From positions 33,932 to 97,931 of the forward strand of contig PKYQ01000031.1 of NCBI GenBank assembly GCA_003133685.1: a stretch of 64,000 bases of DNA, written 5' to 3'. Within the stretch, counting starts at the first letter, position 1. Every line of letters starts with the position of its first letter. The translations under genes and the position numbers were made by a program. The stretch comes from Acidimicrobiaceae bacterium (lineage in GTDB: Bacteria; Actinomycetota; Acidimicrobiia; Acidimicrobiales; RAAP-2). Below, in pieces: positions 1 to 64,000 of this stretch. The notes below the pieces were generated by a model. The model had not been told where the DNA came from, made no database searches, and worked only from the letters and a program-made list of their open reading frames with translations.

Positions 1-2
1 TG

Positions 3-77
3 TTCGCGGACGAGCCGCTCGAACCGGACGAAAAAATAGAAATTGAAGTCGAAGCTAAAAAAAAAAATCTAAAATGA
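3..77 (+). CDS. C-terminal end of an unidentified protein (partial)
   Basis: An open frame enters from the left edge and stops at the TGA at 75-77. The visible 24 residues are strongly charged (acidic stretch EPDEKIEIEVE, then KKKNLK). The coding sequence ends in an A-rich run that is unlike the GC-rich surroundings. Nothing in the tail identifies a family. A charged, low-complexity C-terminus fits many ribosome- or nucleic-acid-associated proteins, but that is only a guess. A short hairpin begins 13 bases after the stop. Confidence 0.35.
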   Translation, partial: FADEPLEPDEKIEIEVEAKKKNLK

Positions 78-89
78 GGTTCTGGAAAG

Positions 90-111
90 GTGAATGCAGT
101 CGGGCATTCAC
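90..111 (+). terminator. Stem-loop after the partial gene
   Basis: A perfect 8-bp stem (GTGAATGC / GCATTCAC) closes a 6-base loop and starts 13 bases after the upstream stop codon. No T-run follows, so it is at best a non-canonical terminator or an mRNA-stabilising hairpin. Confidence 0.3.
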
Positions 112-209
112 TGACTGGCGCGGGCTCCATTCCGGAGTCGGGGGCGCTGCGTGGCTCATTGAGGATGACCGAATCGACGTTTCCACCGAAGCATTGATCT
201 CTTCGTAGT

Positions 210-228
210 GCCTCGCGCAGCGCGAGGC
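210..228 (-). terminator. Stem-loop downstream of the HNH gene
   Basis: A perfect 8-bp GC-rich stem (GCCTCGCG / CGCGAGGC) with a 3-base loop lies 14 bases beyond the stop codon of the HNH gene. It is symmetrical, so it could act on either strand. No T-run follows on either side. Confidence 0.35.
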
Positions 229-242
229 GACGGACTATGTCC

Positions 243-476
243 CTAAATCCTGCCGAGTTCACCAGTCGTATTGTGCGCTCGCTGATGGCAGCCCGTGCAT
301 AGGTACTGGCAGTTCGACACCTCGTCATCACCGCCCGCGCTCGGTGATTTCTTGTGGTGAAACTCTTTTGCGGGTAGACGGCAGTGTCGGTAGTGGGGAC
401 ACCAGCTGGCAGTGCACTCACACGTACCTCGTGCTCGCTGACGGGCCAGACGCTGTACCGATTCGGGAAAACTCAC
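243..476 (-). CDS. Small HNH endonuclease-family protein
   Basis: A 77-residue protein that is almost entirely an HNH (beta-beta-alpha metal) nuclease module. Cysteines at 19, 21, 26 and 32, the His pair at 40-41, Asn55, and the CTGCH at 60-64 match the zinc-supported HNH layout in which one histidine is the general base and Asn/His hold the catalytic metal. There is no DNA-targeting domain. The GTG start at 476 is supported by a strong Shine-Dalgarno (GGAGGG) just upstream. Free-standing HNH proteins of this size occur in phages, mobile elements and as housekeeping orphans; the substrate cannot be read from sequence. A hairpin follows the gene. No partner methylase or toxin-antitoxin gene is adjacent. 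Confidence 0.7.
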   Translation of the reverse strand: MSFPESVQRLARQRARGTCECTASWCPHYRHCRLPAKEFHHKKSPSAGGDDEVSNCQYLCTGCHQRAHNTTGELGRI

Positions 477-577
477 GTGGCCCTCCTTCGTAATCCCATT
501 TTCGCCCGCATGACTAGGTCATAAAGCGTACTGGTCCCGCGGAAAAATTCGGGTGACCTTTCGTGACGGCCCAGCCG

Positions 578-2659
578 CTAGAACGAGAGCGACGTCCCCA
601 CCATCGACGCAGCTTCCGCGAACGGAACGGCGCGCGAGAACAGGAAGCCTTGACCAAGGGAGCAGTGCAGTCCGCGAAGGGTCTCGAGTTGCTCCGGCGT
701 CTCGATCCCTTCTGCGAGCATCGTCATTCCGAGGTTGTGTCCCAGCGACACAATGGTCTCAAGCAGTCGATCGCTGTGCTTCGTAGTCGTCGTCGGCCGA
801 ACGAATGTCTGGTCGATCTTGATGATCATCGGGTTCAACAGTGCGAGATAGGAGAGCGAGGAGAATCCGGTGCCGAAGTCGTCCAGCGCCACGCCAATGC
901 CGAGGGCGGTCAATTGGTCGATCATTTTGAGCGTGTCGGCAATCTCCAAAAGCGCCACACCCTCCGTGATCTCCAGGATGAGGCGGTCGGCCGGCAGCGA
1001 GCACTCGTCTAACTCTCTTTTCACCAAGGTGAGCAGACCCGGATCGTGGAATTGACGGGCCGAGAGGTTCACCGAGACGTAGGGCTCAGAGAGTGAGTCC
1101 TTCGAGCGTCCCCATTCGCACGCCGCCATGATCGATTCATGCAGCGCGAACGCCCCGAGGTCCAAGATGAGTCCGCTCTGTTCGGCCAGCGGAATGAAGT
1201 CACTGGGCGGCACCCAGCCTCGCTCGGCGTGATGCCAGCGCATCAAGGCTTCGAAGCCGACGACTTCGTTGGTGGAGAGTCGAACGATCGGTTGGTAGTG
1301 CATCGCGAGTTCGCCGGACGCCACCGCCTGTCGCAATTCCTGGACCATGGAAAATCGATTCACAACCTGGTGGTGCATGCCGGGGACGTAGACGAAGTGT
1401 CGGCCCCTGCCGAGTCGTTTGGCCTCGTAGAGCGCGACGTCGGCGTCGCGCAAGACGTCGGACACTTCAGCGTTCGAACTGTCCCACACGACGACGCCAA
1501 GGCTTGCGCGTTGCTCGAGGCTAAGTCCGGCGATGGCGAAGGGCTCGTCGAGTGAACGAAGGAAGCGCTCGGCAATGAGTTCAGCCTCCTCTGAACTCGT
1601 GAGCCCTTCGGCGAGGTACAAGAACTCATCACCGCCGAAACGACAGAGTGTGTCGGTCGTTCGGGTGACGCCCTCGAGTCGCCGCGCGACACCTTCTAGA
1701 AGTTGGTCGCCCACGAGGTGACCGTAGGTGTCGTTCACGCCCTTGAAATCATCGAGGTCCAGCAGAAAGAGGGCGCCGTGTCCGCCTTGGCGCGCGATGC
1801 GCGAATGGGCCAGGGCGAGTCGATCGTCCAAGAGCGCTCGATTCGCGAGGCCGGTCAGCGGATCGTGGAGCGCCTGGTGCGAGAGCTGGGCGGTGAGCAT
1901 TCGTTCTTCGGTGATGTCACGTTCCGAGATGATGAAGTACATGGTCTTGCCGGTCTTGTCACGGGCGGGAGATTTCGAAACTTCGGCGACGATCATCCGA
2001 CCGTCCTGGTGGAGGTAGCGCTTCACGTAGCGCACTTGGCGAATCTCGTCCTGTAAGAATCGTGCGTGCGACGCCTCGGAGATGCCGACGTCGTCTGGGT
2101 ACGTAAAGGGCTTGGAGTCAAAGCCGATGATATCGCTTCGCGTGCGTCCGATCATCGCGCAAAAGGCGTCGTTCGCCGCAATGATCGAGTCCTGTAAGTC
2201 AGTGAAGACCATGGGCGCCATGTTGTCCTCGAAGGCCAGGCGGAAGTGTTGTTCGGCTTCGATGCGAGCCTGTTCCGCCGCTCGCTGGACGCTGTTGTCG
2301 CGGATCGACCCGACGGTCCAACGGTGGCCGTCAACGATCAGCGATGACAGCGCAAAGTCCACCCAGCGCTCGCTGCCGTCCTTACAGAGCACCGTCAGTG
2401 CCCGGTCGTTCCAAATGATGCGCGCGTCCGGATCTCTGGCGTACTGACGTCGAGCCTCGTCCTCCATTGGTTGCAGAACCGGAGGAATCAGTATCTGGAC
2501 GTTCTGTCCCACGAGTTCGTCGTGCGTGTAGCCGGTGAGGTAGACGAGTTCGGCGTTCACGTAGCGCATGACGCCGCGGACATCGATGATCGCCGTGCCG
2601 TCGGGCAGGGCTTCCAGGAGATTCTGCCAAGAGATCGACAGATCCTCAGGAGTACTCAC
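578..2659 (-). CDS. PAS-PAS-GGDEF-EAL cyclic-di-GMP signalling protein
   Basis: A 693-residue cytosolic sensor and second-messenger enzyme. Two PAS domains (about residues 10-125 and 135-260) are followed by a GGDEF diguanylate cyclase domain (about 265-420) and an EAL phosphodiesterase domain (about 435-690). The cyclase motif GGDEF is intact and is preceded, five residues upstream, by the RTTD inhibitory I-site (RxxD). The EAL domain keeps FEALMRW, the DDFGTG loop, the IKID lysine and EGIE, so both opposing activities look competent. No transmembrane segment is visible; the PAS domains probably sense a cytosolic ligand or redox state. The GTG start at 2659 has no clear Shine-Dalgarno. The gene stands alone, and an insertion sequence lies 97 bases upstream of its start. 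Confidence 0.93.
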   Translation of the reverse strand: MSTPEDLSISWQNLLEALPDGTAIIDVRGVMRYVNAELVYLTGYTHDELVGQNVQILIPPVLQPMEDEARRQYARDPDARIIWNDRALTVLCKDGSERWVDFALSSLIVDGHRWTVGSIRDNSVQRAAEQARIEAEQHFRLAFEDNMAPMVFTDLQDSIIAANDAFCAMIGRTRSDIIGFDSKPFTYPDDVGISEASHARFLQDEIRQVRYVKRYLHQDGRMIVAEVSKSPARDKTGKTMYFIISERDITEERMLTAQLSHQALHDPLTGLANRALLDDRLALAHSRIARQGGHGALFLLDLDDFKGVNDTYGHLVGDQLLEGVARRLEGVTRTTDTLCRFGGDEFLYLAEGLTSSEEAELIAERFLRSLDEPFAIAGLSLEQRASLGVVVWDSSNAEVSDVLRDADVALYEAKRLGRGRHFVYVPGMHHQVVNRFSMVQELRQAVASGELAMHYQPIVRLSTNEVVGFEALMRWHHAERGWVPPSDFIPLAEQSGLILDLGAFALHESIMAACEWGRSKDSLSEPYVSVNLSARQFHDPGLLTLVKRELDECSLPADRLILEITEGVALLEIADTLKMIDQLTALGIGVALDDFGTGFSSLSYLALLNPMIIKIDQTFVRPTTTTKHSDRLLETIVSLGHNLGMTMLAEGIETPEQLETLRGLHCSLGQGFLFSRAVPFAEAASMVGTSLSF

Positions 2660-2748
2660 TTCAGTTCAGCGCCCAGCAGAGTTGAGCGCCGACGGTTGCA
2701 CAATGCATTAGTTGAATGATGGCACAGTGCGTGGAAAAGTACGGCATT

Positions 2749-2756
2749 TCGCCACG
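2749..2756. repeat. Target-site duplication, left copy (TCGCCACG)
   Basis: The 8 bases TCGCCACG abut the left end of the insertion sequence and are repeated exactly at 4005-4012 on the other side. Eight-base duplications are characteristic of IS1595-family insertion. Confidence 0.9.
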
Positions 2757-2785
2757 AAGGGCTCACGAGATAACTACGCAGGCAC
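2757..2785 (+). repeat. IS left terminal inverted repeat
   Basis: Twenty-nine bases that are the exact reverse complement of 3976-4004. This end lies beyond the 3' end of the transposase gene. Confidence 0.93.
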
Positions 2786-2807
2786 AAGATGTAGTTGTTG
2801 GTGCCGC

Positions 2808-3953
2808 TCACGGGGAGGTCTCATCTTCGCCCCGGGCCTTACGGTGGTACGGGCGCACTGACCGCCCCTGCTCTTCGGCCTCGACCCGACGAATCGTTCG
2901 CCGCCTCTCGGCTTTGTTGGTGTTGCGTCGCGTCGTGACCCTGATCGCGTGAGCCTCGTCGACGACCACCTGCTCGCTTCGTTGTTGCCTCAGTTGTTGG
3001 TTGGTAACGGGTGCTCGAGTTTCCATCAGGCTGCAGACGAGGCGCCAGAAGATGAGGCCGCGGTTGCGAGAGTTTCGGCGGTTGAAGCGAAAGACGAATT
3101 CGTCGAGGTAGGCGTCCAAGTGCTGGCCCCTCACCGCCCCTTGGTGAGTTCCGAGCAACCAGCGTTTCAAGAGAGAAGCCACCCGGTGAACGTGGGGGTG
3201 AATGAGGTGTGCTCTGGACTCGGTCTTTGACAGTGTCGTGGTTTTAGCCGTGTAGTGCAGTCCGCGTGCCCTCAGCTCACTGAGGGCGGGCCTATAGGAA
3301 GCCCAGTCGTCACAGAGCAACACCGAGCCGGGTTCGACGTTTCGCTCCAGGAAGTCGGCTATGGCCAGGGCCGATGCGTCAGGCAGGCGAGCGAGTCGAA
3401 TGCGCCCCATGGCCTTTGGCGATACCACCTCGCAGGCCACTGCCACGGGAGACCTCTTGCCTCGTGAGCGGCCACCAGCTCCAAGTTCAACACCGCCAAC
3501 GTAGGTCTCGTCGAACTCAACGTCGCCACTGAGCTTCTTTCGTTCGTCTTGATTCATGGCGGCTCTCATCTTTTGAAGGAGGAGCCATGCTGTGTCGTAG
3601 TTGACGCCGGTGATTCGTTGGACACTAAGAGCCGAGACCCCGATCTTGGTCTGCACGAGATGCCAGGCCACGACCAACCAGGTAGCCAAGGGCACCTTGG
3701 TCCGCTCGAGCAGTGTTCCCGTGGTCAGGGTGAACCAGCGCCGGCAATCTCTGCACCACCAGCGCGACTCATTCGAGCGCGCGACTTCGACGCCGCAGCG
3801 AGGGCAGGCGAACCCGTGCCGGAAACGCACGTCAGTGAGATATTTGGCGGCGCTCGCCTCGGACCTGAACCACCGGTTGAACTCAGCCAGGTCTCTCGGG
3901 TAGTGACGTCCCGCCACGGGCACACCGTCGTCAACTTCCCAGGTCAGCACCAC
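2808..3953 (-). CDS. IS1595-family (ISXO2-like) transposase
   Basis: A 381-residue DDE-type transposase. The N-terminal third has a zinc-ribbon: CPRCG near residue 50 and CRDC near residue 70, followed by RRWF, typical of the IS1595 DNA-binding region. The catalytic domain has DEFDETYVGG-like sequence (here EFDETYVGG), CDDWASY and the HPHVHR...N-rich segment ending RFNRR, matching the ISXO2 family DDE/N fold. The C-terminus carries an extra basic tail of about 60 residues beyond the usual domain end. The ATG at 3953 lies 22 bases inside the terminal inverted repeat, leaving room for a promoter in the repeat. No frameshift or internal stop is present. Confidence 0.93.
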   Translation of the reverse strand: MVLTWEVDDGVPVAGRHYPRDLAEFNRWFRSEASAAKYLTDVRFRHGFACPRCGVEVARSNESRWWCRDCRRWFTLTTGTLLERTKVPLATWLVVAWHLVQTKIGVSALSVQRITGVNYDTAWLLLQKMRAAMNQDERKKLSGDVEFDETYVGGVELGAGGRSRGKRSPVAVACEVVSPKAMGRIRLARLPDASALAIADFLERNVEPGSVLLCDDWASYRPALSELRARGLHYTAKTTTLSKTESRAHLIHPHVHRVASLLKRWLLGTHQGAVRGQHLDAYLDEFVFRFNRRNSRNRGLIFWRLVCSLMETRAPVTNQQLRQQRSEQVVVDEAHAIRVTTRRNTNKAERRRTIRRVEAEEQGRSVRPYHRKARGEDETSP

Positions 3954-3975
3954 TCGAGCCTAGACACAACATGTA

Positions 3976-4004
3976 GTGCCTGCGTAGTTATCTCGTGAGC
4001 CCTT
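3976..4004 (-). repeat. IS right terminal inverted repeat
   Basis: Exact reverse complement of 2757-2785. It lies just upstream of the transposase start and probably includes its promoter. Confidence 0.93.
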
Positions 4005-4012
4005 TCGCCACG
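4005..4012. repeat. Target-site duplication, right copy (TCGCCACG)
   Basis: Identical to 2749-2756. Removing the element and one copy restores a continuous ancestral intergenic sequence. Confidence 0.9.
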
Positions 4013-4058
4013 TTTCGTGCGTCAAAACCCGCCCGGTATGGGCCCGCCCGCTAGGAAT

Positions 4059-4412
4059 TTACGAAGGGTTGTCCTCGAGGTGTTCTGCCACCCACTCGGT
4101 CTCTGATTCCATCCCCGGATGCTCCTTGAGCCACTCCGCGTGGCGGGGATTGTTGGGATCGAGGAGGTCGTCGGAAACGTCAGCCACAGACTCATCGTGG
4201 ACGATTTCCTCGGTCTTGACATCCGGTGTCGCAATCGCGACCTCCGGCAAAGTGCCCGGACCGGGGCGCACGCCCAGCGCCTGGTAACCATCGCCAGGCT
4301 GGATGTTCGGATCGGGCGCGTAACTGATGCCTCGCTGGTCGGACTTGTGACGTATCAGTACGGCTCCGATCAACAGAACGACCAGAGCAATCACCACAAT
4401 CACGTAGATCAT
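4059..4412 (-). CDS. Small single-pass membrane protein, function unknown
   Basis: A 117-residue protein with one N-terminal hydrophobic segment (residues 2-20, IYVIVVIALVVLLIGAVLI) followed by a basic RHKSDQR stop-transfer stretch. The rest is a soluble acidic tail of about 90 residues rich in Asp, Glu and Pro. The charge pattern suggests the tail is cytoplasmic. I do not recognise a family. The start ATG at 4412 has a weak GAGGT Shine-Dalgarno. It is divergent from nadK and now separated from the cyclic-di-GMP gene by the insertion sequence. Its short 3' flank holds a tandem CCCGCCCG repeat but no convincing terminator. Confidence 0.7.
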   Translation of the reverse strand: MIYVIVVIALVVLLIGAVLIRHKSDQRGISYAPDPNIQPGDGYQALGVRPGPGTLPEVAIATPDVKTEEIVHDESVADVSDDLLDPNNPRHAEWLKEHPGMESETEWVAEHLEDNPS

Positions 4413-4572
4413 CTGACGAACCTCGTTTCACTTGTCAGCAGTTCGACGGTTGATTGTCGTCGCTGCGTACGTAACAAGCGTACCGAGCTAAGGAAACCCC
4501 GAACGTGCTCACCCGCGTTGAGCGCCGGGCCGCGAGAGCGACCTTTGTTACTACCATTGAGCCACGAGGTGA

Positions 4573-5377
4573 ATGGTGTCGCAATTACTCTTTACGGCCT
4601 TCAGCAACCGAGCTGACGCGGTCCAACTCGCCCGAGAGGCCGGTCGGCAACTTCAAGCCGACGGCGTCACGTCGAGCCTTCACCTTCTCGACGTCGACAC
4701 CACGCCCGACATGGACGCCTCGACGCTGGTGGTGAGCCTCGGTGGTGACGGGACGTTTCTCAAATCCGCTCGACTCGCCCACGCGCTGGGCGCTCGGGTG
4801 CTCGCCGTCAACCTGGGCCGGCTGGGGTTTCTTCTCAATGTTCCGTCGAATGAAGTGGTCGCCGACGCCAAATTCGCGCTATCGGGCGACGACGTCGTCG
4901 AACGACTCGCGCTCTTGATTTCGGTCTCCGGGACGAACTTGAAGGAGTTTGCCCTGAACGAAGTCGTCGTCGAGCGAGCCCACGCCGGTCACATGGTGCG
5001 GGTGAAGACCTATGTCGATGACGACGAATACCTCACCTACTCCGCCGACGGCGTCATGGTCGCCACGCCGACGGGCAGCACCGGCTACAACTTCTCGGCC
5101 GGCGGACCAGTTGTCGAAGCGACGTTGCCCGTGATGATTCTGACGCCGGTAGCGCCGCACTTCACGATTGACCGTTCGATCGTTGTCGCCGACGACAAGG
5201 TGATTCGTCTGGTCGCCGAAGACAAGCCGGCGATCATCGTCGCCGACGGACAAGACATTGGCTCGTTGGGCGCCGGTCAATTCGTCGAGGTCCGCAAGAG
5301 CCCGACGCCGGTTCGCGTCGTCGCGACGCGGAGTTTCGATCTCGCCTCACGCCTCCACGAGGGTCTCCGAGAGGGTC

Positions 5378-5385
<8 letters not shown>
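4573..5385 (+). CDS. nadK: NAD kinase
   Basis: ATP-dependent (or polyphosphate-dependent) phosphorylation of NAD to NADP in the cytosol. The 270-residue length is normal. The diagnostic GGDGT is at residues 57-61, followed by the NLGRLGFL segment, the NEVVVER region and the NAD-binding loop ATPTGSTGYNFSAGGP. The ATG at 4573 follows a GAGGTGA Shine-Dalgarno. The last 8 bases overlap recN, so the two are translationally coupled, a pairing common in actinobacteria. Confidence 0.95.
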
Positions 5386-9209
<3,824 letters not shown>

Positions 9210-9223
<14 letters not shown>

Positions 9224-10115
9224 GCGGTACCTCACGGAGTACCTACAGTGGCTGACCATTGAAAAAGGTCGAAGTCGCGCGACGATCGAGGCCTACCAAA
9301 GAGACGTGACGAAACTGCTCGCGTGGATCAAGGACGCCGGCACCGAACTCGACGCCCTGCGCGAACGTGATCTCGAGCGTTACTGCAATCAGCTCCGTCT
9401 CCAAAAACGTGCCGAAACCTCGATCGCACGGACCGTTGCGTCGATCCGAGGATGGTTCGCGTACCTGGTGGTCGAGGGCTACTTGGCGAACGATCCCAGT
9501 ATCCGACTGAAGGGCGGTCGACGGGGCCGCTCGTTGCCCAAACCCTTGGCCGAAGAGGAGATCACGGCGTTGCTGGATTCCATTCCCGACACGTCGCCGA
9601 GTGATCTCCGTGACCGGGCGCTGCTTGAACTGCTCTACGGTACGGGGGCTCGGGTATCGGAGGTCGTCGGCATCGACCTCGGTGACCTTGATTTTGACGA
9701 GCAGCTCATCCTCGTGACCGGCAAGGGATCGAAGCAGCGCCTCGTGCCCATGGGCGCGGCGTTGACAGTGGCGCTGCGCGACTATCTCGGAGCGCGGGGT
9801 CGCGGCTCATTTCCCGGAGCCCGAAAAGACGCGCGACTGTTCTTGAACGCCCGCGGGGGAGCGCTGAGTCGACAGGGCGTCGACCTCATCATCGACAAGC
9901 GGGCGCTGCACGTCGGCATCGAGCGTTCACGCATCAGCGCGCACGTGTTTCGCCATAGTTGCGCCACACACATGCTGGCCCACGGGGCTGATATTCGCGT
10001 GGTACAAGAGCTTCTCGGGCACGTTTCGATCTCCACGACCCAGATCTACACCGCCGTAGCGGTAACGTCACTGAAACGCGAATACCACAACGCGCACCCT
10101 CGGGCGCACGACTAA
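9210..10115 (+). CDS. xerD: Tyrosine recombinase XerD
   Basis: Site-specific recombinase that, with XerC, resolves chromosome dimers at dif. I start it at the TTG at 9210 (301 residues), which gives the normal N-terminus MTTSERYLTEYLQWL; any longer start would read through the Nudix gene. The SAM-like core-binding domain occupies about residues 1-95. The catalytic domain has Arg in GTGARVSE, Lys in TGKGSKQR, HVFRHSCATHML, the second His in LLGH and the Tyr nucleophile in TQIYTAV. Location upstream of scpAB in the same orientation is typical of XerD in Gram-positive bacteria. Confidence 0.93.
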
Positions 10116-10128
10116 ACCGAAAGTCTCG

Positions 10129-10770
10129 ATGTTCCACACTTATTACTTCTACATAGCGCTCTTGCCGTCGATCATCCTGCACGAAGTGAGCCACGGATGG
10201 GTGGCGAACTTCTTCGGTGATCCGACGGCGAAGAACGCCAAGCGACTGTCGCTCAATCCCATGCGTCACATCGATCCCTTCGGCACGATTCTGTTGCCGG
10301 CATTGTTGATCGCGCTGCATTTTCCGCCGTTCGGCTATGCGAAACCCGTTCCCGTAAACACGTCGCGACTTCGTAAGCCGCGAGAGCAGTCGCTCTACGT
10401 GTCGCTCGCCGGTCCGTTCGTCAACATCGTGCTTTCGGCCATCGGTCTGATCCTCTGTGACTTGGCCGGCACGCACGTTAGCGGTGGGTACATCTACTAT
10501 CACAACTCGACTTTGTTTGACGTGGGTTACGCGCTGGGCGTTTCAAATCTCCTACTCGCCGCGTTCAACTTGCTCCCGATACCGCCGCTCGACGGCTCAG
10601 CGGTGATTGAACGATTCGTCCCAAACAAGCACTTGGGGACTTACTATCACTGGCGAGCTCGGGCCCTTCCACTTGTATTGGGTTTCGTGATCTTGAGTGA
10701 ATACGTCTTCAGCTTCGGATCGAACGCGTTCGGCGACCTTCAGAATTGGTGGCTCAGCCTACTTAGATGA
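10129..10770 (+). CDS. M50-family (site-2 protease-like) membrane metalloprotease
   Basis: A 213-residue multi-pass membrane protein with the zinc motif HEVSH (about residues 19-23) inside a hydrophobic helix and the third ligand motif LLPIPPLDGS near residue 155. These define the short, PDZ-less S2P/Rip-like subfamily. Roughly five to six hydrophobic segments are visible. It follows xerD by 13 bases and its last 8 bases overlap the convergent trpS. Members of this subfamily are often adjacent to scpA and trpS in Gram-positive and actinobacterial genomes; substrate unknown. Confidence 0.9.
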   Translation: MFHTYYFYIALLPSIILHEVSHGWVANFFGDPTAKNAKRLSLNPMRHIDPFGTILLPALLIALHFPPFGYAKPVPVNTSRLRKPREQSLYVSLAGPFVNIVLSAIGLILCDLAGTHVSGGYIYYHNSTLFDVGYALGVSNLLLAAFNLLPIPPLDGSAVIERFVPNKHLGTYYHWRARALPLVLGFVILSEYVFSFGSNAFGDLQNWWLSLLR

Positions 10771-11731
10771 GGCCCATCGCATGCGCGGCGCGCCGGTAGA
10801 CCTCGCCGGCGACCTCATTCGCTTTGAGGGCACCTCGTGCCACGACCGCGCGAAGTTCGACGGGATCGGTCATCAGTTCGTCGTAGCGCTTCTGTATCGG
10901 CGCGAGCGATTCGACCACGAGTGCGGAGAGGTCGCTCTTCAAATCGCCGTAGCGCGTGTAGCGCTCGGCCACCGCCTGGGGAGTCTCGTCGCTGAGGCTC
11001 GAATAGATCTCGAGCAGGTTCGAGATGCCGGGCTTCGTGTCCCAGTCGTAACGGACTTCGTTATCGGTGTCGGTGACCGCCTTCTTGATCTTCTTGTCGA
11101 TCTCTGAAGCCGAATCCGTGACGAAGATCGAGCCCATGGGGCTCGAGATCGATTTGGACATCTTTCGCGTTGGTTCTTGTAGGTCCATCACGCGTGCCGC
11201 GACCTTGGGTTGCACGCCGACGGGCACCACGAAGGTCGGTCCGTATCGATTGTTGAAACGTTCCGCCAGTACGCGTGTTAACTCGAGATGCTGTCGCTGG
11301 TCGTCGCCGACCGGCACTTCGGCCGTCTCGTAGAGCAATATGTCCCCGGCCATCAGGACCGGATAGGTCAAGAGACCGACGCGGTAGCCAGTTTTCCGTG
11401 TCGACTTTTCCTTGAACTGGGTCATGCGGCTCAGTTCACCGTAGGTGGCGACGCACTCCAGGAGCCAGTTCATCTGGGCGTGGTACGGGACCTCGCTCTG
11501 CAAGAAGATGGTGCAGATCTCGGGATCGAGTCCGGCGGCCAAATACGTGGCGATCAGATCAAGCGTTTGACTGCGTAACGTCGCCGGATCAATCTCGAGC
11601 GTCAACGCGTGAAGATCGACGACGCAGTAGAACGCGTCGGAACTCTGTGCCTCTACCCACTGTTTGAGTGCGCCAAGGTAGTTGCCGATGTGCAACGTGC
11701 CCGACGGCTGCATGCCCGAGAGAACTCTCAT
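10763..11731 (-). CDS. trpS: Tryptophan--tRNA ligase
   Basis: Class I aminoacyl-tRNA synthetase. HIGN (HIGH signature) is near residue 16 and KMSKS near residue 195 in a protein of 322 residues, the normal length. I choose the ATG at 11731 rather than the GTG one codon earlier because a TAGAAT -10 box lies exactly at -12 to -7 of this ATG, the recurring leaderless arrangement here. The 3' end overlaps the M50 gene by 8 bases on the opposite strand. Confidence 0.96.
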   Translation of the reverse strand: MRVLSGMQPSGTLHIGNYLGALKQWVEAQSSDAFYCVVDLHALTLEIDPATLRSQTLDLIATYLAAGLDPEICTIFLQSEVPYHAQMNWLLECVATYGELSRMTQFKEKSTRKTGYRVGLLTYPVLMAGDILLYETAEVPVGDDQRQHLELTRVLAERFNNRYGPTFVVPVGVQPKVAARVMDLQEPTRKMSKSISSPMGSIFVTDSASEIDKKIKKAVTDTDNEVRYDWDTKPGISNLLEIYSSLSDETPQAVAERYTRYGDLKSDLSALVVESLAPIQKRYDELMTDPVELRAVVARGALKANEVAGEVYRRAAHAMGLI

Positions 11732-11737
11732 CACGCA

Positions 11738-11743
11738 ATTCTA
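11738..11743 (-). promoter_or_regulatory. -10 box of trpS (leaderless type)
   Basis: TAGAAT on the minus strand ends 6 bases before the ATG, so transcription would start at or next to the start codon. No recognisable -35 element. Confidence 0.5.
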
Positions 11744-11769
11744 CGTGAAGCGAGTTCGCACTTACGAAG

Positions 11770-11775
11770 TAGTGT
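11770..11775 (+). promoter_or_regulatory. -10 box of scpA (leaderless type)
   Basis: TAGTGT at -12 to -7 of the GTG start. With the trpS box it forms a divergent promoter pair separated by 26 bases. Confidence 0.5.
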
Positions 11776-11781
11776 TGGGCG

Positions 11782-12558
11782 GTGACCTTCGTCGTGACGA
11801 CGCCGTCTTTCAGCGGCCCCGTGGAGTTGCTCCTCCAACTGATTTCCAGTCACGACGTCGATGTCCTTGACGTCCCGCTCGGTCCGATTGTCGACGCCTT
11901 CGTTGCGGTGTTGCGCGACGAGGCGGTCACGACTGAGGTCGAAGACCTTTCGGAGTTCCTCCTCATCGCCTCGATCCTGCTCGAGATGAAGAGCCGGAGC
12001 CTTTTACCCGGGCGCGACGACACCGAGCCGGACGAGGAGTTTGTCGGCTGGGAAGAGCGCGACGTTCTTCTGGCCCGGCTTCTCGAGCTGCGCACCTACG
12101 CCGCACTCTCCGACGCGTTCGTTTCGCTCCTCGAGCGGGCCACTCGGGCCTACCCGCGCCTACGGGGGATTGACGACGATTTCGTCGTTGTTCCGCCGGA
12201 TCTGCTCGCCGGCGTGACCACGGCGATGCTCGCCAGCGCCTACCTGCGGGGCATTGAAGAGAAGCCCGTGCCCGTTCTGCGTCTTAACCACGTCACGGTC
12301 GACGCGGTCTCGGTCGCCGAGACCGTCGTGTCACTTTCGCAACGTCTGCCGTCAATGGGTCAGCTGTCGTTTCGGGCGCTGACCGAAGCCCTGGGCAGTC
12401 GCATCGAGATCATCGTGCATTTCCTGGCCCTCCTCGAACTCTGCAAACTCGGGCTGGTCGAACTCGGGCAGGGCTCGACCTTCGGCGACGTTCAGATCTC
12501 CTGGATCGAAGAAGGATCAGATCTTGACATCGGAAGGGTTGACGTCTATGAGGGATGA
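11782..12558 (+). CDS. scpA: Segregation and condensation protein A
   Basis: Kleisin subunit of the Smc-ScpAB condensin. The 258-residue protein begins with the conserved FSGPVELLLQLISSHDVDVLDVPL and contains the helical LSEFLLIASILLEMKSR segment. The C-terminal winged-helix region ends FGDVQI.WIE. The GTG at 11782 is supported by the precisely placed -10 box and by the conserved N-terminus. scpB follows with an 11-base overlap. Confidence 0.93.
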   Translation: MTFVVTTPSFSGPVELLLQLISSHDVDVLDVPLGPIVDAFVAVLRDEAVTTEVEDLSEFLLIASILLEMKSRSLLPGRDDTEPDEEFVGWEERDVLLARLLELRTYAALSDAFVSLLERATRAYPRLRGIDDDFVVVPPDLLAGVTTAMLASAYLRGIEEKPVPVLRLNHVTVDAVSVAETVVSLSQRLPSMGQLSFRALTEALGSRIEIIVHFLALLELCKLGLVELGQGSTFGDVQISWIEEGSDLDIGRVDVYEG

Positions 12559-13138
12559 CTTCTCGCTCGAACAGCAGCTTGAAGCCATGCTCACGGTGGC
12601 GCTCGAACCCATATCGGCCGAAGAACTGGCCGACGTGGTTGAAATCGACGCCGCGGACGTGACGACGACCCTGCGACGACTTCGCAACGAGTTCCTCGAA
12701 GAACGTCGAGGTTTCCAACTCGCCGAGTTAGCCAGCGGATGGGTCATGCAGTCCTCGCCGGACGTGGCGTCGTGGGTCGCGAAGTTCGCCAGCCGCGACG
12801 TCTCGCACCGACTGAGTTCGGCGGCGCTCGAAACACTCGCCATCATTGCGTACCGACAGCCGATCTCTCGCGCGCAGATCACGGCGCTGCGCGGCGTGAA
12901 CGTCGACGGCGTATGTCGACTTCTCGAACAGCGTCAGTACATCGAAGAAACAGGTCGCGCCGGTGGACCGGGCCAGCCCATCCTCTATGGCACGACCGAA
13001 CTCTTCCTCGATCGGATGGCGCTCGCTTCACTCAACGACCTTCCGTCAATCGAAGCGTTCATGCCGCCGATCGAAACGGCCAATCGACTGGTCGAAGAGA
13101 TGGGCTTCGACGTCGACGAAAGTTCCGAGGTCTCGTAG
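12548..13138 (+). CDS. scpB: Segregation and condensation protein B
   Basis: Dimeric winged-helix partner that binds the ScpA kleisin. I prefer the ATG at 12548 (196 residues) over an upstream TTG at 12524 because the conserved LEQQLEAMLTVALEPISAEELA follows directly. Other hallmark segments are GFQLAELASGWVMQSSPDVASWV and AALETLAIIAYRQPISRAQI...RGV. The acidic tail is not conserved. The stop is immediately followed by the rluB start. Confidence 0.93.
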   Translation: MRDDFSLEQQLEAMLTVALEPISAEELADVVEIDAADVTTTLRRLRNEFLEERRGFQLAELASGWVMQSSPDVASWVAKFASRDVSHRLSSAALETLAIIAYRQPISRAQITALRGVNVDGVCRLLEQRQYIEETGRAGGPGQPILYGTTELFLDRMALASLNDLPSIEAFMPPIETANRLVEEMGFDVDESSEVS

Positions 13139-13879
13139 TTGGACGAGGGCGAGCGCCTTCAAAAGACCCTCGCTCGCGCGGGCTTTGGATCACGGCGCGC
13201 CTGTGAGATCCTCATCAGTGAAGGTCGGGTGACGATTGACGGTCGCGTCGCGCAACTCGGCAATCGTGTCGATCCCGACATCCAGGTCATCTGCGTCGAC
13301 GGATCACTGGCGCCGACCGCACAGAACACCGTCTATTTCTTGCTGAACAAGCCCGACGGCGTCGTCACCACCGCGTCGGATCCTCACGGGCGAACGACCG
13401 TTTTAGAACTCGTCGAAAGTCCGGTGCGAATCTTTCCCGTGGGCCGTCTCGACATGAACACCGAGGGCTTACTGATCCTCACGAACGACGGTCGGTTGGC
13501 GCACTTGTTGACCCATCCCAGTTCCGGCATTCCCAAGGAGTACCTGGCGCGCGTCGAAGGTGACCCGTCGCCGGCCGCGATTCGGCGCCTGCGCGACGGC
13601 GTCGAATTGGAAGACGGCATGACCAGTCCGGCCCAAGTCAGCCGGGTGAGTGAGGGACTGCTGCGCATCGTCATTCATGAGGGACGCAACCGTCAGGTCC
13701 GCCGGATGTGCGCGGCCGTCGGTCACGACGTCACTCGTCTCGTGCGCACGCGCATCGGACCGATCCAAGACGCCACGCTGTCGCCCGGCTCGTCGCGACA
13801 GCTTTCACTGGCCGAAGTACGCCGACTGATGCAAGCCGTTGGGATGAGTGAGGCAATCGCCTCTACGATGCCTACATGA
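13139..13879 (+). CDS. rluB: Ribosomal large-subunit pseudouridine synthase, RluB type
   Basis: RsuA/RluB-family pseudouridine synthase of 246 residues. An S4 RNA-binding domain (LQKTLARAGFGSRRACEILI, residues 6-25) precedes the catalytic domain with GRLDMNTEGLL (catalytic Asp) and the KEYLARV and EGRNRQVRRM motifs. The start is a TTG that abuts the scpB stop; the alignment of the S4 domain leaves no better choice. The scpA-scpB-rluB order is widely conserved. Assignment to the RluB branch (23S rRNA) rests on that order; RsuA-type cannot be excluded from sequence alone. Confidence 0.92.
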   Translation: MDEGERLQKTLARAGFGSRRACEILISEGRVTIDGRVAQLGNRVDPDIQVICVDGSLAPTAQNTVYFLLNKPDGVVTTASDPHGRTTVLELVESPVRIFPVGRLDMNTEGLLILTNDGRLAHLLTHPSSGIPKEYLARVEGDPSPAAIRRLRDGVELEDGMTSPAQVSRVSEGLLRIVIHEGRNRQVRRMCAAVGHDVTRLVRTRIGPIQDATLSPGSSRQLSLAEVRRLMQAVGMSEAIASTMPT

Positions 13880-14247
13880 GATCGGCACAATTACGAGGCC
13901 TTCGCGGCGCCACGACGTGTGACGAGGACACGCCCGTCGCGATTGAGGGCGCCACACAGGAACTGCTGCGCGCGATGATGGACCGAAACGAGTTGGCCCA
14001 CGACGACGTCGTCAGCGTCATATTCACCACGACCCGCGATCTGACGTCGACGTTTCCGGCCACGGTGGCGCGTGGTATTGGTTTCGGGGACATTCCACTG
14101 CTGTGCGCCAGCGAGATTGACGTGCCGGGATCGATGCCCAAGTGCATTCGCATTCTGATTCACCTCTATACGACCAAGCCCCGCAGCGATCTTCGACACG
14201 TCTACCTGCGAAACGCTCAGGGCCTGCGTGATGACCTCCCCGAATAG
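13876..14247 (+). CDS. aroH: Chorismate mutase, AroH class
   Basis: Converts chorismate to prephenate for Phe and Tyr synthesis. This 123-residue protein belongs to the small trimeric Bacillus AroH fold rather than the helical AroQ fold: RGATTCDED near the N-terminus, the FTTTRDLTSTFPATVAR segment, LLCASEIDVPGSMPKCIR and ILIHLYT are all characteristic, including the active-site Arg residues. It overlaps rluB by 4 bases (ATGA) and tyrA at its 3' end, which supplies the next step of the pathway. Confidence 0.94.
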   Translation: MRSAQLRGLRGATTCDEDTPVAIEGATQELLRAMMDRNELAHDDVVSVIFTTTRDLTSTFPATVARGIGFGDIPLLCASEIDVPGSMPKCIRILIHLYTTKPRSDLRHVYLRNAQGLRDDLPE

Positions 14248-15304
14248 TCGCCACGCCCACGTCGTCGGTCTGGGTCTGATTGGCGCGTCGGTGGCCCTCG
14301 CCCTCAAAGAGACTGGCTGGATCGTCACTGGAGTGGACAGTGACAGCGCGACCGTGACGTCCGCGATCGACGGCGGCGTGATCACGAGCACCGAACTCTC
14401 GCCCGACGTGGACCTGGTCGTCATCGCCACGCCGGCGGGAAAAGTGGCGAAACTCGCGAGCGAGGCCCTGGCGACGCTGGCGAATCCCGAAGTCGTCGTC
14501 ACCGACGTCGCGGGCGTAAAAGGTTCAATCGTCGCCCAGGTCGTCGACGAACGTTTCCTTGGGGGTCACCCCATGGCCGGCTCGGAGTTGCGTGGGCTCT
14601 CGGGCGCGCGCGCTGACCTCTTTCAGGGATCCACGTGGGTCCTCACGCCGACCGATCGCACGTCACCCGCCACCTACAGCACGCTGCACGGCGTCTTGCG
14701 CGAGATCGGCGCGAACGTCGTCGCGGTCAGTGCGGAGGATCACGACCGCCTCGTCGCCATCGCGAGCCACGTGCCGCACTTGTTGGCCGGTTCGTTGATG
14801 AACGAAGCGAGCCAGGTCGCCGAGCAGGACGCCGTCTTATTGCAGTTGGCCGCCGGAGGTTTCCGTGACATGACGAGGATCGCCGCCGGCGATCCGGGAA
14901 TATGGCCCGACATCTTGTTCGAGAATCGCGACGCCATCGTTCGAAGCCTCGAAGCCCTCGAGGGGCGACTCAAAACACTGCGAGAAGCGTTGCTCGATGA
15001 CGGGCGCGACGTGATCCTGGAGAGTCTGTTGAACGCCGCGAGCGCTCGTCGACAGTTGCCCGGTCGCGCCCTCAGCACCGAGGACCTGGCCTATCTGCGG
15101 GTGAAGGTGAGTGACGAACCGGGTGTGCTGGCTCGTGTGACGAGATCGGCCTCGGACCTGGCGGTCAACATCTACGACATTGAGATCGCCCACGGCATCG
15201 AGGGCACGGGTGGCACCTTGCTGCTCGCCGTCGACGCGCAGCAGTCCCAGATGTTTGGTGAGGCCCTCTCGTCGCTCGGTTTTCAGGTAGCGCTCGAGCA
15301 ATGA
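14231..15304 (+). CDS. tyrA: Prephenate dehydrogenase with C-terminal ACT domain
   Basis: Oxidative decarboxylation of prephenate to 4-hydroxyphenylpyruvate for tyrosine. The Rossmann motif VVGLGLIGASVALAL is near residues 10-25; GGHPMAGSE, SHVPHLLA and the AGGFRDMTRIA substrate-binding segments follow. The last 80 residues (LAYLRVKVSDEPGVLARVT...) form an ACT domain, a likely site of tyrosine feedback control. I start at the ATG at 14231; the GTG one codon earlier is equally possible. The gene overlaps aroH upstream and aroA downstream (ATGA). Confidence 0.95.
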   Translation: MTSPNSRHAHVVGLGLIGASVALALKETGWIVTGVDSDSATVTSAIDGGVITSTELSPDVDLVVIATPAGKVAKLASEALATLANPEVVVTDVAGVKGSIVAQVVDERFLGGHPMAGSELRGLSGARADLFQGSTWVLTPTDRTSPATYSTLHGVLREIGANVVAVSAEDHDRLVAIASHVPHLLAGSLMNEASQVAEQDAVLLQLAAGGFRDMTRIAAGDPGIWPDILFENRDAIVRSLEALEGRLKTLREALLDDGRDVILESLLNAASARRQLPGRALSTEDLAYLRVKVSDEPGVLARVTRSASDLAVNIYDIEIAHGIEGTGGTLLLAVDAQQSQMFGEALSSLGFQVALEQ

Positions 15305-16581
15305 GTAGCGCCCGAGTCGAACACTTCGAGCGACTGCGCGGGGAGGTTCGCGTACCCGGGGATAAGAGCACGTCACACCGGGCCCTGATGATAAGCGCCT
15401 TGGCCGACGGCGAAAGCACGATTCGTGGACTGTCGCGCGGCACGGACGTCGCCGCGACGGCGCAGATCATGGAACAACTTGGAGCGGCGCGCAGTGTCCG
15501 CGACGACGTCGTCAGCATGGTCGGGCCTTCGGAGGGACTCCGCGTTAGTGACGCGGCGCTCGATTGTGGCAACTCCGGCACCACGATGCGACTGCTGTCG
15601 GGGGTCGTGAGCGCGGTCCCCGGCGAACACCATTTGATCGGCGACGCCTCTTTGTCCAAGCGCCCGATGGACCGAATCGCCGAGCCGTTGACATTGATGG
15701 GAGCACGGGTCGAAGGCCAGGGACCGCGACTGAGTGCCCCGTTGCGCGTCACGGGCACGAACGCCCTTCGCGGTGTGGCCTACGACGTGCCGATGGCCAG
15801 CGCCCAAGTGAAATCCGCCATCCTCTTCGCCGCGCTGGCGGCCAGTTCCCCCACGACCGTTGGGGAACGTGTACGCACGCGACCGACCACCGAAGAGATG
15901 CTCTCACGCGCCGGCGTATCGGTCGTGAGTATTGAGAGCGGCGACGGACGAAGCGTCACGATTCATCCCGGGCGTCCCCTGGCACGAAATTGGCTCGTGC
16001 CGGGAGACCCGTCACAGGCCGCGTTCTTCGCCGTCCTGGGATGCATCCACCCCGACGCTGAACTGGAGGTTCTGGATATCGACAGCGCCCGTGAGCGCAT
16101 CGGTTTCCTCAGCGTTCTCCAACGAATGGGTGCGACGTTGAGCGTGCACGCGAATGACGCTACGACGTCGTTCGCGGCGCGCACGTCGCAACTATCGGCC
16201 ACGGAAGTTCACGCTAGCGAAATCCCTTCCGTGGACGAAGTGCCAGTGCTCGTCGTTGCCGCGGCGGCGGCCGAGGGAGTGACGAGTTTTCGCGACGTCG
16301 GTGAGCTGCGCCTTAAAGAATCTGATCGCTTTGAAGGATCATTGGCGTTGGCGATCAAACTCGGCTGTCGGGCGTGGTCCGACGGTGACGATCTGTTCGT
16401 CGAAGGACTCGGGAGCGCCGCCCTCTTCTCGAATTTCGAGATCGACGCGGCGCTCGATCACCGGATGGTGATGGCGAGTGCGATTGCCGGATGTGCGGGC
16501 GACGGCTGTTCAATCGGCGCGGCCGAAACCGTCGAGTCAAGTTATCCGAACTTTTTCGATGACCTGGAACAACTCGCGTGA
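15301..16581 (+). CDS. aroA: 3-phosphoshikimate 1-carboxyvinyltransferase (EPSP synthase)
   Basis: Sixth shikimate-pathway step. The 426-residue protein has GDKSTSHRAL (catalytic Lys), LDCGNSGTTMRLLSG, ASAQVKSAILFAAL, SVDEVPVL and the C-terminal RLKESDRF in order. It sits in the operon aroH-tyrA-aroA-cmk with ATGA and GTGA overlaps, so aromatic amino acid synthesis is directly coupled to nucleotide and lipid genes downstream. Confidence 0.96.
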   Translation: MSSARVEHFERLRGEVRVPGDKSTSHRALMISALADGESTIRGLSRGTDVAATAQIMEQLGAARSVRDDVVSMVGPSEGLRVSDAALDCGNSGTTMRLLSGVVSAVPGEHHLIGDASLSKRPMDRIAEPLTLMGARVEGQGPRLSAPLRVTGTNALRGVAYDVPMASAQVKSAILFAALAASSPTTVGERVRTRPTTEEMLSRAGVSVVSIESGDGRSVTIHPGRPLARNWLVPGDPSQAAFFAVLGCIHPDAELEVLDIDSARERIGFLSVLQRMGATLSVHANDATTSFAARTSQLSATEVHASEIPSVDEVPVLVVAAAAAEGVTSFRDVGELRLKESDRFEGSLALAIKLGCRAWSDGDDLFVEGLGSAALFSNFEIDAALDHRMVMASAIAGCAGDGCSIGAAETVESSYPNFFDDLEQLA

Positions 16582-17207
16582 GCGATCTCGTCATTGCAAT
16601 CGATGGTCCGGCCGGATCGGGCAAGTCCACAGTTGCGCGAACCGTCGCCGAATTACTCGGTTGGTCGTTCCTCGATACCGGGGCGATGTATCGCGCGGTG
16701 ACGTGCGAAGCGATCTTTCGAGGCATCGAGGTCCATGACGCTGTCGCTGTCGCGGGCGTCGCCGACGACGTGTCGCTGACGACCCTGCCGCGCGTCACGG
16801 TGAACGGGCGCGACGTCGAGGACGAGATTCGCGGCGACGAGATCAACGTGGCGGTCTCCGTGGTGGCGGCCAATCCTGAAGTGCGAGCATCGATGGTCGC
16901 GAGGCAACGCGAATTCGCCGCCGCCCAGCCACTGGGGACGGTGGTCGAGGGACGTGACATCACGACCGTGGTCTTTCCGCACGCGTCAATCAAGGTCTTT
17001 CTCACTGCATCGCTCGAGGAGCGTGCCCGACGTCGAGGTGACGAGGGCGAGGATTCGGTGGCCCGTCGTGACGAAGCCGACTCCACTCGCGCGGTCTCGC
17101 CCCTGCGCCAGGCGGACGACGCCCTCGTGCTAGACACGACAGGTCGAGACGTCGAAGACGTCGCCCAGGAGATAGTTCAATGGCTGAAGCACAACCTCTC
17201 CCGCTGA
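16578..17207 (+). CDS. cmk: Cytidylate kinase
   Basis: Phosphorylates CMP and dCMP. The 209-residue protein starts with IAIDGPAGSGKSTVAR (P-loop) and SFLDTGAMYRAV, and continues with VVEGRDITTVVFP and LTASLEERARRR, all cmk hallmarks. It is slightly shorter than the usual ~225 residues. GTG start overlapping the aroA stop. aroA-cmk adjacency is a common bacterial arrangement. Confidence 0.95.
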   Translation: MSDLVIAIDGPAGSGKSTVARTVAELLGWSFLDTGAMYRAVTCEAIFRGIEVHDAVAVAGVADDVSLTTLPRVTVNGRDVEDEIRGDEINVAVSVVAANPEVRASMVARQREFAAAQPLGTVVEGRDITTVVFPHASIKVFLTASLEERARRRGDEGEDSVARRDEADSTRAVSPLRQADDALVLDTTGRDVEDVAQEIVQWLKHNLSR

Positions 17208-17839
17208 GCGAGCGACGCACCTTCACGTACCGTGTGTGCGCCGCGCTGGTGTCGGGCCTGTCCCAAGTGCTTTTTCGACCGACCGTCGTCGGTGCCGAGA
17301 ACATTCCGCTCGAGGGACCGGTTCTCATCGCACCGATCCACCGATCGAACGTCGACTTTGCGCTGACGCTCTTCATCTCCAAGCGCAAGGTCTTCTTCAT
17401 GGCGAAGGATTCAGTCTTTCGTGTGCCGATGCTCGGACCACTCATCACGCGTCTCGGGGCCTTTCCGATCCATCGCGGGTCGGCCGATCGCGAGTCCATG
17501 GCGCATTCCGAGGCCGTGCTGCGCCAAGGTCACGCGCTGGTGCTCTTTCCCGAAGGGACGCGCAAAGAAGGTCGTTCGGTCGCTCCATTGCACGACGGGG
17601 CAATGTTCATGGCGGCGCGAACGGGTGCCAAAGTCGTGCCCGTCGGTATTGGCGGCAGTGACCGGGCGATGCCCAAAGGCGCCAAACTGCCTCGACCGGC
17701 GAAGATCAAGATCGTCGTTGGCGCTGCGCTCGATCCGCCGTCCTCCGAAGGTCGTGTCGCGCGTTCGGCGCTCAGTGCCAAGAGCGAGGAACTACGCGCG
17801 GCTCTCGAGCAGGTGTATCACGAGAGCCTGCAGGCCTGA
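17180..17839 (+). CDS. 1-acylglycerol-3-phosphate acyltransferase (PlsC-like)
   Basis: Membrane-associated acyltransferase of phospholipid synthesis. The HRSNVD at about residues 53-58 is the HX4D catalytic motif; FPEGTRKEG near residue 118 is the second conserved block, and the glycine-rich VPVGIGGSDRAMPKG follows. Length 219 residues is normal. The start lies 28 bases inside cmk. In actinobacteria this paralogue typically sits between cmk and der; here der has moved to a separate unit at 21.4 kb. Confidence 0.92.
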   Translation: MAEAQPLPLSERRTFTYRVCAALVSGLSQVLFRPTVVGAENIPLEGPVLIAPIHRSNVDFALTLFISKRKVFFMAKDSVFRVPMLGPLITRLGAFPIHRGSADRESMAHSEAVLRQGHALVLFPEGTRKEGRSVAPLHDGAMFMAARTGAKVVPVGIGGSDRAMPKGAKLPRPAKIKIVVGAALDPPSSEGRVARSALSAKSEELRAALEQVYHESLQA

Positions 17840-17887
17840 AGCGAACAGATTCCTCGAGTTTCGCGACCGTTCACGCTGGAAGCGGCG

Positions 17888-17893
17888 TAGGAT
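17888..17893 (+). promoter_or_regulatory. -10 box of the 44-codon ORF (leaderless type)
   Basis: TAGGAT at exactly -12 to -7 of the ATG at 17900, matching the pattern before trpS, scpA, fbiC and others. Confidence 0.45.
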
Positions 17894-17899
17894 TCGTGC

Positions 17900-18034
17900 A
17901 TGAAGAGTCCGCAAGGAAGAGAAGCCAAGAAGCCGAAGAAGGCGAAGGTGAAAACACCACCTCGCGTGTTCGACGACGCCAATCGCAAGAGTTTCACGGT
18001 TCCTAAGACGGAGCCCGACTCGAGTTCGAGTTAA
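17900..18034 (+). CDS. Small basic protein, 44 residues, function unknown
   Basis: A short ORF beginning MKSPQGREAKKPKKAKV and ending in a Ser-rich tail. The first 20 residues carry eight Lys and one Arg; the middle has PPRVFDD. Support is contextual: it fills the space between plsC and the convergent glycosyltransferase, has its own well-placed TAGGAT -10 box, and its TAA overlaps the glycosyltransferase stop in a TTAA, as at other convergent pairs in this window. No domain recognised. A nucleic-acid or membrane-binding peptide is possible from composition only. Confidence 0.5.
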   Translation: MKSPQGREAKKPKKAKVKTPPRVFDDANRKSFTVPKTEPDSSSS

Positions 18035-18831
18035 CGCTCGCGCCACCAGGTGCCGAAGACCACGCGGGCGTACCGGAACCCGTAGGTCCACGTCGCGCCC
18101 TTTTTCGTCTCACCCGACACGCGCGGGTACCACTCGGTCGGTACTTCGCTGACGCGCCAGCCTCGTTTCAGACAGGTGATGAGCAGCTCCGACGTCTGAT
18201 ACTGCTGTTGGCGAAGGCGATCGACCACGTCGGCGAGCATCGTGACGCGAAGCGCGCGGTAACCGGTGGAGGTGTCGGTGATGTGTGATGCGGTCATCCG
18301 ATTCATGATGAACGAGAAGAACCGCACCCCGAACTTGCGAATCTTGTCCGAGGTCTTGTCGACACCCAGGACTCGACTGCCGAGGACGAAGTCCGCAGTA
18401 TCGGCGAGCAGCGGAGCGAGGATCTGAGGAATCTCGGAGGGATCGTTCTGACCGTCCGCGTCCAGGGTCACCACGTACTTGACGTTGTTGTTCACGCAGT
18501 AGCGGTAGGTCACCTGCAGCGCCACACCGTGACCCAGGTTGACCGGGAACTCGATCACCACGACGCCCGGAAAAGAGCGCGCGATCTCCGCGGTCCGGTC
18601 GTCGCCACCGTCCACGACCACGAGCGTCGTGTAGGGCTCGCCGTTCACCGAGACCGGCATCTTCTCCAAGACGTGGGCAATATTGCCCTCTTCTTCGTAG
18701 GCGCAGATCGAGGCCACGATGGCTTCGGGACTAAAACCTGGACGATCGCTCTCGAGTCGGGCGAGCGCCTGAGAGATGGCGAAGGCGCGAAGACGCGTCG
18801 AGCGACCTTGCTCTAGATCATCGTTGACCAT
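18031..18831 (-). CDS. Family 2 glycosyltransferase (dolichyl/polyprenyl-phosphate sugar synthase-like)
   Basis: A 266-residue GT-A fold enzyme. Nucleotide-sugar motifs are VVVDGGDDRTAE near residue 73 and LDADGQNDPSEIP near residue 123 (DxD-type metal site), followed by GSR and the acceptor-side STGYRALR and YQTSELLI segments. This pattern matches DPM1/polyprenyl-phosphate glycosyltransferases that load a sugar onto a lipid carrier at the inner membrane face, but no C-terminal membrane helices are present. The ATG at 18831 has a GAAGGAGA Shine-Dalgarno. It lies downstream of ispH, which makes isoprenoid precursors; that link is suggestive only. Confidence 0.88.
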   Translation of the reverse strand: MVNDDLEQGRSTRLRAFAISQALARLESDRPGFSPEAIVASICAYEEEGNIAHVLEKMPVSVNGEPYTTLVVVDGGDDRTAEIARSFPGVVVIEFPVNLGHGVALQVTYRYCVNNNVKYVVTLDADGQNDPSEIPQILAPLLADTADFVLGSRVLGVDKTSDKIRKFGVRFFSFIMNRMTASHITDTSTGYRALRVTMLADVVDRLRQQQYQTSELLITCLKRGWRVSEVPTEWYPRVSGETKKGATWTYGFRYARVVFGTWWRER

Positions 18832-18993
18832 CGTTCTCCTTCAAAGGTCCTGCCTCGGCGTTCGCGCATCGGTGCCGACTCGAAACGACCGGCGGACCCG
18901 TCCTTGACGGTGCCGTAGCGGGCGCGACACGCCAATGACGCGAGAAAAAACTCACTGGTAGATACTAATCGGGGCGCTGCTGACGTTCAGGTT

Positions 18994-20031
18994 CTAGCGA
19001 TTCGCGGCCGAGAGCACTTCGGCCGCGGTGAAGCGACGATCGGCCTCGCCGTCAAAACTCGACGTGGCCGGCGTGGCGAGTGACAGGTCCAGGAGGGCCG
19101 AAAGGGTCTTGAGCATCTCACGTAGTTCCGGGGGTGGCGGGAAGTATTCGTCTTCGACCGTCACCGACGTGACCGTCACGCCGTGCGTGGGGTTCAACGC
19201 CTCGAGCACTTCATTGACGAGCGATTCGGGTGCCGAGGCGCCCGCGGTCACCGCCACGGTGCCACTGAGGTCATCGGGCAGTTCGAAGGCGCCATTCACC
19301 CTTAATACCCTCGGACAGCCCACCGCCTCGGCGACCTTGGTGAGGGCGACCGTATTGGAGGAGTTCGCCGAGCCAATCACGACGACCGCGTCGGCTTCTG
19401 CGGCGATCGTGCGAAGCGCGGCCTGGCGATTCGTGGTCGCAAAACAGAGGTCACTGCGATTGGGCATCCAGATCTGCGGGAACTTCACCTCGGCGTACTC
19501 TCGCAAGTCCTGCCACTCGTCCAGGCTCAGCGTCGTCTGGCTGAGCAGCGCGAAGGGACCGGCGAGGTCGCCCAGGGCGTCGATGTCTGCGGTCGATTCG
19601 ATCAGGTGAACCGACTGGGGTGCCACGGCCATGGTGCCCACGGCCTCCTCGTGGCCCTGGTGACCGACGTAGAGCACGGTGTAGCCCTTTCGGGCTCGGA
19701 CCTTCAGCTCGTGATGGACCTTCGTGACGAGCGGACAGACGGCGTCGATGACGGTGCCGCCGGACTGACGCGCGGCGTCGATCACCTCGGGCGGGGACCC
19801 GTGCGCGCTCAACATGACCGGCGCCCCGGGAGGGACCAACGTGACGTCGTCGATGAACACCACGTCGAGGGATTTGAAGTAGTCCACGACGAACTGATTG
19901 TGCACGATCTCGTGGTAGCAAAAGACCGGTGACGCGAAGACGCGCGTCATCCAATCGAGCGCCTTGATGGCCTTCTCGACCCCGGCACAGAATCCCCGTG
20001 GCGCCGCGAGTACAACCTTGTCCACGTTCAC
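18994..20031 (-). CDS. ispH: 4-hydroxy-3-methylbut-2-enyl diphosphate reductase
   Basis: Final [4Fe-4S] enzyme of the MEP isoprenoid pathway. I start at the GTG at 20031, which gives VNVDKVVLAAPRGFCAGV; longer frames run into the divergent gene. All three cluster cysteines are present (GFCAGV, DAVCPLV, DLCFATTNRQ), as are HEIVHN, SAHGSPP, QTTLS and GSANSSNT. The 345-residue protein has an extra C-terminal segment of about 30 residues after the family core. A TAGGCT -10 box lies at -13 to -8. Presence of ispH implies the MEP rather than mevalonate route. Confidence 0.95.
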   Translation of the reverse strand: MNVDKVVLAAPRGFCAGVEKAIKALDWMTRVFASPVFCYHEIVHNQFVVDYFKSLDVVFIDDVTLVPPGAPVMLSAHGSPPEVIDAARQSGGTVIDAVCPLVTKVHHELKVRARKGYTVLYVGHQGHEEAVGTMAVAPQSVHLIESTADIDALGDLAGPFALLSQTTLSLDEWQDLREYAEVKFPQIWMPNRSDLCFATTNRQAALRTIAAEADAVVVIGSANSSNTVALTKVAEAVGCPRVLRVNGAFELPDDLSGTVAVTAGASAPESLVNEVLEALNPTHGVTVTSVTVEDEYFPPPPELREMLKTLSALLDLSLATPATSSFDGEADRRFTAAEVLSAANR

Positions 20032-20036
20032 GAATT

Positions 20037-20076
20037 CCAGCCTAGTAATAAGAGTTGGTGATTCCTCGTAGGCTGG
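20037..20076. promoter_or_regulatory. Mirror-image divergent promoters of ispH and the DUF512 gene
   Basis: CCAGCCTA (20037-20044) and TAGGCTGG (20069-20076) are exact inverted repeats separated by 24 bases. Each contains a TAGGCT -10 box: the minus-strand copy ends 7 bases before the ispH GTG, the plus-strand copy ends 6 bases before the DUF512 GTG. Either a shared divergent leaderless promoter or an operator half-site pair. Confidence 0.5.
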
Positions 20077-20080
20077 ACGG

Positions 20081-21454
20081 GTGTCGGGCGCCCGAATCTC
20101 CTCGATTTCTATGGATTCTCCGGCTTCGAGCGTCGATCTGGCCGTCGGCGACGAACTCGTCAGCGTGAACGGTCGCGAGCCGAGCGACATCATCGAATAC
20201 CAGCAACTGATTGACGGTGAGAATGTCGCGCTGGTCATTCGCCGCGAGGGAGAGGACCTGGCGCGCAAGGTTACGATCACCAAGACCGAGGGCCAGCCGC
20301 TCGGACTCAGTATCGACTCAGCGGTCTTTGATCGCATTCGCACCTGTGATAATCACTGCTCGTTCTGCTTCATCTACCAGCTTCCCAAGGGCATGCGCCG
20401 CTCGCTCTACGTGAAGGACGACGATTTTCGCCTCTCGTTCCTCTACGGCAACTACACGACGCTGACGCGTTTCACCGAGTTCGACTTAGAACGCGTCCTC
20501 GAAGAGGGTCTCTCACCGCTCTACGTGTCGATCCACACGACCGACCCAGAGTTGCGCGCCGAGATGCTGCGAAATCCCCGCGGCGCGACGAGTCTTCGTT
20601 GGCTGAAGGAACTGCTTCGAGAGGACATAGAAGTGCACGCCCAAGTCGTGGTCTGTCCCGGGGTGAATGACGGCGATCACCTGGAACGCACGTTGCACGA
20701 CGTCATCTCGCTCTATCCGGAATTGGCGTCGGTGGCTCTGGTGCCGGTGGGCGTCAGCGCCTTTTCTGACGAGGCGACGATGCGTTCGCACACGGTCGAG
20801 GAGGCGCGCAGTGTCGTCGCGCTCGCCGAGCGTTTCCAATCACTCTCTTTCGAGATCCTGGGGCGCGTCAACGTGTTCGCGAGCGATGAGTTCTACCTCG
20901 TCGCCGGAAAGACGCCGCCGTCGGCGGCGAAGTTCGAGAGCCTGGACCAGGCCGAGAATGGCATTGGACTGGTCGCCGCGTTCGTGCAGAGCTTCGTCGA
21001 AGAGACGCCCATGGACAAGCTCGGCACCGGATTCTTTCAATCGGTCGATGGTGCCCCGGCGTTGGGTTATCGCGCACCACGCGGGGGCGAGCGCAACATC
21101 CAACGCGGCGATGACGTCCTCGTCGTGACCGGCGAATACGCTGCCCCGATCCTTCGCGAGATGTTCGACGCCCAAGGATTCTCTGACGTGAGGATTCTCG
21201 CGGTGGAGAATCGATTCTTCGGCGGCAACATCAAGGTCGCCGGTCTACTCACGGGCCAGGACCTCATCAACGCCCTGGCCGACGTCGCCCCCGAGACCGT
21301 GATCTTGGTGCCCGACGTCTGTCTCTCCGAAGGGAGATTCCTCGACGGACTCGATCTCGATGACCTCGGGCGTTCGGTCATGATCGTGCCCACGACCGGT
21401 CAAGACCTTCGTGCGGCACTGACCTCAGTACGTGTGGGACGAGTTCCAGTATGA
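20081..21454 (+). CDS. DUF512 protein: PDZ domain plus radical-SAM domain
   Basis: A 457-residue protein. Residues 1-75 look like a PDZ domain (ISSISMDSPASSVDLAVGDELVSVNGREPSD). A radical-SAM cluster motif CDNHCSFCF (CX3CX2C) is near residue 90, followed by IYQLPKGMRRSLYVKDDDFRLSF and YVSIHTTDPELRAEMLRNP. The C-terminal third (LGYRAPRGG..., YAAPILREMF, NRFFGGNIKVAGLLTG) is the DUF512 region. The whole architecture is a known but functionally undefined family. It overlaps der by 4 bases; DUF512 next to der is also seen in Firmicutes, which hints at a ribosome- or translation-related role, but this is inference. GTG start with a leaderless -10 box. Confidence 0.88.
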   Translation: MSGARISSISMDSPASSVDLAVGDELVSVNGREPSDIIEYQQLIDGENVALVIRREGEDLARKVTITKTEGQPLGLSIDSAVFDRIRTCDNHCSFCFIYQLPKGMRRSLYVKDDDFRLSFLYGNYTTLTRFTEFDLERVLEEGLSPLYVSIHTTDPELRAEMLRNPRGATSLRWLKELLREDIEVHAQVVVCPGVNDGDHLERTLHDVISLYPELASVALVPVGVSAFSDEATMRSHTVEEARSVVALAERFQSLSFEILGRVNVFASDEFYLVAGKTPPSAAKFESLDQAENGIGLVAAFVQSFVEETPMDKLGTGFFQSVDGAPALGYRAPRGGERNIQRGDDVLVVTGEYAAPILREMFDAQGFSDVRILAVENRFFGGNIKVAGLLTGQDLINALADVAPETVILVPDVCLSEGRFLDGLDLDDLGRSVMIVPTTGQDLRAALTSVRVGRVPV

Positions 21455-22743
21455 AACCGCAGGTCGTGATCGTCGGCCGGCCGAACGTCGGCAAGAGCTC
21501 GCTCGTGAATCGTCTCGCCGGTAAGCGAGTTACGGTCGTCGAAGAACACCGTGGCGTGACCCGTGACCGCAAGGCCGTCGAGGTCGAGTGGGGCGGCCTC
21601 AGTTTTGACGTCGTCGACACCGGAGGGTGGCTCGAGGCCGGCGACTCGCTCGAGGCCAAGGTCTCCAAACAGGCCGAGGCGGCACTCGCGACAGCCGATC
21701 TGGTGCTGCTGGTCGTCGACGTGACGACCGGAATGGTCGACGAGGACACGCACGCCGCTCGCTGGGCGCTGCGAAGTGGTCGTCCCGTCTTGCTCGTCGT
21801 CAACAAGGTTGATGACGCCCAGCACGAAGCCAGCAGTTGGGAGTTCCTCAGTCTGGGCGCGGGCGACCCACACACCGTGAGCGCCCAGCACGGACGCGGT
21901 ACCGGTGACTTGCTCGACGTCATCGTGGCCCGACTCGAGGAGAATCGAATCGTCGACGAGGTCGCCGACGCCGACGATGATGGCGCACTGCGCGTCGCGA
22001 TCGTGGGACGTCCGAACGTCGGCAAGTCCACACTGTTCAATCAATTGATCGGCGAAGAACGCTCCGTGGTCCACGACCTGCCCGGCACGACGCGCGACGC
22101 CATCGACACCCTGGTCTCCACCGACGTCGGGCTGATTCGATTCATCGACACCGCCGGAATGCGACGTCGAGCCAAGACCGAAGCGGGACTCGAGACCTAC
22201 GCCGTACTACGCAGCCTCGACGCCCTGGACCGCTCCGACATCGCCATCCTCGTCATCGACGCCACCGTCGGTGCCACGGGTCAGGACCAACGTTTGGCCG
22301 AACGTATCTCCGCGGCCGGTTGTCCATCGCTGGTCGTACTCAACAAGTGGGAACTCGTGGCGGTCGACGAACGCGACGCCGTCCTCGCGACAGTCGGCGA
22401 GAAGTTGGCGTTCCTCGGCGACGCGCCCGTGATGAAGACGACGGCCACGTCGGGCAAGGGCGTGCACCGCATCCTTCCCGCGTTGGCGATCGCGGCGGCG
22501 GACTACAAAAAACGAGTACCCACCGGCGCGCTGAATCGCGCGATCCGGGACCTGCAGGTGAAGCAGCCGGCGCCCACGGGCAAGATCCGCTACGCCGTGC
22601 AGGGGGCGACTGAGCCCCCGACCTTCACATTGTTCATCGCGGGCCGTCTGCCCCAGACGTACTTGCGCTATGTCGAGCGATCGCTCCGCGAGCGATTCTC
22701 CCTCGGCTCGCAGCCCCTGCGAGTACGAGTCCGGATTGAATAG
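21451..22743 (+). CDS. der: Ribosome biogenesis GTPase Der (EngA)
   Basis: Tandem-GTPase that matures the 50S subunit. Domain 1 has GRPNVGKSSLVN, DTGGW and NKVD; domain 2 has GRPNVGKSTLFN, DTAGM and NKWE; the C-terminal KH-like domain ends LRYVERSLRERF...PLRVRVRIE. The 430-residue length is normal and all G-motifs are intact. ATG overlaps the DUF512 stop; its own stop abuts the next small gene. Confidence 0.96.
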   Translation: MKPQVVIVGRPNVGKSSLVNRLAGKRVTVVEEHRGVTRDRKAVEVEWGGLSFDVVDTGGWLEAGDSLEAKVSKQAEAALATADLVLLVVDVTTGMVDEDTHAARWALRSGRPVLLVVNKVDDAQHEASSWEFLSLGAGDPHTVSAQHGRGTGDLLDVIVARLEENRIVDEVADADDDGALRVAIVGRPNVGKSTLFNQLIGEERSVVHDLPGTTRDAIDTLVSTDVGLIRFIDTAGMRRRAKTEAGLETYAVLRSLDALDRSDIAILVIDATVGATGQDQRLAERISAAGCPSLVVLNKWELVAVDERDAVLATVGEKLAFLGDAPVMKTTATSGKGVHRILPALAIAAADYKKRVPTGALNRAIRDLQVKQPAPTGKIRYAVQGATEPPTFTLFIAGRLPQTYLRYVERSLRERFSLGSQPLRVRVRIE

Positions 22744-22925
22744 TGACGAAGTGGTGCGAGCAGTGCGACCGTCCCGTCGAGGGCGACATCTGTGAAATCT
22801 GTGGCGAGACGGTTGCCGAGACGGTTCGCGAGCCGATTCCGTGGCGCTGGCGATTCTTTATCGTCGTCACGATTATCTACGTCATCTGGCGGATCTATCA
22901 GTTAATTTCATGGCTGAGCCACTAG
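22743..22925 (+). CDS. Zinc-ribbon single-pass membrane peptide
   Basis: A 60-residue protein. Cys residues at 5, 8, 17 and 20 (CEQC...CEIC) form a zinc-ribbon, followed by a Pro-Trp turn and one strongly hydrophobic helix (FFIVVTIIYVIWRIYQLISWL). The ribbon should face the cytoplasm given the basic WRWR flank before the helix. The GTG start overlaps the last base of the der stop, and the next gene begins 8 bases after its stop. Family unknown to me; the tight coupling to der suggests co-regulation. Confidence 0.75.
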   Translation: MTKWCEQCDRPVEGDICEICGETVAETVREPIPWRWRFFIVVTIIYVIWRIYQLISWLSH

Positions 22926-22933
22926 GAGAAACC

Positions 22934-23449
22934 ATGCCGCTTTACGCCCTGGGAAACCGTACGCCGACGATTCATCCCGACGCCTTCGTCCACCCCGACG
23001 CCGTCGTCATCGGCGACGTACACATCGGCGCGGACTCCTCGGTGTGGCCGAGCGCCGTGTTGCGCGGCGACTACGGCACGATCATCGTCGGCGAGCGTAC
23101 CTCCATCCAAGACGGCGCGATCATCCACGCGGTCGACGCGTTCCCGACGGTCATTGGTGACGACTGCGTCGTGGGTCACCTCGCGCATTTAGAGGGCTGC
23201 GTGATCGAGGACCGCGCACTCATCGGCAGTGGCTCGATCGTGCTGCATCAGGCGACGGTTCACAGCGGCGCGACGGTGGGCGCTGGCGCCGTGGTACGAA
23301 ATCGCATGGACGTACCGGCCAACGCGCTCGCCGTGGGCGTGCCCGCGGTCATCAAGCTCGATTCGAGTGGCGAAGACAGCATCGTCGAGAACGCCGCGTC
23401 CTACGTCGCGAACGCTCGCTGGTACAAGAAAGAACTGCGAGCGCTCTAG
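22934..23449 (+). CDS. Gamma-carbonic anhydrase-family hexapeptide-repeat protein
   Basis: A 171-residue left-handed beta-helix protein. Isoleucine/valine-rich hexapeptide repeats run throughout (VVIGDV, SSVWPSAV, TIIVGE, SIQDGAII). The zinc histidines of the gamma class appear in IIHAVDAF and the GHLAHLEGC motif. I choose the ATG at 22934 because AGGAGA lies at the right distance; an upstream in-frame ATG at 22909 lacks this. Close homologues include YrdA/PaaY, for which carbonic anhydrase activity varies. The last 4 bases (CTAG) overlap the convergent trpD. Confidence 0.9.
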   Translation: MPLYALGNRTPTIHPDAFVHPDAVVIGDVHIGADSSVWPSAVLRGDYGTIIVGERTSIQDGAIIHAVDAFPTVIGDDCVVGHLAHLEGCVIEDRALIGSGSIVLHQATVHSGATVGAGAVVRNRMDVPANALAVGVPAVIKLDSSGEDSIVENAASYVANARWYKKELRAL

Positions 23450-24465
23450 GCGTTCGAGATTGCGACGAGTTGCTCGAGCGCAACCCCGGCTCGACCTTCG
23501 CTGACACCGGCCGACGCCAGTTCGAATCCCTCGATCAGCGTCGTCGCTCGACCGGCCACGATCAGGGCCAGTGCCGCGTTGGCGCACACCACGTCAAAGA
23601 CCGGACCTCTCTGTCCCGCCAGGAAGGATCTGGCAACCTCGACGTTGTGCGCGGTATCACCCCCGCGAATGTCAGAGGCTGTGTGGTGTAGTCCCAAGAC
23701 GGCGCCGGCGTCGAGTCGTTGAACCTCGACGCCCCGGGGAGCAATGACGTGCAGCGTGGACGCTGCGCCCAGAGAGAGCTCGTCGAGTCCGTCATCGGCG
23801 TTCACCAAAATGGCGTGATCAATGCCCCGAGCGACGAGTACTTGCGTCATGGCATCGAGCAGATGCGCCTGTGACACACCAATCAATGTTCGACGCACGA
23901 GCGCCGGATTCGCCAGCGGCCCCAGCACGTTGAATATTGTTCGAAAGCCCAGCGCGCGTCGAATCGGCGTCAGGTAGCCCAGCCCGTGATGGAACGTTGG
24001 TGCGAACATAAAGCCGATACCCGCGCCGGCGACGCAGGCGCGAACAATCTCCTCGGGAGCGTCCAGACGCACGCCCAGTGCCTCGAGCAGGTCCGCGGAA
24101 CCGACCGACGACGACGCGGCGCGGTTGCCGTGCTTCGCGACCGGAACCCCGCACCCGGCCACCGTCAGCGCGGCCATCGTGGAGATGTTGACGGTGTGAA
24201 GTTGGTCGCCGCCGGTGCCGACAATATCCATGGCGTCGGGGCCGATCGAAAAAGTCGAGGCCGCGTCGATCATCGCGTCGATGAATCCGGTCATCTCGTC
24301 GGCGGTCTCTCCTTTGGCTGTCAGCGCGGTCAGGAAGCTCGCGATCAAGACCCCTTCGACCTGTCCCTCCAGGATCTCGACCAGGGCTGCTCGGGCCTGC
24401 GCGCGTTCGAGGTCGGTGCCGCGTACGAGCGGATTCAAGACGTCGTTTGAGAAAGTTCCGGGCAT
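23446..24465 (-). CDS. trpD: Anthranilate phosphoribosyltransferase
   Basis: Second tryptophan-specific step: anthranilate plus PRPP. The ATG at 24465 gives a 339-residue protein of normal size. Diagnostic segments are DIVGTGGDQLHTVNIST (PRPP loop), KHGNRAASSSVGSADLLEALG, MFAPTFHHGL and the RTIFNVLGPLANPA motif. It is transcribed away from trpCFBA, so the two halves share an 82-base intergenic region. trpE and trpG are not in the window. Confidence 0.96.
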   Translation of the reverse strand: MPGTFSNDVLNPLVRGTDLERAQARAALVEILEGQVEGVLIASFLTALTAKGETADEMTGFIDAMIDAASTFSIGPDAMDIVGTGGDQLHTVNISTMAALTVAGCGVPVAKHGNRAASSSVGSADLLEALGVRLDAPEEIVRACVAGAGIGFMFAPTFHHGLGYLTPIRRALGFRTIFNVLGPLANPALVRRTLIGVSQAHLLDAMTQVLVARGIDHAILVNADDGLDELSLGAASTLHVIAPRGVEVQRLDAGAVLGLHHTASDIRGGDTAHNVEVARSFLAGQRGPVFDVVCANAALALIVAGRATTLIEGFELASAGVSEGRAGVALEQLVAISNA

Positions 24466-24535
24466 TAGTGGGCTCGCGCGCGAGGGCGTGACATACGCAC
24501 AAGTTAGTCGTGAGGGAGAACGCCCTGGACACAAC

Positions 24536-24541
24536 TACGAT
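24536..24541 (+). promoter_or_regulatory. -10 box of trpC (leaderless type)
   Basis: TACGAT at exactly -12 to -7 of the trpC ATG. There is no Shine-Dalgarno before the ATG, consistent with leaderless translation. A leader-peptide attenuator is therefore unlikely. Confidence 0.5.
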
Positions 24542-24547
24542 TTTGTG

Positions 24548-25342
24548 ATGGCGACGTACCTCGACGAGATCCTTTCTCATCATCGAGCACGTGCCGCGGC
24601 CGACGAGCGCGATTGGCGCGAACGGATCGGGTCAATCCACGAACCGGCCCCTTCGATGTTCGCGGCCCTCACCGAATCCGCGAATGGCAACGTCAAGGTG
24701 ATCGCCGAAGTGAAGCGTCGCTCGCCGAGCAAGGGTTGGCTTCACGAAGGACTGGACGTCGGGCAGTTGGCGCGTACCTACGCCGACGGGGGAGCGACGG
24801 CCATCTCGGTCCTAACCGACGCCGAGCACTTTGCCGGTTCGCTCGAGGACCTCGACATCGTGCGTCACGCCGTCAGCCTGCCGTTACTGCGCAAGGACTT
24901 CACCGTCAGCGCGAACGACGTCCTCGACGCCGCCGACGCCGGGGCGAGCGCGGTTCTCTTGATCGTGGCGGCCCTGAGTGACGAAGAACTCGAAGAGTTC
25001 ATCGAGGTCGCGCACGCGGCGGGCCTGGACGCCATCGTGGAGGTGCACGATCACGATCAGGCGAAACGTGCGCTCGACGGTGGCGCGCGGATCATCGGGG
25101 TGAATCAACGCAATCTTCACACCTTCGAGGTCGATCGCGACAACGCCGCGAAGGTCATCGAGTCGCTCCCCACTTCGGTCGTGACGGTCTGTGAATCGGG
25201 ACTCGGATCGTCCGAGGACGTCGTTCGAGCCGCCGACGCCGGCTTCGACGCGGTGTTAGTGGGCGAAGCGTTCGTCACCGCGACGCAGGTCGCCGAGACG
25301 GTGCGGGCATTTTCATCCGTGCCACTGGTGCCTCGTGACTGA
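24548..25342 (+). CDS. trpC: Indole-3-glycerol-phosphate synthase
   Basis: Ring closure of CdRP to indole-glycerol phosphate. The ATG at 24548 gives 264 residues. Conserved segments: VIAEVKRRSPSKGWL (catalytic Glu, Lys), SVLTDAEHFAGS, LLRKDFTV, IIGVNQRNLHTFEVD and ESGLGSSEDV. It overlaps trpF by 8 bases and heads the trpCFBA operon. Confidence 0.96.
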   Translation: MATYLDEILSHHRARAAADERDWRERIGSIHEPAPSMFAALTESANGNVKVIAEVKRRSPSKGWLHEGLDVGQLARTYADGGATAISVLTDAEHFAGSLEDLDIVRHAVSLPLLRKDFTVSANDVLDAADAGASAVLLIVAALSDEELEEFIEVAHAAGLDAIVEVHDHDQAKRALDGGARIIGVNQRNLHTFEVDRDNAAKVIESLPTSVVTVCESGLGSSEDVVRAADAGFDAVLVGEAFVTATQVAETVRAFSSVPLVPRD

Positions 25343-25976
25343 ATTCGACGCGCCGTTCTTCGTCAAGATCTGTGGTCTCACCACGTTGGGTGACGCCAAT
25401 GCCGCGATCGACGCCGGAGCCAGCGCCGTCGGCCTGATCCTCGCGACGTCGCCGAGACAACTCTCCCTCGATCGAGCGTTGGCCATCGCCGAAGCGACGA
25501 GAGACAGAGTCCTTCGGACTCTGGTCTTTCGCGACAACGATGACGAGTTCATACTTCACGCCCTCGACCTCATCGACGCCGACGTCGTGCAGGTTCACGG
25601 ACCACTGAGTGGTGAACTGCTCGAACAGTTGCGCCAGCGAGACGTTCGAGTCATCAAGGCCCTGTCGATCACGAGCGACGAGTTCTACGACTTCAACGAA
25701 GGTTCCGTGGACGCCGTGTTAGTGGACGGGGCGACCCCCGGGAGTGGCGAGCGCCATTCATGGGAGGAGTTGAAGGACCGACCCTTCGTCGTGCCCGTCA
25801 TCGCCGCCGGGGGACTCAGCGACGAGAACGTCGCGCACGTGATCGCCGAAACCAACACCTGGGGCGTGGACAGCGCCAGCGGCGTTGAATCGTCGCCCGG
25901 CGTGAAGCACCGCGAACGGATGAATCTCTTCGTCGCCAATGCTCAATTCGCCTTTCGAGAGCGCGACTCGTCGTGA
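25335..25976 (+). CDS. trpF: Phosphoribosylanthranilate isomerase
   Basis: Amadori isomerisation of PRA to CdRP. The 213-residue TIM barrel has the signature KICGLT (catalytic Cys, residues 11-16), DVVQVHG, VLVDGATPGSG and GVDSASGVESSPGVKH. A dedicated trpF is notable in an actinobacterium because many members lack it and use the dual-function HisA/PriA enzyme. Coupled to trpC and trpB by overlaps. Confidence 0.95.
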   Translation: MTEFDAPFFVKICGLTTLGDANAAIDAGASAVGLILATSPRQLSLDRALAIAEATRDRVLRTLVFRDNDDEFILHALDLIDADVVQVHGPLSGELLEQLRQRDVRVIKALSITSDEFYDFNEGSVDAVLVDGATPGSGERHSWEELKDRPFVVPVIAAGGLSDENVAHVIAETNTWGVDSASGVESSPGVKHRERMNLFVANAQFAFRERDSS

Positions 25977-27157
25977 GCACGAACAACACGTATATGAACG
26001 AGCCCGACGACCGGGGACGATTTGGAGAGTTCGGAGGTCGATTCGTTCCCGAGGCACTCATGCCCGCCTGTCTCGAACTCGAGGCGGCCTTCACCGAGGC
26101 GTGGAACGACACCACGTTCGTCGATGAGTATCACACGGTGCTGCGTGAGTTTGCCGGACGACCAACGCCCGTCACGCCGCTCACCCGTCTCGGCGAGCAC
26201 CTCGGACTGCGAATATTCGCCAAACGCGAGGACTTGGCTCACACGGGTTCGCACAAGATCAACAATGTCATCGGACAGACACTGCTCACCAAACGGATGG
26301 GGAAGCACCGCGTCATCGCCGAGACCGGTGCGGGACAACACGGCGTCGCCACCGCTACCGCTGCCGCCCGACTCGGGCTCGAGTGCACGGTCTTCATGGG
26401 CGAGGTGGACACCGAGCGTCAAATCCTGAATGTCTTTCGCATGGAACTTCTCGGATCTCGTGTGGTCCCCGTCACGACGGGCAGCCGTACGTTGAAAGAC
26501 GCCGTCAACGAAGCGATGCGCGAATGGGTCACGTGCGTCTCGGACACGCACTACTGCATCGGGTCCGTTATGGGGCCGCACCCCTTTCCTTGGATGGTTC
26601 GTGAGTTCCAGAGCATCATCGGACAAGAGGCGGCTCGTCAACTATTGGAATTTGGCGTCGACCACCCGGACGTCGTTATCGCCTGCGTCGGCGGTGGGTC
26701 GAATGCCGCCGGCGTTTTCGCCGGATTCGCCAACTCTCCATCGCGACTGGTGGGCATTGAAGCCGCCGGTGGCTCGGCCGTGGGCAGCGGATCGCCGGGC
26801 GTCCTGCACGGGATGCGCTCGCTTCTGATGCAAGACGAATTTGGTCAGATCGAGGAGGCGCATTCAATCTCGGCCGGTCTGGACTATCCCGGTATCGGAC
26901 CAGAACACGCCCACCTCGCACAGACTGGTCGAGCCGAGTATTACGCGATCGGCGACGAGGACGTCATTCCCGCCTTGCAACTCTTGAGCGAGATGGAAGG
27001 GATCATTCCGGCTCTCGAGACCGCCCACGCCGTGGCCTGGTTGGCCCGCGAAGCGGGGCACGCCATCCCCAGCGGTTCAACGGTGCTGCTCAATCTCTCT
27101 GGTCGAGGGGATAAGGACGTGGCCCAGGTTCAAGCGATACTGCGCGGCCAATCATGA
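25973..27157 (+). CDS. trpB: Tryptophan synthase beta chain
   Basis: PLP-dependent condensation of indole and serine. The 394-residue protein contains REDLAHTGSHKINNVIGQ with the PLP lysine, ETGAGQHGVA, CVGGGSNAAG and GIEAAGG phosphate-binding segments. Normal length and fully conserved core. GTG start overlapping trpF (GTGA) and ATGA overlap with trpA. Confidence 0.96.
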   Translation: MSTNNTYMNEPDDRGRFGEFGGRFVPEALMPACLELEAAFTEAWNDTTFVDEYHTVLREFAGRPTPVTPLTRLGEHLGLRIFAKREDLAHTGSHKINNVIGQTLLTKRMGKHRVIAETGAGQHGVATATAAARLGLECTVFMGEVDTERQILNVFRMELLGSRVVPVTTGSRTLKDAVNEAMREWVTCVSDTHYCIGSVMGPHPFPWMVREFQSIIGQEAARQLLEFGVDHPDVVIACVGGGSNAAGVFAGFANSPSRLVGIEAAGGSAVGSGSPGVLHGMRSLLMQDEFGQIEEAHSISAGLDYPGIGPEHAHLAQTGRAEYYAIGDEDVIPALQLLSEMEGIIPALETAHAVAWLAREAGHAIPSGSTVLLNLSGRGDKDVAQVQAILRGQS

Positions 27158-27924
27158 AGAGTCTCGAGCGCGACCTTCGCGCTCTTCGCGACGCCGGAAG
27201 GAAACTGTTGGTGCCCTATTTCATGGGTGGCGTGAGCGAAAACTGGACCGAGCACGTCGAAGCGGCCGTCCTCGCCGGTGCCGACGCCGTGGAGATTGGC
27301 ATCCCGTTTTCCGATCCGATGATGGACGGCCCCGTAATTCAAGAGGCTGCACTGCGAGCTCTGTCACGTGGCACGACGTTGGATTCAATCTGCGATGACC
27401 TCGTTCGCCTCGACGTCCACGTGCCGCTGATCGCCATGACCTATTACAACATCGTGTTGCACTACGGGCTTGAACGCTCCGCGGGGAAACTGTCGTCCAG
27501 TGGCATCAGTGGAGCGATAGTCCCGGACCTCGCCCTCGAAGAGACCGAACCGTGGATCGCGGCCTGTGATGACACGGACGTGGCGACGGTGCTGCTCGTG
27601 GCTCCCTCGACTCCGCCGCGACGCGTCGATCGACTTGTGGCCACGACGCAGGGTTTCGCCTACGCCTCGGCGCGAATGGCCGTCACCGGAAAATCTGAAG
27701 GGGGAGGAGAGGGTGAACGCGTGGTGCGCTCCATCCGACGTTCGAGCGACGTGCCGGCCCTCATCGGAATCGGAATCACCACTCCCGATCAGGCCAAACA
27801 GGCCGCCGAGGTGAGTGACGGCGTCATCGTGGGCTCGGCGTTGGTTCAGACAATCTTGAACCACGCGAGCGCCTCTGACGTTGAGTCGTTCATCAGGGAA
27901 TTTCGATCGGCTCTCGACAACTGA
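27154..27924 (+). CDS. trpA: Tryptophan synthase alpha chain (divergent loops)
   Basis: Cleaves indole-glycerol phosphate to indole, which is channelled to TrpB. The 256-residue barrel keeps the two catalytic acids (Glu in EIGIPFSDP, Asp in MDGPVIQEA) and SGAIVPDLALEE. Several usual loops deviate: the early ITAGDP-type turn is FMGGVS, the phosphate loop reads RMAVTGKSEGG in place of the common GVTGxR, and the GFGI turn is GIGI. Position directly after trpB and conserved catalytic residues support function. Confidence 0.93.
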   Translation: MKSLERDLRALRDAGRKLLVPYFMGGVSENWTEHVEAAVLAGADAVEIGIPFSDPMMDGPVIQEAALRALSRGTTLDSICDDLVRLDVHVPLIAMTYYNIVLHYGLERSAGKLSSSGISGAIVPDLALEETEPWIAACDDTDVATVLLVAPSTPPRRVDRLVATTQGFAYASARMAVTGKSEGGGEGERVVRSIRRSSDVPALIGIGITTPDQAKQAAEVSDGVIVGSALVQTILNHASASDVESFIREFRSALDN

Positions 27925-28018
27925 ATGTAAATCTGTATATTTCATCCGATTTCTTTGCATCGAAGAACCTTTTTGCCCGTCAGTAAATCAAGGGAATCTT
28001 GCGGCACGGCGCCCACTT

Positions 28019-28034
28019 TGTGAACCTCTTCACG
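28019..28034. promoter_or_regulatory. CRP/GlxR-like operator upstream of satP-acs
   Basis: TGTGA-ACCTCT-TCACG matches the CRP-family consensus TGTGA-N6-TCACA at nine of ten positions and sits about 100 bases upstream of the acetate transporter gene. Acetate-use genes are commonly under CRP-family control in bacteria, so the location makes sense. The regulator gene is not in the window. Confidence 0.5.
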
Positions 28035-28135
28035 AAGTTGCGGGGTTTCTATCCGTCATACCCAGTGTTAAGTGATGTTTAATCTCAGTAGCCGTCATCC
28101 CGACGGTGGGAATAAACCTATGTGGGGAGAATTAC

Positions 28136-28711
28136 ATGGAACACAGAGTTGCGGACCCCGGTCCGCTCGGACTCGCCGGTTTCGCCATGACCACCTTTTT
28201 GCTGAGCCTCTTCAACATCGGACTTTTCAAGTTCGGTGGTGCGAGTAGCGCGGCCATCAGTGGTGCGATTTCACTGGCATTCATCTACGGCGGCGTCGCG
28301 CAGTTCGCGGCCGGTATGTGGGAATTCGTGCGAAAGAATACCTTTGGTGCGCTTGCGTTTACGTCATACGGTGCGTTCTGGATTGGTGTGTACTTCTTCA
28401 TCAACTTCCAGGGTGGACTCGCTGTCAAGGGTGCCCTGGGCCTGTACCTACTGCCCTGGATCCTCTTCACGGCGTACATGACAATTGCCGCCATGAAGGT
28501 GAACGTGGCTGTCTTGCTGGTCTTCGTTGCCCTGACGCTGGCCTTCTTGTTCCTGACCATTGGAGCATGGGGCGGCGGTCACACGGACATGACCAAGATC
28601 GGTGGGTGGCTCGGCATTATCACGGCCCTTCTCGCTTGGTACGCGTCCGCCGCTGGCGTGATCAACGAAACTCACGGGAAGGTTGTGCTACCGGTCGGTC
28701 CTTTGGGCTAA
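28136..28711 (+). CDS. Acetate/succinate transporter, GPR1/FUN34/SatP family
   Basis: A 191-residue inner-membrane protein with six hydrophobic helices. The family motif NPxPLGL appears as DPGPLGLAGFAMTT near the N-terminus, and KFGGASS, YGGVAQFAAGMWEF and the FTSYGAFW segment are typical of bacterial SatP/YaaH, proton-coupled acetate carriers. The ATG at 28136 has a GGGGAGA Shine-Dalgarno. It is followed by acetyl-CoA synthetase, so imported acetate can be activated directly. A long 5' region of 211 bases holds the CRP-like site. Confidence 0.93.
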   Translation: MEHRVADPGPLGLAGFAMTTFLLSLFNIGLFKFGGASSAAISGAISLAFIYGGVAQFAAGMWEFVRKNTFGALAFTSYGAFWIGVYFFINFQGGLAVKGALGLYLLPWILFTAYMTIAAMKVNVAVLLVFVALTLAFLFLTIGAWGGGHTDMTKIGGWLGIITALLAWYASAAGVINETHGKVVLPVGPLG

Positions 28712-28749
28712 CCTCAGTGTCACTGGTGGCTTGCCACCGGACCCAACCG

Positions 28750-28787
28750 CCAACAGCGCCCCAGCCACCAGGCTCGGGCGCTGTTGG
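28750..28787 (+). terminator. 12-bp stem-loop between satP and acs
   Basis: CCAACAGCGCCC and GGGCGCTGTTGG form a perfect 12-bp stem with a 14-base loop, 38 bases after the satP stop. No T-run follows. It could partially terminate transcription or set the ratio of transporter to synthetase mRNA. A smaller GGTGGC-TT-GCCACC hairpin lies just upstream. Confidence 0.4.
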
Positions 28788-28891
28788 CATACTGGGCCGA
28801 TAGAGCACTACTCTCGGCTTCAGTCACAATTATCGACCACGCAGTTCATTCGCTCGACGAATCTTCATCGACATCACAGCAAGGAAAGAAC

Positions 28892-30862
28892 ATGACAGAA
28901 GCAAAACTCGAAGCATGGCTCGAAGAGACACGAAGTTTCGCGCCGTCCGCCGAATTCTCCAAACAGGCCAACGCGCAACCTTCTATTTACGCCGACGCCG
29001 CGGCCGATCCAGTCGCGTGGTGGCGCACGCAAGCCGATCGCTTGGCGTGGACCACGGCTCCGACGAAGAGTCTCGAGTGGGACTTGCCCAACGCCAAGTG
29101 GTTCAGCGACGGCATGCTCAACGCCTCGTACACCTGCGTCGATCGCCACGTCGAAGCCGGGAACGGCGACAAGGTTGCCTATCACTGGGTCGCCGACGCC
29201 GAAGGCGAAGGTCGCACGATCACCTACGGCGAACTTCAGAAGCTGGTGGCCCAGGCGGCGAACGCCTTGACCGAATTGGGTGTGAAAGAAGGTGACCGCG
29301 TCGCGGTCTATATGCCGATGATTCCCGAGGCCGTGGTCGCGATGCTCGCGGTCGTGCGCCTCGGCGCCATTCACTCCGTCGTCTTCGCCGGATTTTCGGC
29401 CGAAGCTCTTTCGAGTCGGATCCTGGACTCGGACTGTCAGTTCGTCGTCACTGCCGACGGTGCCTTTCGACGAGGCACGCCGAGCCCTTTAAAGCCTGCC
29501 GTGGATGAGGCTCTGGAATCCTGTCCGAACGTCAAGGCCGTGCTGGTCGTACGTCGCACCGGGGGAGAAGTGAAGTGGAATGAAGGCCGCGATTATTGGT
29601 GGCACGACGTGGTCGAGCGTCAGAGTGACGAGCACACGTGCAAGTCGTTCCCCTCCGAACAGACCATGTTCATCATGTACACCTCGGGCACGACCGCCAA
29701 GCCCAAGGGGATTTACCACACGACCGGCGGCTACCTCACGCACGTTTCGGCCACGCACGAGTACATCTTTGACGTGAAGCCGGAGACGGACGTCTGTTGG
29801 ACGGCCGCCGATATCGGGTGGATCACCGGACACAGTTACATCGTCTACGGGCCACTTATCAACGGAGTAACCCAAGTCATGTACGAGGGACTGCCGGATT
29901 CCGGTGGCAAAGACCGTTGGTGGAAGATCATCGCCGAGAACAAGGTGACCATCCTCTACACGGCGCCGACGACGATTCGCACACTTATGAAGTGGGGACA
30001 CGAGTGGCCTCAGGGCCACGATCTCTCGAGCCTTCGTCTGCTCGGCACGGTTGGTGAGCCCATCAACCCCGAGGCCTGGATGTGGTACCGCGAGTACATC
30101 GGCGGCGGGAAGTGCCCAATCGTGGACACGTGGTGGCAGACCGAGACCGGCGGCATCCTGATCACACCCTTGCCGGGCATCACGGCCACGAAGCCGGGGG
30201 CGGCGATGACGCCCTTCCCGGGCATCGACGCGGACATCGTCGACAACGACGGCAACTCCGTCGGCAATGGCGAAGGCGGCTACCTCGTCATCACCGCACC
30301 GTGGCCGGGCATGACCCGCGGCATCTACGGCGACCCCGAGCGATTCAAAGAGACCTACTGGAGTCGTTTTCCCGGCAAATACTTCGCGGGTGACGGCGCC
30401 AAGCGCGATGACGATGGTGACATTTGGCTGCTCGGCCGGATTGACGACGTCATGAACATCTCGGGTCACCGATTGTCGACGACCGAAGTCGAACACGCGT
30501 TGGTCGGGCACCCGTCCGTCGCCGAGGCCGCGGTCGTCGGCGCCTCCGACGAGACGACCGGTCAGGCGATCGTGGCGTTCGTCACGTTGAAGATGTCCGC
30601 CGAAGACGCGTCAGAGGATCAGGTGATCGTCATTGAGGAGTTGCGCAACCACGTCGCGAAAGTGATCGGACCGATCGCCAAGCCACGTCAGATAATCCTT
30701 ACGCCCGAGTTGCCCAAGACCCGTTCCGGCAAGATTATGCGTCGCTTGTTGCGCGACGTGGCTGAGAATCGCTCACTCGGTGACGTGACCACTTTGATGG
30801 ACCCCACGGTTGTCAACATGATCGCCGGGCTCATGGACTCTGACGCCGACTCCGAGGAATGA
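28892..30862 (+). CDS. acs: Acetyl-CoA synthetase (AMP-forming)
   Basis: Activates acetate to acetyl-CoA through acetyl-AMP. The ATG at 28892 with AAGGAAAG upstream gives 656 residues, standard for Acs. The adenylation motifs YTSGTTAKPKG, WTAADIGWITGHSY, DTWWQTETGG and GRIDDVMNISGHRLST are present, and the C-terminal KTRSGKIMRR contains the lysine that is reversibly acetylated in Acs enzymes. It forms a unit with the SatP-like transporter, separated by 180 bases with a strong hairpin. Confidence 0.96.
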   Translation: MTEAKLEAWLEETRSFAPSAEFSKQANAQPSIYADAAADPVAWWRTQADRLAWTTAPTKSLEWDLPNAKWFSDGMLNASYTCVDRHVEAGNGDKVAYHWVADAEGEGRTITYGELQKLVAQAANALTELGVKEGDRVAVYMPMIPEAVVAMLAVVRLGAIHSVVFAGFSAEALSSRILDSDCQFVVTADGAFRRGTPSPLKPAVDEALESCPNVKAVLVVRRTGGEVKWNEGRDYWWHDVVERQSDEHTCKSFPSEQTMFIMYTSGTTAKPKGIYHTTGGYLTHVSATHEYIFDVKPETDVCWTAADIGWITGHSYIVYGPLINGVTQVMYEGLPDSGGKDRWWKIIAENKVTILYTAPTTIRTLMKWGHEWPQGHDLSSLRLLGTVGEPINPEAWMWYREYIGGGKCPIVDTWWQTETGGILITPLPGITATKPGAAMTPFPGIDADIVDNDGNSVGNGEGGYLVITAPWPGMTRGIYGDPERFKETYWSRFPGKYFAGDGAKRDDDGDIWLLGRIDDVMNISGHRLSTTEVEHALVGHPSVAEAAVVGASDETTGQAIVAFVTLKMSAEDASEDQVIVIEELRNHVAKVIGPIAKPRQIILTPELPKTRSGKIMRRLLRDVAENRSLGDVTTLMDPTVVNMIAGLMDSDADSEE

Positions 30863-31052
30863 CGCCTTTCGGCAATGTCCGATTCGACTCATAACTTTCG
30901 CATTACGTAGAAGGCCACGTTGAATGACGTGTTGACGCGCCGTGGCAATTCGCCAGTGAAAGTTTCGTGTTGAAGGCGACAGGTACTAAGTGAATGGTGA
31001 TGCCACACGAAATCCTTGAGATGAGGTGGAAGCCCACGACGGAGGAATATGA

Positions 31053-31844
31053 ATGAGCGAAGACACGAGCAATGAAGACGAGCAGCACGTCCACCGTCAC
31101 GGCGAAGGACACCGCAGCGGTCGCCGGCCTCGACTGACAGGCTGGATTCTTACGATGTGCACGGCGCTGGTCGTGGTCGCAGTTGGCTTCGTCGGTGTCG
31201 TGCTTGGTCATTCCAAAACAGGCACGACTTCGACGATCACGGTCACCGGTTCGGGGACCGTTCAGGGCACTCCGGACACGATAGATTTCCAAATCGGCGT
31301 CTCGACCGTGAATCCGACCGCGACGGCCGCGTTGAGCGACAACGACAACAAGGTTCGTGCTTTGGAAGCCGCACTTTTGAAGAACGGAGTGACCAGGAAA
31401 GAAATGCAGACGTCCGGTCTCAATATCTATGACAACACCAATAATCAGGGCGTGGTCACGGGTTTCACGGTCGAAGACACATTGAACGTAACGATGCACA
31501 AGGTGCAACGCGCCGGCGTCGCCATCGACGCTGCCGCACGAGCGGTCGGTAACGGCGTTCAACTGAACGGTGTGTCGTTCACCATCACCAATGACTCGTC
31601 GCTGTTGCGCGCCGCGCGAATTCGCGCGATGGACAACGCTCGTCTCGCCGCGGGTCAACTCGCCAAGGCCGGCGACGCCCACGTGACCGACATCGTCAAG
31701 ATCACGGACAACGAGAACCAGAGCTCGGGGACCTACTATCCACCGGTCGCAACCGGCGCGTCAGTGCACGCCTCAGTGCCAATCCAAACTGGCAGTCAGC
31801 CCGTCAACGTGCAGGTCACGGTCGTCTACTCACTGGCCAACTAA
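31053..31844 (+). CDS. SIMPL-domain (DUF541) membrane-anchored protein
   Basis: A 263-residue protein with a His-rich cytoplasmic N-terminus (HVHRHGEGHRSG), one transmembrane helix (about residues 28-50) and an extracytoplasmic SIMPL/DUF541 domain starting TITVTGSGTVQGTPD and including RARAMDNAR-like helix (here RIRAMDNARLAAGQLA). Periplasmic SIMPL proteins are linked to oxidative stress and membrane integrity, but the molecular role is unclear. The ATG has a GGAGGAAT Shine-Dalgarno. Monocistronic, with 190 bases of upstream sequence that show no clear promoter motif. Confidence 0.88.
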   Translation: MSEDTSNEDEQHVHRHGEGHRSGRRPRLTGWILTMCTALVVVAVGFVGVVLGHSKTGTTSTITVTGSGTVQGTPDTIDFQIGVSTVNPTATAALSDNDNKVRALEAALLKNGVTRKEMQTSGLNIYDNTNNQGVVTGFTVEDTLNVTMHKVQRAGVAIDAAARAVGNGVQLNGVSFTITNDSSLLRAARIRAMDNARLAAGQLAKAGDAHVTDIVKITDNENQSSGTYYPPVATGASVHASVPIQTGSQPVNVQVTVVYSLAN

Positions 31845-31883
31845 ATCAGACCCTTCGGCTGCGTCGGACTGAACTTCCACCAA

Positions 31884-33296
31884 CTACGAGTCGAAGCCCA
31901 GACCGAAGAGGTCGATGAGTTTGAGCCAAAGGTTGCGACGGCCCTCGTGCTCGTCGGCGTACCTGATCGCCGACTGCGTGATACGTATGAAGATCCACTT
32001 GAACGGCTCGGGCGGGAAGGGCATCGGATGCTTTCGAACCATTGTCAATCGAGTGCGGTCCGTCTCGAGCCCGTCCAAGAGGTCCAGCATCGTGGCGGCG
32101 CCGAACCTGGTCGAGGCGACGCCGAGTCCGGTGTAGCCGAGCACGTAGGCCACTTTGTTCTCGTGGGAGGTTCCCCAGAACGGTGAGAACCGCGTGCACG
32201 TGTCGATCGCTCCGCCCCAGGCGTGCGTGAATTTGACCCCGGCCAACTGCGGGAACGTCTTCAGGAAGTGACCGGCGAGCGTCGCGTAGGTCTCGGAGTT
32301 GAACTCGTACTCGCGGCGCACTTTGCCACGGAAGTTGTAAATCGTGTCGTAGCCACCCCACAGGATGCAGTTGTCACTCGTGAGGCGGTAGTAGTGAAAC
32401 TGGTTGCCCGAGTCCGCGATGCCCTCTCGACCTGACCACCCGATGCTCTCGAGTTGGGCCTCGGAGAGTGGCTCGGTGACCATCACGTAGTCGTAGACCG
32501 GCACGACGTACTTTCGTGTCTTCTTGAGTAGCGACGGAAAGACGTTCGTGCCGAGCGCGACCCGCGCGGCCGTGACGGCGCCGTACGGGGTGTGGACGCG
32601 GACAGCGTCGTGCAAGTCCTCCAACCACTCGACCTTGGAGTTCTCGAAGATCTTCACACCGAGGGAGATGCACGCGCGTTCCAGACCCCACACCAAGCGA
32701 GCGGGATCCACCAACGCGGTCCCATCGTGATCGAAGAGAGCTCCGACGTACGAGGGGGAGTGCACACGAGCCTGCACCTCTTCTTGGCTGAGCACTTCAA
32801 CGGTGTCGCCCATCGCGTTACGACGTTCGGCCTGTTCGGCCATACCCTTGAACTGCCAGGGGGCGACGGCAACTTGAAGTTCTCCGGTGCGTTCGAAATT
32901 GCACTCGATACCGTAGCGAGCGATGGTCTCTTCGATCTCGTCGAGGTTCTCTCGTCCGAGTCGTTGGATCAGCTCTATCTCGTCCGGGAAGCGCCGCACG
33001 CCGTTCAAATAGCCGTGCGTGAGGGATGCGGAGCAGAATCCGCCGTTGCGACCTGAGGCGCCCGCTCCGGTTTCGTACTGCTCGACGACGACCACTTCAC
33101 GGTCGGGGTCGCGTTCTTTCGCGAGCAACGCCGTCCACAGGCCGGTGTAGCCCGCGCCCACGATGCACAGGTCGGCGCCGATGTCACCAATGAGCGCCGA
33201 ATGCGGAGCCGGCTCCAGCGGGTCCGAATCGAGCCACCACAGTTCCGGTTGGACGTCGGCGAGGTGGCGTAAGACGAAGGGATCCTTCTTGTCCAT
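31884..33296 (-). CDS. FAD-dependent amino-acid/polyamine oxidase (DAO family, PuuB-like)
   Basis: A 470-residue flavoprotein. The Rossmann FAD motif DLCIVGAGYTGLWTAL is near residue 43, followed by VVVVEQYETGAGASGRNGGFCS, the hallmark of the gamma-glutamylputrescine oxidase/glycine oxidase-like branch. WGGAIDTCTRFSPFWG and YVLGYTGLGVAST form the C-terminal FAD contacts. The enzyme should oxidise a secondary or primary amine, releasing aldehyde, ammonia and peroxide; the substrate is not identifiable. I choose the ATG at 33296 (MDKKDP) over a TTG five codons upstream. An 8-bp inverted repeat lies just upstream. Confidence 0.85.
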   Translation of the reverse strand: MDKKDPFVLRHLADVQPELWWLDSDPLEPAPHSALIGDIGADLCIVGAGYTGLWTALLAKERDPDREVVVVEQYETGAGASGRNGGFCSASLTHGYLNGVRRFPDEIELIQRLGRENLDEIEETIARYGIECNFERTGELQVAVAPWQFKGMAEQAERRNAMGDTVEVLSQEEVQARVHSPSYVGALFDHDGTALVDPARLVWGLERACISLGVKIFENSKVEWLEDLHDAVRVHTPYGAVTAARVALGTNVFPSLLKKTRKYVVPVYDYVMVTEPLSEAQLESIGWSGREGIADSGNQFHYYRLTSDNCILWGGYDTIYNFRGKVRREYEFNSETYATLAGHFLKTFPQLAGVKFTHAWGGAIDTCTRFSPFWGTSHENKVAYVLGYTGLGVASTRFGAATMLDLLDGLETDRTRLTMVRKHPMPFPPEPFKWIFIRITQSAIRYADEHEGRRNLWLKLIDLFGLGFDS

Positions 33297-33301
33297 ACTG
33301 T

Positions 33302-33320
33302 GTCTGGCCAACGGCCAGAC
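33302..33320. promoter_or_regulatory. Palindrome upstream of the FAD oxidase gene
   Basis: GTCTGGCC-AAC-GGCCAGAC, a perfect 8-bp inverted repeat with a 3-base centre, ends 5 bases before the ATG at 33296. It may be an operator for a local repressor or an mRNA hairpin that hides the ribosome site. Confidence 0.4.
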
Positions 33321-33478
33321 TCACCCTCTCTCGGCACTTCCTTTTCGTCGGCGCCCCTATTGACGCCACGAACGCCGGCCGTCTCGACCGGCCTCAACTC
33401 GTCAATTCTACCGGATTGACCTATTTCGCTGAACGATGGCGACGTCATATTCTGACGCGGGTTCGCAGTGGGTCTCGG

Positions 33479-33484
33479 TAAGAT
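33479..33484 (+). promoter_or_regulatory. -10 box upstream of the FAH-family gene
   Basis: TAAGAT, about 35 bases before the start codon, is a good -10 match; with the Shine-Dalgarno downstream this would be a leadered transcript. No clear -35. Confidence 0.35.
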
Positions 33485-33517
33485 TCGCAGGACATTGCCG
33501 CGTGAAGAAGGAGAATG

Positions 33518-34372
33518 ATGCGACTGGCCAATCTCAACGGACGAGCGACGATCGTGGCTAACGACGGCATCGTTGACGTGGCCGACGCCTCGAACGGAGC
33601 ATTCTCAGCGTCGATCGAAAAGTGCATCGGCCAACTCGACAAACTCGACGCCTGGTACCGGTCGGCTCAGCCGACGCTCACACAGAAGATAGCCCTTGAT
33701 ACCTTGGCGCAAGACACCCGACTTGGTCCAGTGGTCAGACCACAACAGGTATTTGCAATCGGTCTCAACTATCGCCAGCACGCTGCGGAGTCCGGTCTCG
33801 AAGTGCCCAAGGAACCCATGGTGTTCACCAAGTTCGCCTCATCGGTCTGCGGACCCAACGAGCAACTGCCCATTCCCGGTCCTTCGACCGACTACGAGGC
33901 CGAATTGGTCGTCATCATCGGCGCCACGCTTCGCAACGTGGGGGTCGACGAGGCCCTGGCCGGAGTTGCCGGCTACTGCGTTGGTCAGGACTACTCCGAG
34001 CGCGAATGGCAGTTTCGCGGTTCGCCGCCGCAATTTTCCCTTGCGAAGTCATTCAAGAACTTCGCGCCCATCGGACCGTGGCTGACGACCGCCGACGAGA
34101 TTCACGATCCCAACGATCTCTCAATCACTACTCGGCTGAACGGTGAGACGATGCAGGACTCCAACACGAGTGACATGGTCTTTTCGGTGGCGGAGCTCAT
34201 TGCGTACTTGTCGTCGGTCTGTGAACTTCGTCGCGGCGACGTCATATTCACCGGCACACCCGAGGGGGTCGGACAGGCCCGTCGACCACCTGTGTTCTTG
34301 AAGCCGGGCGACGAAATCGTCACGAACATCGAGCGACTCGGTACGATCCATAACGTGGCGGTTGCCCCCTAA
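33518..34372 (+). CDS. Fumarylacetoacetate hydrolase-family protein
   Basis: A 284-residue FAH-superfamily enzyme. The core begins at VFAIGLNYRQHAAES; metal-binding acids appear in DYEAELVVIIG and QDYSEREWQFRG; KSFKNFAPIGPWL and the terminal VIFTGTPEGVG complete the fold. These Mg-dependent enzymes hydrolyse or isomerise 2-oxo-diacids in aromatic-compound breakdown, or act as oxaloacetate decarboxylases. No pathway neighbours are present, so the substrate is open. AAGGAG is 4 bases upstream of the chosen ATG; the ATG three bases earlier would be too close. Confidence 0.9.
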   Translation: MRLANLNGRATIVANDGIVDVADASNGAFSASIEKCIGQLDKLDAWYRSAQPTLTQKIALDTLAQDTRLGPVVRPQQVFAIGLNYRQHAAESGLEVPKEPMVFTKFASSVCGPNEQLPIPGPSTDYEAELVVIIGATLRNVGVDEALAGVAGYCVGQDYSEREWQFRGSPPQFSLAKSFKNFAPIGPWLTTADEIHDPNDLSITTRLNGETMQDSNTSDMVFSVAELIAYLSSVCELRRGDVIFTGTPEGVGQARRPPVFLKPGDEIVTNIERLGTIHNVAVAP

Positions 34373-34384
34373 GGGACCCAGTGG

Positions 34385-34460
34385 TCGGGCTGGGGAGATT
34401 CGAACTCCCGATCTCTCGGCCCCCAGCCGAGCGCTCTAGACCAAACTAAGCCACAGCCCG
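34385..34460 (-). tRNA. tRNA-Pro (anticodon GGG)
   Basis: A 76-base cloverleaf on the minus strand. The acceptor stem CGGGCTG/CAGCCCG is perfect, the D arm GCTT/GAGC, the anticodon stem CTCGG/CCGAG with loop CTGGGGG (anticodon GGG), and the T arm GGGAG-TTCGAAT-CTCCC with discriminator A. CCA is not encoded. It reads proline codon CCC and, in part, CCU. Confidence 0.96.
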
Positions 34461-34491
34461 TGAACGAACAATCGTAGTCGCTGCGTCTTCG

Positions 34492-34647
34492 TCATCCCGT
34501 TGGTGCGTGCGCGCCGTGCGCCTGATCGGGATGGGTCAACCACGCACGAGCTTCACACAAAAAGGCAATAGTTTCACCCGTAGCCTTCGCCCGAAGCGCT
34601 TCCAGAATCCGCTCATCGAGTGCCTGAATCAATTCGTCAACCGCCAT
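34492..34647 (-). CDS. Small protein, 51 residues, downstream of thiS
   Basis: A short ORF that starts MAVDELIQALDERILEAL and ends at the TGA at 34492. The predicted protein is an amphipathic helix followed by AFLCEARAWLTHPDQAHG. It begins 16 bases after the thiS stop on the same strand, with an AAAGGTG Shine-Dalgarno, so it is probably the third gene of the thiO-thiS unit. I do not recognise the family. No other gene occupies the interval before the tRNA. Confidence 0.55.
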   Translation of the reverse strand: MAVDELIQALDERILEALRAKATGETIAFLCEARAWLTHPDQAHGAHAPTG

Positions 34648-34663
34648 CACTTTTCACCTTTTC

Positions 34664-34858
34664 TCAGCCGCCGGCGACGGCGGTCACGATCTCTATCGCG
34701 TTGCCGTCTTCAATTCGTGTTTGGGACCACTCGGAGCGGCGAACAACCTCACCATCAATTGCCACGGCCACGCCCCGAGATTCAATCGAGAGCCGTTGCA
34801 ACATCTCCTCTACTGATTCAGAGACGAACGTTTGGTCCTCTCCGTTTACGCGAATCAC
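34664..34858 (-). CDS. thiS: Sulfur carrier protein ThiS
   Basis: A 64-residue beta-grasp protein that carries sulfide as a C-terminal thiocarboxylate to thiazole synthase. It begins VIRVNGEDQTFV and ends TAVAGG, with the obligatory Gly-Gly. The GTG start at 34858 overlaps the thiO stop by 4 bases (GTGA). thiG, the usual next gene, is absent here; the downstream position is taken by the 51-residue ORF. Confidence 0.93.
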   Translation of the reverse strand: MIRVNGEDQTFVSESVEEMLQRLSIESRGVAVAIDGEVVRRSEWSQTRIEDGNAIEIVTAVAGG

Positions 34859-35925
34859 GCGACACGCTCGGCGAATCGAAGGGCCTCGTTGGCGGCGATC
34901 GGAGCCAGGGTCACACCGTGACGAAAGTGACCTGAGGACCACGACCAGCGTCCGTCACCCAGAACCTCGAAGAACGGCCGCAAATCGTCACTCGCCGGTC
35001 GATTGCCTTCGCGGGTCTCGAGGATCACCGCGGTTTCCAACGCGGGCACGACGTCGAGGGCGTCGCGCAGGAGGCGCTGGACCTCGCCGACTTGGGCACC
35101 CGCCTCGTGGCGTTCTTCTGACGAAGCACCCAAGACGTCGTAGCCACCAGGTCGGCTCACCATATAGACCGTGCTGCCCCTCACGAACGAACGGATCATG
35201 GGCTGCGCACTTCGATCGATACCCCGAACGCGAACGGTAATTCCGTGGATTGGGCGAACCACATGTTTTCCCGAAGTCACCGCGCCGGTCGGGAGCGCTC
35301 CGGCGCCGGTGGCAATCACCCCGATGTCGCCAACGAACGAATCCGATGGCGTCGTTGCCTCGACACGGGTCCCGTCGCCACCCACACTGACTACGACTTC
35401 TTTCACGATCGACACACCAAGTGCTTCATTGGCTTCGCTCACGTAGGCGACGACTTGGTCGGGGTCGAGCCACGCGTCACCTTCCACCAAGAGTCCGTCG
35501 GAGATCCGAGGAGAGACTCCATCAAACATCCCCGGTTCCTCGTCAAGCGACACTCGTCGAGGGACGACGCCAAGATCGGCGGCGATCTGTGCGAACTGCT
35601 CGACCATTCGACGGTCCGAACCATCCCAGCCCAGCAACAACGTCCCGATTTCAACGATTGAAAGCTCTTTCTGCGTCACCTTGCGTAGGTCATTCGCGAA
35701 CCCACGCCACGCGTCGAGCGCGCCGCTTTGCAGCCCGTAGTTCGCTGCCTCACCAGCGCCGATTTCGGCGCTCGGGGCAATCATCCCGGCAGCCGCCCAG
35801 GTGGCGCCCCCACCGGGCCGGGGATCAAAAAGTGTCACCCGCCAGCCGTGGCGCGCCAGCTGGAATGCACTCGTCAGTCCAATGACCCCCCCGCCGACGA
35901 CGAGTGCGTGTTTGGCCGACTTCAC
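34855..35925 (-). CDS. thiO: Glycine oxidase ThiO
   Basis: FAD enzyme that oxidises glycine to iminoglycine for the thiazole ring of thiamine. The 356-residue protein starts with HALVVGGGVIGLTSAFQLA (FAD Rossmann), then GGGATWAAAGMIAPS, VRPIHGI, and ends with RWSWSSGHFRHGVTLAP, a ThiO signature. Coupling to thiS by a GTGA overlap fixes the function. The GTG start at 35925 has a -10 box at exactly -12 to -7 and no Shine-Dalgarno. There is no room for a TPP riboswitch upstream. Confidence 0.93.
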   Translation of the reverse strand: MKSAKHALVVGGGVIGLTSAFQLARHGWRVTLFDPRPGGGATWAAAGMIAPSAEIGAGEAANYGLQSGALDAWRGFANDLRKVTQKELSIVEIGTLLLGWDGSDRRMVEQFAQIAADLGVVPRRVSLDEEPGMFDGVSPRISDGLLVEGDAWLDPDQVVAYVSEANEALGVSIVKEVVVSVGGDGTRVEATTPSDSFVGDIGVIATGAGALPTGAVTSGKHVVRPIHGITVRVRGIDRSAQPMIRSFVRGSTVYMVSRPGGYDVLGASSEERHEAGAQVGEVQRLLRDALDVVPALETAVILETREGNRPASDDLRPFFEVLGDGRWSWSSGHFRHGVTLAPIAANEALRFAERVA

Positions 35926-35931
35926 GTGAAC

Positions 35932-35937
35932 AGCGTA
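35932..35937 (-). promoter_or_regulatory. -10 box of thiO (leaderless type)
   Basis: TACGCT on the minus strand at -12 to -7 of the thiO GTG, so the mRNA would begin at the start codon. Confidence 0.5.
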
Positions 35938-35963
35938 GGTCGAAGGTCGACCAGCCTTTTCGT

Positions 35964-35969
35964 TATAAT
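35964..35969 (+). promoter_or_regulatory. -10 box of gltB
   Basis: A perfect TATAAT, 35 bases upstream of the gltB ATG, followed by an AAGGA Shine-Dalgarno (35994-35998 region). The -35 region is GC-rich and poor, suggesting an activator may be needed. Confidence 0.5.
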
Positions 35970-36004
35970 CGTGATGGGTCAGCGTTGCCCCGCAAGGAAA
36001 CGCT

Positions 36005-39000
36005 ATGACAAAGACACTCTACGACCCCTCTTTCGAGCACGACGCCTGCGGTGTGGGGATGGTCGCGGACTTGAGCGCCACGCCAACCAACGCGACGATC
36101 CTCGATGCGCTCACCATCCTGGAGAATCTCGAACACCGCGGAGCCTCCGGCTCGGACGTCGACTCGGGCGATGGGGCCGGTGTCCTCATCCAGATGCCCG
36201 ACGCATTTCTCCGGACCCAATTCGGCGACGTCATGCCGCCCGCGGGAAAGTACGGCATCGCGCACTGGATGGTGCCCAAGAGCTCGGACGTGGCGGAGAT
36301 TCAGCAAGCGATCGACGTGGTGCTCGAACGGGTTGGCTTGGTCTCACTCGGCTGGCGAATTGTGCCGGTTGACTCAACAATTCTCGGTGCGACCTCGCTG
36401 GCTTCGGAACCAGAATTCGTCCAACAACTCATCGCGAAGAGCACCACTAACCCGGCACCGGATCTCGAGCGCGCCCTGTACTGCGCCCGAAAGGTGATCG
36501 AACACACCGTCGATATCTACGCCTCTTCGTGTTCACCCCACGTGCTCATCTACAAGGGAATGTTGACGTCACGCCAGTTGCGACAGTACTTCTGCGATTT
36601 GCGTGACGATCGCCTCACGTCGGCCATCGCCGTCGTGCACAGCCGATTCTCGACGAACGTCCTGCCGCGTTGGGACCTCGCCCAGCCGTTTCGCTACATC
36701 GCTCACAATGGCGAGATCAACACGGTACGGGGCAACCGCAATTGGATGACCGCACGCGAGACGTCGTTGGAGAGCGACGTATTGCCATTGCCCATCACCG
36801 AGCTGACGCCTCTGGTCACGACGGGTCTCAGTGACTCCGCGAGTTTCGACGAAGTGGTCGAACTCTTGGTGCAGGCGGGCAGGTCTCTACCGCACGCAGT
36901 GCTGATGATGATTCCCGAAGCGTGGGAACGTTCGACATTCATGAGTGAGGAGCGCCGAGACTTCTACCGCTACCACGCCGGACTCATGGAGCCGTGGGAC
37001 GGACCGGCGTCCGTGACGTTCTGCGACGGCAAGGTGGTCGGAGCGGTACTCGACCGCAACGGACTGCGTCCGGCGCGGTACTGGGTCACCAAGGACCGGC
37101 GCGTCATCTTCGCCAGCGAAGTCGGCGTCTTGCCGGTTGATCCGGCCAACATCGAGCGCAAGGGTCGCCTGCAGCCCGGGCGAGTGTTTCTGGTCGACAT
37201 TGAGCAGGGACGCATCATCGACGACGAGGAGCTGAAGGGCACTCTGGCGCAGCGAGCCCCCTACGGCGAATGGCTCCGCGAACAGCAGCGCTCACTCGAT
37301 GAGATCGACGCACCGACCATGCTCACGCCGAATCACGCGTCGATCGTGTGCCAGCAGAAGAACTTCGGCTACAGCGAAGAGGACCTTCGCCTCATTGTTC
37401 GCCACATGGCCCAGGTGAGCGAAGAGCCCATCGGCTCGATGGGCTCGGACTCGACGGTGCCGACGCTGTCGAAGCTCGCGCGGCCGCTCTTTGACTTCTT
37501 CACCCAGCTCTTCGCCCAGGTCACGAATCCGCCCCTCGACGCCATCCGAGAGGAGCTCGTCACGTCGACGCGCGTCACCATCGGCGGCGAGGACAACCTG
37601 CTCACCGAGAGCGCGAACCACTGCCACCAGATCGTGTTGCCGTCGCCGATATTGAGCATCGACGAACTCGCGAAGATCCGTTACATCGAAGAGTTCGATC
37701 GCATGGAGGGTTTCACCACCGTGGTCATCGACGGTCTCTTCGAGGCACACGGCCTCGGCACGGGCGCTGAACGACTCGCGTCGGCGATCGACACACTGTG
37801 CGATGAAGTGGTCGACGAAGTTCGTCGCGGCACGAACATCATCATCCTGTCGGATCGCAACACGACAACCGAACTCGCCGCCATTCCCAGTTTGCTCTTG
37901 GCGTCGGCGGTGCATCACCGACTCGTCGACGAACACTTGCGAACGAGCGCGGCATTGATCATGGAATCTGGGGACGTCCGCGAAGTGCACCACGTCGCGC
38001 TGTTGCTGGGATTCGGTGCGTCCGCGGTCTGCCCGTACCTCGCGTACGAGTCAATCGACGCGATGATCGAACAGGGCGAGCTCACGGGCCTGAGCTCGTT
38101 CGAGGCGCGCTACCAGTACGGCAAGTCGCTCAACAAGGGTGTCGTGAAGACGATGTCAAAGATGGGCGTCAGCACCGTCGCCAGTTACGTCGGCTCACAA
38201 CTGTTCGAAGCCGTGGGCATCTCAGAATCCGTCCTGGCGAGATACTTCCCCGGATTCACGTCGCGTCTTGGTGGCATCACGCTCGAACACATCGCGCGCA
38301 GCGTTCTCACCTGGCACGCCAGCGCGTACGAACCGGTGCTCGGGGAGCGAGTGGAATTGCGAAACAACGGCGAGTACCAGTGGCGTCGTGACGGGGAGAT
38401 TCACCTGTTCAATCCCCGCACCGTGCAGAAACTACAACACGCCACGCGCGCGAAGCGCTTCGACATCTTCAAGGAGTACACCTCTCTGGTCGACGATCAG
38501 TCCAGCGCGCTCGTGACGTTACGCGGACTCATGAGTCTGGTTCCCAGTGCCACGCCGCTGCCGCTCGATGAAGTCGAGAGCACGGCGTCGATCATTAAGC
38601 GTTTCAGCACCGGTGCGATGTCCTACGGCTCGATCTCTGAAGAGGCTCACAGCACCCTCGCCATCGCCATGAACCGCATGGGCGCGAAGTCCAATACGGG
38701 TGAGGGGGGCGAGGATGCCGAGCGATTCGACACCTCTGATCCGCAGTGGAATCGCCGTTCGGCGATCAAGCAAGTCGCCTCGGGTCGCTTTGGCGTGACG
38801 AGTCGATTCTTGGTCAACGCCGACGACATCCAGATCAAGATGGCCCAGGGCGCCAAGCCAGGCGAGGGGGGACAGCTGCCGGGAACCAAGATCGCGCCCT
38901 GGATCGCCAAGACGCGACACTCGACGCCGGGCGTGGGACTGATCTCGCCGCCGCCGCACCACGACATCTACTCGATCGAGGACCTCGCTCAACTTATCTA

Positions 39001-40453
39001 CGACCTCAAGAACGCCAACGACCAGGCGCGAATCCACGTGAAGCTCGTCAGCGAACAGGGCGTCGGGACGATCGCGGCGGGCGTCGCGAAAGCGCACGCG
39101 GACGTGATCCTTATCTCGGGACACGACGGCGGCACCGGGGCGGCGCCTTTGACGTCGCTCAAGCACGCCGGCACCCCGTGGGAACTCGGGCTCGCCGAAA
39201 CTCACCAGACCCTGGCCGCCAACGGTCTGCGCAGTCGCGTCGCTCTCCAGGTCGATGGACAACTGAAAACCGGCCGCGACGTGATCATCGCCGCGCTCTT
39301 GGGCGCCGAAGAGTTTGGTTTCGCCACCGCGCCGCTCGTCGTCGCGGGCTGCGTGATGATGCGCGTCTGTCACCTCGACACGTGTCCGGTCGGCATCGCC
39401 ACACAGAATCCCCGTCTCCGCGAGCGCTTCACCGGCCAACCGGAGTTCGTCGAGAACTTCTTCGAATTCATCGCCGAAGAAGTTCGCGAGTACCTCGCGT
39501 TGCTCGGCGCGCGAACCCTCGAAGAGGTCATCGGCGACGCGACCAGGTTGTCGATCGCCGCGACGGACGACGAGACCAGCGACCTCGACCTCTCCGCGTT
39601 GCTGGTCACCGTCGCACCTGATCAGCGCCATCAAAGCGTGAAGCAGGATCACGGTCTCGATGGCGCGCTTGATTGGACCTTCCTGCACGACGCGGTCAGT
39701 GCGGCGTCGCGGACGACGCCCTTCACGTTCGCCACGCCTATTCGAAACGTGAACCGCGCCGTTGGCACCCTGACCGGCAGTGCGATCACGCGCGCGCTGG
39801 GCGAACGAGAACTGCCCGACGACCTCATTGAGATTGACCTGGATGGATCGTCCGGCCAGAGCCTGGGGGCCTTCATGCCCCGTGGCATGACGCTTCGGCT
39901 CACGGGCGACGCGAACGACTACGCCGGCAAGGGACTTTCCGGCGGGCGCATCATCATCCGACCCTCGCTCGAGGCCACCTTCGCCAGCGAAGAGAACATC
40001 ATCGCCGGCAACGTCATTGGCTACGGCGCGACGAGTGGCGAGATCTTCATCAGCGGCGTCGTGGGCGAACGATGCGGCGTACGCAACTCCGGAGCGACGA
40101 TCATCGTCGAGGGCGCCGGCGATCACGCGTGTGAGTACATGACCGGCGGGGTCGTCGTGATACTCGGCGCCGTCGGACGAAATCTCGCGGCCGGCATGTC
40201 CGGCGGCACGCTGTTTCTCTACGATCCGCGTCAAAGCGTCTATGACCATCTCAGTGCCGGCGTCTACGAGATCGATCCGTTGGAGTTCGACGACGATGAA
40301 CACCTCCACGAGCTGCTCACTCGCTTCGTCGCCGAAACTGGTTCAAAGACCGCCCAGTCAATCCTGAGTGACTGGCGGGCCGAGCGCATGCACTTCGTTC
40401 GCATCGAGACCTCGGAGTACCAACGGGTGCGAGACGAGTTGCGAAATGGGTAA
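36005..40453 (+). CDS. gltB: Glutamate synthase (NADPH) large subunit
   Basis: Catalyses glutamine plus 2-oxoglutarate to two glutamates with GltD. The 1,482-residue protein starts with a short propeptide and the glutaminase nucleophile Cys in EHDACGVG, followed by RFSTN and HNGEINTVRGN. The central FMN/synthase domain contains FSTGAMSYGSIS and GEGGQLPGTKI; the 3Fe-4S cysteines lie in CVMMRVCHLDTCPVG. The C-terminal beta-helix (GNVIGYGATSGEIFISG) is complete. Leadered promoter with TATAAT. It overlaps gltD by 8 bases. Confidence 0.97.
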   Translation: MTKTLYDPSFEHDACGVGMVADLSATPTNATILDALTILENLEHRGASGSDVDSGDGAGVLIQMPDAFLRTQFGDVMPPAGKYGIAHWMVPKSSDVAEIQQAIDVVLERVGLVSLGWRIVPVDSTILGATSLASEPEFVQQLIAKSTTNPAPDLERALYCARKVIEHTVDIYASSCSPHVLIYKGMLTSRQLRQYFCDLRDDRLTSAIAVVHSRFSTNVLPRWDLAQPFRYIAHNGEINTVRGNRNWMTARETSLESDVLPLPITELTPLVTTGLSDSASFDEVVELLVQAGRSLPHAVLMMIPEAWERSTFMSEERRDFYRYHAGLMEPWDGPASVTFCDGKVVGAVLDRNGLRPARYWVTKDRRVIFASEVGVLPVDPANIERKGRLQPGRVFLVDIEQGRIIDDEELKGTLAQRAPYGEWLREQQRSLDEIDAPTMLTPNHASIVCQQKNFGYSEEDLRLIVRHMAQVSEEPIGSMGSDSTVPTLSKLARPLFDFFTQLFAQVTNPPLDAIREELVTSTRVTIGGEDNLLTESANHCHQIVLPSPILSIDELAKIRYIEEFDRMEGFTTVVIDGLFEAHGLGTGAERLASAIDTLCDEVVDEVRRGTNIIILSDRNTTTELAAIPSLLLASAVHHRLVDEHLRTSAALIMESGDVREVHHVALLLGFGASAVCPYLAYESIDAMIEQGELTGLSSFEARYQYGKSLNKGVVKTMSKMGVSTVASYVGSQLFEAVGISESVLARYFPGFTSRLGGITLEHIARSVLTWHASAYEPVLGERVELRNNGEYQWRRDGEIHLFNPRTVQKLQHATRAKRFDIFKEYTSLVDDQSSALVTLRGLMSLVPSATPLPLDEVESTASIIKRFSTGAMSYGSISEEAHSTLAIAMNRMGAKSNTGEGGEDAERFDTSDPQWNRRSAIKQVASGRFGVTSRFLVNADDIQIKMAQGAKPGEGGQLPGTKIAPWIAKTRHSTPGVGLISPPPHHDIYSIEDLAQLIYDLKNANDQARIHVKLVSEQGVGTIAAGVAKAHADVILISGHDGGTGAAPLTSLKHAGTPWELGLAETHQTLAANGLRSRVALQVDGQLKTGRDVIIAALLGAEEFGFATAPLVVAGCVMMRVCHLDTCPVGIATQNPRLRERFTGQPEFVENFFEFIAEEVREYLALLGARTLEEVIGDATRLSIAATDDETSDLDLSALLVTVAPDQRHQSVKQDHGLDGALDWTFLHDAVSAASRTTPFTFATPIRNVNRAVGTLTGSAITRALGERELPDDLIEIDLDGSSGQSLGAFMPRGMTLRLTGDANDYAGKGLSGGRIIIRPSLEATFASEENIIAGNVIGYGATSGEIFISGVVGERCGVRNSGATIIVEGAGDHACEYMTGGVVVILGAVGRNLAAGMSGGTLFLYDPRQSVYDHLSAGVYEIDPLEFDDDEHLHELLTRFVAETGSKTAQSILSDWRAERMHFVRIETSEYQRVRDELRNG

Positions 40454-41876
40454 GACGACGGGATTTCTGGAGTATCCGCGACAGGGTCCTCATCACCGAC
40501 CGGTGCCGGTGCGCCTTCGCGACTGGCGCGAGGTGTACGAACCCCAGAGCGATGACGAGGTCTCGATCCAGGGCGCTCGATGCATGGACTGCGGGATCCC
40601 GTTCTGCATGCAGGGCTGTCCCTTGGGGAACCGCATCCCGACGTTCAACGATCACGTCTATCGCTCGCACTGGGATCAAGCCGCCGATCAACTGTTTGAC
40701 ACCAATAACTTCCCGGAGTTCACCGGCCGACTCTGTCCTGCGCCGTGTGAATCGGCCTGCGTGTTAGGAATCTCAGACAGTCCCGTCACGATCGAGCGGA
40801 TTGAGTACGAGGTCGCCGAACACGCCTTCGCGCACGGCTTGGAGGTCGCGCGCGTGGCTGCGACCCATACGGGCAAGCGCGTCGCCGTCGTCGGCTCCGG
40901 ACCAGCCGGACTGGCGGCGGCGGCGCAGCTCGCGAGCGTCGGCCACGACGTGCACGTCTTCGAACGGAGCGACGCCATCGGCGGGCTCTTGCGCTACGGC
41001 ATACCGGAGTTCAAATTGGAAAAGGCGATCCTCGATCGACGCCTCGCCGTGATGGAGGCTTCCGGCATCACCTTTCACACCAGTGTGTGCGTCGGCGACG
41101 CCGCCACGCCGCTCGAGGACCTGCAGCGTGCCTACGACGCCGTGGTGCTCGCGCTCGGCTCGACGCGACCTCGACTAATCCCAGTGCCGGGAGCGCATTT
41201 GAACGGCGTCTATCCCGCGATGACGTATCTCGAGGCCGCGAATCGTGCGGTGCGTGACGGCGAAACGTCTGTCATCGACGCCCAAAACCAGCGTGTCATC
41301 ATCCTGGGCGGTGGTGACACGGGCGCCGACTGTCTGGGCACCGTGCACCGACAAGGGGCCCGGTCCGTCGTCCAGATCGAGATTCTCGAGCGTCCCCCGG
41401 ATGATCGGCCCGACGATCAGCCCTGGCCCACCATGGCGAGGATTTTCAAGTCGTCGCCCGCGCACGACGAAGGCGGGGAGCGACGCTTCTCGACCGAGAC
41501 CCTCGAGTTCCACGGTGACGAGCAGATCGAACGAATCGTCGTTCGCGATGCCACGAGCAATGAAACGGTCGTGATGTCTGCCGATCTCGTGCTCATCGCG
41601 GCCGGCTTCGTCGGTCCCGAACTCGAGCAGCTCGGTCTCTCCGGCGAACCTTTCGTCACGTCGCGCGCCACGCTGTCGGTCGACAGCGAATGGCGCGTCG
41701 ACGCATTCGAAGGCCCGGCGCCCGTCTTTGCCTGCGGTGACGCGGTGCGCGGACAGAGCCTGATCGTCTGGGCGATCGCCGAGGGCCGCAGCGCCGCCGC
41801 CGCGGTCGACGCCCATCTCTCGCAGCGCGCGAGCGTCTTGGCGGCGCCCGTGGCGCCCTACAGCCTTTCCTGGTAG
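40446..41876 (+). CDS. gltD: Glutamate synthase (NADPH) small subunit
   Basis: Electron-input subunit that passes NADPH electrons through FAD and Fe-S clusters to GltB. The ATG at 40446, inside the end of gltB, gives 476 residues beginning MGKTTGFLEYPRQ. Two cysteine clusters near residues 45-110 (CMDCGIPFC...GCPLGN and CPAPCESACVLG) bind [4Fe-4S]; AVVGSGPAGLAAAAQLA is the FAD site and ILGGGDTGADCLG the NADPH site. Confidence 0.97.
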   Translation: MGKTTGFLEYPRQGPHHRPVPVRLRDWREVYEPQSDDEVSIQGARCMDCGIPFCMQGCPLGNRIPTFNDHVYRSHWDQAADQLFDTNNFPEFTGRLCPAPCESACVLGISDSPVTIERIEYEVAEHAFAHGLEVARVAATHTGKRVAVVGSGPAGLAAAAQLASVGHDVHVFERSDAIGGLLRYGIPEFKLEKAILDRRLAVMEASGITFHTSVCVGDAATPLEDLQRAYDAVVLALGSTRPRLIPVPGAHLNGVYPAMTYLEAANRAVRDGETSVIDAQNQRVIILGGGDTGADCLGTVHRQGARSVVQIEILERPPDDRPDDQPWPTMARIFKSSPAHDEGGERRFSTETLEFHGDEQIERIVVRDATSNETVVMSADLVLIAAGFVGPELEQLGLSGEPFVTSRATLSVDSEWRVDAFEGPAPVFACGDAVRGQSLIVWAIAEGRSAAAAVDAHLSQRASVLAAPVAPYSLSW

Positions 41877-41936
41877 CGAACTCTGCGTACGTCGAAGAGT
41901 TTGTAGCATCGTCGCAACAGGACTAGAGGGGGATCA

Positions 41937-43553
41937 GTGCAAAGCACGATGCAAGACGCGCCACTACTCATCAGCGGCATCATCCGCCACGGTGAGTACG
42001 TGTACTCCGAGAAGAAAGTGTTCACCGTCACGCCCGAGGGCGTTGAGGAAGCGACGTTCTTCCAAATCTCCAAGCGCGCCGAACAGTTGGCCGCCGCGCT
42101 CACCAAGCTCGGCGTGCAGCGCGGCGACCGGGTCGCGACCTTCATGTGGAACAACCAGGCACATATGGAGGCGTACTTCGCCGTTCCGTGCATGGGCGCT
42201 GTCCTGCACACACTCAACATCCGGCTCTTTCCCGAACAGTTGGCTTTCATTATCAACCACGCCGAGGACTCGGTGATCATTGTCGACAGTTCACTCGTTC
42301 CCGCGCTCGCGAAGATTCGCGACCAGATTCCCACGGTCAAGCACATCATCGTCCACGGCCCCGACGACAGCGGACTGCTCGGTGCGACGATCGACTACGA
42401 GACCTTCCTCTCGGCCGAATCGGCCGGATTCGAGTGGCCGGAGTTGGACGAGCGTTCCGCCGCCATCATGTGTTACACCTCCGGGACGACCGGGAACCCC
42501 AAAGGCGTGGTGTACTCACATCGTTCGACTTGGCTGCACTCGATGGCCTCGACGACCTCCAATTCGATCGGACTCAGTGAGCGCGATCGCTGTCTCTTGA
42601 TCGTTCCGATGTTTCACGTCAACGCCTGGGGAGCGGCCTACACGGCGTTCTTCGCCGGAACCGAGTTGATCATGCCGCAGATGTTCTTGCAGGGTGAACC
42701 GATCATCAAGATGATTCGAGAGTTGCGACCCACCGTCTCCCTGGGCGTCCCGACCATTTGGAACGACGTGCTTCGCGTCGCGGAGAACAATCCCAGCGCT
42801 GATCTCTCGAGCCTTCGGGGCATCGTCGCCGGTGGCGCGGCCGTGCCGCGCGTGATGATCGAAGCATTCCGCGATCGATTCGGCATCGACGTGATCCAGG
42901 GTTGGGGGATGACCGAGACCAGTCCCTTGGCCGCCGTGTCGATACCGCCGTCCGGTGCGCCGTCGGACGTGCAGATTGACTATCGCGTCAAGGCCGGTCG
43001 CGTCGTCGCCGGTGTCGAAGTACGCGTTACCGCCGACGACGGGACGGTCCTTCCGCGCGACGGAAAGACCGTCGGCGAGTTCGAGATTCGGGGTCCCTGG
43101 ATCACCGGTTCGTATTTCGGCGTCGACGCCCCCGAGAGGTTCCACGACGGATGGCTGCGCACCGGCGACATCGGCTCGATGGACGGCGAAGGATTCATGA
43201 CGATCAGCGACCGCTCCAAGGACGTCATCAAGTCCGGCGGGGAGTGGATCAGTTCAGTGGACCTCGAAGGCGCGTTGATGGCCCACCCAGCCGTCTTTGA
43301 AGCCGCCGTGATCGCCGTGCCCGACGACCGCTGGCAAGAACGCCCGCTCTGTTGCGTCGTGCTGCGTCCCGGCGCCAGCGCGAGCGCCGATGAACTTCGT
43401 GAGTTCTTGTCCACCCGGGTCGCGAAGTGGTGGCTGCCCGAACGTTGGGCGTTCATCGAGAGCGTCCCCAAGACCAGTGTCGGCAAATTCGACAAGAAAG
43501 TGCTGCGCGCCGGGTACGCCGAAGATGAGTTGCCCTACGAGACGCTCGCCTAG
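41937..43553 (+). CDS. Acyl-CoA synthetase (AMP-forming), medium/long-chain type
   Basis: A 538-residue ANL-family ligase. Adenylation motifs are [28 protein letters not shown] and [20 protein letters not shown], and the C-terminal catalytic lysine is in [20 protein letters not shown] matches fatty-acyl and related acyl-CoA ligases that charge fatty acids for beta-oxidation or lipid synthesis; chain length cannot be read reliably. The GTG at 41937 follows a GAGGGGG Shine-Dalgarno by 4 bases; the ATG four codons later is less well placed. The next small gene overlaps its stop by one base. Confidence 0.92.
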
Positions 43554-43750
43554 TGGAGTCCTTCGACACCTTGGCCGACGAGGTGGGCGCTCTCGAAAGT
43601 CGCGTCGCCGACGCCATCTTCGACACCGTGCGCGCCCAGCTTCGTGCGCAAGGCGCCGACGAGGCGAAGGAGTTGGAGCGACGGCTCGCCAAGGTTCGTC
43701 GGAGTCTGCAGAAGGCCGAGATGCTCCTGCGCGGCGCGAGCGACGACTAG
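43553..43750 (+). CDS. Small helical (coiled-coil) protein, function unknown
   Basis: A 65-residue protein of almost pure helix-forming composition: LADEVGALESRVADAIFDTVRAQ and KELERRLAKVRRSLQKAEMLL show heptad spacing of Leu, Val and Ala. No Cys or aromatic core. Its GTG start overlaps the final base of the acyl-CoA synthetase stop, and its TAG overlaps the convergent LOG gene in CTAG. No family recognised; possibly an oligomerising adaptor. Confidence 0.7.
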   Translation: MESFDTLADEVGALESRVADAIFDTVRAQLRAQGADEAKELERRLAKVRRSLQKAEMLLRGASDD

Positions 43751-44721
43751 TTCCAGTCGTTGATCTCGTTGATCAAAAGCCGCAGGTTCACGTAGTTGCG
43801 ACCGTCGAAGGCGAAGGAAATCGTCGTGTCGTCTTCCAGCGCGTACCCGAGTCCATGGGCGAAGCGAGGCACGGCCTTCGCCAACGCCGCTAGTTGCGAT
43901 TCGCTGGGACGACGTCGAATCTTGACGTAGCCGCGCTCGCCACGAACGTCAAAGCGAACGTAATTCGAGAAGAAGTGGTCGAATTCCTCGACGGCCTCTT
44001 CGATTGAGGTACAGATCCGAACGAGACACATGTCGTGTTCGTCGATGTAGTGATCGGCGATGATCGCGTTGTCGACGAAACTCATCCACTGATTCCAAAA
44101 CGTTCCATTCGGCGTATCGAGCAGCACGACCGGAGCCGGTGACGTCTTGCCCGTATGGAGCAGGGTCAGGACTTCGAAGGTCTCGTCCATAGTGCCCAGA
44201 CCGCCGGGGAAAATTGCGAACGCGTTCGAAGGCCGCGTCATGGCGACCTTTCGAGTGAAGAAATACTGCATCGCCACGAGCATGGTTTCGGCGTCAATGT
44301 AGGGATTGGAGAACTGTTCGAAGGGCAGTTCGATGTTGACGCCGAGCGTGTGCTCACGCCCGGCACCTTTCGCGGAGGCTTCCATGATCCCGGGTCCGGC
44401 ACCCGAGATGATCATCCAACCGCGTTCGGCCATGGCCGCCCCGAATTCACGGGCCATCTCGTAGAGGGGGTGCGCGATCTCCGTGCGCGCCGAGCCGAAG
44501 ACGGCCAGTTTGGGGACGTCGCGCCACTGGGAGAACAACGTCGACGCCTCGGTCAACTCATTGAGCGCCTGTACCGCGACGCGCAAATCTCCAAGGTCAT
44601 TGTCAACCATTGCCAGTTCCACGAAGCGCACGAGCAGCGCGCGCAGGACCTCGACGCGCTCGTCGTTGAGCGCGGAGTCGCGCCGCAACTCGTCGAGGAA
44701 CCCTTCGATCAATTCATCCAT
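43747..44721 (-). CDS. LOG-family (TIGR00730) nucleotide-binding protein
   Basis: A 324-residue protein with the LOG Rossmann fold: AVFGSART, ISGAGPGIMEAS and the defining PGGLGTMDE (PGGxGTxxE). Short LOG enzymes release cytokinin bases from nucleoside monophosphates; in bacteria they are purine/pyrimidine nucleotide phosphoribohydrolases. This version has about 70 extra N-terminal and 90 extra C-terminal residues beyond the core, so it is a distinct subgroup. It starts 2 bases after the fbiC stop, so the two are surely cotranscribed; a link to flavin/F420 nucleotide handling is speculation. Confidence 0.87.
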   Translation of the reverse strand: MDELIEGFLDELRRDSALNDERVEVLRALLVRFVELAMVDNDLGDLRVAVQALNELTEASTLFSQWRDVPKLAVFGSARTEIAHPLYEMAREFGAAMAERGWMIISGAGPGIMEASAKGAGREHTLGVNIELPFEQFSNPYIDAETMLVAMQYFFTRKVAMTRPSNAFAIFPGGLGTMDETFEVLTLLHTGKTSPAPVVLLDTPNGTFWNQWMSFVDNAIIADHYIDEHDMCLVRICTSIEEAVEEFDHFFSNYVRFDVRGERGYVKIRRRPSESQLAALAKAVPRFAHGLGYALEDDTTISFAFDGRNYVNLRLLINEINDWN

Positions 44722-44723
44722 GG

Positions 44724-46985
44724 CTACAACGTCTGATAGAGGGTGCTGCGCTGAACCAGGGGTCGTCCCAACGGTTCGACGAGGTCGCGGAGCGTGTCGA
44801 CGTCCATCTCTTGGCCGTGGCTCGCGCCGGCCGCTCGCGAGATGTTCTCGTCCATCAGGGTGCCGCCCACGTCGTTCGCTCCCGCGTCGAGAATGCGGCG
44901 CGAACCTTCCACGCCCATCTTCACCCAGCTCACCTGAATGTTGTCAATCAGTGTCGCGTAGTGGAGTCGCGCGACCGAGTGCATCAGGACGGCTTCGCGA
45001 AAGGTCGGTCCTCGTCGAGCGCGGCCCTGCAGAAAGATCGGCGTCGCCATGTGCACGAAGGGGAGCGGCACGAACTCAGTGAACCCACCGGTCTCGAGCT
45101 GCAACTCTCTCGTGCGAAGAAGATGGGTCGCCCAGCTGTCGACGCCTTCGACGGCGCCGAACATGATTGTGATGTTCGAGCGCAGGCCCACGCTGTGGGC
45201 GGCGCGGTGTACTTCCAGCCACTGATCGGAGTTGATCTTGTCGGGACATAAGACCTTGCGAACCTCGTCATCGAGGATCTCGGCGGCCGTTCCCGGCAGC
45301 GTCTTCAAGCCGGCGTCCTTGAGCCGCGTCAGGTACGTCACCAGGTCCTGTTCGGAGCGGCGCGCCCCTTCGAAGACCTCGAGCGCACTGAAGGCGTGAA
45401 TGTGGATCCTCGGAGATCCCGCCCGAACCGCGGCGACGACGTCGATGTAGTAGTCACCGTCGAACTTGGGATGGATGCCGCCCTGGAGGCACACTTCCGT
45501 CGCGCCCTTCGCCTCGGCTTCGCGAACGCGCTCACTGATCTCATCCAGGGTGAGTAGGTAGGGATCACCGCGCAGGTTCAGTGAGAGAGGGCCCTTGGAG
45601 AAGGCGCAGAACCGACACTTAAAGGTGCAAACATTGGTGTAGTTGATGTTGCGGTTGATCACGAAGGTGACGCCGTCACCAACGAGGTCACGACGAACGC
45701 TGTCGGCGCGCTCCACGACGGCATTGAAGTCGGCACCCCGGGCCTGAAAGAGCGTGGTCAACTCTTCGCGGTCGAACGCGTAACCCGGCTCGTAGCGCTC
45801 GAGGAGTGACGACACCGCGCTGGTGCGCGAGCGCGTGTTCGGAGGAGCCGGCGGCGTGACGTCTGATCCCGAGGCCCAGACGTCATTGCGCGCTAAGAAC
45901 ATCGAATCGGCGTGCGCGAGGACGTAGGGACGAACCTTTTCATCGAGGTAGCCACTCTTCGGGCCGATGAACTCGGGATACACGGTGAGCCGCGGCTCGA
46001 GATTGAAGCCGCGCGCGTCACATTCATCGCCCAGGACCGCTAACGCGGGCCAGGCTCGCTCGGGATTGACGTGGTCGGCCGTCACTGGTGAGATGCCGCC
46101 GAAGTCGTCGATGCCAAATTCGAGAAGCCGCGTGGGGTCGACGCTCAAGTTCGGCGGCGCCTGCAGATGAATCGACGCCGGCAGAATCAATCGTGCGACG
46201 CAGATCGTCCAGTGGAACTCCTCGTCGCTCGCGGCCGGTTCGTTGGCCATCGCAGTTCGGGGTTTCGGCAAAAAATTCTGAATGATCACTTCTTGGACGT
46301 GACCGAACTCCTCGTGCGAGGCGGCAATCGCCTGGAGCGTCGCGATTCGCTCCTCGCGCGTTTCACCGATGCCGACCAACAGTCCGGTGGTGAAGGGAAT
46401 CTTCAGTTCCCCGGCGAAGCGCAGCGTGTCGAGTCGACGCTGCGGATCCTTGTCGGGGGCCAATCGGTGCGCCGCGAGGTCGGCGAGAGCCTCAAGCATC
46501 ATTCCCTGCGAGGCCGACACCGTACGAAGTTGCGCGAGTTCATGACGATAAAGTGCTCCCGCATTGGCGTGCGGGAGTAGTCCCGTGCTCTCGAGCACCA
46601 TCTGTGCGGCGTTGGCGACGTAGTCGACCGTCGACTCGTACCCGCGTGCGGCAAGCCATCGCGCGGCCTCGTCGTAACGAAGTTCGGGCCGTTCACCCAG
46701 GGTGAAGAGGGCTTCGGTACAACCGGCGTCACGCCCGGCTTGGGCGACTTGCATTACCTCGTCGAGTCCCATGTAGGGCGAGGCCACGTGCGCCGGCGCT
46801 TGGGCGAACGTGCAGTATCCGCAGCGGTCCCGACAGAGCTTCGTCAGTGGAATGAAGACCTTGGGGGAGTAGGTGACGACGTAGCCGTTCGCGGCCCGCG
46901 CTACCGCGAACGCGGCGCTCGCGAGTTCCTCGAGCGGTGTGACGAGGAGTTCAGAGTAAGTAGCGGACCCCCGCAACGACGTCAT
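44724..46985 (-). CDS. fbiC: FO synthase, fused CofG-CofH
   Basis: Builds the deazaflavin FO of coenzyme F420 from tyrosine and 5-amino-6-ribitylamino-uracil. The 753-residue fusion has two radical-SAM modules: the CofG half with CRDRCGYCTF near residue 52, and the CofH half with CTFKCRFCAF near residue 460, each a CX3CX2C cluster. QGGIHPKFDGDYY and LPGTAAEIL are CofH hallmarks. The fused form is typical of actinobacteria. ATG start with a leaderless -10 box. Implies F420-dependent redox enzymes elsewhere in the genome. Confidence 0.96.
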   Translation of the reverse strand: MTSLRGSATYSELLVTPLEELASAAFAVARAANGYVVTYSPKVFIPLTKLCRDRCGYCTFAQAPAHVASPYMGLDEVMQVAQAGRDAGCTEALFTLGERPELRYDEAARWLAARGYESTVDYVANAAQMVLESTGLLPHANAGALYRHELAQLRTVSASQGMMLEALADLAAHRLAPDKDPQRRLDTLRFAGELKIPFTTGLLVGIGETREERIATLQAIAASHEEFGHVQEVIIQNFLPKPRTAMANEPAASDEEFHWTICVARLILPASIHLQAPPNLSVDPTRLLEFGIDDFGGISPVTADHVNPERAWPALAVLGDECDARGFNLEPRLTVYPEFIGPKSGYLDEKVRPYVLAHADSMFLARNDVWASGSDVTPPAPPNTRSRTSAVSSLLERYEPGYAFDREELTTLFQARGADFNAVVERADSVRRDLVGDGVTFVINRNINYTNVCTFKCRFCAFSKGPLSLNLRGDPYLLTLDEISERVREAEAKGATEVCLQGGIHPKFDGDYYIDVVAAVRAGSPRIHIHAFSALEVFEGARRSEQDLVTYLTRLKDAGLKTLPGTAAEILDDEVRKVLCPDKINSDQWLEVHRAAHSVGLRSNITIMFGAVEGVDSWATHLLRTRELQLETGGFTEFVPLPFVHMATPIFLQGRARRGPTFREAVLMHSVARLHYATLIDNIQVSWVKMGVEGSRRILDAGANDVGGTLMDENISRAAGASHGQEMDVDTLRDLVEPLGRPLVQRSTLYQTL

Positions 46986-46991
46986 TGCGAC

Positions 46992-46997
46992 ATCCTA
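46992..46997 (-). promoter_or_regulatory. -10 box of fbiC (leaderless type)
   Basis: TAGGAT on the minus strand at -12 to -7 of the ATG. A weak TTCAGT lies at the -35 distance. Confidence 0.5.
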
Positions 46998-47044
46998 GGG
47001 CGCGACCTTCATGAACTGAACCGGAGCGTTGTCATCAACGATCA

Positions 47045-48157
47045 CTAGCCATGAGCCTGCATTTTCTCTTTCACGGTCGCGAGGAGTTCTTCGTAGGAGG
47101 CGACGAACGCGGTCACGCCGTCGATTTCCAGTTTCTCGGTAACGGCCGCCAATGAGACGTTCTCGGGCAACTCCTCGAGCTTGGCGGCCGCTTCTTTGAC
47201 ACTCTCGTCGCTGCGCAGTTCGGAAGAGGCGAAATTGCCGTGGTCCAGCGTGGCCGTCAATGTGGCGTCCGGCATCGTGTTGACGGTCTCGTCGGCGACG
47301 AGGGTGTCGACGTAGAGCAGGTCGAAGTACGTCGGATTCTTCGCGGAGGTCGACGCCCACAGCGGTCGTTGCACCTGCGCCCCGGCATCGAAGAGCGCGA
47401 CCGCGCGATCACTCGCCATCCGTCGGCGAAAGAGTTGGTAGGCGCCCGCCACTTGCGCGTTCGCCGTCGTGCCGCGACGGGGGTCGCCCTCGGGCAACAG
47501 TGCGTCAACGGCGACGTCCACTCGCGAGACGAAGAATGACGCGACGCTCCCAATCGTGCTCACGTCACTGCGACGCGTTAACGCCAGTTCCAATCCTTCC
47601 ATCCAGGCGGTGATGACTTCGTTGTATCGATCGAGTGAGAAAATCAGCGTGACGTTCACGTTGATGCCCGCGCCCAGGACTTCGGTAATCGCCGGCAGAC
47701 CCTCTTTGGTTCCCGGGATCTTGATCATCACGTTCTTTCGACCCACTTCAGCCGCGAGCCGCTTGGCGGCCGTCACCGTCGCTACGGTGTCGCGCGCCAG
47801 ACGTGGCGAAACCTCCAGTGAGACGAATCCGTCGCAGTAGCGACGTTCTTTCGCGGCAAATACGCTGCACGATGACGTGTGTACGGAATCCAACACGTCA
47901 CAGGCGTCGCGAACATCTCTCACCGCGAGTTCTTCGAAGAGCACTTCAACGTCAACGCCGGATTTGCCTTCGAGCATCTCGTCGTAGGCCGACGACGTGG
48001 CGAGGGTCTTCGCGAAGATTGAAGGATTGGAGGTGACGCCGCGCACGCCCTTGGCTACCATTCCGGCCAGCGTGCCGTCGTTCAGCCAGTCGCGTCGAAT
48101 GTTGTCGATCCAGGGACTCTGCCCGTACTCGACGAAGAGTTCATCCAGTTTGGTCAT
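47045..48157 (-). CDS. tal: Transaldolase
   Basis: Pentose-phosphate enzyme moving a dihydroxyacetone unit. The ATG at 48157 with GGAGA upstream gives 370 residues, the length of the actinobacterial Tal class. Key segments are GVTSNPSIFAK, VSLEVSPRLARDT, NVMIKIPGTKEG (Schiff-base Lys) and VNVTLIFSLDRY, and later RPLWASTSAKNP. It overlaps tkt by 4 bases (ATGA), forming the tkt-tal operon. Confidence 0.96.
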   Translation of the reverse strand: MTKLDELFVEYGQSPWIDNIRRDWLNDGTLAGMVAKGVRGVTSNPSIFAKTLATSSAYDEMLEGKSGVDVEVLFEELAVRDVRDACDVLDSVHTSSCSVFAAKERRYCDGFVSLEVSPRLARDTVATVTAAKRLAAEVGRKNVMIKIPGTKEGLPAITEVLGAGINVNVTLIFSLDRYNEVITAWMEGLELALTRRSDVSTIGSVASFFVSRVDVAVDALLPEGDPRRGTTANAQVAGAYQLFRRRMASDRAVALFDAGAQVQRPLWASTSAKNPTYFDLLYVDTLVADETVNTMPDATLTATLDHGNFASSELRSDESVKEAAAKLEELPENVSLAAVTEKLEIDGVTAFVASYEELLATVKEKMQAHG

Positions 48158-50151
48158 TGTGCGTCTCCTAGAGCCTCGTGAACGTGCGCCACCAACGTCG
48201 CGGCATTGATATTGAAATAGTCCATGACGTAGCTGCCGGGGGCCGACATTCCGAAGGAGTCGATGCCGATCGCCTGGTCCACGTACTTCGTCCACCCTAG
48301 GGTCGCCCCGGCTTCCATCGACACCGACGGCGTGCTGCGACGCAGCACCGTGTTTCGATAGTCGCTCGGTTGGGCGTCAAAGCATCGCCAGCACGGCAGG
48401 GCCACGACCCTCGTCTTCACGCCCTGGGCGCTGAGTTCATCGTTCGCGTCGAGACAGTGTCCGACTTCAGAACCGGTGCCGACGAGCGTGAAGACGGCGT
48501 CGGCGTCTTCACGGATGACGTAGCCGCCTCGTCGAGCATTCTCCTTCGAAGTCTTGGCGTCCGCTTCGTTGAAGACTGGCATGTCCTGACGCGAGAGCAC
48601 CATTGCGGTCGTCACCGGCTCACTCGCCGTTAAGAACTGCTCGACAAGGTCGAGTGTCTCATTCGCGTCCGAAGGACGCACGACGTGCAGGTGCGGCATG
48701 GCGCGAAGGGCCATCAAGTGTTCGACCGGTTCGTGGGTCGGTCCGTCTTCGCCGACGCCGACCGAATCGTGCGTGTAGACGAACATCACTCCAGCCTCGC
48801 TGAGAGACGCGAGTCGAATGGCCGGGCGGGCGTAGTCACTGAAGACGAAGAACGTCGATCCGAGCGGTCGAAATCCACCGTGGAGGGCCTGGCCCGTCAG
48901 GTTGGCACTCATGGCGAATTCACGAATGCCGTAGTGAAATTGACGGCCACCGGGGTTGGCCGCACTTTGAATCGACAAAGCCGACAACGTCATTCCCGTG
49001 TTGTCGGTGAGGTCGGCCGAGCCGGCGGTGAGCCCCGGTGTCTGGACCGCGAAACAGTCCATGGCTCGCTGCATGGCCTTTCGGGTCGCGACCTGGGCGC
49101 CCGCGGCGAACAGTTCCGGTGACGTGATCACGGTCGCGGCGCCGTTGTTGTACAGCTGTTCGAGTAACTTCGCGCCCTGGGCCCCGGCCGAGGACACGCG
49201 GGCCTCCCACGCCAGTCGCGCGTCACGTTGGGCGTGCAACGATTCGACCAGCTGGCCCGGCAAGTCGGGATCGAAGTTGAAGGCCACGTCCGCCACGCCG
49301 AGGATCGCCTTGGCTTCGGAGATGACCGCGGGCTTGAAGGGGTTGCCGTGCGCCTCTCGGGTGTCCATCATCTCAGGCGAGGGAAAGGCGATATGCGAAC
49401 GAACGACGATCAACGTGGGTCGCGACGTCTCGGCGATCGCTTGGCGCATGGCGTCTTCGAGCACGTCGAGGTCGTTGGCTCTTTCGCCGACGTTGATGAC
49501 CTGCCAGCCGTAGGCCGAGAAGCGCGCCTCGGTGTCGTCGTGGAACGCGAGTTCCGTCGCGCCGTCGATCGTGATGTGGTTGTTGTCGTAGAAGATCGTC
49601 AAGTGGTCGAGTCCGAGTGAGCCCGCGAGTGACGCCGCCTCATGACTGATTCCTTCCTCGAGGCATCCGTCACCGGCGATGACCCACGTGCGGTGATCGA
49701 CGAGATCGTTGCCATAGTCACTGCGCAGGATCCGCTCGGCGATGGCCATGCCGACGCCGTTGGCGATGCCCTGACCGAGCGGCCCGGTCGTCACTTCAAC
49801 CGTGGGGGCGACGCCGCGCTCGGGGTGTCCGGGCGTGCGCGAATGGGGCTGGCGAAAGGCGCGCAAATCGTCGGGCGTCATGTCGTAGCCAAACTCGTGG
49901 GCGAGGGCGTACTGCAAGATGCAGGCGTGACCGTTGCTCATAATGAAGCGGTCGCGGTCACTCCAGCCGGGGTCCGTCGGGTCGTGACGCATGACGCGTC
50001 CCCACAACGTGACGCCGAGTGGCGCGAGGGCCATGGCGGTGCCGCTATGGCCCGAGTTAGCGGCCGCCGGAGCGTCCATGGCCACCGCGGAGATCTCGCG
50101 AATGACCTTGCCTTCTCGTTCGGTGGCGCCAGGAAAGAGGGTGTCGGTCAT
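48154..50151 (-). CDS. tkt: Transketolase
   Basis: TPP-dependent C2-unit transfer in the pentose-phosphate pathway. I start at the ATG at 50151 (665 residues, MTDTLFPG...), nine codons after a weaker upstream ATG. Motifs: NSGHSGTAM, FIMSNGHACILQYA, GPLGQGIANGVGMA, the TPP motif GDGCLEEG...N, DNNHITIDG and VYTHDSVGVGEDGPTHQP-like sequence (here GPTHEPVEHL). A TACTCT -10 box is at -13 to -8 of the ATG. Confidence 0.96.
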   Translation of the reverse strand: MTDTLFPGATEREGKVIREISAVAMDAPAAANSGHSGTAMALAPLGVTLWGRVMRHDPTDPGWSDRDRFIMSNGHACILQYALAHEFGYDMTPDDLRAFRQPHSRTPGHPERGVAPTVEVTTGPLGQGIANGVGMAIAERILRSDYGNDLVDHRTWVIAGDGCLEEGISHEAASLAGSLGLDHLTIFYDNNHITIDGATELAFHDDTEARFSAYGWQVINVGERANDLDVLEDAMRQAIAETSRPTLIVVRSHIAFPSPEMMDTREAHGNPFKPAVISEAKAILGVADVAFNFDPDLPGQLVESLHAQRDARLAWEARVSSAGAQGAKLLEQLYNNGAATVITSPELFAAGAQVATRKAMQRAMDCFAVQTPGLTAGSADLTDNTGMTLSALSIQSAANPGGRQFHYGIREFAMSANLTGQALHGGFRPLGSTFFVFSDYARPAIRLASLSEAGVMFVYTHDSVGVGEDGPTHEPVEHLMALRAMPHLHVVRPSDANETLDLVEQFLTASEPVTTAMVLSRQDMPVFNEADAKTSKENARRGGYVIREDADAVFTLVGTGSEVGHCLDANDELSAQGVKTRVVALPCWRCFDAQPSDYRNTVLRRSTPSVSMEAGATLGWTKYVDQAIGIDSFGMSAPGSYVMDYFNINAATLVAHVHEALGDAQ

Positions 50152-50158
50152 GGTTATG

Positions 50159-50164
50159 AGAGTA
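50159..50164 (-). promoter_or_regulatory. -10 box of tkt-tal
   Basis: TACTCT on the minus strand, ending 7 bases before the tkt ATG; start-site spacing is one base longer than in the exact leaderless set. Confidence 0.4.
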
Positions 50165-50202
50165 GTGAATCCGGTCACGTGCTAGTGCGAAGGACTCAGG
50201 GA

Positions 50203-50208
50203 TAGCCT
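50203..50208 (+). promoter_or_regulatory. -10 box of the PaaI-like gene (leaderless type)
   Basis: TAGCCT at -12 to -7 of the ATG at 50215. This decides the ATG over the TTG at 50209. Confidence 0.5.
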
Positions 50209-50214
50209 TTGGCG

Positions 50215-50613
50215 ATGGCCCTCCAGATTCCGCCGAACTGTGATCTCACGCTCGGCCTGACGTGCGTGGAGAAAGGCGCTGACGCCCGCACGGTCTGGCG
50301 AATGCGCGTCGACGAACGCTTTCTCAATCCGGCCGGAATCGTCCAGGGTGGATTCCTCTCTGCGATGATGGATTCGGCGATGGGCGCCTCAGCGGTACTG
50401 AGCGTGAAGGACCGAAAGGTCTACGTCGCCAACACTGAAATGAAGTCGTCGTTCCTTCGACCGGCGCGTAACGGCGACGTACTGACGTGCACCGCGAGTG
50501 TCTTGAAGCCCGGCACCGTCGTGGCGTTCCTCCAGGCGCGAATACTCGACGAGCAGGGCAATCTCGTGTCGACCGCGAGTTCCACCTACCTGATCAAAGA
50601 ACGTGGTGAGTAG
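50215..50613 (+). CDS. PaaI-like hotdog-fold thioesterase
   Basis: A 132-residue acyl-CoA thioesterase. The characteristic helix FLNPAGIVQGGFLSAMMDSAMGASA (active-site Asp, quoted in part from residue 42) and the strand TEMKSSFLRPARNGDVLTC place it in the PaaI/YbdB group. It would hydrolyse small or aromatic acyl-CoAs. The following membrane-protein gene starts 9 bases after the stop. Confidence 0.9.
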   Translation: MALQIPPNCDLTLGLTCVEKGADARTVWRMRVDERFLNPAGIVQGGFLSAMMDSAMGASAVLSVKDRKVYVANTEMKSSFLRPARNGDVLTCTASVLKPGTVVAFLQARILDEQGNLVSTASSTYLIKERGE

Positions 50614-50622
50614 GCTGAGGGC

Positions 50623-50976
50623 GTGAAAAAGTCCACGTGGCGCAAGTTCATGCGGGGTAACTCGGTCCAGCGCGACCTCGACGAAATCAAGACCTTGGCC
50701 CTTCGCTACATCAAAGAAGAGACCATCCAGCCGATCAAAGAGATGGGCCGCTTCGTTCTCTGGGGCGCCCTTGGCAGCCTGCTGGTGGGCTTCGGCTACC
50801 TCTTCTTGCTCTTCGGGGCGCTGCGATTCTTGCAGGACCAGTTCAAAGTCCTTGACGGCACGCTGTCCTGGATTCCGTATCTGATTGTCGTGGCGTTGGC
50901 GGCGCTGGTCATTGCACTGACCCTGTGGCGAATAATCAGCGGCACCGCCAAGCGACGGCTGAAGGACACGAAGTGA
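50623..50976 (+). CDS. Holin-like (Phage_holin_3_6-type) membrane protein
   Basis: A 117-residue protein with a basic N-terminus (MKKSTWRKFMRGN), a helical segment IKEETIQPIKEMGRF, and two transmembrane helices (about residues 43-66 and 80-103) with a basic C-terminus (RRLKD). This is the pattern of actinobacterial putative holin-superfamily proteins, most of which are chromosomal and not phage lysis genes. GTG start with TAGGCT at exactly -12 to -7 (overlapping the upstream stop) and a GAGGG close by. It overlaps the next gene by 4 bases. Confidence 0.75.
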   Translation: MKKSTWRKFMRGNSVQRDLDEIKTLALRYIKEETIQPIKEMGRFVLWGALGSLLVGFGYLFLLFGALRFLQDQFKVLDGTLSWIPYLIVVALAALVIALTLWRIISGTAKRRLKDTK

Positions 50977-51167
50977 GGGAGCAGTCGGCGACCCGCCAAG
51001 AGCTCGAGGCGTCGATCCGCGCGCTCTTGCCGAGCGAAGCGGAGATTGACGACTTGACGCCGTCGAAGAACTCGACCGCGTCGATGGCCGGCGTCGGGGG
51101 CATCATGACCGGCTACGTCTGGGGCCGTTACCGGGGCCACCAGGTGCGCAAGAGGCGCGAGTCTTGA
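50973..51167 (+). CDS. Small protein, 64 residues, in the trmI chain
   Basis: The GTG at 50973 overlaps the upstream stop (GTGA). The protein begins REQSATRQELEASIRALLP, an acidic helix resembling the start of DUF3618-type proteins that often follow holin-like genes in actinobacteria (tentative), then a Gly-rich weakly hydrophobic stretch (MAGVGGIMTGYVWGRYRG) and a basic tail. Its stop overlaps the next ORF by 4 bases. Confidence 0.65.
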   Translation: MREQSATRQELEASIRALLPSEAEIDDLTPSKNSTASMAGVGGIMTGYVWGRYRGHQVRKRRES

Positions 51168-51328
51168 TTCTGAAGCGGGTCTTCGGTTTCGCGACGGCGA
51201 GCGCGCTCGCCAAGGCGTGGGAGAAGAAGTCCAAGACGTGGCTCGCACTCGCCGGGGTTCTCGTGCTCTTTCAACTCCTGGTCTCGCGCGCCTCGCGCAA
51301 GCCCACTCCTAAAAAATCGGCCAAATGA
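51164..51328 (+). CDS. Small single-pass membrane protein, 54 residues
   Basis: TTG start overlapping the upstream stop (TTGA) and TGA overlapping the trmI ATG (ATGA). The protein begins MILKRVFGFATASALAKAW, then a basic KKSK and a hydrophobic helix (WLALAGVLVLFQLLV), ending in a Lys-rich tail. The two 4-base overlaps leave it as the only frame that bridges the gap without a break, which is the main evidence for translation. No family recognised. Confidence 0.65.
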   Translation: MILKRVFGFATASALAKAWEKKSKTWLALAGVLVLFQLLVSRASRKPTPKKSAK

Positions 51329-52110
51329 GCGCCGCCGTCCTGAAACTGGGCGAGCGCGTGATGCTCATCGACGCCAAGGACCGTCACTACCTGATCACGC
51401 TTCGCGAGGGCGCCGAGTTTCATACTCACGCCGGCATCGTCCAACACAACGACATCATCGGCGTTCTGGAAGGTTCGCTCATTCGAGGCAGTACCGAGCG
51501 AAGCTTTCTGGCCCTGCGACCGACGCTTTCCGACGTCGTGTTGAAGATGCCACGCGGCGCTCAGGTGATCTATCCCAAAGACCTCGGGACAATACTCATG
51601 CAGGCCGACGTGGGGCCGGGTATGCGCGTGCTCGAAGCCGGCGTCGGCTCGGGTGCTCTTTCGATGACGTTGTTGCGCGCGGGCGCGATCATCACGGGTT
51701 ACGAGATCCGCGAGGACTTTGCGCAACAGGCCACGAAGAACGTGCACGACATGCTCGGCACCGACGTCGCCTACGACGTCCAGATCCGTGACGTGACGAT
51801 GGGCATCGACGAGACCGACCTCGACCGGATCATCTTGGACATGCCCGAACCGTGGGACGTAGTGAAGCACGCCGAGGGAGCACTGCGAGCCGGTGGGATT
51901 CTCTTGGCCTATTTACCGACGATCAATCAAACGCAGTTGCTGCGCGAGACGCTGCGTCATCATTCCTTCGGTCTCGAAGAGACGGTCGAGATACTGCGAC
52001 GAACGTGGCACATTGACGGGCGCTCCGTACGTCCGGATCACCGAATGGTCGCGCACACCGGTTTCATTACGAGCGCGCGCCGTTTGGTGAAGCGCGTCGA
52101 GGATATCTAG
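51325..52110 (+). CDS. trmI: tRNA (adenine-N1)-methyltransferase TrmI
   Basis: Makes m1A58 in the T-loop of tRNA. The 261-residue SAM enzyme has the N-terminal small domain, the SAM motif VLEAGVGSGALSMTLLRAG near residue 98, YEIREDF, and the catalytic segment IILDMPEPWDVV. Position next to the proteasome ATPase gene is conserved in actinobacteria. Its TAG overlaps the ferredoxin stop in CTAG. Confidence 0.94.
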   Translation: MSAAVLKLGERVMLIDAKDRHYLITLREGAEFHTHAGIVQHNDIIGVLEGSLIRGSTERSFLALRPTLSDVVLKMPRGAQVIYPKDLGTILMQADVGPGMRVLEAGVGSGALSMTLLRAGAIITGYEIREDFAQQATKNVHDMLGTDVAYDVQIRDVTMGIDETDLDRIILDMPEPWDVVKHAEGALRAGGILLAYLPTINQTQLLRETLRHHSFGLEETVEILRRTWHIDGRSVRPDHRMVAHTGFITSARRLVKRVEDI

Positions 52111-52343
52111 TCGTTTTCGATGAAGATGCACTCACCGGGGCACTCTTCGGAGGCCTCAGTGACGGCGTCTTCCATACCGGCCGGTACGACGGCAATTCCT
52201 TCGGCGCCGCCCGGTGCGCTCTTCACGTCAGCACCCTCTTTCACGTAGGCCAGGCCGTCGTCGAGCAGGGTGAACACGTCGAGGCAGATCTCCTCGCAGA
52301 GACCGTCTCCGGTGCACAAGTCCTGGTCAATCCAAACCTTCAT
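52107..52343 (-). CDS. Ferredoxin, 3Fe-4S/[4Fe-4S] actinobacterial type
   Basis: A 78-residue electron carrier. Cys10, Cys16 and Cys20 (LCTGDGLCEEIC) with the distal Cys68-Pro and Cys72 (EECPGEC) form a single cluster site of the CX5CX3C...CP class, commonly a [3Fe-4S] in partners of cytochromes P450 and other oxygenases. A GGAGGG Shine-Dalgarno precedes the ATG. Divergent from arc with a 100-base intergenic region. Confidence 0.9.
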   Translation of the reverse strand: MKVWIDQDLCTGDGLCEEICLDVFTLLDDGLAYVKEGADVKSAPGGAEGIAVVPAGMEDAVTEASEECPGECIFIEND

Positions 52344-52431
52344 TTCATGGCCCTCCGTGGCGCGATGTGTCTTGTAACTCTAGCGGGCGACTCAGAATGC
52401 CCGTGACTTTCACTGGCGTGCCGTGCTCACC

Positions 52432-52437
52432 TAGGGT
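52432..52437 (+). promoter_or_regulatory. -10 box of the arc-pup-proteasome locus (leaderless type)
   Basis: TAGGGT at -12 to -7 of the arc ATG. A TTCACT at 52409, 17 bases upstream, matches TTGACA at four of six positions. Confidence 0.55.
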
Positions 52438-52443
52438 GACGTT

Positions 52444-54189
52444 ATGGACCGTTCCGCGCCCTTTGGCAGTGACGACATTCCAGAGAACGACGACCAGATC
52501 GTCGTCAGTTCTCCACGCGACTCAACCATGAGTGACGTCGAACAGGCCAGCCGTCGTATCGAGATGCTCGAAGAGAAACTGCTCGAGGCTCGAGGGGCGC
52601 TCGCCCAGAGCAGGTCCAACAACGAAAAACTGGCCATCACAATCCAACAGACGCGTGATCAGATCGCTGCCCTGCGTGACGAGGTCGAAAAGCTGACGCA
52701 ACCGCCGGCGGTCTACGGCACGTTCATCGACTTCAACGAGGACGGCACCGTCGACATCTTCGCCTCCGGTCGCAAGATGCGCGTGGCGTTGCACCCGGGC
52801 CTCGATCCCGGCCAGATCGATCGTGGCAACGAGGTCGTGCTGAATGAGTCCTTCACGGTCATCGGGGTTCGCGAGAGCGACGGACAGGGCGAGGTGGTCA
52901 CCGTCAAAGAGGTTCTCGACGATCGCCGCGTCCTGGTCTACGGGCGCGCTGATGAGGAGCGCGTGGTGGAGCTCGCCGACTCGCTGCGACAGATGAAACT
53001 GCGCAGTGGCGACGCGCTCCTGCTCGACACGCGCTCGAACCTGCTCGTTGAAAAACTGCTGCGCCAAGAGGCCGAAGAACTCATTCTCGAAGAGGTTCCC
53101 GACATCACGTACGCCGACGTCGGGGGACTGGACAGCCAGATCGAGGCAATCACCGACGCCGTCGAACTGCCGTACCTGCACCGGGCGTTGTTCAACGACT
53201 ACGACTTGCCCGCGCCGAAGGGAATCTTGCTCTACGGTCCGCCGGGCTGCGGCAAGACCCTGATCGCCAAGGCCGTGGCGAACTCACTCTCCCAGAAGGT
53301 CGCCGAGCTGACGGGCAATCGCAACGTGCGTTCGTACTTCCTCAACATCAAGGGCCCGGAGCTCCTCAACAAGTACGTCGGGGAGACCGAGCGTCAGATC
53401 CGCGTGGTCTTCCAGCGCGCCCGTGAAAAGGCCGAGGAGGGCGTGCCGGTCATCATCTTCTTTGACGAGATGGACTCGCTCTTTCGCACTCGCGGCACCG
53501 GCATCAGTTCGGACATGGAGTCGACGATCGTCCCGCAACTGCTGGCCGAGATCGACGGCGTCGAGTCCCTACGCGACGTCATCGTCATCGGCGCCACGAA
53601 CCGCGAAGACCTGATCGACCCGGCCATCCTTCGCCCGGGGCGCCTGGACGTGAAGATCAAGATCGAACGACCCGACGCCGACGCCGCCTCACAGATCTTC
53701 CAGCGCTACCTGCACGGGGGCCTTCCGATCGACGAGGCGTCGATACGCGAACTCGGGGGGGGAGACCGGGCCAAGGCCATCCAGGTCATGATCGAAGAGA
53801 CCGTCGCGGACATGTACCGCGTGACCGACGAGAACCGGTTCCTCGAAGTGACGTATCAGGGTGGCGACAAAGAGATGTTGTACTTCAAGGACTTCGCGAG
53901 CGGCGCCATGATCGAGAACGTCGTTCGTCGGGCCAAGAAGCTCGCGGTGAAGCGCGAGATCGCCGACAAGGGTCGCGGACTACGCGCCGAGGACCTCATC
54001 GAATCGATTCGACAGGAGTACCGCGAGAACGAGGATCTTCCAAACACGACGAACCCGGACGACTGGGCGCGGGTGTCGGGAAAGAAGGGCGAGCGGATCA
54101 TCTTCATCCGCACCCTCGTGAATCGCGAAGAGACCGACGTCCTCGGCGGTCGCTCAATCCAACACGTCGGCACCGGCCAGTACCTCTAG
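52444..54189 (+). CDS. arc: Proteasome-associated AAA+ ATPase ARC/Mpa
   Basis: Hexameric unfoldase that threads pupylated proteins into the 20S core. The 581-residue protein has an N-terminal coiled coil (about residues 20-85) that binds Pup, OB-fold domains (about 90-240), Walker A GPPGCGKT near residue 265, Walker B IIFFDEMD and the second region of homology with [12 protein letters not shown]. The C-terminal GQYL matches the gate-opening peptide that docks on the 20S alpha ring. It starts the Pup-proteasome gene order. Confidence 0.96.
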
Positions 54190-54193
54190 GACC

Positions 54194-55681
54194 ATGTCCG
54201 TCGCGAAGGTCCTCGGAATCGAGACAGAGTACGGCATCGCGGGAGGTCCCGACGCCGATCAGATCGTCGCGTCGAGCATCATCGTCAATGCCTACGCCCA
54301 AGAAGGTCGAACCCGAATCAATTGGGACTTCGAAGGTGAGACGCCCGACATGGACGCACGCGGCCTGCCCGATCTGACCTCCTTCGCTCCAATCGTCGAA
54401 ACGCACCTCGCCAACACGGTTCTCACGAACGGGGCCCGCCTTTACGTCGATCACGCGCACCCCGAATACTCCTCACCGGAGTGCCGCACGCCGCTCGAGG
54501 CGACGCTCTATGACGTCGCCGGCGAAGAGGTCATGCGGCGCGCTCTCCTGGTCGCCAACGAGATGATCGAACCGCATCAGGCGATCACGCTCTACAAGAA
54601 CAACTCCGACAGCAAAGGCAACTCCTACGGCACCCACGAGAACTACCTCGTGAGCCGCGACGTCGAGTTCAACCACATCGTGCGCGCAATGGTGCCGCAC
54701 TTCGTCTCTCGTCAGATCATCGTCGGCGCCGGCAAGGTAGGCGCGGAGACCGAAGTCGGCCAGGAGAGCGATCCCTTCTTCCAATTGAGTTCGCGCGCCG
54801 AATTCTTCGAAGAGGTCGTGGGCCTCGAGACGACGCTGAAACGACCGATCATCAACACCCGCGATGAACCGCACGCCGACGCGGAGCGATTCCGGCGACT
54901 CCACGTCATCATTGGTGACGCCAACATGAGCCAGGTCGCGACATTCGTCAAGCTTGGCTCGACCGCGTTGCTGCTCGCCGCGCTGGAGGACTCCGGTCTC
55001 GCAGCGTTCCCCGCGATGCCGCGTCAGCCCGTGGGCGCCGTTCGAAGCTTCGCGCTCGACCCGAGCCTCACGTACGCGGTGCTCTGTGAAGACGACCGCG
55101 AACGCACCGCGTGGGACTTCCAGAACGAACTCTGGCACCTCGCCAATGACCACGTGGAGCGAAAGGGCGCCGACGCGGTGGCTCCGCCCGACCAGGTTCA
55201 AATGGTCCTCACCGAGTGGCGAGAGATGCTCGACGGCGTGCGCGATGACCCCGACACGGTGGCCGACCGGATCGATTGGGTGGCCAAACTACGGATTGTT
55301 CGAGGCTTTCAGGAACGTCATTCCCTTCCAGATGGCGACGCGCGCCTCCACGCGATCGATCTGCAGTACCACGACCTGCGCCCCGAACGATCGCTCGCCC
55401 GGCGCGTCGGGCTTCGCGCGCTGCATCCGGAGGACGAAGTTCGTGAAGCCGTTCACAATCCGCCGGAAGGGACGCGGGCCTATTTCCGCGGTCAGTGCGT
55501 CGCCCGGTACCCGGGCGAGATCGTGGCCGCGAATTGGGATTCGGTCGTCTTCGATCTGGGCGAAGGACCGTTGCAACGTGTACCAATGCTCGATCCCTTG
55601 AGGGGTACACGAGTTCTCACTGAAGAGTTGCTAGAAACAAGTGCGACGGCACAAGCGCTTCTCGAAGCACTAGACAGGTAG
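54194..55681 (+). CDS. dop: Pup deamidase/depupylase Dop
   Basis: Glutamine-synthetase-like enzyme that removes Pup from substrates and, where Pup ends in Gln, deamidates it. The 495-residue protein begins VLGIETEYGIAGG, then HPEYSSPECRTP and YKNNSDSKGNSYGTHENY, the Dop/PafA carboxylate-amine ligase core. The insertion after IETEYGI and the longer middle section distinguish it from PafA at 57.4 kb. Starts 4 bases after arc. Confidence 0.95.
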   Translation: MSVAKVLGIETEYGIAGGPDADQIVASSIIVNAYAQEGRTRINWDFEGETPDMDARGLPDLTSFAPIVETHLANTVLTNGARLYVDHAHPEYSSPECRTPLEATLYDVAGEEVMRRALLVANEMIEPHQAITLYKNNSDSKGNSYGTHENYLVSRDVEFNHIVRAMVPHFVSRQIIVGAGKVGAETEVGQESDPFFQLSSRAEFFEEVVGLETTLKRPIINTRDEPHADAERFRRLHVIIGDANMSQVATFVKLGSTALLLAALEDSGLAAFPAMPRQPVGAVRSFALDPSLTYAVLCEDDRERTAWDFQNELWHLANDHVERKGADAVAPPDQVQMVLTEWREMLDGVRDDPDTVADRIDWVAKLRIVRGFQERHSLPDGDARLHAIDLQYHDLRPERSLARRVGLRALHPEDEVREAVHNPPEGTRAYFRGQCVARYPGEIVAANWDSVVFDLGEGPLQRVPMLDPLRGTRVLTEELLETSATAQALLEALDR

Positions 55682-55690
55682 AACAGACGT

Positions 55691-55885
55691 ATGACAGAAC
55701 AAGAGCGAATCCAAAAACAACGCACTGAACGAGCGAGAGAATCAACGCCGCCCGTGTCGGTTGACGCGACCAAGGGCGACCAGTTAAAGGCCGACCTGGA
55801 TGACTTGCTCGACGAGATCGACGAAGTGCTGGAAGAGAACGCCGAGGAGTTCGTTCGCAACTACGTCCAAAAGGGCGGCGAGTAG
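55691..55885 (+). CDS. pup: Prokaryotic ubiquitin-like protein Pup
   Basis: The 64-residue protein tag that is linked by its C-terminal Glu to substrate lysines. It is disordered and acidic, with the conserved LDDLLDEIDEVLEENAEEFV helix that binds the ARC coiled coil, and ends YVQKGGE. The GGE end means it is ready for ligation without deamidation, unlike the GGQ of mycobacteria. Its stop is immediately followed by the prcB ATG. Confidence 0.96.
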   Translation: MTEQERIQKQRTERARESTPPVSVDATKGDQLKADLDDLLDEIDEVLEENAEEFVRNYVQKGGE

Positions 55886-56680
55886 ATGGGTCTACCGCTG
55901 TTCAGCGCCTCGGACGATCCGGGGCCCTCGTTCTTCCACTTCGCCCAGTCGACCGGGCTGACGCCGCCGGTCTCGAACGCGAGCGCCACCTCGGCGCACG
56001 CCACGACCATCATCGCCGTGCGCTACGACGGCGGCGTCGTGATGGTGGGCGACCGCCAAGCGACGGGTAACTACATCGCCAGTCGCGACGTCCGCAAGAT
56101 CGAGGCGGCCGACCGGTTCACGGCGATCGCAATCTCCGGCACGGCCGCGCGAGGCATCGAGTTCATTCGCATGGCGCAGTTGTCCTTCGAGCACTACGAG
56201 AAGATGACCGACACCGCCCTCAGCCTCGAAGGCAAGGCCAACTACCTCTCGCCGATCATTCAGCGCAACAACCTCTCGTCGCCACTTCTGGTGCTGCCGC
56301 TGCTGGCCGGGTGGGACACCACTCTCCAGGTCGGACGAATCTTCGAATACGACGGCGCGGGCGGTTGTTACGAGCGATTCGACTTCTCCACGATCGGCTC
56401 GGGCACCCCCTTCGCCGAAGGAACATTGCGACTCGGATTCAACGCCGACCTGGACCGCGACGCCGCCATCGAACTCGGCGCGCTGGCGATCTACGAGGCG
56501 GGCGACAACGACCCGAGCACGGGGGGACCAGACTTCGTGCGAAACCTCTTTCCGATGATCGTCACGATCTCTCGTGAGGGATTTCAAGAGCTCGAGCACG
56601 AGGACGTCGCGCAACGATTCCGCGTCATCAACGAGCGTCGCACCCAGAGCGGCGGCGTCGCCGGGGGCTCCCTGCGATGA
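55886..56680 (+). CDS. prcB: 20S proteasome beta subunit
   Basis: Catalytic Ntn-hydrolase subunit. The 264-residue precursor has a propeptide of about 39 residues ending SAHA and the threonine nucleophile in TTIIAVRYDGGVVMVGDRQAT, with Asp and Lys of the catalytic triad in GDRQ and VRKIEAAD. Ala rather than the usual Gly precedes the cleavage site. Overlaps prcA by 4 bases. Confidence 0.95.
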   Translation: MGLPLFSASDDPGPSFFHFAQSTGLTPPVSNASATSAHATTIIAVRYDGGVVMVGDRQATGNYIASRDVRKIEAADRFTAIAISGTAARGIEFIRMAQLSFEHYEKMTDTALSLEGKANYLSPIIQRNNLSSPLLVLPLLAGWDTTLQVGRIFEYDGAGGCYERFDFSTIGSGTPFAEGTLRLGFNADLDRDAAIELGALAIYEAGDNDPSTGGPDFVRNLFPMIVTISREGFQELEHEDVAQRFRVINERRTQSGGVAGGSLR

Positions 56681-57354
56681 GCAGCTACTTTTACGTCGCC
56701 CCCGAACAACTCATTCGCGATCGCGCCGAATTCGCTCAGAAGGGGATTGCGAGGGGCCGATCGATCGTGGGCGCCATCTTCGACAACGGCGTCGTCTTGG
56801 TGGCGGAGAATCCCTCCGCGTCGCTCTTCAAGATCTCTGAGATCTACGACCGCATTGCCTTCGCCGGCGTGGGCAAGTACAACGAGTTCGACCGTCTCCG
56901 AGAGGCGGGCATCCGCTGGGCCGATTCGACCGGTTTCACCTACTCGCGTGGTGACGTCGACGTCCGGGCCCTGGCGAACTACTACGCCCAACACCTCGGC
57001 GACATGTTCACGGAGGGCCAAAAGCCGCTCGAGGTCGAGATTCTCGTCGCGCAGTTGGGCAACACGACGCGCCCGACGAAGCTCTACCGCGTCGCCTACG
57101 AGGGCACGATCTCCGACGAGCCGCGCTTCGCGGTCTTGGGCGGAGACGCGGAGACGATCAAGGCCCGTTTCGCCGCCTCCGAAGACACACTCGAAAGCTT
57201 GACGCTCACGCTGAAGAACGCCGTTGGAGCGCTCGCCGGACCAGATCGGATCATCGAGGTCGGCGATCTCGAAGTCGGGATCCTCGAGGACCGCGGAAAC
57301 CGCCGCACGTTCAGCCGCCTCAACGACGACCAAGTCAGTGAGCTCCTTCGCTGA
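56677..57354 (+). CDS. prcA: 20S proteasome alpha subunit
   Basis: Structural gate ring of the 20S core. The 225-residue protein begins with YVAPEQLIRDRAEFAQKGIARGRS, the alpha-subunit N-terminal helix, and continues with VLVAENPSASLFKISEIYDRIAFAGVGKYNEF. No Thr nucleophile, as expected. The C-terminal tail is short. It pairs with prcB by an ATGA overlap. Confidence 0.95.
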   Translation: MSSYFYVAPEQLIRDRAEFAQKGIARGRSIVGAIFDNGVVLVAENPSASLFKISEIYDRIAFAGVGKYNEFDRLREAGIRWADSTGFTYSRGDVDVRALANYYAQHLGDMFTEGQKPLEVEILVAQLGNTTRPTKLYRVAYEGTISDEPRFAVLGGDAETIKARFAASEDTLESLTLTLKNAVGALAGPDRIIEVGDLEVGILEDRGNRRTFSRLNDDQVSELLR

Positions 57355-57375
57355 GGGTTCAGCAAGGGTGACGAC

Positions 57376-58746
57376 ATGCTGCGACGCATCTACGGCATAG
57401 AGACGGAATACGGAATCACCTTCTCCCTACGTGGTCAGCGACGACTCAGCCCCGACGAGGTCAGCCGATTCCTCTTCCGCAAGGTGGTCGCGTGGGGACG
57501 ATCGAGCAACGTCTTCTTGGAGAACGGCAGCCGCCTCTATCTCGACGTCGGTTCTCACCCGGAGTACGCGACCGCGGAATGCGACACCCTCGTTGACGCG
57601 GTTGCCCAGGACAAGGCGGGGGAGTCGATTCTTCGCGAACTCGTCGAGTACGCACAAGGCCAACTGAGTGACGAAGGAATTCGCGGCGACATTTTCCTCT
57701 TTAAGAACAACACCGACTCGACCGGCAACTCCTACGGCTGTCACGAGAATTACTGCATCGAGCGCATTGACGACTTGAGCCGCCTTGAACAGGTCTTCAT
57801 CCCGTACCTCATCAGTCGCCAGATCTTCACCGGCGCCGGCAAGGTCGTCACCAACGCCAAGGGCACGGCCTATTCGATGAGCCAGCGCGCCGAACACATT
57901 TGGGAAGCGATCTCATCAGCGACCACGCGCAGCCGTCCGATCATCAACACCCGCGACGAACCCCACGCTGATCCCGAGAAGTATCGGCGACTCCACGTCA
58001 TCGTCGGTGACTCCAACATGAGCGAATTCGCCACGTATCTCAAACTCGGCACCGCCGCCGTCGTACTCGCCATGATCGAAGACCGCAACACGGTTCTTCG
58101 CGACTACAACATGGTTTCGCCCATCAACGCGCTACGCGACATCTCCTACGACCTGTGGAGCAAGGAGCCGGTGAAGTTGGCCAACGGTCGTGACCTGACG
58201 GCCCTCGAGATCCAAGACGATCTGTGCGAACGAGCCGAACAGTTCTTGCAGGGTCATCCACTTCCGGCCGATCAGGTGCACGCCGTGCAGCTGTGGCGAG
58301 AAGTGATCGAGCAGTATCGCAACGATCCCATGGGGCTGGCGGACCGCGTCGACTGGATCGCCAAGCTGCAGATCATCGAAAGAGAGCGCGAGCGCAGCGG
58401 CGTCGAACTCAGTGATCCCAAGATCGCGCTCATCGACCTGCTGTATCACGACACCAGTTTTGAACGCGGTCTCTACTATCGGCGTCAAGCCCGCGGGCAC
58501 CTTCGTCGAATAGTGAGCGATGAAGAGATCGCCACGGCTACGCACACGCCCCCGCCGACGACACGCGCGCACATGCGGGGCACCTTCATCAAAGCCGCGA
58601 AGGAGTGGCGTCGCGACTACACCGTGGACTGGGTCCACTTGAAGTTGAACGATGAGATGCAGCGCACGGTGTTGCTCAAGGATCCCTTCAAGAGCACCGA
58701 CGAGCGATTCCAGAAACTCCTGCTCTCCTTAGAGCGCCACGGTTGA
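57376..58746 (+). CDS. pafA: Pup--protein ligase PafA
   Basis: Activates the C-terminal Glu of Pup with ATP and attaches it to lysine. The 456-residue protein starts RRIYGIETEYGITFSLRGQRRLSPDEVSRFLF; FLENGSRLYLDVGSHPEYATAEC and LFKNNTDSTGNSYGCHENY are the metal- and nucleotide-binding segments. The ATG has an AAGGGTG Shine-Dalgarno and lies 21 bases after prcA. Confidence 0.96.
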   Translation: MLRRIYGIETEYGITFSLRGQRRLSPDEVSRFLFRKVVAWGRSSNVFLENGSRLYLDVGSHPEYATAECDTLVDAVAQDKAGESILRELVEYAQGQLSDEGIRGDIFLFKNNTDSTGNSYGCHENYCIERIDDLSRLEQVFIPYLISRQIFTGAGKVVTNAKGTAYSMSQRAEHIWEAISSATTRSRPIINTRDEPHADPEKYRRLHVIVGDSNMSEFATYLKLGTAAVVLAMIEDRNTVLRDYNMVSPINALRDISYDLWSKEPVKLANGRDLTALEIQDDLCERAEQFLQGHPLPADQVHAVQLWREVIEQYRNDPMGLADRVDWIAKLQIIERERERSGVELSDPKIALIDLLYHDTSFERGLYYRRQARGHLRRIVSDEEIATATHTPPPTTRAHMRGTFIKAAKEWRRDYTVDWVHLKLNDEMQRTVLLKDPFKSTDERFQKLLLSLERHG

Positions 58747-58751
58747 GCGAC

Positions 58752-58757
58752 TAATCT
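58752..58757 (+). promoter_or_regulatory. -10 box of lepB (leaderless type)
   Basis: TAATCT at -12 to -7 of the lepB GTG, with TTAGAG 17 bases upstream as a weak -35. Confidence 0.5.
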
Positions 58758-58763
58758 TGACAA

Positions 58764-59387
58764 GTGTCTGACTCGACCCCCCAAGATTCCACGGGCCTAT
58801 TGACGTCCGAGGCACCGTCGGATCCGACGCCTCCCGCGAAACAATCAAAACCTCGGCGGCGCGTACTGATTGAGTGGACCGCGATCATCGTCATCGCGGT
58901 CCTGGTTTCGTTCTTAATGCGCACCTACGCGTTCCAGACCTTCTTCATCCCTTCGGCTTCGATGGAGCCGACCTTACAAATCGGTGATCGCATCATCGTG
59001 AATAAGTTGGCCATCACCTGGGGCACGATTCACGTTGGTGACATCGTCGTGTTCAAAGCTCCGCCAGGCGCAGCCGCGTTATGTCAAGAAACCGAACCCG
59101 TCATCGACTTCGTGAAGCGAGTCATCGGTGTACCCGGTGACTCGCTCAAGTCCAAGGGCAACACGATCTACGTCAATAACCAGCCGTTGGATGAGACGTG
59201 GACCCACACCGAGCCGCTCGGTACGGCCATCACGCCCATCACGTTGAAGGCTAATCAGTACTTCATGATGGGCGATTATCACTCGAATTCGTGCGACAGT
59301 CGCGTGTGGGGGACCGTGCCGCGCTCGGACATCATCGGCAAGGCCTTCGTGCGGATCTGGCCACTTTCCCGCATCGGATTTCTTTAG
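58764..59387 (+). CDS. lepB: Signal peptidase I
   Basis: Membrane serine protease that removes signal peptides. The 207-residue protein has a Pro-rich cytoplasmic N-terminus, one transmembrane helix (about residues 37-55), the serine in PSASMEPTL, the lysine in VKRVIGVPGD and the final GDYHSNSCDSRVWG box. GTG start with a leaderless -10 box. Location ahead of tatAC groups export functions together. Confidence 0.95.
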   Translation: MSDSTPQDSTGLLTSEAPSDPTPPAKQSKPRRRVLIEWTAIIVIAVLVSFLMRTYAFQTFFIPSASMEPTLQIGDRIIVNKLAITWGTIHVGDIVVFKAPPGAAALCQETEPVIDFVKRVIGVPGDSLKSKGNTIYVNNQPLDETWTHTEPLGTAITPITLKANQYFMMGDYHSNSCDSRVWGTVPRSDIIGKAFVRIWPLSRIGFL

Positions 59388-59396
59388 ATACCGACC

Positions 59397-59402
59397 TACA
59401 AT
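59397..59402 (+). promoter_or_regulatory. -10 box of tatA (leaderless type)
   Basis: TACAAT at -12 to -7 of the ATG at 59409, a near-perfect -10. Confidence 0.5.
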
Positions 59403-59408
59403 GGTCTG

Positions 59409-59795
59409 ATGTTCCTTAGTCCCGTCAAGATCATGGTGATTGTGGCCGTCGTCTTGCTCTTGCTGGGTCCCGACAAGTTGCCCGAAGTGGCGCATCGTCT
59501 CGGTTCGAGTTGGCGGGCGCTCAAGCGTCTTCAGGAGCGGGTCGAGAGCGAAGTCCGTGAGGTCATTCCCGACCTGCCCAGCACCGGTGACATCGCGCGA
59601 ATCGTACGAAGTCCGATCAACCTGCTGAATCAACTCTCCGATCAGGTCGACGCGAAAGAGGCCGCTGAGGTGAGGAAGAACGCGCCACCTGCGCCGCCCG
59701 AGACTGTGGTGGCGCCACTCATCACCCCGCCGAGTCGGCCGGTCGCTGCGCGAACAGAAAATTCGACCGTGCCACCTGATCCGTCGCTGAACTAG
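59409..59795 (+). CDS. Sec-independent translocase TatA/TatB family subunit
   Basis: A 128-residue Tat component with a short N-terminal transmembrane helix (about residues 7-20), the hinge LGPDKLPEVAHRLG, an amphipathic helix (ALKRLQERVESEVREV) and a Pro-rich tail. The GPxKLP hinge and the long tail are closer to TatB-type subunits than to a short TatA. tatC follows 5 bases downstream. Confidence 0.9.
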   Translation: MFLSPVKIMVIVAVVLLLLGPDKLPEVAHRLGSSWRALKRLQERVESEVREVIPDLPSTGDIARIVRSPINLLNQLSDQVDAKEAAEVRKNAPPAPPETVVAPLITPPSRPVAARTENSTVPPDPSLN

Positions 59796-59800
59796 GTCAA

Positions 59801-60538
59801 GTGTCTCGATTCAGTAAAGCCCAGTCCGGCATGACGCTGGCCGAACACCTCGCCGAGGTACGTCACCGCTTCCTCGTCTCGGCGATCACCGTGTCGCTCT
59901 TCGGCGTTGTCGCCTTCATTTTCTATCCGCAGATACTGCACGTGCTCCAAGAGCCGTACTGCGCCGCTCGCGACGTGGCCCACAAGGGCTGTACCTTCCT
60001 GGTCACGAATCCGTTGGATGGACTGACGTTGCGCATAAAGATCGGTTTCTTCGGCGGGCTGCTCTTCGCCTCCCCGGTCCTCTTCTGGCAGCTGTGGCGT
60101 TTCATCACGCCGGGACTCAAGGCCCGCGAGCGCCGCTACATCATCCCGTTCGTCTCGGCCTCATTGCTGTTCTTCATCTCGGGAATGACGGTCGCCTACT
60201 TCAGCTTTGGTCACGCCATTCAATTCCTCGAATCCATTGGTGGCAAGTCACTCTTGACCGAGTACAACCCCAATCAGTACCTGACGCTGTTCTTGTTGAT
60301 GATGTTCATCTTCGGCGTGACCTTTGAATTCCCCGTGGTGCTCGTCGCGTTGGAGATGGCCAACATCGTCACCCCCGCGCAACTGCTGCATTATTGGCGC
60401 TATACGCTGATCGCCATCACCGTCGCCTCGGGAGTCTTCACGCCGAGTGGCGACCCGCTCTCGATGCTGGCCCTGGCGCTACCGCTCACGGTGTTTTACT
60501 TCATCGCTATCGGCGTCGGTAAGTTGTTGAAGAAGTGA
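59801..60538 (+). CDS. tatC: Sec-independent translocase TatC
   Basis: Polytopic Tat receptor for twin-arginine signal peptides. The 245-residue protein begins MTLAEHLAEVRHRFLVSAI-type sequence, has six transmembrane helices, and the conserved FGGLLFASPVLFWQLWRFITPGLKARERRYI region (seen in part at residues 85-115). GTG start after an AGG site; overlaps helY by 4 bases. Confidence 0.96.
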   Translation: MSRFSKAQSGMTLAEHLAEVRHRFLVSAITVSLFGVVAFIFYPQILHVLQEPYCAARDVAHKGCTFLVTNPLDGLTLRIKIGFFGGLLFASPVLFWQLWRFITPGLKARERRYIIPFVSASLLFFISGMTVAYFSFGHAIQFLESIGGKSLLTEYNPNQYLTLFLLMMFIFGVTFEFPVVLVALEMANIVTPAQLLHYWRYTLIAITVASGVFTPSGDPLSMLALALPLTVFYFIAIGVGKLLKK

Positions 60539-62664
60539 CCGACGGCGATTACCGCGGTCGATTCCTGAACAGCCTCGCCTTCGGACTCGATCGATTCCAG
60601 GTAGAGGCGATCGACGCGGTCGACGAGCACGTCAACGTATTGGTGAGTGCGCCGACCGGTTCGGGCAAGACCCTCATCGCCAATTACGCCATCGGTCGCA
60701 TCTTCGAGCGTGGGGAACGAGCCTTTTACACCACGCCACTGAAGGCGCTCTCCAATCAGAAATACGGCGAACTCTGCGCCCTCTACGGCGAGCGCCGCGT
60801 CGGTCTGCTCACCGGTGACGTGTCGATCAACGCCAGCGCCGACGTCGTGGTCATGACGACCGAAGTCCTACGCAACATGCTGCTGACCGAATCGCACCAA
60901 CTCAACACGCTGGGCCTCGTGGTGCTCGACGAGGTTCACTACTTGCAGGATCCTTTTCGCGGCGGCGTATGGGAAGAGGTCATCATCCTCACGCCCGCCG
61001 CCGTACGCTTCGTCGCTCTTTCCGCGACGATTGGCAACGCGAATTTCATCGGGGAGTGGTTCGCCGAAGTGCGCGGAGCGACCGCGATCATCGTGGAGAA
61101 CGAGCGTCCAATCCAATTGCACAACCATTTGGCGGTGATGCGCCGAGGTCAGGCGGCCGTCGAAATCGTCGACCTGCTCGACGGCGAGCGGCTCTCGGAC
61201 GAGGCGCGTCGCATCGACAATCTCATGAAGGCGACCAGAAAGTTTCGACCGGGTCCGAAGTGGAAGGGGCCCAAGTCCAGTGCGCCACCGCCGCCGTTTC
61301 GTGCCCCGCGACGAAGTGAGCTCCTTCACGCCCTCGAGCGTGAGGACCTACTGCCGGTCATCGTGTTCATCTTCTCTCGAGCGGCGTGTGACGACGCGGC
61401 TCACCAGTGTCGACGTGACGGACTCATGTTCACCACGCCCGAGGAGCGGCGCGACATCGAGGCCATTGCCCAGTCGCGGCTCGTCGACTTCTCCGACGAC
61501 GATTTAAAAGCCCTCGAGTACGCCGACTTCATTGACTGTCTGCGACGAGGTCTCGCGATGCACCACGCCGGGATGGTGCCCGCCTTTCGCGAAATCGTCG
61601 AAACCTGTTTTGAGTTGAATCTGCTCGCGGTCGTCTTCGCCACCGAAACGCTCGCGTTGGGCGTCAACATGCCGGCGCGCTCGGTGGCGTTGGAGCGATT
61701 CTCGAAGTACTCCGACGCCGGTCGCAAGTTTCTCACCAGCGCGGAGTTCTCACAGATGACGGGTCGCGCCGGTCGACGAGGACTCGACGACGAGGGCCAC
61801 GCGATCGTCTGTTTCGCGACCGACGTCGCACTCGTGGACGTGGGACGAGTCGCGCTCGCGCCGCCGTCCGATCTGCACTCGTCGTTTCGACCGACGTACA
61901 ACTTCACCGCCAATCTGATCAATCACTTCGATTACGAGACGGCGCTCGAAGTCGTGCAGCGTTCCTTCGCGCAGTTCGAGACCGATCATCGACCGACGGG
62001 CAACAAACGGCCGCTCGGCGACCAGATGGTCGCGCGCCATCACGTCCTCGAAGAGCTCGGCTACGCCCAGGGTTGGCACCTCACCACACAAGGTCAGCTC
62101 CTGCGTTCGATCTATCACGATTGTGATCTCCTCATCGCCGAGTCGATCACCGCCGGTGTCTTCGAGGGACTTGAGCCGGCCCAGTTGGCCGGTCTGTTGT
62201 CCTGCTTCGTCTTCGAATCCAAACGAGCCGGTCGTCCCGCCAACGCCTCGCGACAGGTGACCACGAAGAAGAAGCGCAACCTGCACGACCGACTCGGTCA
62301 ACAGCGCCGGGGCGATCTGAACGACCGACTGTCCGAAATCGCTCTCACAGCGGCGGCCATCCAAGAGATCGAGAACCGCTTCAAGGTGCCGAGCGCGAAG
62401 GAGCCGGACGGCAAATTCGCCACGACCATCGCGGCCTGGGCTCGGGGCGCGTCGCTCGGCACCGTGCTGGACCTCGCCGACGTCGAGATTGGTCAGACGT
62501 CACCCGGAGACTTCGTGCGAAACGCCAAACAGGTAGCCGATCTCTGCGAACAACTGGCCCGGATGAGCGACCTCACTTCGGTCGCCGAGATCGCCGCCCA
62601 GGCCCGTGACGCGGTCCTTCGCAGTGTCGTGGCGGGCTATTCGAGCGTCCACCCCCGGGCCTGA
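60535..62664 (+). CDS. helY: Ski2-like DEAD/DEAH-box helicase (HelY)
   Basis: A 709-residue superfamily-2 RNA helicase. Motif I APTGSGKT near residue 40, TPLKALSNQKY (Ia), motif II DEVH, motif III SATIGN, motif V ETLALGVNMPA and motif VI QMTGRAGRRG are all intact. The C-terminal part resembles the Ski2/Mtr4 helical domain but is shorter than mycobacterial HelY (about 900 residues). tatC-helY order is conserved in actinobacteria, which supports the name. Confidence 0.93.
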   Translation: MTDGDYRGRFLNSLAFGLDRFQVEAIDAVDEHVNVLVSAPTGSGKTLIANYAIGRIFERGERAFYTTPLKALSNQKYGELCALYGERRVGLLTGDVSINASADVVVMTTEVLRNMLLTESHQLNTLGLVVLDEVHYLQDPFRGGVWEEVIILTPAAVRFVALSATIGNANFIGEWFAEVRGATAIIVENERPIQLHNHLAVMRRGQAAVEIVDLLDGERLSDEARRIDNLMKATRKFRPGPKWKGPKSSAPPPPFRAPRRSELLHALEREDLLPVIVFIFSRAACDDAAHQCRRDGLMFTTPEERRDIEAIAQSRLVDFSDDDLKALEYADFIDCLRRGLAMHHAGMVPAFREIVETCFELNLLAVVFATETLALGVNMPARSVALERFSKYSDAGRKFLTSAEFSQMTGRAGRRGLDDEGHAIVCFATDVALVDVGRVALAPPSDLHSSFRPTYNFTANLINHFDYETALEVVQRSFAQFETDHRPTGNKRPLGDQMVARHHVLEELGYAQGWHLTTQGQLLRSIYHDCDLLIAESITAGVFEGLEPAQLAGLLSCFVFESKRAGRPANASRQVTTKKKRNLHDRLGQQRRGDLNDRLSEIALTAAAIQEIENRFKVPSAKEPDGKFATTIAAWARGASLGTVLDLADVEIGQTSPGDFVRNAKQVADLCEQLARMSDLTSVAEIAAQARDAVLRSVVAGYSSVHPRA

Positions 62665-62673
62665 TTTCGCCTC

Positions 62674-62679
62674 TAGCCT
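62674..62679 (+). promoter_or_regulatory. -10 box of the ThyX-like gene
   Basis: TAGCCT, 9 bases before the ATG at 62689; the mRNA leader would be only 2-3 bases long. Confidence 0.35.
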
Positions 62680-62688
62680 CGATATTCC

Positions 62689-64000
62689 ATGCACGCCTAC
62701 TTCGCCGAAGAGTTCACCGACGCCGAAGTCGCCATCCTGCGTCGCTATTTCACCAACCTCGAAGGCCCGGTCTTCGCGCTGGTCAATCTGCCCGAAGTCG
62801 TGAAGGGAGCGTTGTTCGCACGCTATTCGAGGTCCTCCAAGAGCCTGCGTCGACTGTTCTTGGATGAATTCGTCGGCGACCTCGATCTGTCGGGCGACGC
62901 CTCGATCGACGCGACCGTCGGGCTCGAGCGCGCCGACGAGCTCTACCAGAGGATCTTCGTCGAATACGGCGACGACTCGGTGGCCCAGTTGGGTGGCGTA
63001 CACCTGGCGTGTGAACAGGCGAGCAACATACTCACCAAAGTCCTCGAGTGGGGGCGCCTCATGAGCTACCTCGAACAGTCCACGCGCTATCTCGGCTACG
63101 ACCGGCGCTTTACCAATGGCCACTACCGCTTTTATCGTGACCACGAACTGCTCGAGTCGCGCTTCGGCGCACGCTACGTCGGTGAGATGGATCGCATGTT
63201 CGATACCTACGCCGAACTGTTGCCGATTCTGACGGAGTGGTTGACAAAGAAGTTCCCGAAGACGCCGGAGGATACTGACTTCGTCTACCGCCAGGCCATT
63301 CGCGCGAAGGCGCTCGACGCGACGCGGGGCCTGTTACCGGCGAGCGCCCTCTCCAATCTCGGTATCTACGCCTCCGGTCAGGCCTACGAATCTCTACTTC
63401 TACACATGCGCGCGCACCCGCTTCTCGAGGTCCGTCTCTACGGACAGCTCATGTTCGATGAACTCGTGAAAGTGATTCCCTCGTTTTTGAAACGAGTCAA
63501 CGTGCCCGAGCGCGGCGTCGCGTGGTCGACCTACATGTCCGAGACCAAGAGCGCCACGCGAGATCTCGTCGCGTCGATGTGGGAATCGGTCGTCGAGGAC
63601 GAACCGGCTGAACAGGTGCGACTCGTCGCATTCGATCCCGACGGTGAGACGAGAGTGCTCGAAGCGATCGTCTTTGGCAACTCGACGATCTCGCACGACG
63701 AGTCGGAAAAACGCGTGGCGTCGATGTCGGCGCGTGAGCGCGAATCGTTGATGGCCGCGTACGTCGGGGAACGCAAGAATCGCCGTCACCGTCCGGGACG
63801 GGCCTTTGAGCGCACGGACTACCGCTTTGAACTCGTGACCGATTACGGCGCGTTCCGTGACCTCCAACGCCATCGACTCCTCACGATCGAATGGCAGCCC
63901 CTCACGGCCGACCTGGGCTACGACGTTCCCGACGTCATCGAAGAGGCTGGCCTGGCTGATCGCTACGAGGAGTCGCTCCGTCACTCCGCCGAGCTCTACT
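62689..64000 (+). CDS. Two-domain ThyX-like protein (partial, runs off the window)
   Basis: An open frame of 437 codons with no stop before the window ends. The first half resembles flavin-dependent thymidylate synthase ThyX: VEYGDDSVAQ near residue 92, WGRLMSYLEQSTRY at 121-134 aligned with the RHRxxSxNxxSxRY motif (Ser126, Ser131, Arg133 and Tyr134 kept, first Arg/His lost), GLLPAS near 214 and LLEVR near 245. The second half has FRDLQRHRLLTIEWQPL at 389-405, keeping RHR but losing the serines. The motif is split between two tandem domains. ThyX converts dUMP to dTMP; whether this protein does is uncertain. Confidence 0.8.
   Translation, partial: MHAYFAEEFTDAEVAILRRYFTNLEGPVFALVNLPEVVKGALFARYSRSSKSLRRLFLDEFVGDLDLSGDASIDATVGLERADELYQRIFVEYGDDSVAQLGGVHLACEQASNILTKVLEWGRLMSYLEQSTRYLGYDRRFTNGHYRFYRDHELLESRFGARYVGEMDRMFDTYAELLPILTEWLTKKFPKTPEDTDFVYRQAIRAKALDATRGLLPASALSNLGIYASGQAYESLLLHMRAHPLLEVRLYGQLMFDELVKVIPSFLKRVNVPERGVAWSTYMSETKSATRDLVASMWESVVEDEPAEQVRLVAFDPDGETRVLEAIVFGNSTISHDESEKRVASMSARERESLMAAYVGERKNRRHRPGRAFERTDYRFELVTDYGAFRDLQRHRLLTIEWQPLTADLGYDVPDVIEEAGLADRYEESLRHSAELY

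Follow-up and report, generated by a model that had tools for sequence, protein, structure and literature searches.

A gene that runs off the end of the window (the 64,000-nucleotide stretch of an Acidimicrobiaceae contig analyzed here) encodes a tandem ThyX protein in which the residues of the ThyX active site are divided between two fused domains. Comparison with related sequences indicates that this tandem is a real, widely conserved ThyX variant, very probably the dTMP synthase of the cell, with one composite type of active site.

The open reading frame (62689..63999) is still open at the end of the window. Reading the contig beyond it gave a protein of 535 amino acids, with the gene ending, stop codon included, 296 bases past the window (G000:C19:98227). 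The start lies 24 bases downstream of a gene for a helicase with DEAD and DSHCT domains. Further upstream are genes for TatC, TatA, signal peptidase I, and Pup ligase, and the next gene after the tandem thyX encodes a DUF4193 protein. In the flanks of 80 relatives, which differ in length, the helicase was detected in 67 cases and the DUF4193 protein in 39. The protein encoded immediately 3′ of the tandem thyX at L004:3319-3789 is acidic and of low complexity, with DUF4193 at its C-terminus. The closest named relatives of the window protein are from uncultured Acidimicrobiaceae or Acidimicrobiales. The features of the gene are listed in Table 1, in which residue numbers of canonical ThyX are those of T. 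maritima (Tm; PDB chain number minus 12), as they are throughout the text.

Table 1. Features of the tandem thyX gene and its product, in positions of the window
Feature	Position	Strand	Basis or remark
Tandem thyX gene	62689..64000	+	437 of 535 codons within the window; extended by the contig
N-terminal Thy1 domain, residues ~20-290	62746..63558	+	Pfam Thy1; N-half model of a relative
C-terminal Thy1 domain, residues ~305-515	63601..64000, remainder beyond the window	+	Pfam Thy1; full-length model of a relative
Ser47	62827..62829	+	Invariant in 51/51 tandems; possibly equivalent to Tm Ser30 in the folate loop (matched by eye)
Ser97 = Tm T55 / Mtb S71, FAD contact from another subunit	62977..62979	+	Ser in 71/71
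Trp121-Gly122-Arg123, degenerate RHR counterpart	63049..63057	+	Alignments
Glu129-Gln-Ser131-Thr-Arg133-Tyr134 = Tm E86, S88, R90, Y91, active-site loop/lid	63073..63090	+	71/71
Arg213 = Tm R147, dUMP phosphate arginine	63325..63327	+	71/71
Arg394-His395-Arg396 = Tm R78-H79-R80, FAD/dUMP	63868..63876	+	71/71
Trp402 to Ala407, place of E86-S88-R90-Y91, lost	63892..63909	+	Alignments

Membership in the Thy1 superfamily was evident for both halves. The Pfam profile Thy1 (PF02511) matched the whole protein in two stretches with 117.7 bits, against a curated cut-off of 24.8, and each half alone scored above the cut-off (E = 1.9e-11 for the N half and 2.1e-20 for the C half). When 28 N halves and 28 C halves were aligned profile to profile with 27 single-domain ThyX sequences (26 fetched ones and the T. 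maritima stretch), the probability was 99.2% for the N halves and 99.2% for the C halves. The whole protein missed the cut-off of the NCBIfam ThyX equivalog TIGR02170 (46.2 versus 87.9 bits), and we therefore filed it in the Thy1 superfamily and not as a canonical ThyX. It had no match to PF00303 (ThyA) at E-values up to 1. RHR and S-x-R[YF] occurred within one domain in all 26 fetched single-domain loci and in neither domain of the window protein. A PDB sequence search with the whole tandem protein returned no ThyX match; the same search with single-domain ThyX returned 23 distinct sequences, all named ThyX, TM0449, or "thymidylate synthase."

The ThyX-like character that the initial annotation had given to both halves was borne out by structure prediction for a 92%-identical relative, in which a ThyX fold is predicted for each half. 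In the full-length model of that relative (mean pLDDT 75), residues 306-516 of the C half superposed on T. maritima ThyX (TM0449) with Z 15.3 and rmsd 2.6 over 192 aligned residues. Residues 94-134 of the N half were below pLDDT 50 in this model, so that region was set aside. Modeled alone, with viral rows added to the alignment, the N half of the relative (pLDDT 83.4) matched M. tuberculosis ThyX with Z 12.3 and rmsd 4.4 over 197 aligned residues.

The sequence of the window protein agrees with the initial description of a motif split between domains, the N-terminal one keeping SxxxxSxRY with WG in place of the RH of RHR, and the C-terminal one keeping RHR with the serines and RY replaced. 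At the RHR position, the N half reads E120-W121-G122-R123, and it retains S126xxxxS131xR133Y134; the C half retains R394-H395-R396 and has W-Q-P-L-T-A at residues 402-407. An arginine aligned with ThyX R147 occurs in the N half only (R213), and the C-half counterpart of R174 is R476, which lies beyond the window. All nine main ThyX catalytic residues are found somewhere in the chain, in either half, and the place of H53 is occupied by Asp.

This division of residues is conserved among the relatives. In a set of 71 aligned tandems (66 of Actinomycetota type, including Parabacteroides L161 and Euzebya L162, three from phages, and two from Bacillota plasmids), every protein had R78, H79, R80, and R174 in the C half and E86, S88, R90, Y91, and R147 in the N half. 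Another set, of 51 tandems (32 Actinomycetota-type and 19 viral), kept all nine residues in 49 cases, the exceptions being His for E86 in L163 and Gln for H79 in L195. RHR at the N-half positions was absent from every protein of both sets (71 and 51), and so was the combination of Ser, Arg, and Tyr at the C-half positions. Among the 80 genome_contigs loci, one (L091) had no open protein of 480 amino acids and was left out. The 79 usable proteins, 69 of which entered alignment A2 and 32 alignment A4, all carried E.S.RY in their N-terminal half and RHR in their C-terminal half, with no RHR anywhere in residues 61-160. Of 63 viral open reading frames, many of them near-copies, the N motif was recognized in 62 with a loose pattern, and RH(N)R was present in 61, L224 being a fragment; 19 were retained once near-copies had been removed.

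Only 12 columns were invariant among the 51 tandems, and eight of these are split ThyX residues (S97, S131, R133, Y134, R213, R394, R396, and R476). Identity to the reference is 17-27% for the 19 viral tandems. The nine residues form four sequence blocks (RHR; E86-Y91; R147; and R174), and a random placement of these blocks into halves would agree with the roles in 2 of 16 cases; we therefore put the weight on conservation across distant lineages and on the fact that R147 and R174 follow the roles. Judged on these alignments, the split pattern is not due to chance and is not peculiar to the window genome. A plain loss of R174 from the N half was considered and rejected. In the profile alignment R174 corresponds to position 239 (63403-63405), which is His in the window protein and Arg in 63 of 66 Actinomycetota-type tandems, so the R174 block is not cleanly split in that type.

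The premise that canonical ThyX sites are built from several subunits is in line with the M. tuberculosis enzyme, in which three subunits contribute to each site: subunit A gives RHR and R199, subunit B gives S71 and R190, and subunit C gives S105, R107, and Y108 (PMC6514825). In PolB, R86 and R193 come from one monomer and E94′, S96′, R98′, and R166′ from its neighbor (PMC5003785). The roles of H53, R78, S88, and Y91, and also of S30, are given in PMC11940539. We matched the M. tuberculosis and PolB residues by motif and spacing to Tm R78-R80, R174, T55, and R165 and, likewise, to Tm S88, R90, Y91, E86, and R147 (PolB R166′ = R147). In the single-domain proteins, R78, H79, R80, S88, R90, R147, R165, R174, H53, and E58 were kept in 26 of 26, and variation was seen at E86 (Glu in 9, Gln in 17) and Y91 (Tyr in 23, Phe in 3). 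Since published structures assign these residue sets to neighboring subunits, each tandem chain would hold the parts of one composite site. Conservation at 17-27% identity and the published subunit assignments together lend strong support, at the level of sequence, to the proposal that the two halves complement each other to give a single type of working site.

We consider it likely that the tandem is the thymidylate synthase of the cell, of ThyX type, with halves that share one type of active site after an old tandem duplication, and we infer the following arrangement. A single old tandem duplication would have been followed by division of the active site between the halves. The C half would hold FAD and the uracil edge of dUMP via R394-H395-R396 and R476, and the N half would bring the lid loop and the phosphate residues E129, S131, R133, Y134, and R213 to the C-half site. 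Two chains would probably assemble into a pseudo-tetramer that has two working sites, each formed by the RHR of a C half and the lid of an N half, and two vestigial sites. The methylene group would take the same route as in ThyX, from CH2-THF to flavin N5 to dUMP, with release of THF; with THF as the product, DHFR would not be needed for recycling.

The residues expected from the third subunit bear on the size of this assembly. In the N half of the 11 Bacillota-type viral forms, T55 is present as Ser in all 11, E58 and R165 in 11 each, and H53 in nine, so that only the RHR role is left to the C half. The eight other viral forms keep H53 in eight cases, R165 in six, and E58 in none, and overall, 17 of the 19 viral forms have R165 in the N half. 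The Bacillota-type viral pattern points to sites composed of one C half and two N halves, which would require at least two chains. The "single-chain heterodimer" of the initial annotation is thus probably too small a unit, since a ThyX site draws on three subunits and most phage-type tandems, with third-subunit residues also in the N half, would need two N halves and hence two chains. In the Actinomycetota type, the R165 position holds Gln in the N half, and the arginine is found in the C half instead (66/66); a clean role division fails there because this third-subunit residue sits in the C half. The idea of third-subunit residues confined to a single half was accordingly dropped; it nearly holds for the Bacillota-type viral forms and does not hold for the Actinomycetota type. 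The folate/flavin histidine Tm H53, present in 26 of 26 single-domain proteins, corresponds to Asp95 in 66 of 66 Actinomycetota-type tandems.

Several "lost" positions are themselves conserved in the Actinomycetota type: G122, R123, R371, and R467 in 66 of 66 proteins and W402 in 62 of 66. These residues are rare or absent in viral forms. Because they do not drift, the vestigial sites of the Actinomycetota type may have been reused, for example to bind an allosteric nucleotide or a second cofactor. We regard such reuse as rather unlikely; if it were true, this ThyX would combine two catalytic sites with two regulatory ones.

Distribution of the tandem was analyzed in the class to which the window genome belongs. 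A search with the tandem protein gave matches in 184 of 247 class genomes. Thy1 was found in 108 of 119 class genomes, as the tandem type in 85 and as a single domain in 23; a few of the 85 have fragmented genes, and all 85 also match the tandem protein in the search just described. The 23 single-domain genomes, of ~0.7-1.1 Mb, all belong to one genus (family f27, genus g52), where open frames of 218-239 amino acids stand in place of the tandem. Genes of ThyA type were present in 11 of the 119 genomes: seven without any Thy1 and four with the tandem (G114; G009, in two pieces; and G000 and G063, with divergent genes). ThyA thus occurred in 7 of 11 genomes without Thy1 versus 4 of 85 tandem-type genomes (tandem versus ThyA, Fisher p = 9e-7 without the divergent pair and 8e-6 with it, kinship being ignored), and a direct search of the seven ThyA genomes without Thy1 found no tandem. 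Family f32 contains both tandem and ThyA genomes. DHFR_1 was detected in 10 of 119 genomes, that is, in 6 of the 11 without Thy1 and in 4 of the 85 with the tandem. Neither Thy1 nor ThyA was found in four genomes, three from the small-genome genus and one other that is 87% complete. The tandem was the only type of dTMP synthase found in 81 of 119 class genomes. By these gene counts, the tandem alternates with ThyA plus DHFR in the class, as would be expected of a working dTMP synthase.

On the question, raised in the initial annotation, of another thyX or thyA in the genome, the answer is divided: the tandem is the sole Thy1 found in the window genome (assembly 95.26% complete), but a divergent ThyA-like gene is present. 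The product of the latter (L005:3764-4441, minus strand; G000:C2:92781-93161) has 225 amino acids and is nearest to the methanogen-type model TIGR03283, at 78 bits, under the cut-off of that model. Such a match occurs in 2 of 119 class genomes (G000 and G063), both of the genus of the window genome. No DHFR_1 match was found in the window genome. In G009, the two ThyA pieces (G009:C39:1968-2603 and 3602-3886) lie ~1 kb apart with DHFR downstream, and the tandem is also present; the pieces represent either an insertion or a decaying gene.

The initial annotation had also allowed for an inactive or moonlighting ThyX paralogue. In that case both halves would be non-catalytic and the divergent ThyA-like protein would make dTMP, which would fit with the lack of a full motif in either half by itself and with the presence of the ThyA-like gene in the window genome. 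There is precedent in the atypical C. glutamicum ThyX, "not required for thymidylate biosynthesis" according to the title of 3ge9. However, of the 12 columns that never vary among 51 diverse tandems, eight hold catalytic or ligand residues of ThyX. In addition, only two of the 119 class genomes have the divergent ThyA-like gene, DHFR_1 was not matched in the window genome, and the tandem, the sole Thy1 found there, alternates with ThyA plus DHFR. An inactive paralogue is therefore not favored, and we consider it quite improbable.

A very improbable reading is that of a ThyX-like enzyme acting mainly on another substrate, for instance UMP or a modified pyrimidine. PolB, a ThyX homologue, can prefer UMP (PMC5003785), and phage copies might conceivably serve modified bases, but no ThyA-type match of any kind was obtained in 81 of the 85 tandem-type class genomes, so this explanation would leave dTMP synthesis unaccounted for in most of the class, barring thymidine salvage. 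The conserved substitutes of the Actinomycetota type (G122, R123, R371, and R467, each 66/66, and W402, 62/66) could be taken to mean that each half has its own non-canonical active site, with replacements for the missing residues; their rarity or absence in viral forms, given that nearly all tandems share the split catalytic residues, makes this scarcely credible.

Compared with canonical ThyX (T. maritima TM0449 and the M. tuberculosis enzyme), the tandem shares the predicted fold in both halves and the nine main catalytic or ligand residues, each in one or the other half. It differs in its two fused domains, in the placement of RHR and S-x-RY in separate domains, in the replacement of H53 by Asp (Actinomycetota type), and in its score below the NCBIfam equivalog cut-off. 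PolB UMP methylase and the atypical C. glutamicum ThyX are ThyX relatives with a changed function or need, and they differ from the tandem in being single-domain by PDB chain length.

An uncharacterized "duplicated" ThyX was reported in 2009 from the sequenced Chloroflexi except Dehalococcoides and from a few other species (PMC3224940). Likened by its description only, it is probably of the same kind as the tandem, and nothing in the relevant passages speaks of catalytic residues being shared out between halves. PHROG 36506 (phage "thymidylate synthase," 491 amino acids), for which function is given as a name only, is a catalogued tandem, and a protein of cyanophage MaMV-DH01 matches it end to end; the split in this protein is the same as in the window protein, although the two are only ~27% identical over 78% of the latter. 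The ThyX of Chlamydia trachomatis, of ~529 amino acids, is possibly a tandem as well. Isolated C. trachomatis ThyX has been assayed (PMC3498832). Our search of titles, abstract openings, and text passages found no report of residues divided between ThyX halves; duplication of ThyX has been known since 2009, and within that material the division of its catalytic residues was not found in print.

Because canonical ThyX is a homotetramer with four equal sites, the roles of its subunits cannot be altered singly. Natural tandems would place the FAD-holding and dUMP-lid roles in separate halves of one gene and may permit site-by-site tests of a debated mechanism. They also appear to exemplify old, stable sharing of an active site following duplication.

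In a tree of 83 rows, the N halves lay on one side of a branch (support 99/100) and the C halves on one side of another (95/98). Both groups contained the same three sub-groups, of which the Actinomycetota C-half group was weakly supported (85/41). The tree was drawn midpoint-rooted, and long branches meet in it, so that support is possibly inflated. A single old duplication is the simplest reading, since the N halves cluster together and the C halves do likewise.

When the Actinomycetota alignment was used as the seed, a scan of viral_contigs detected no relative; phage forms used as seeds gave 42 and 24 loci, on contigs that were partly shared. Related tandems were found in 14 phage records. 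A tandem ThyX with 47% identity to the window protein (L161:1486-3105) is carried on a 277-kb record labeled as a Parabacteroides distasonis plasmid, which reflects either transfer from Actinomycetota or a labeling problem. A dCMP deaminase gene lies beside the tandem thyX of phage Tunturi_5 (L157:330-1292) and a dCTP deaminase gene near that of a Euzebya plasmid (L162:225-794); both are genes of dUMP supply.
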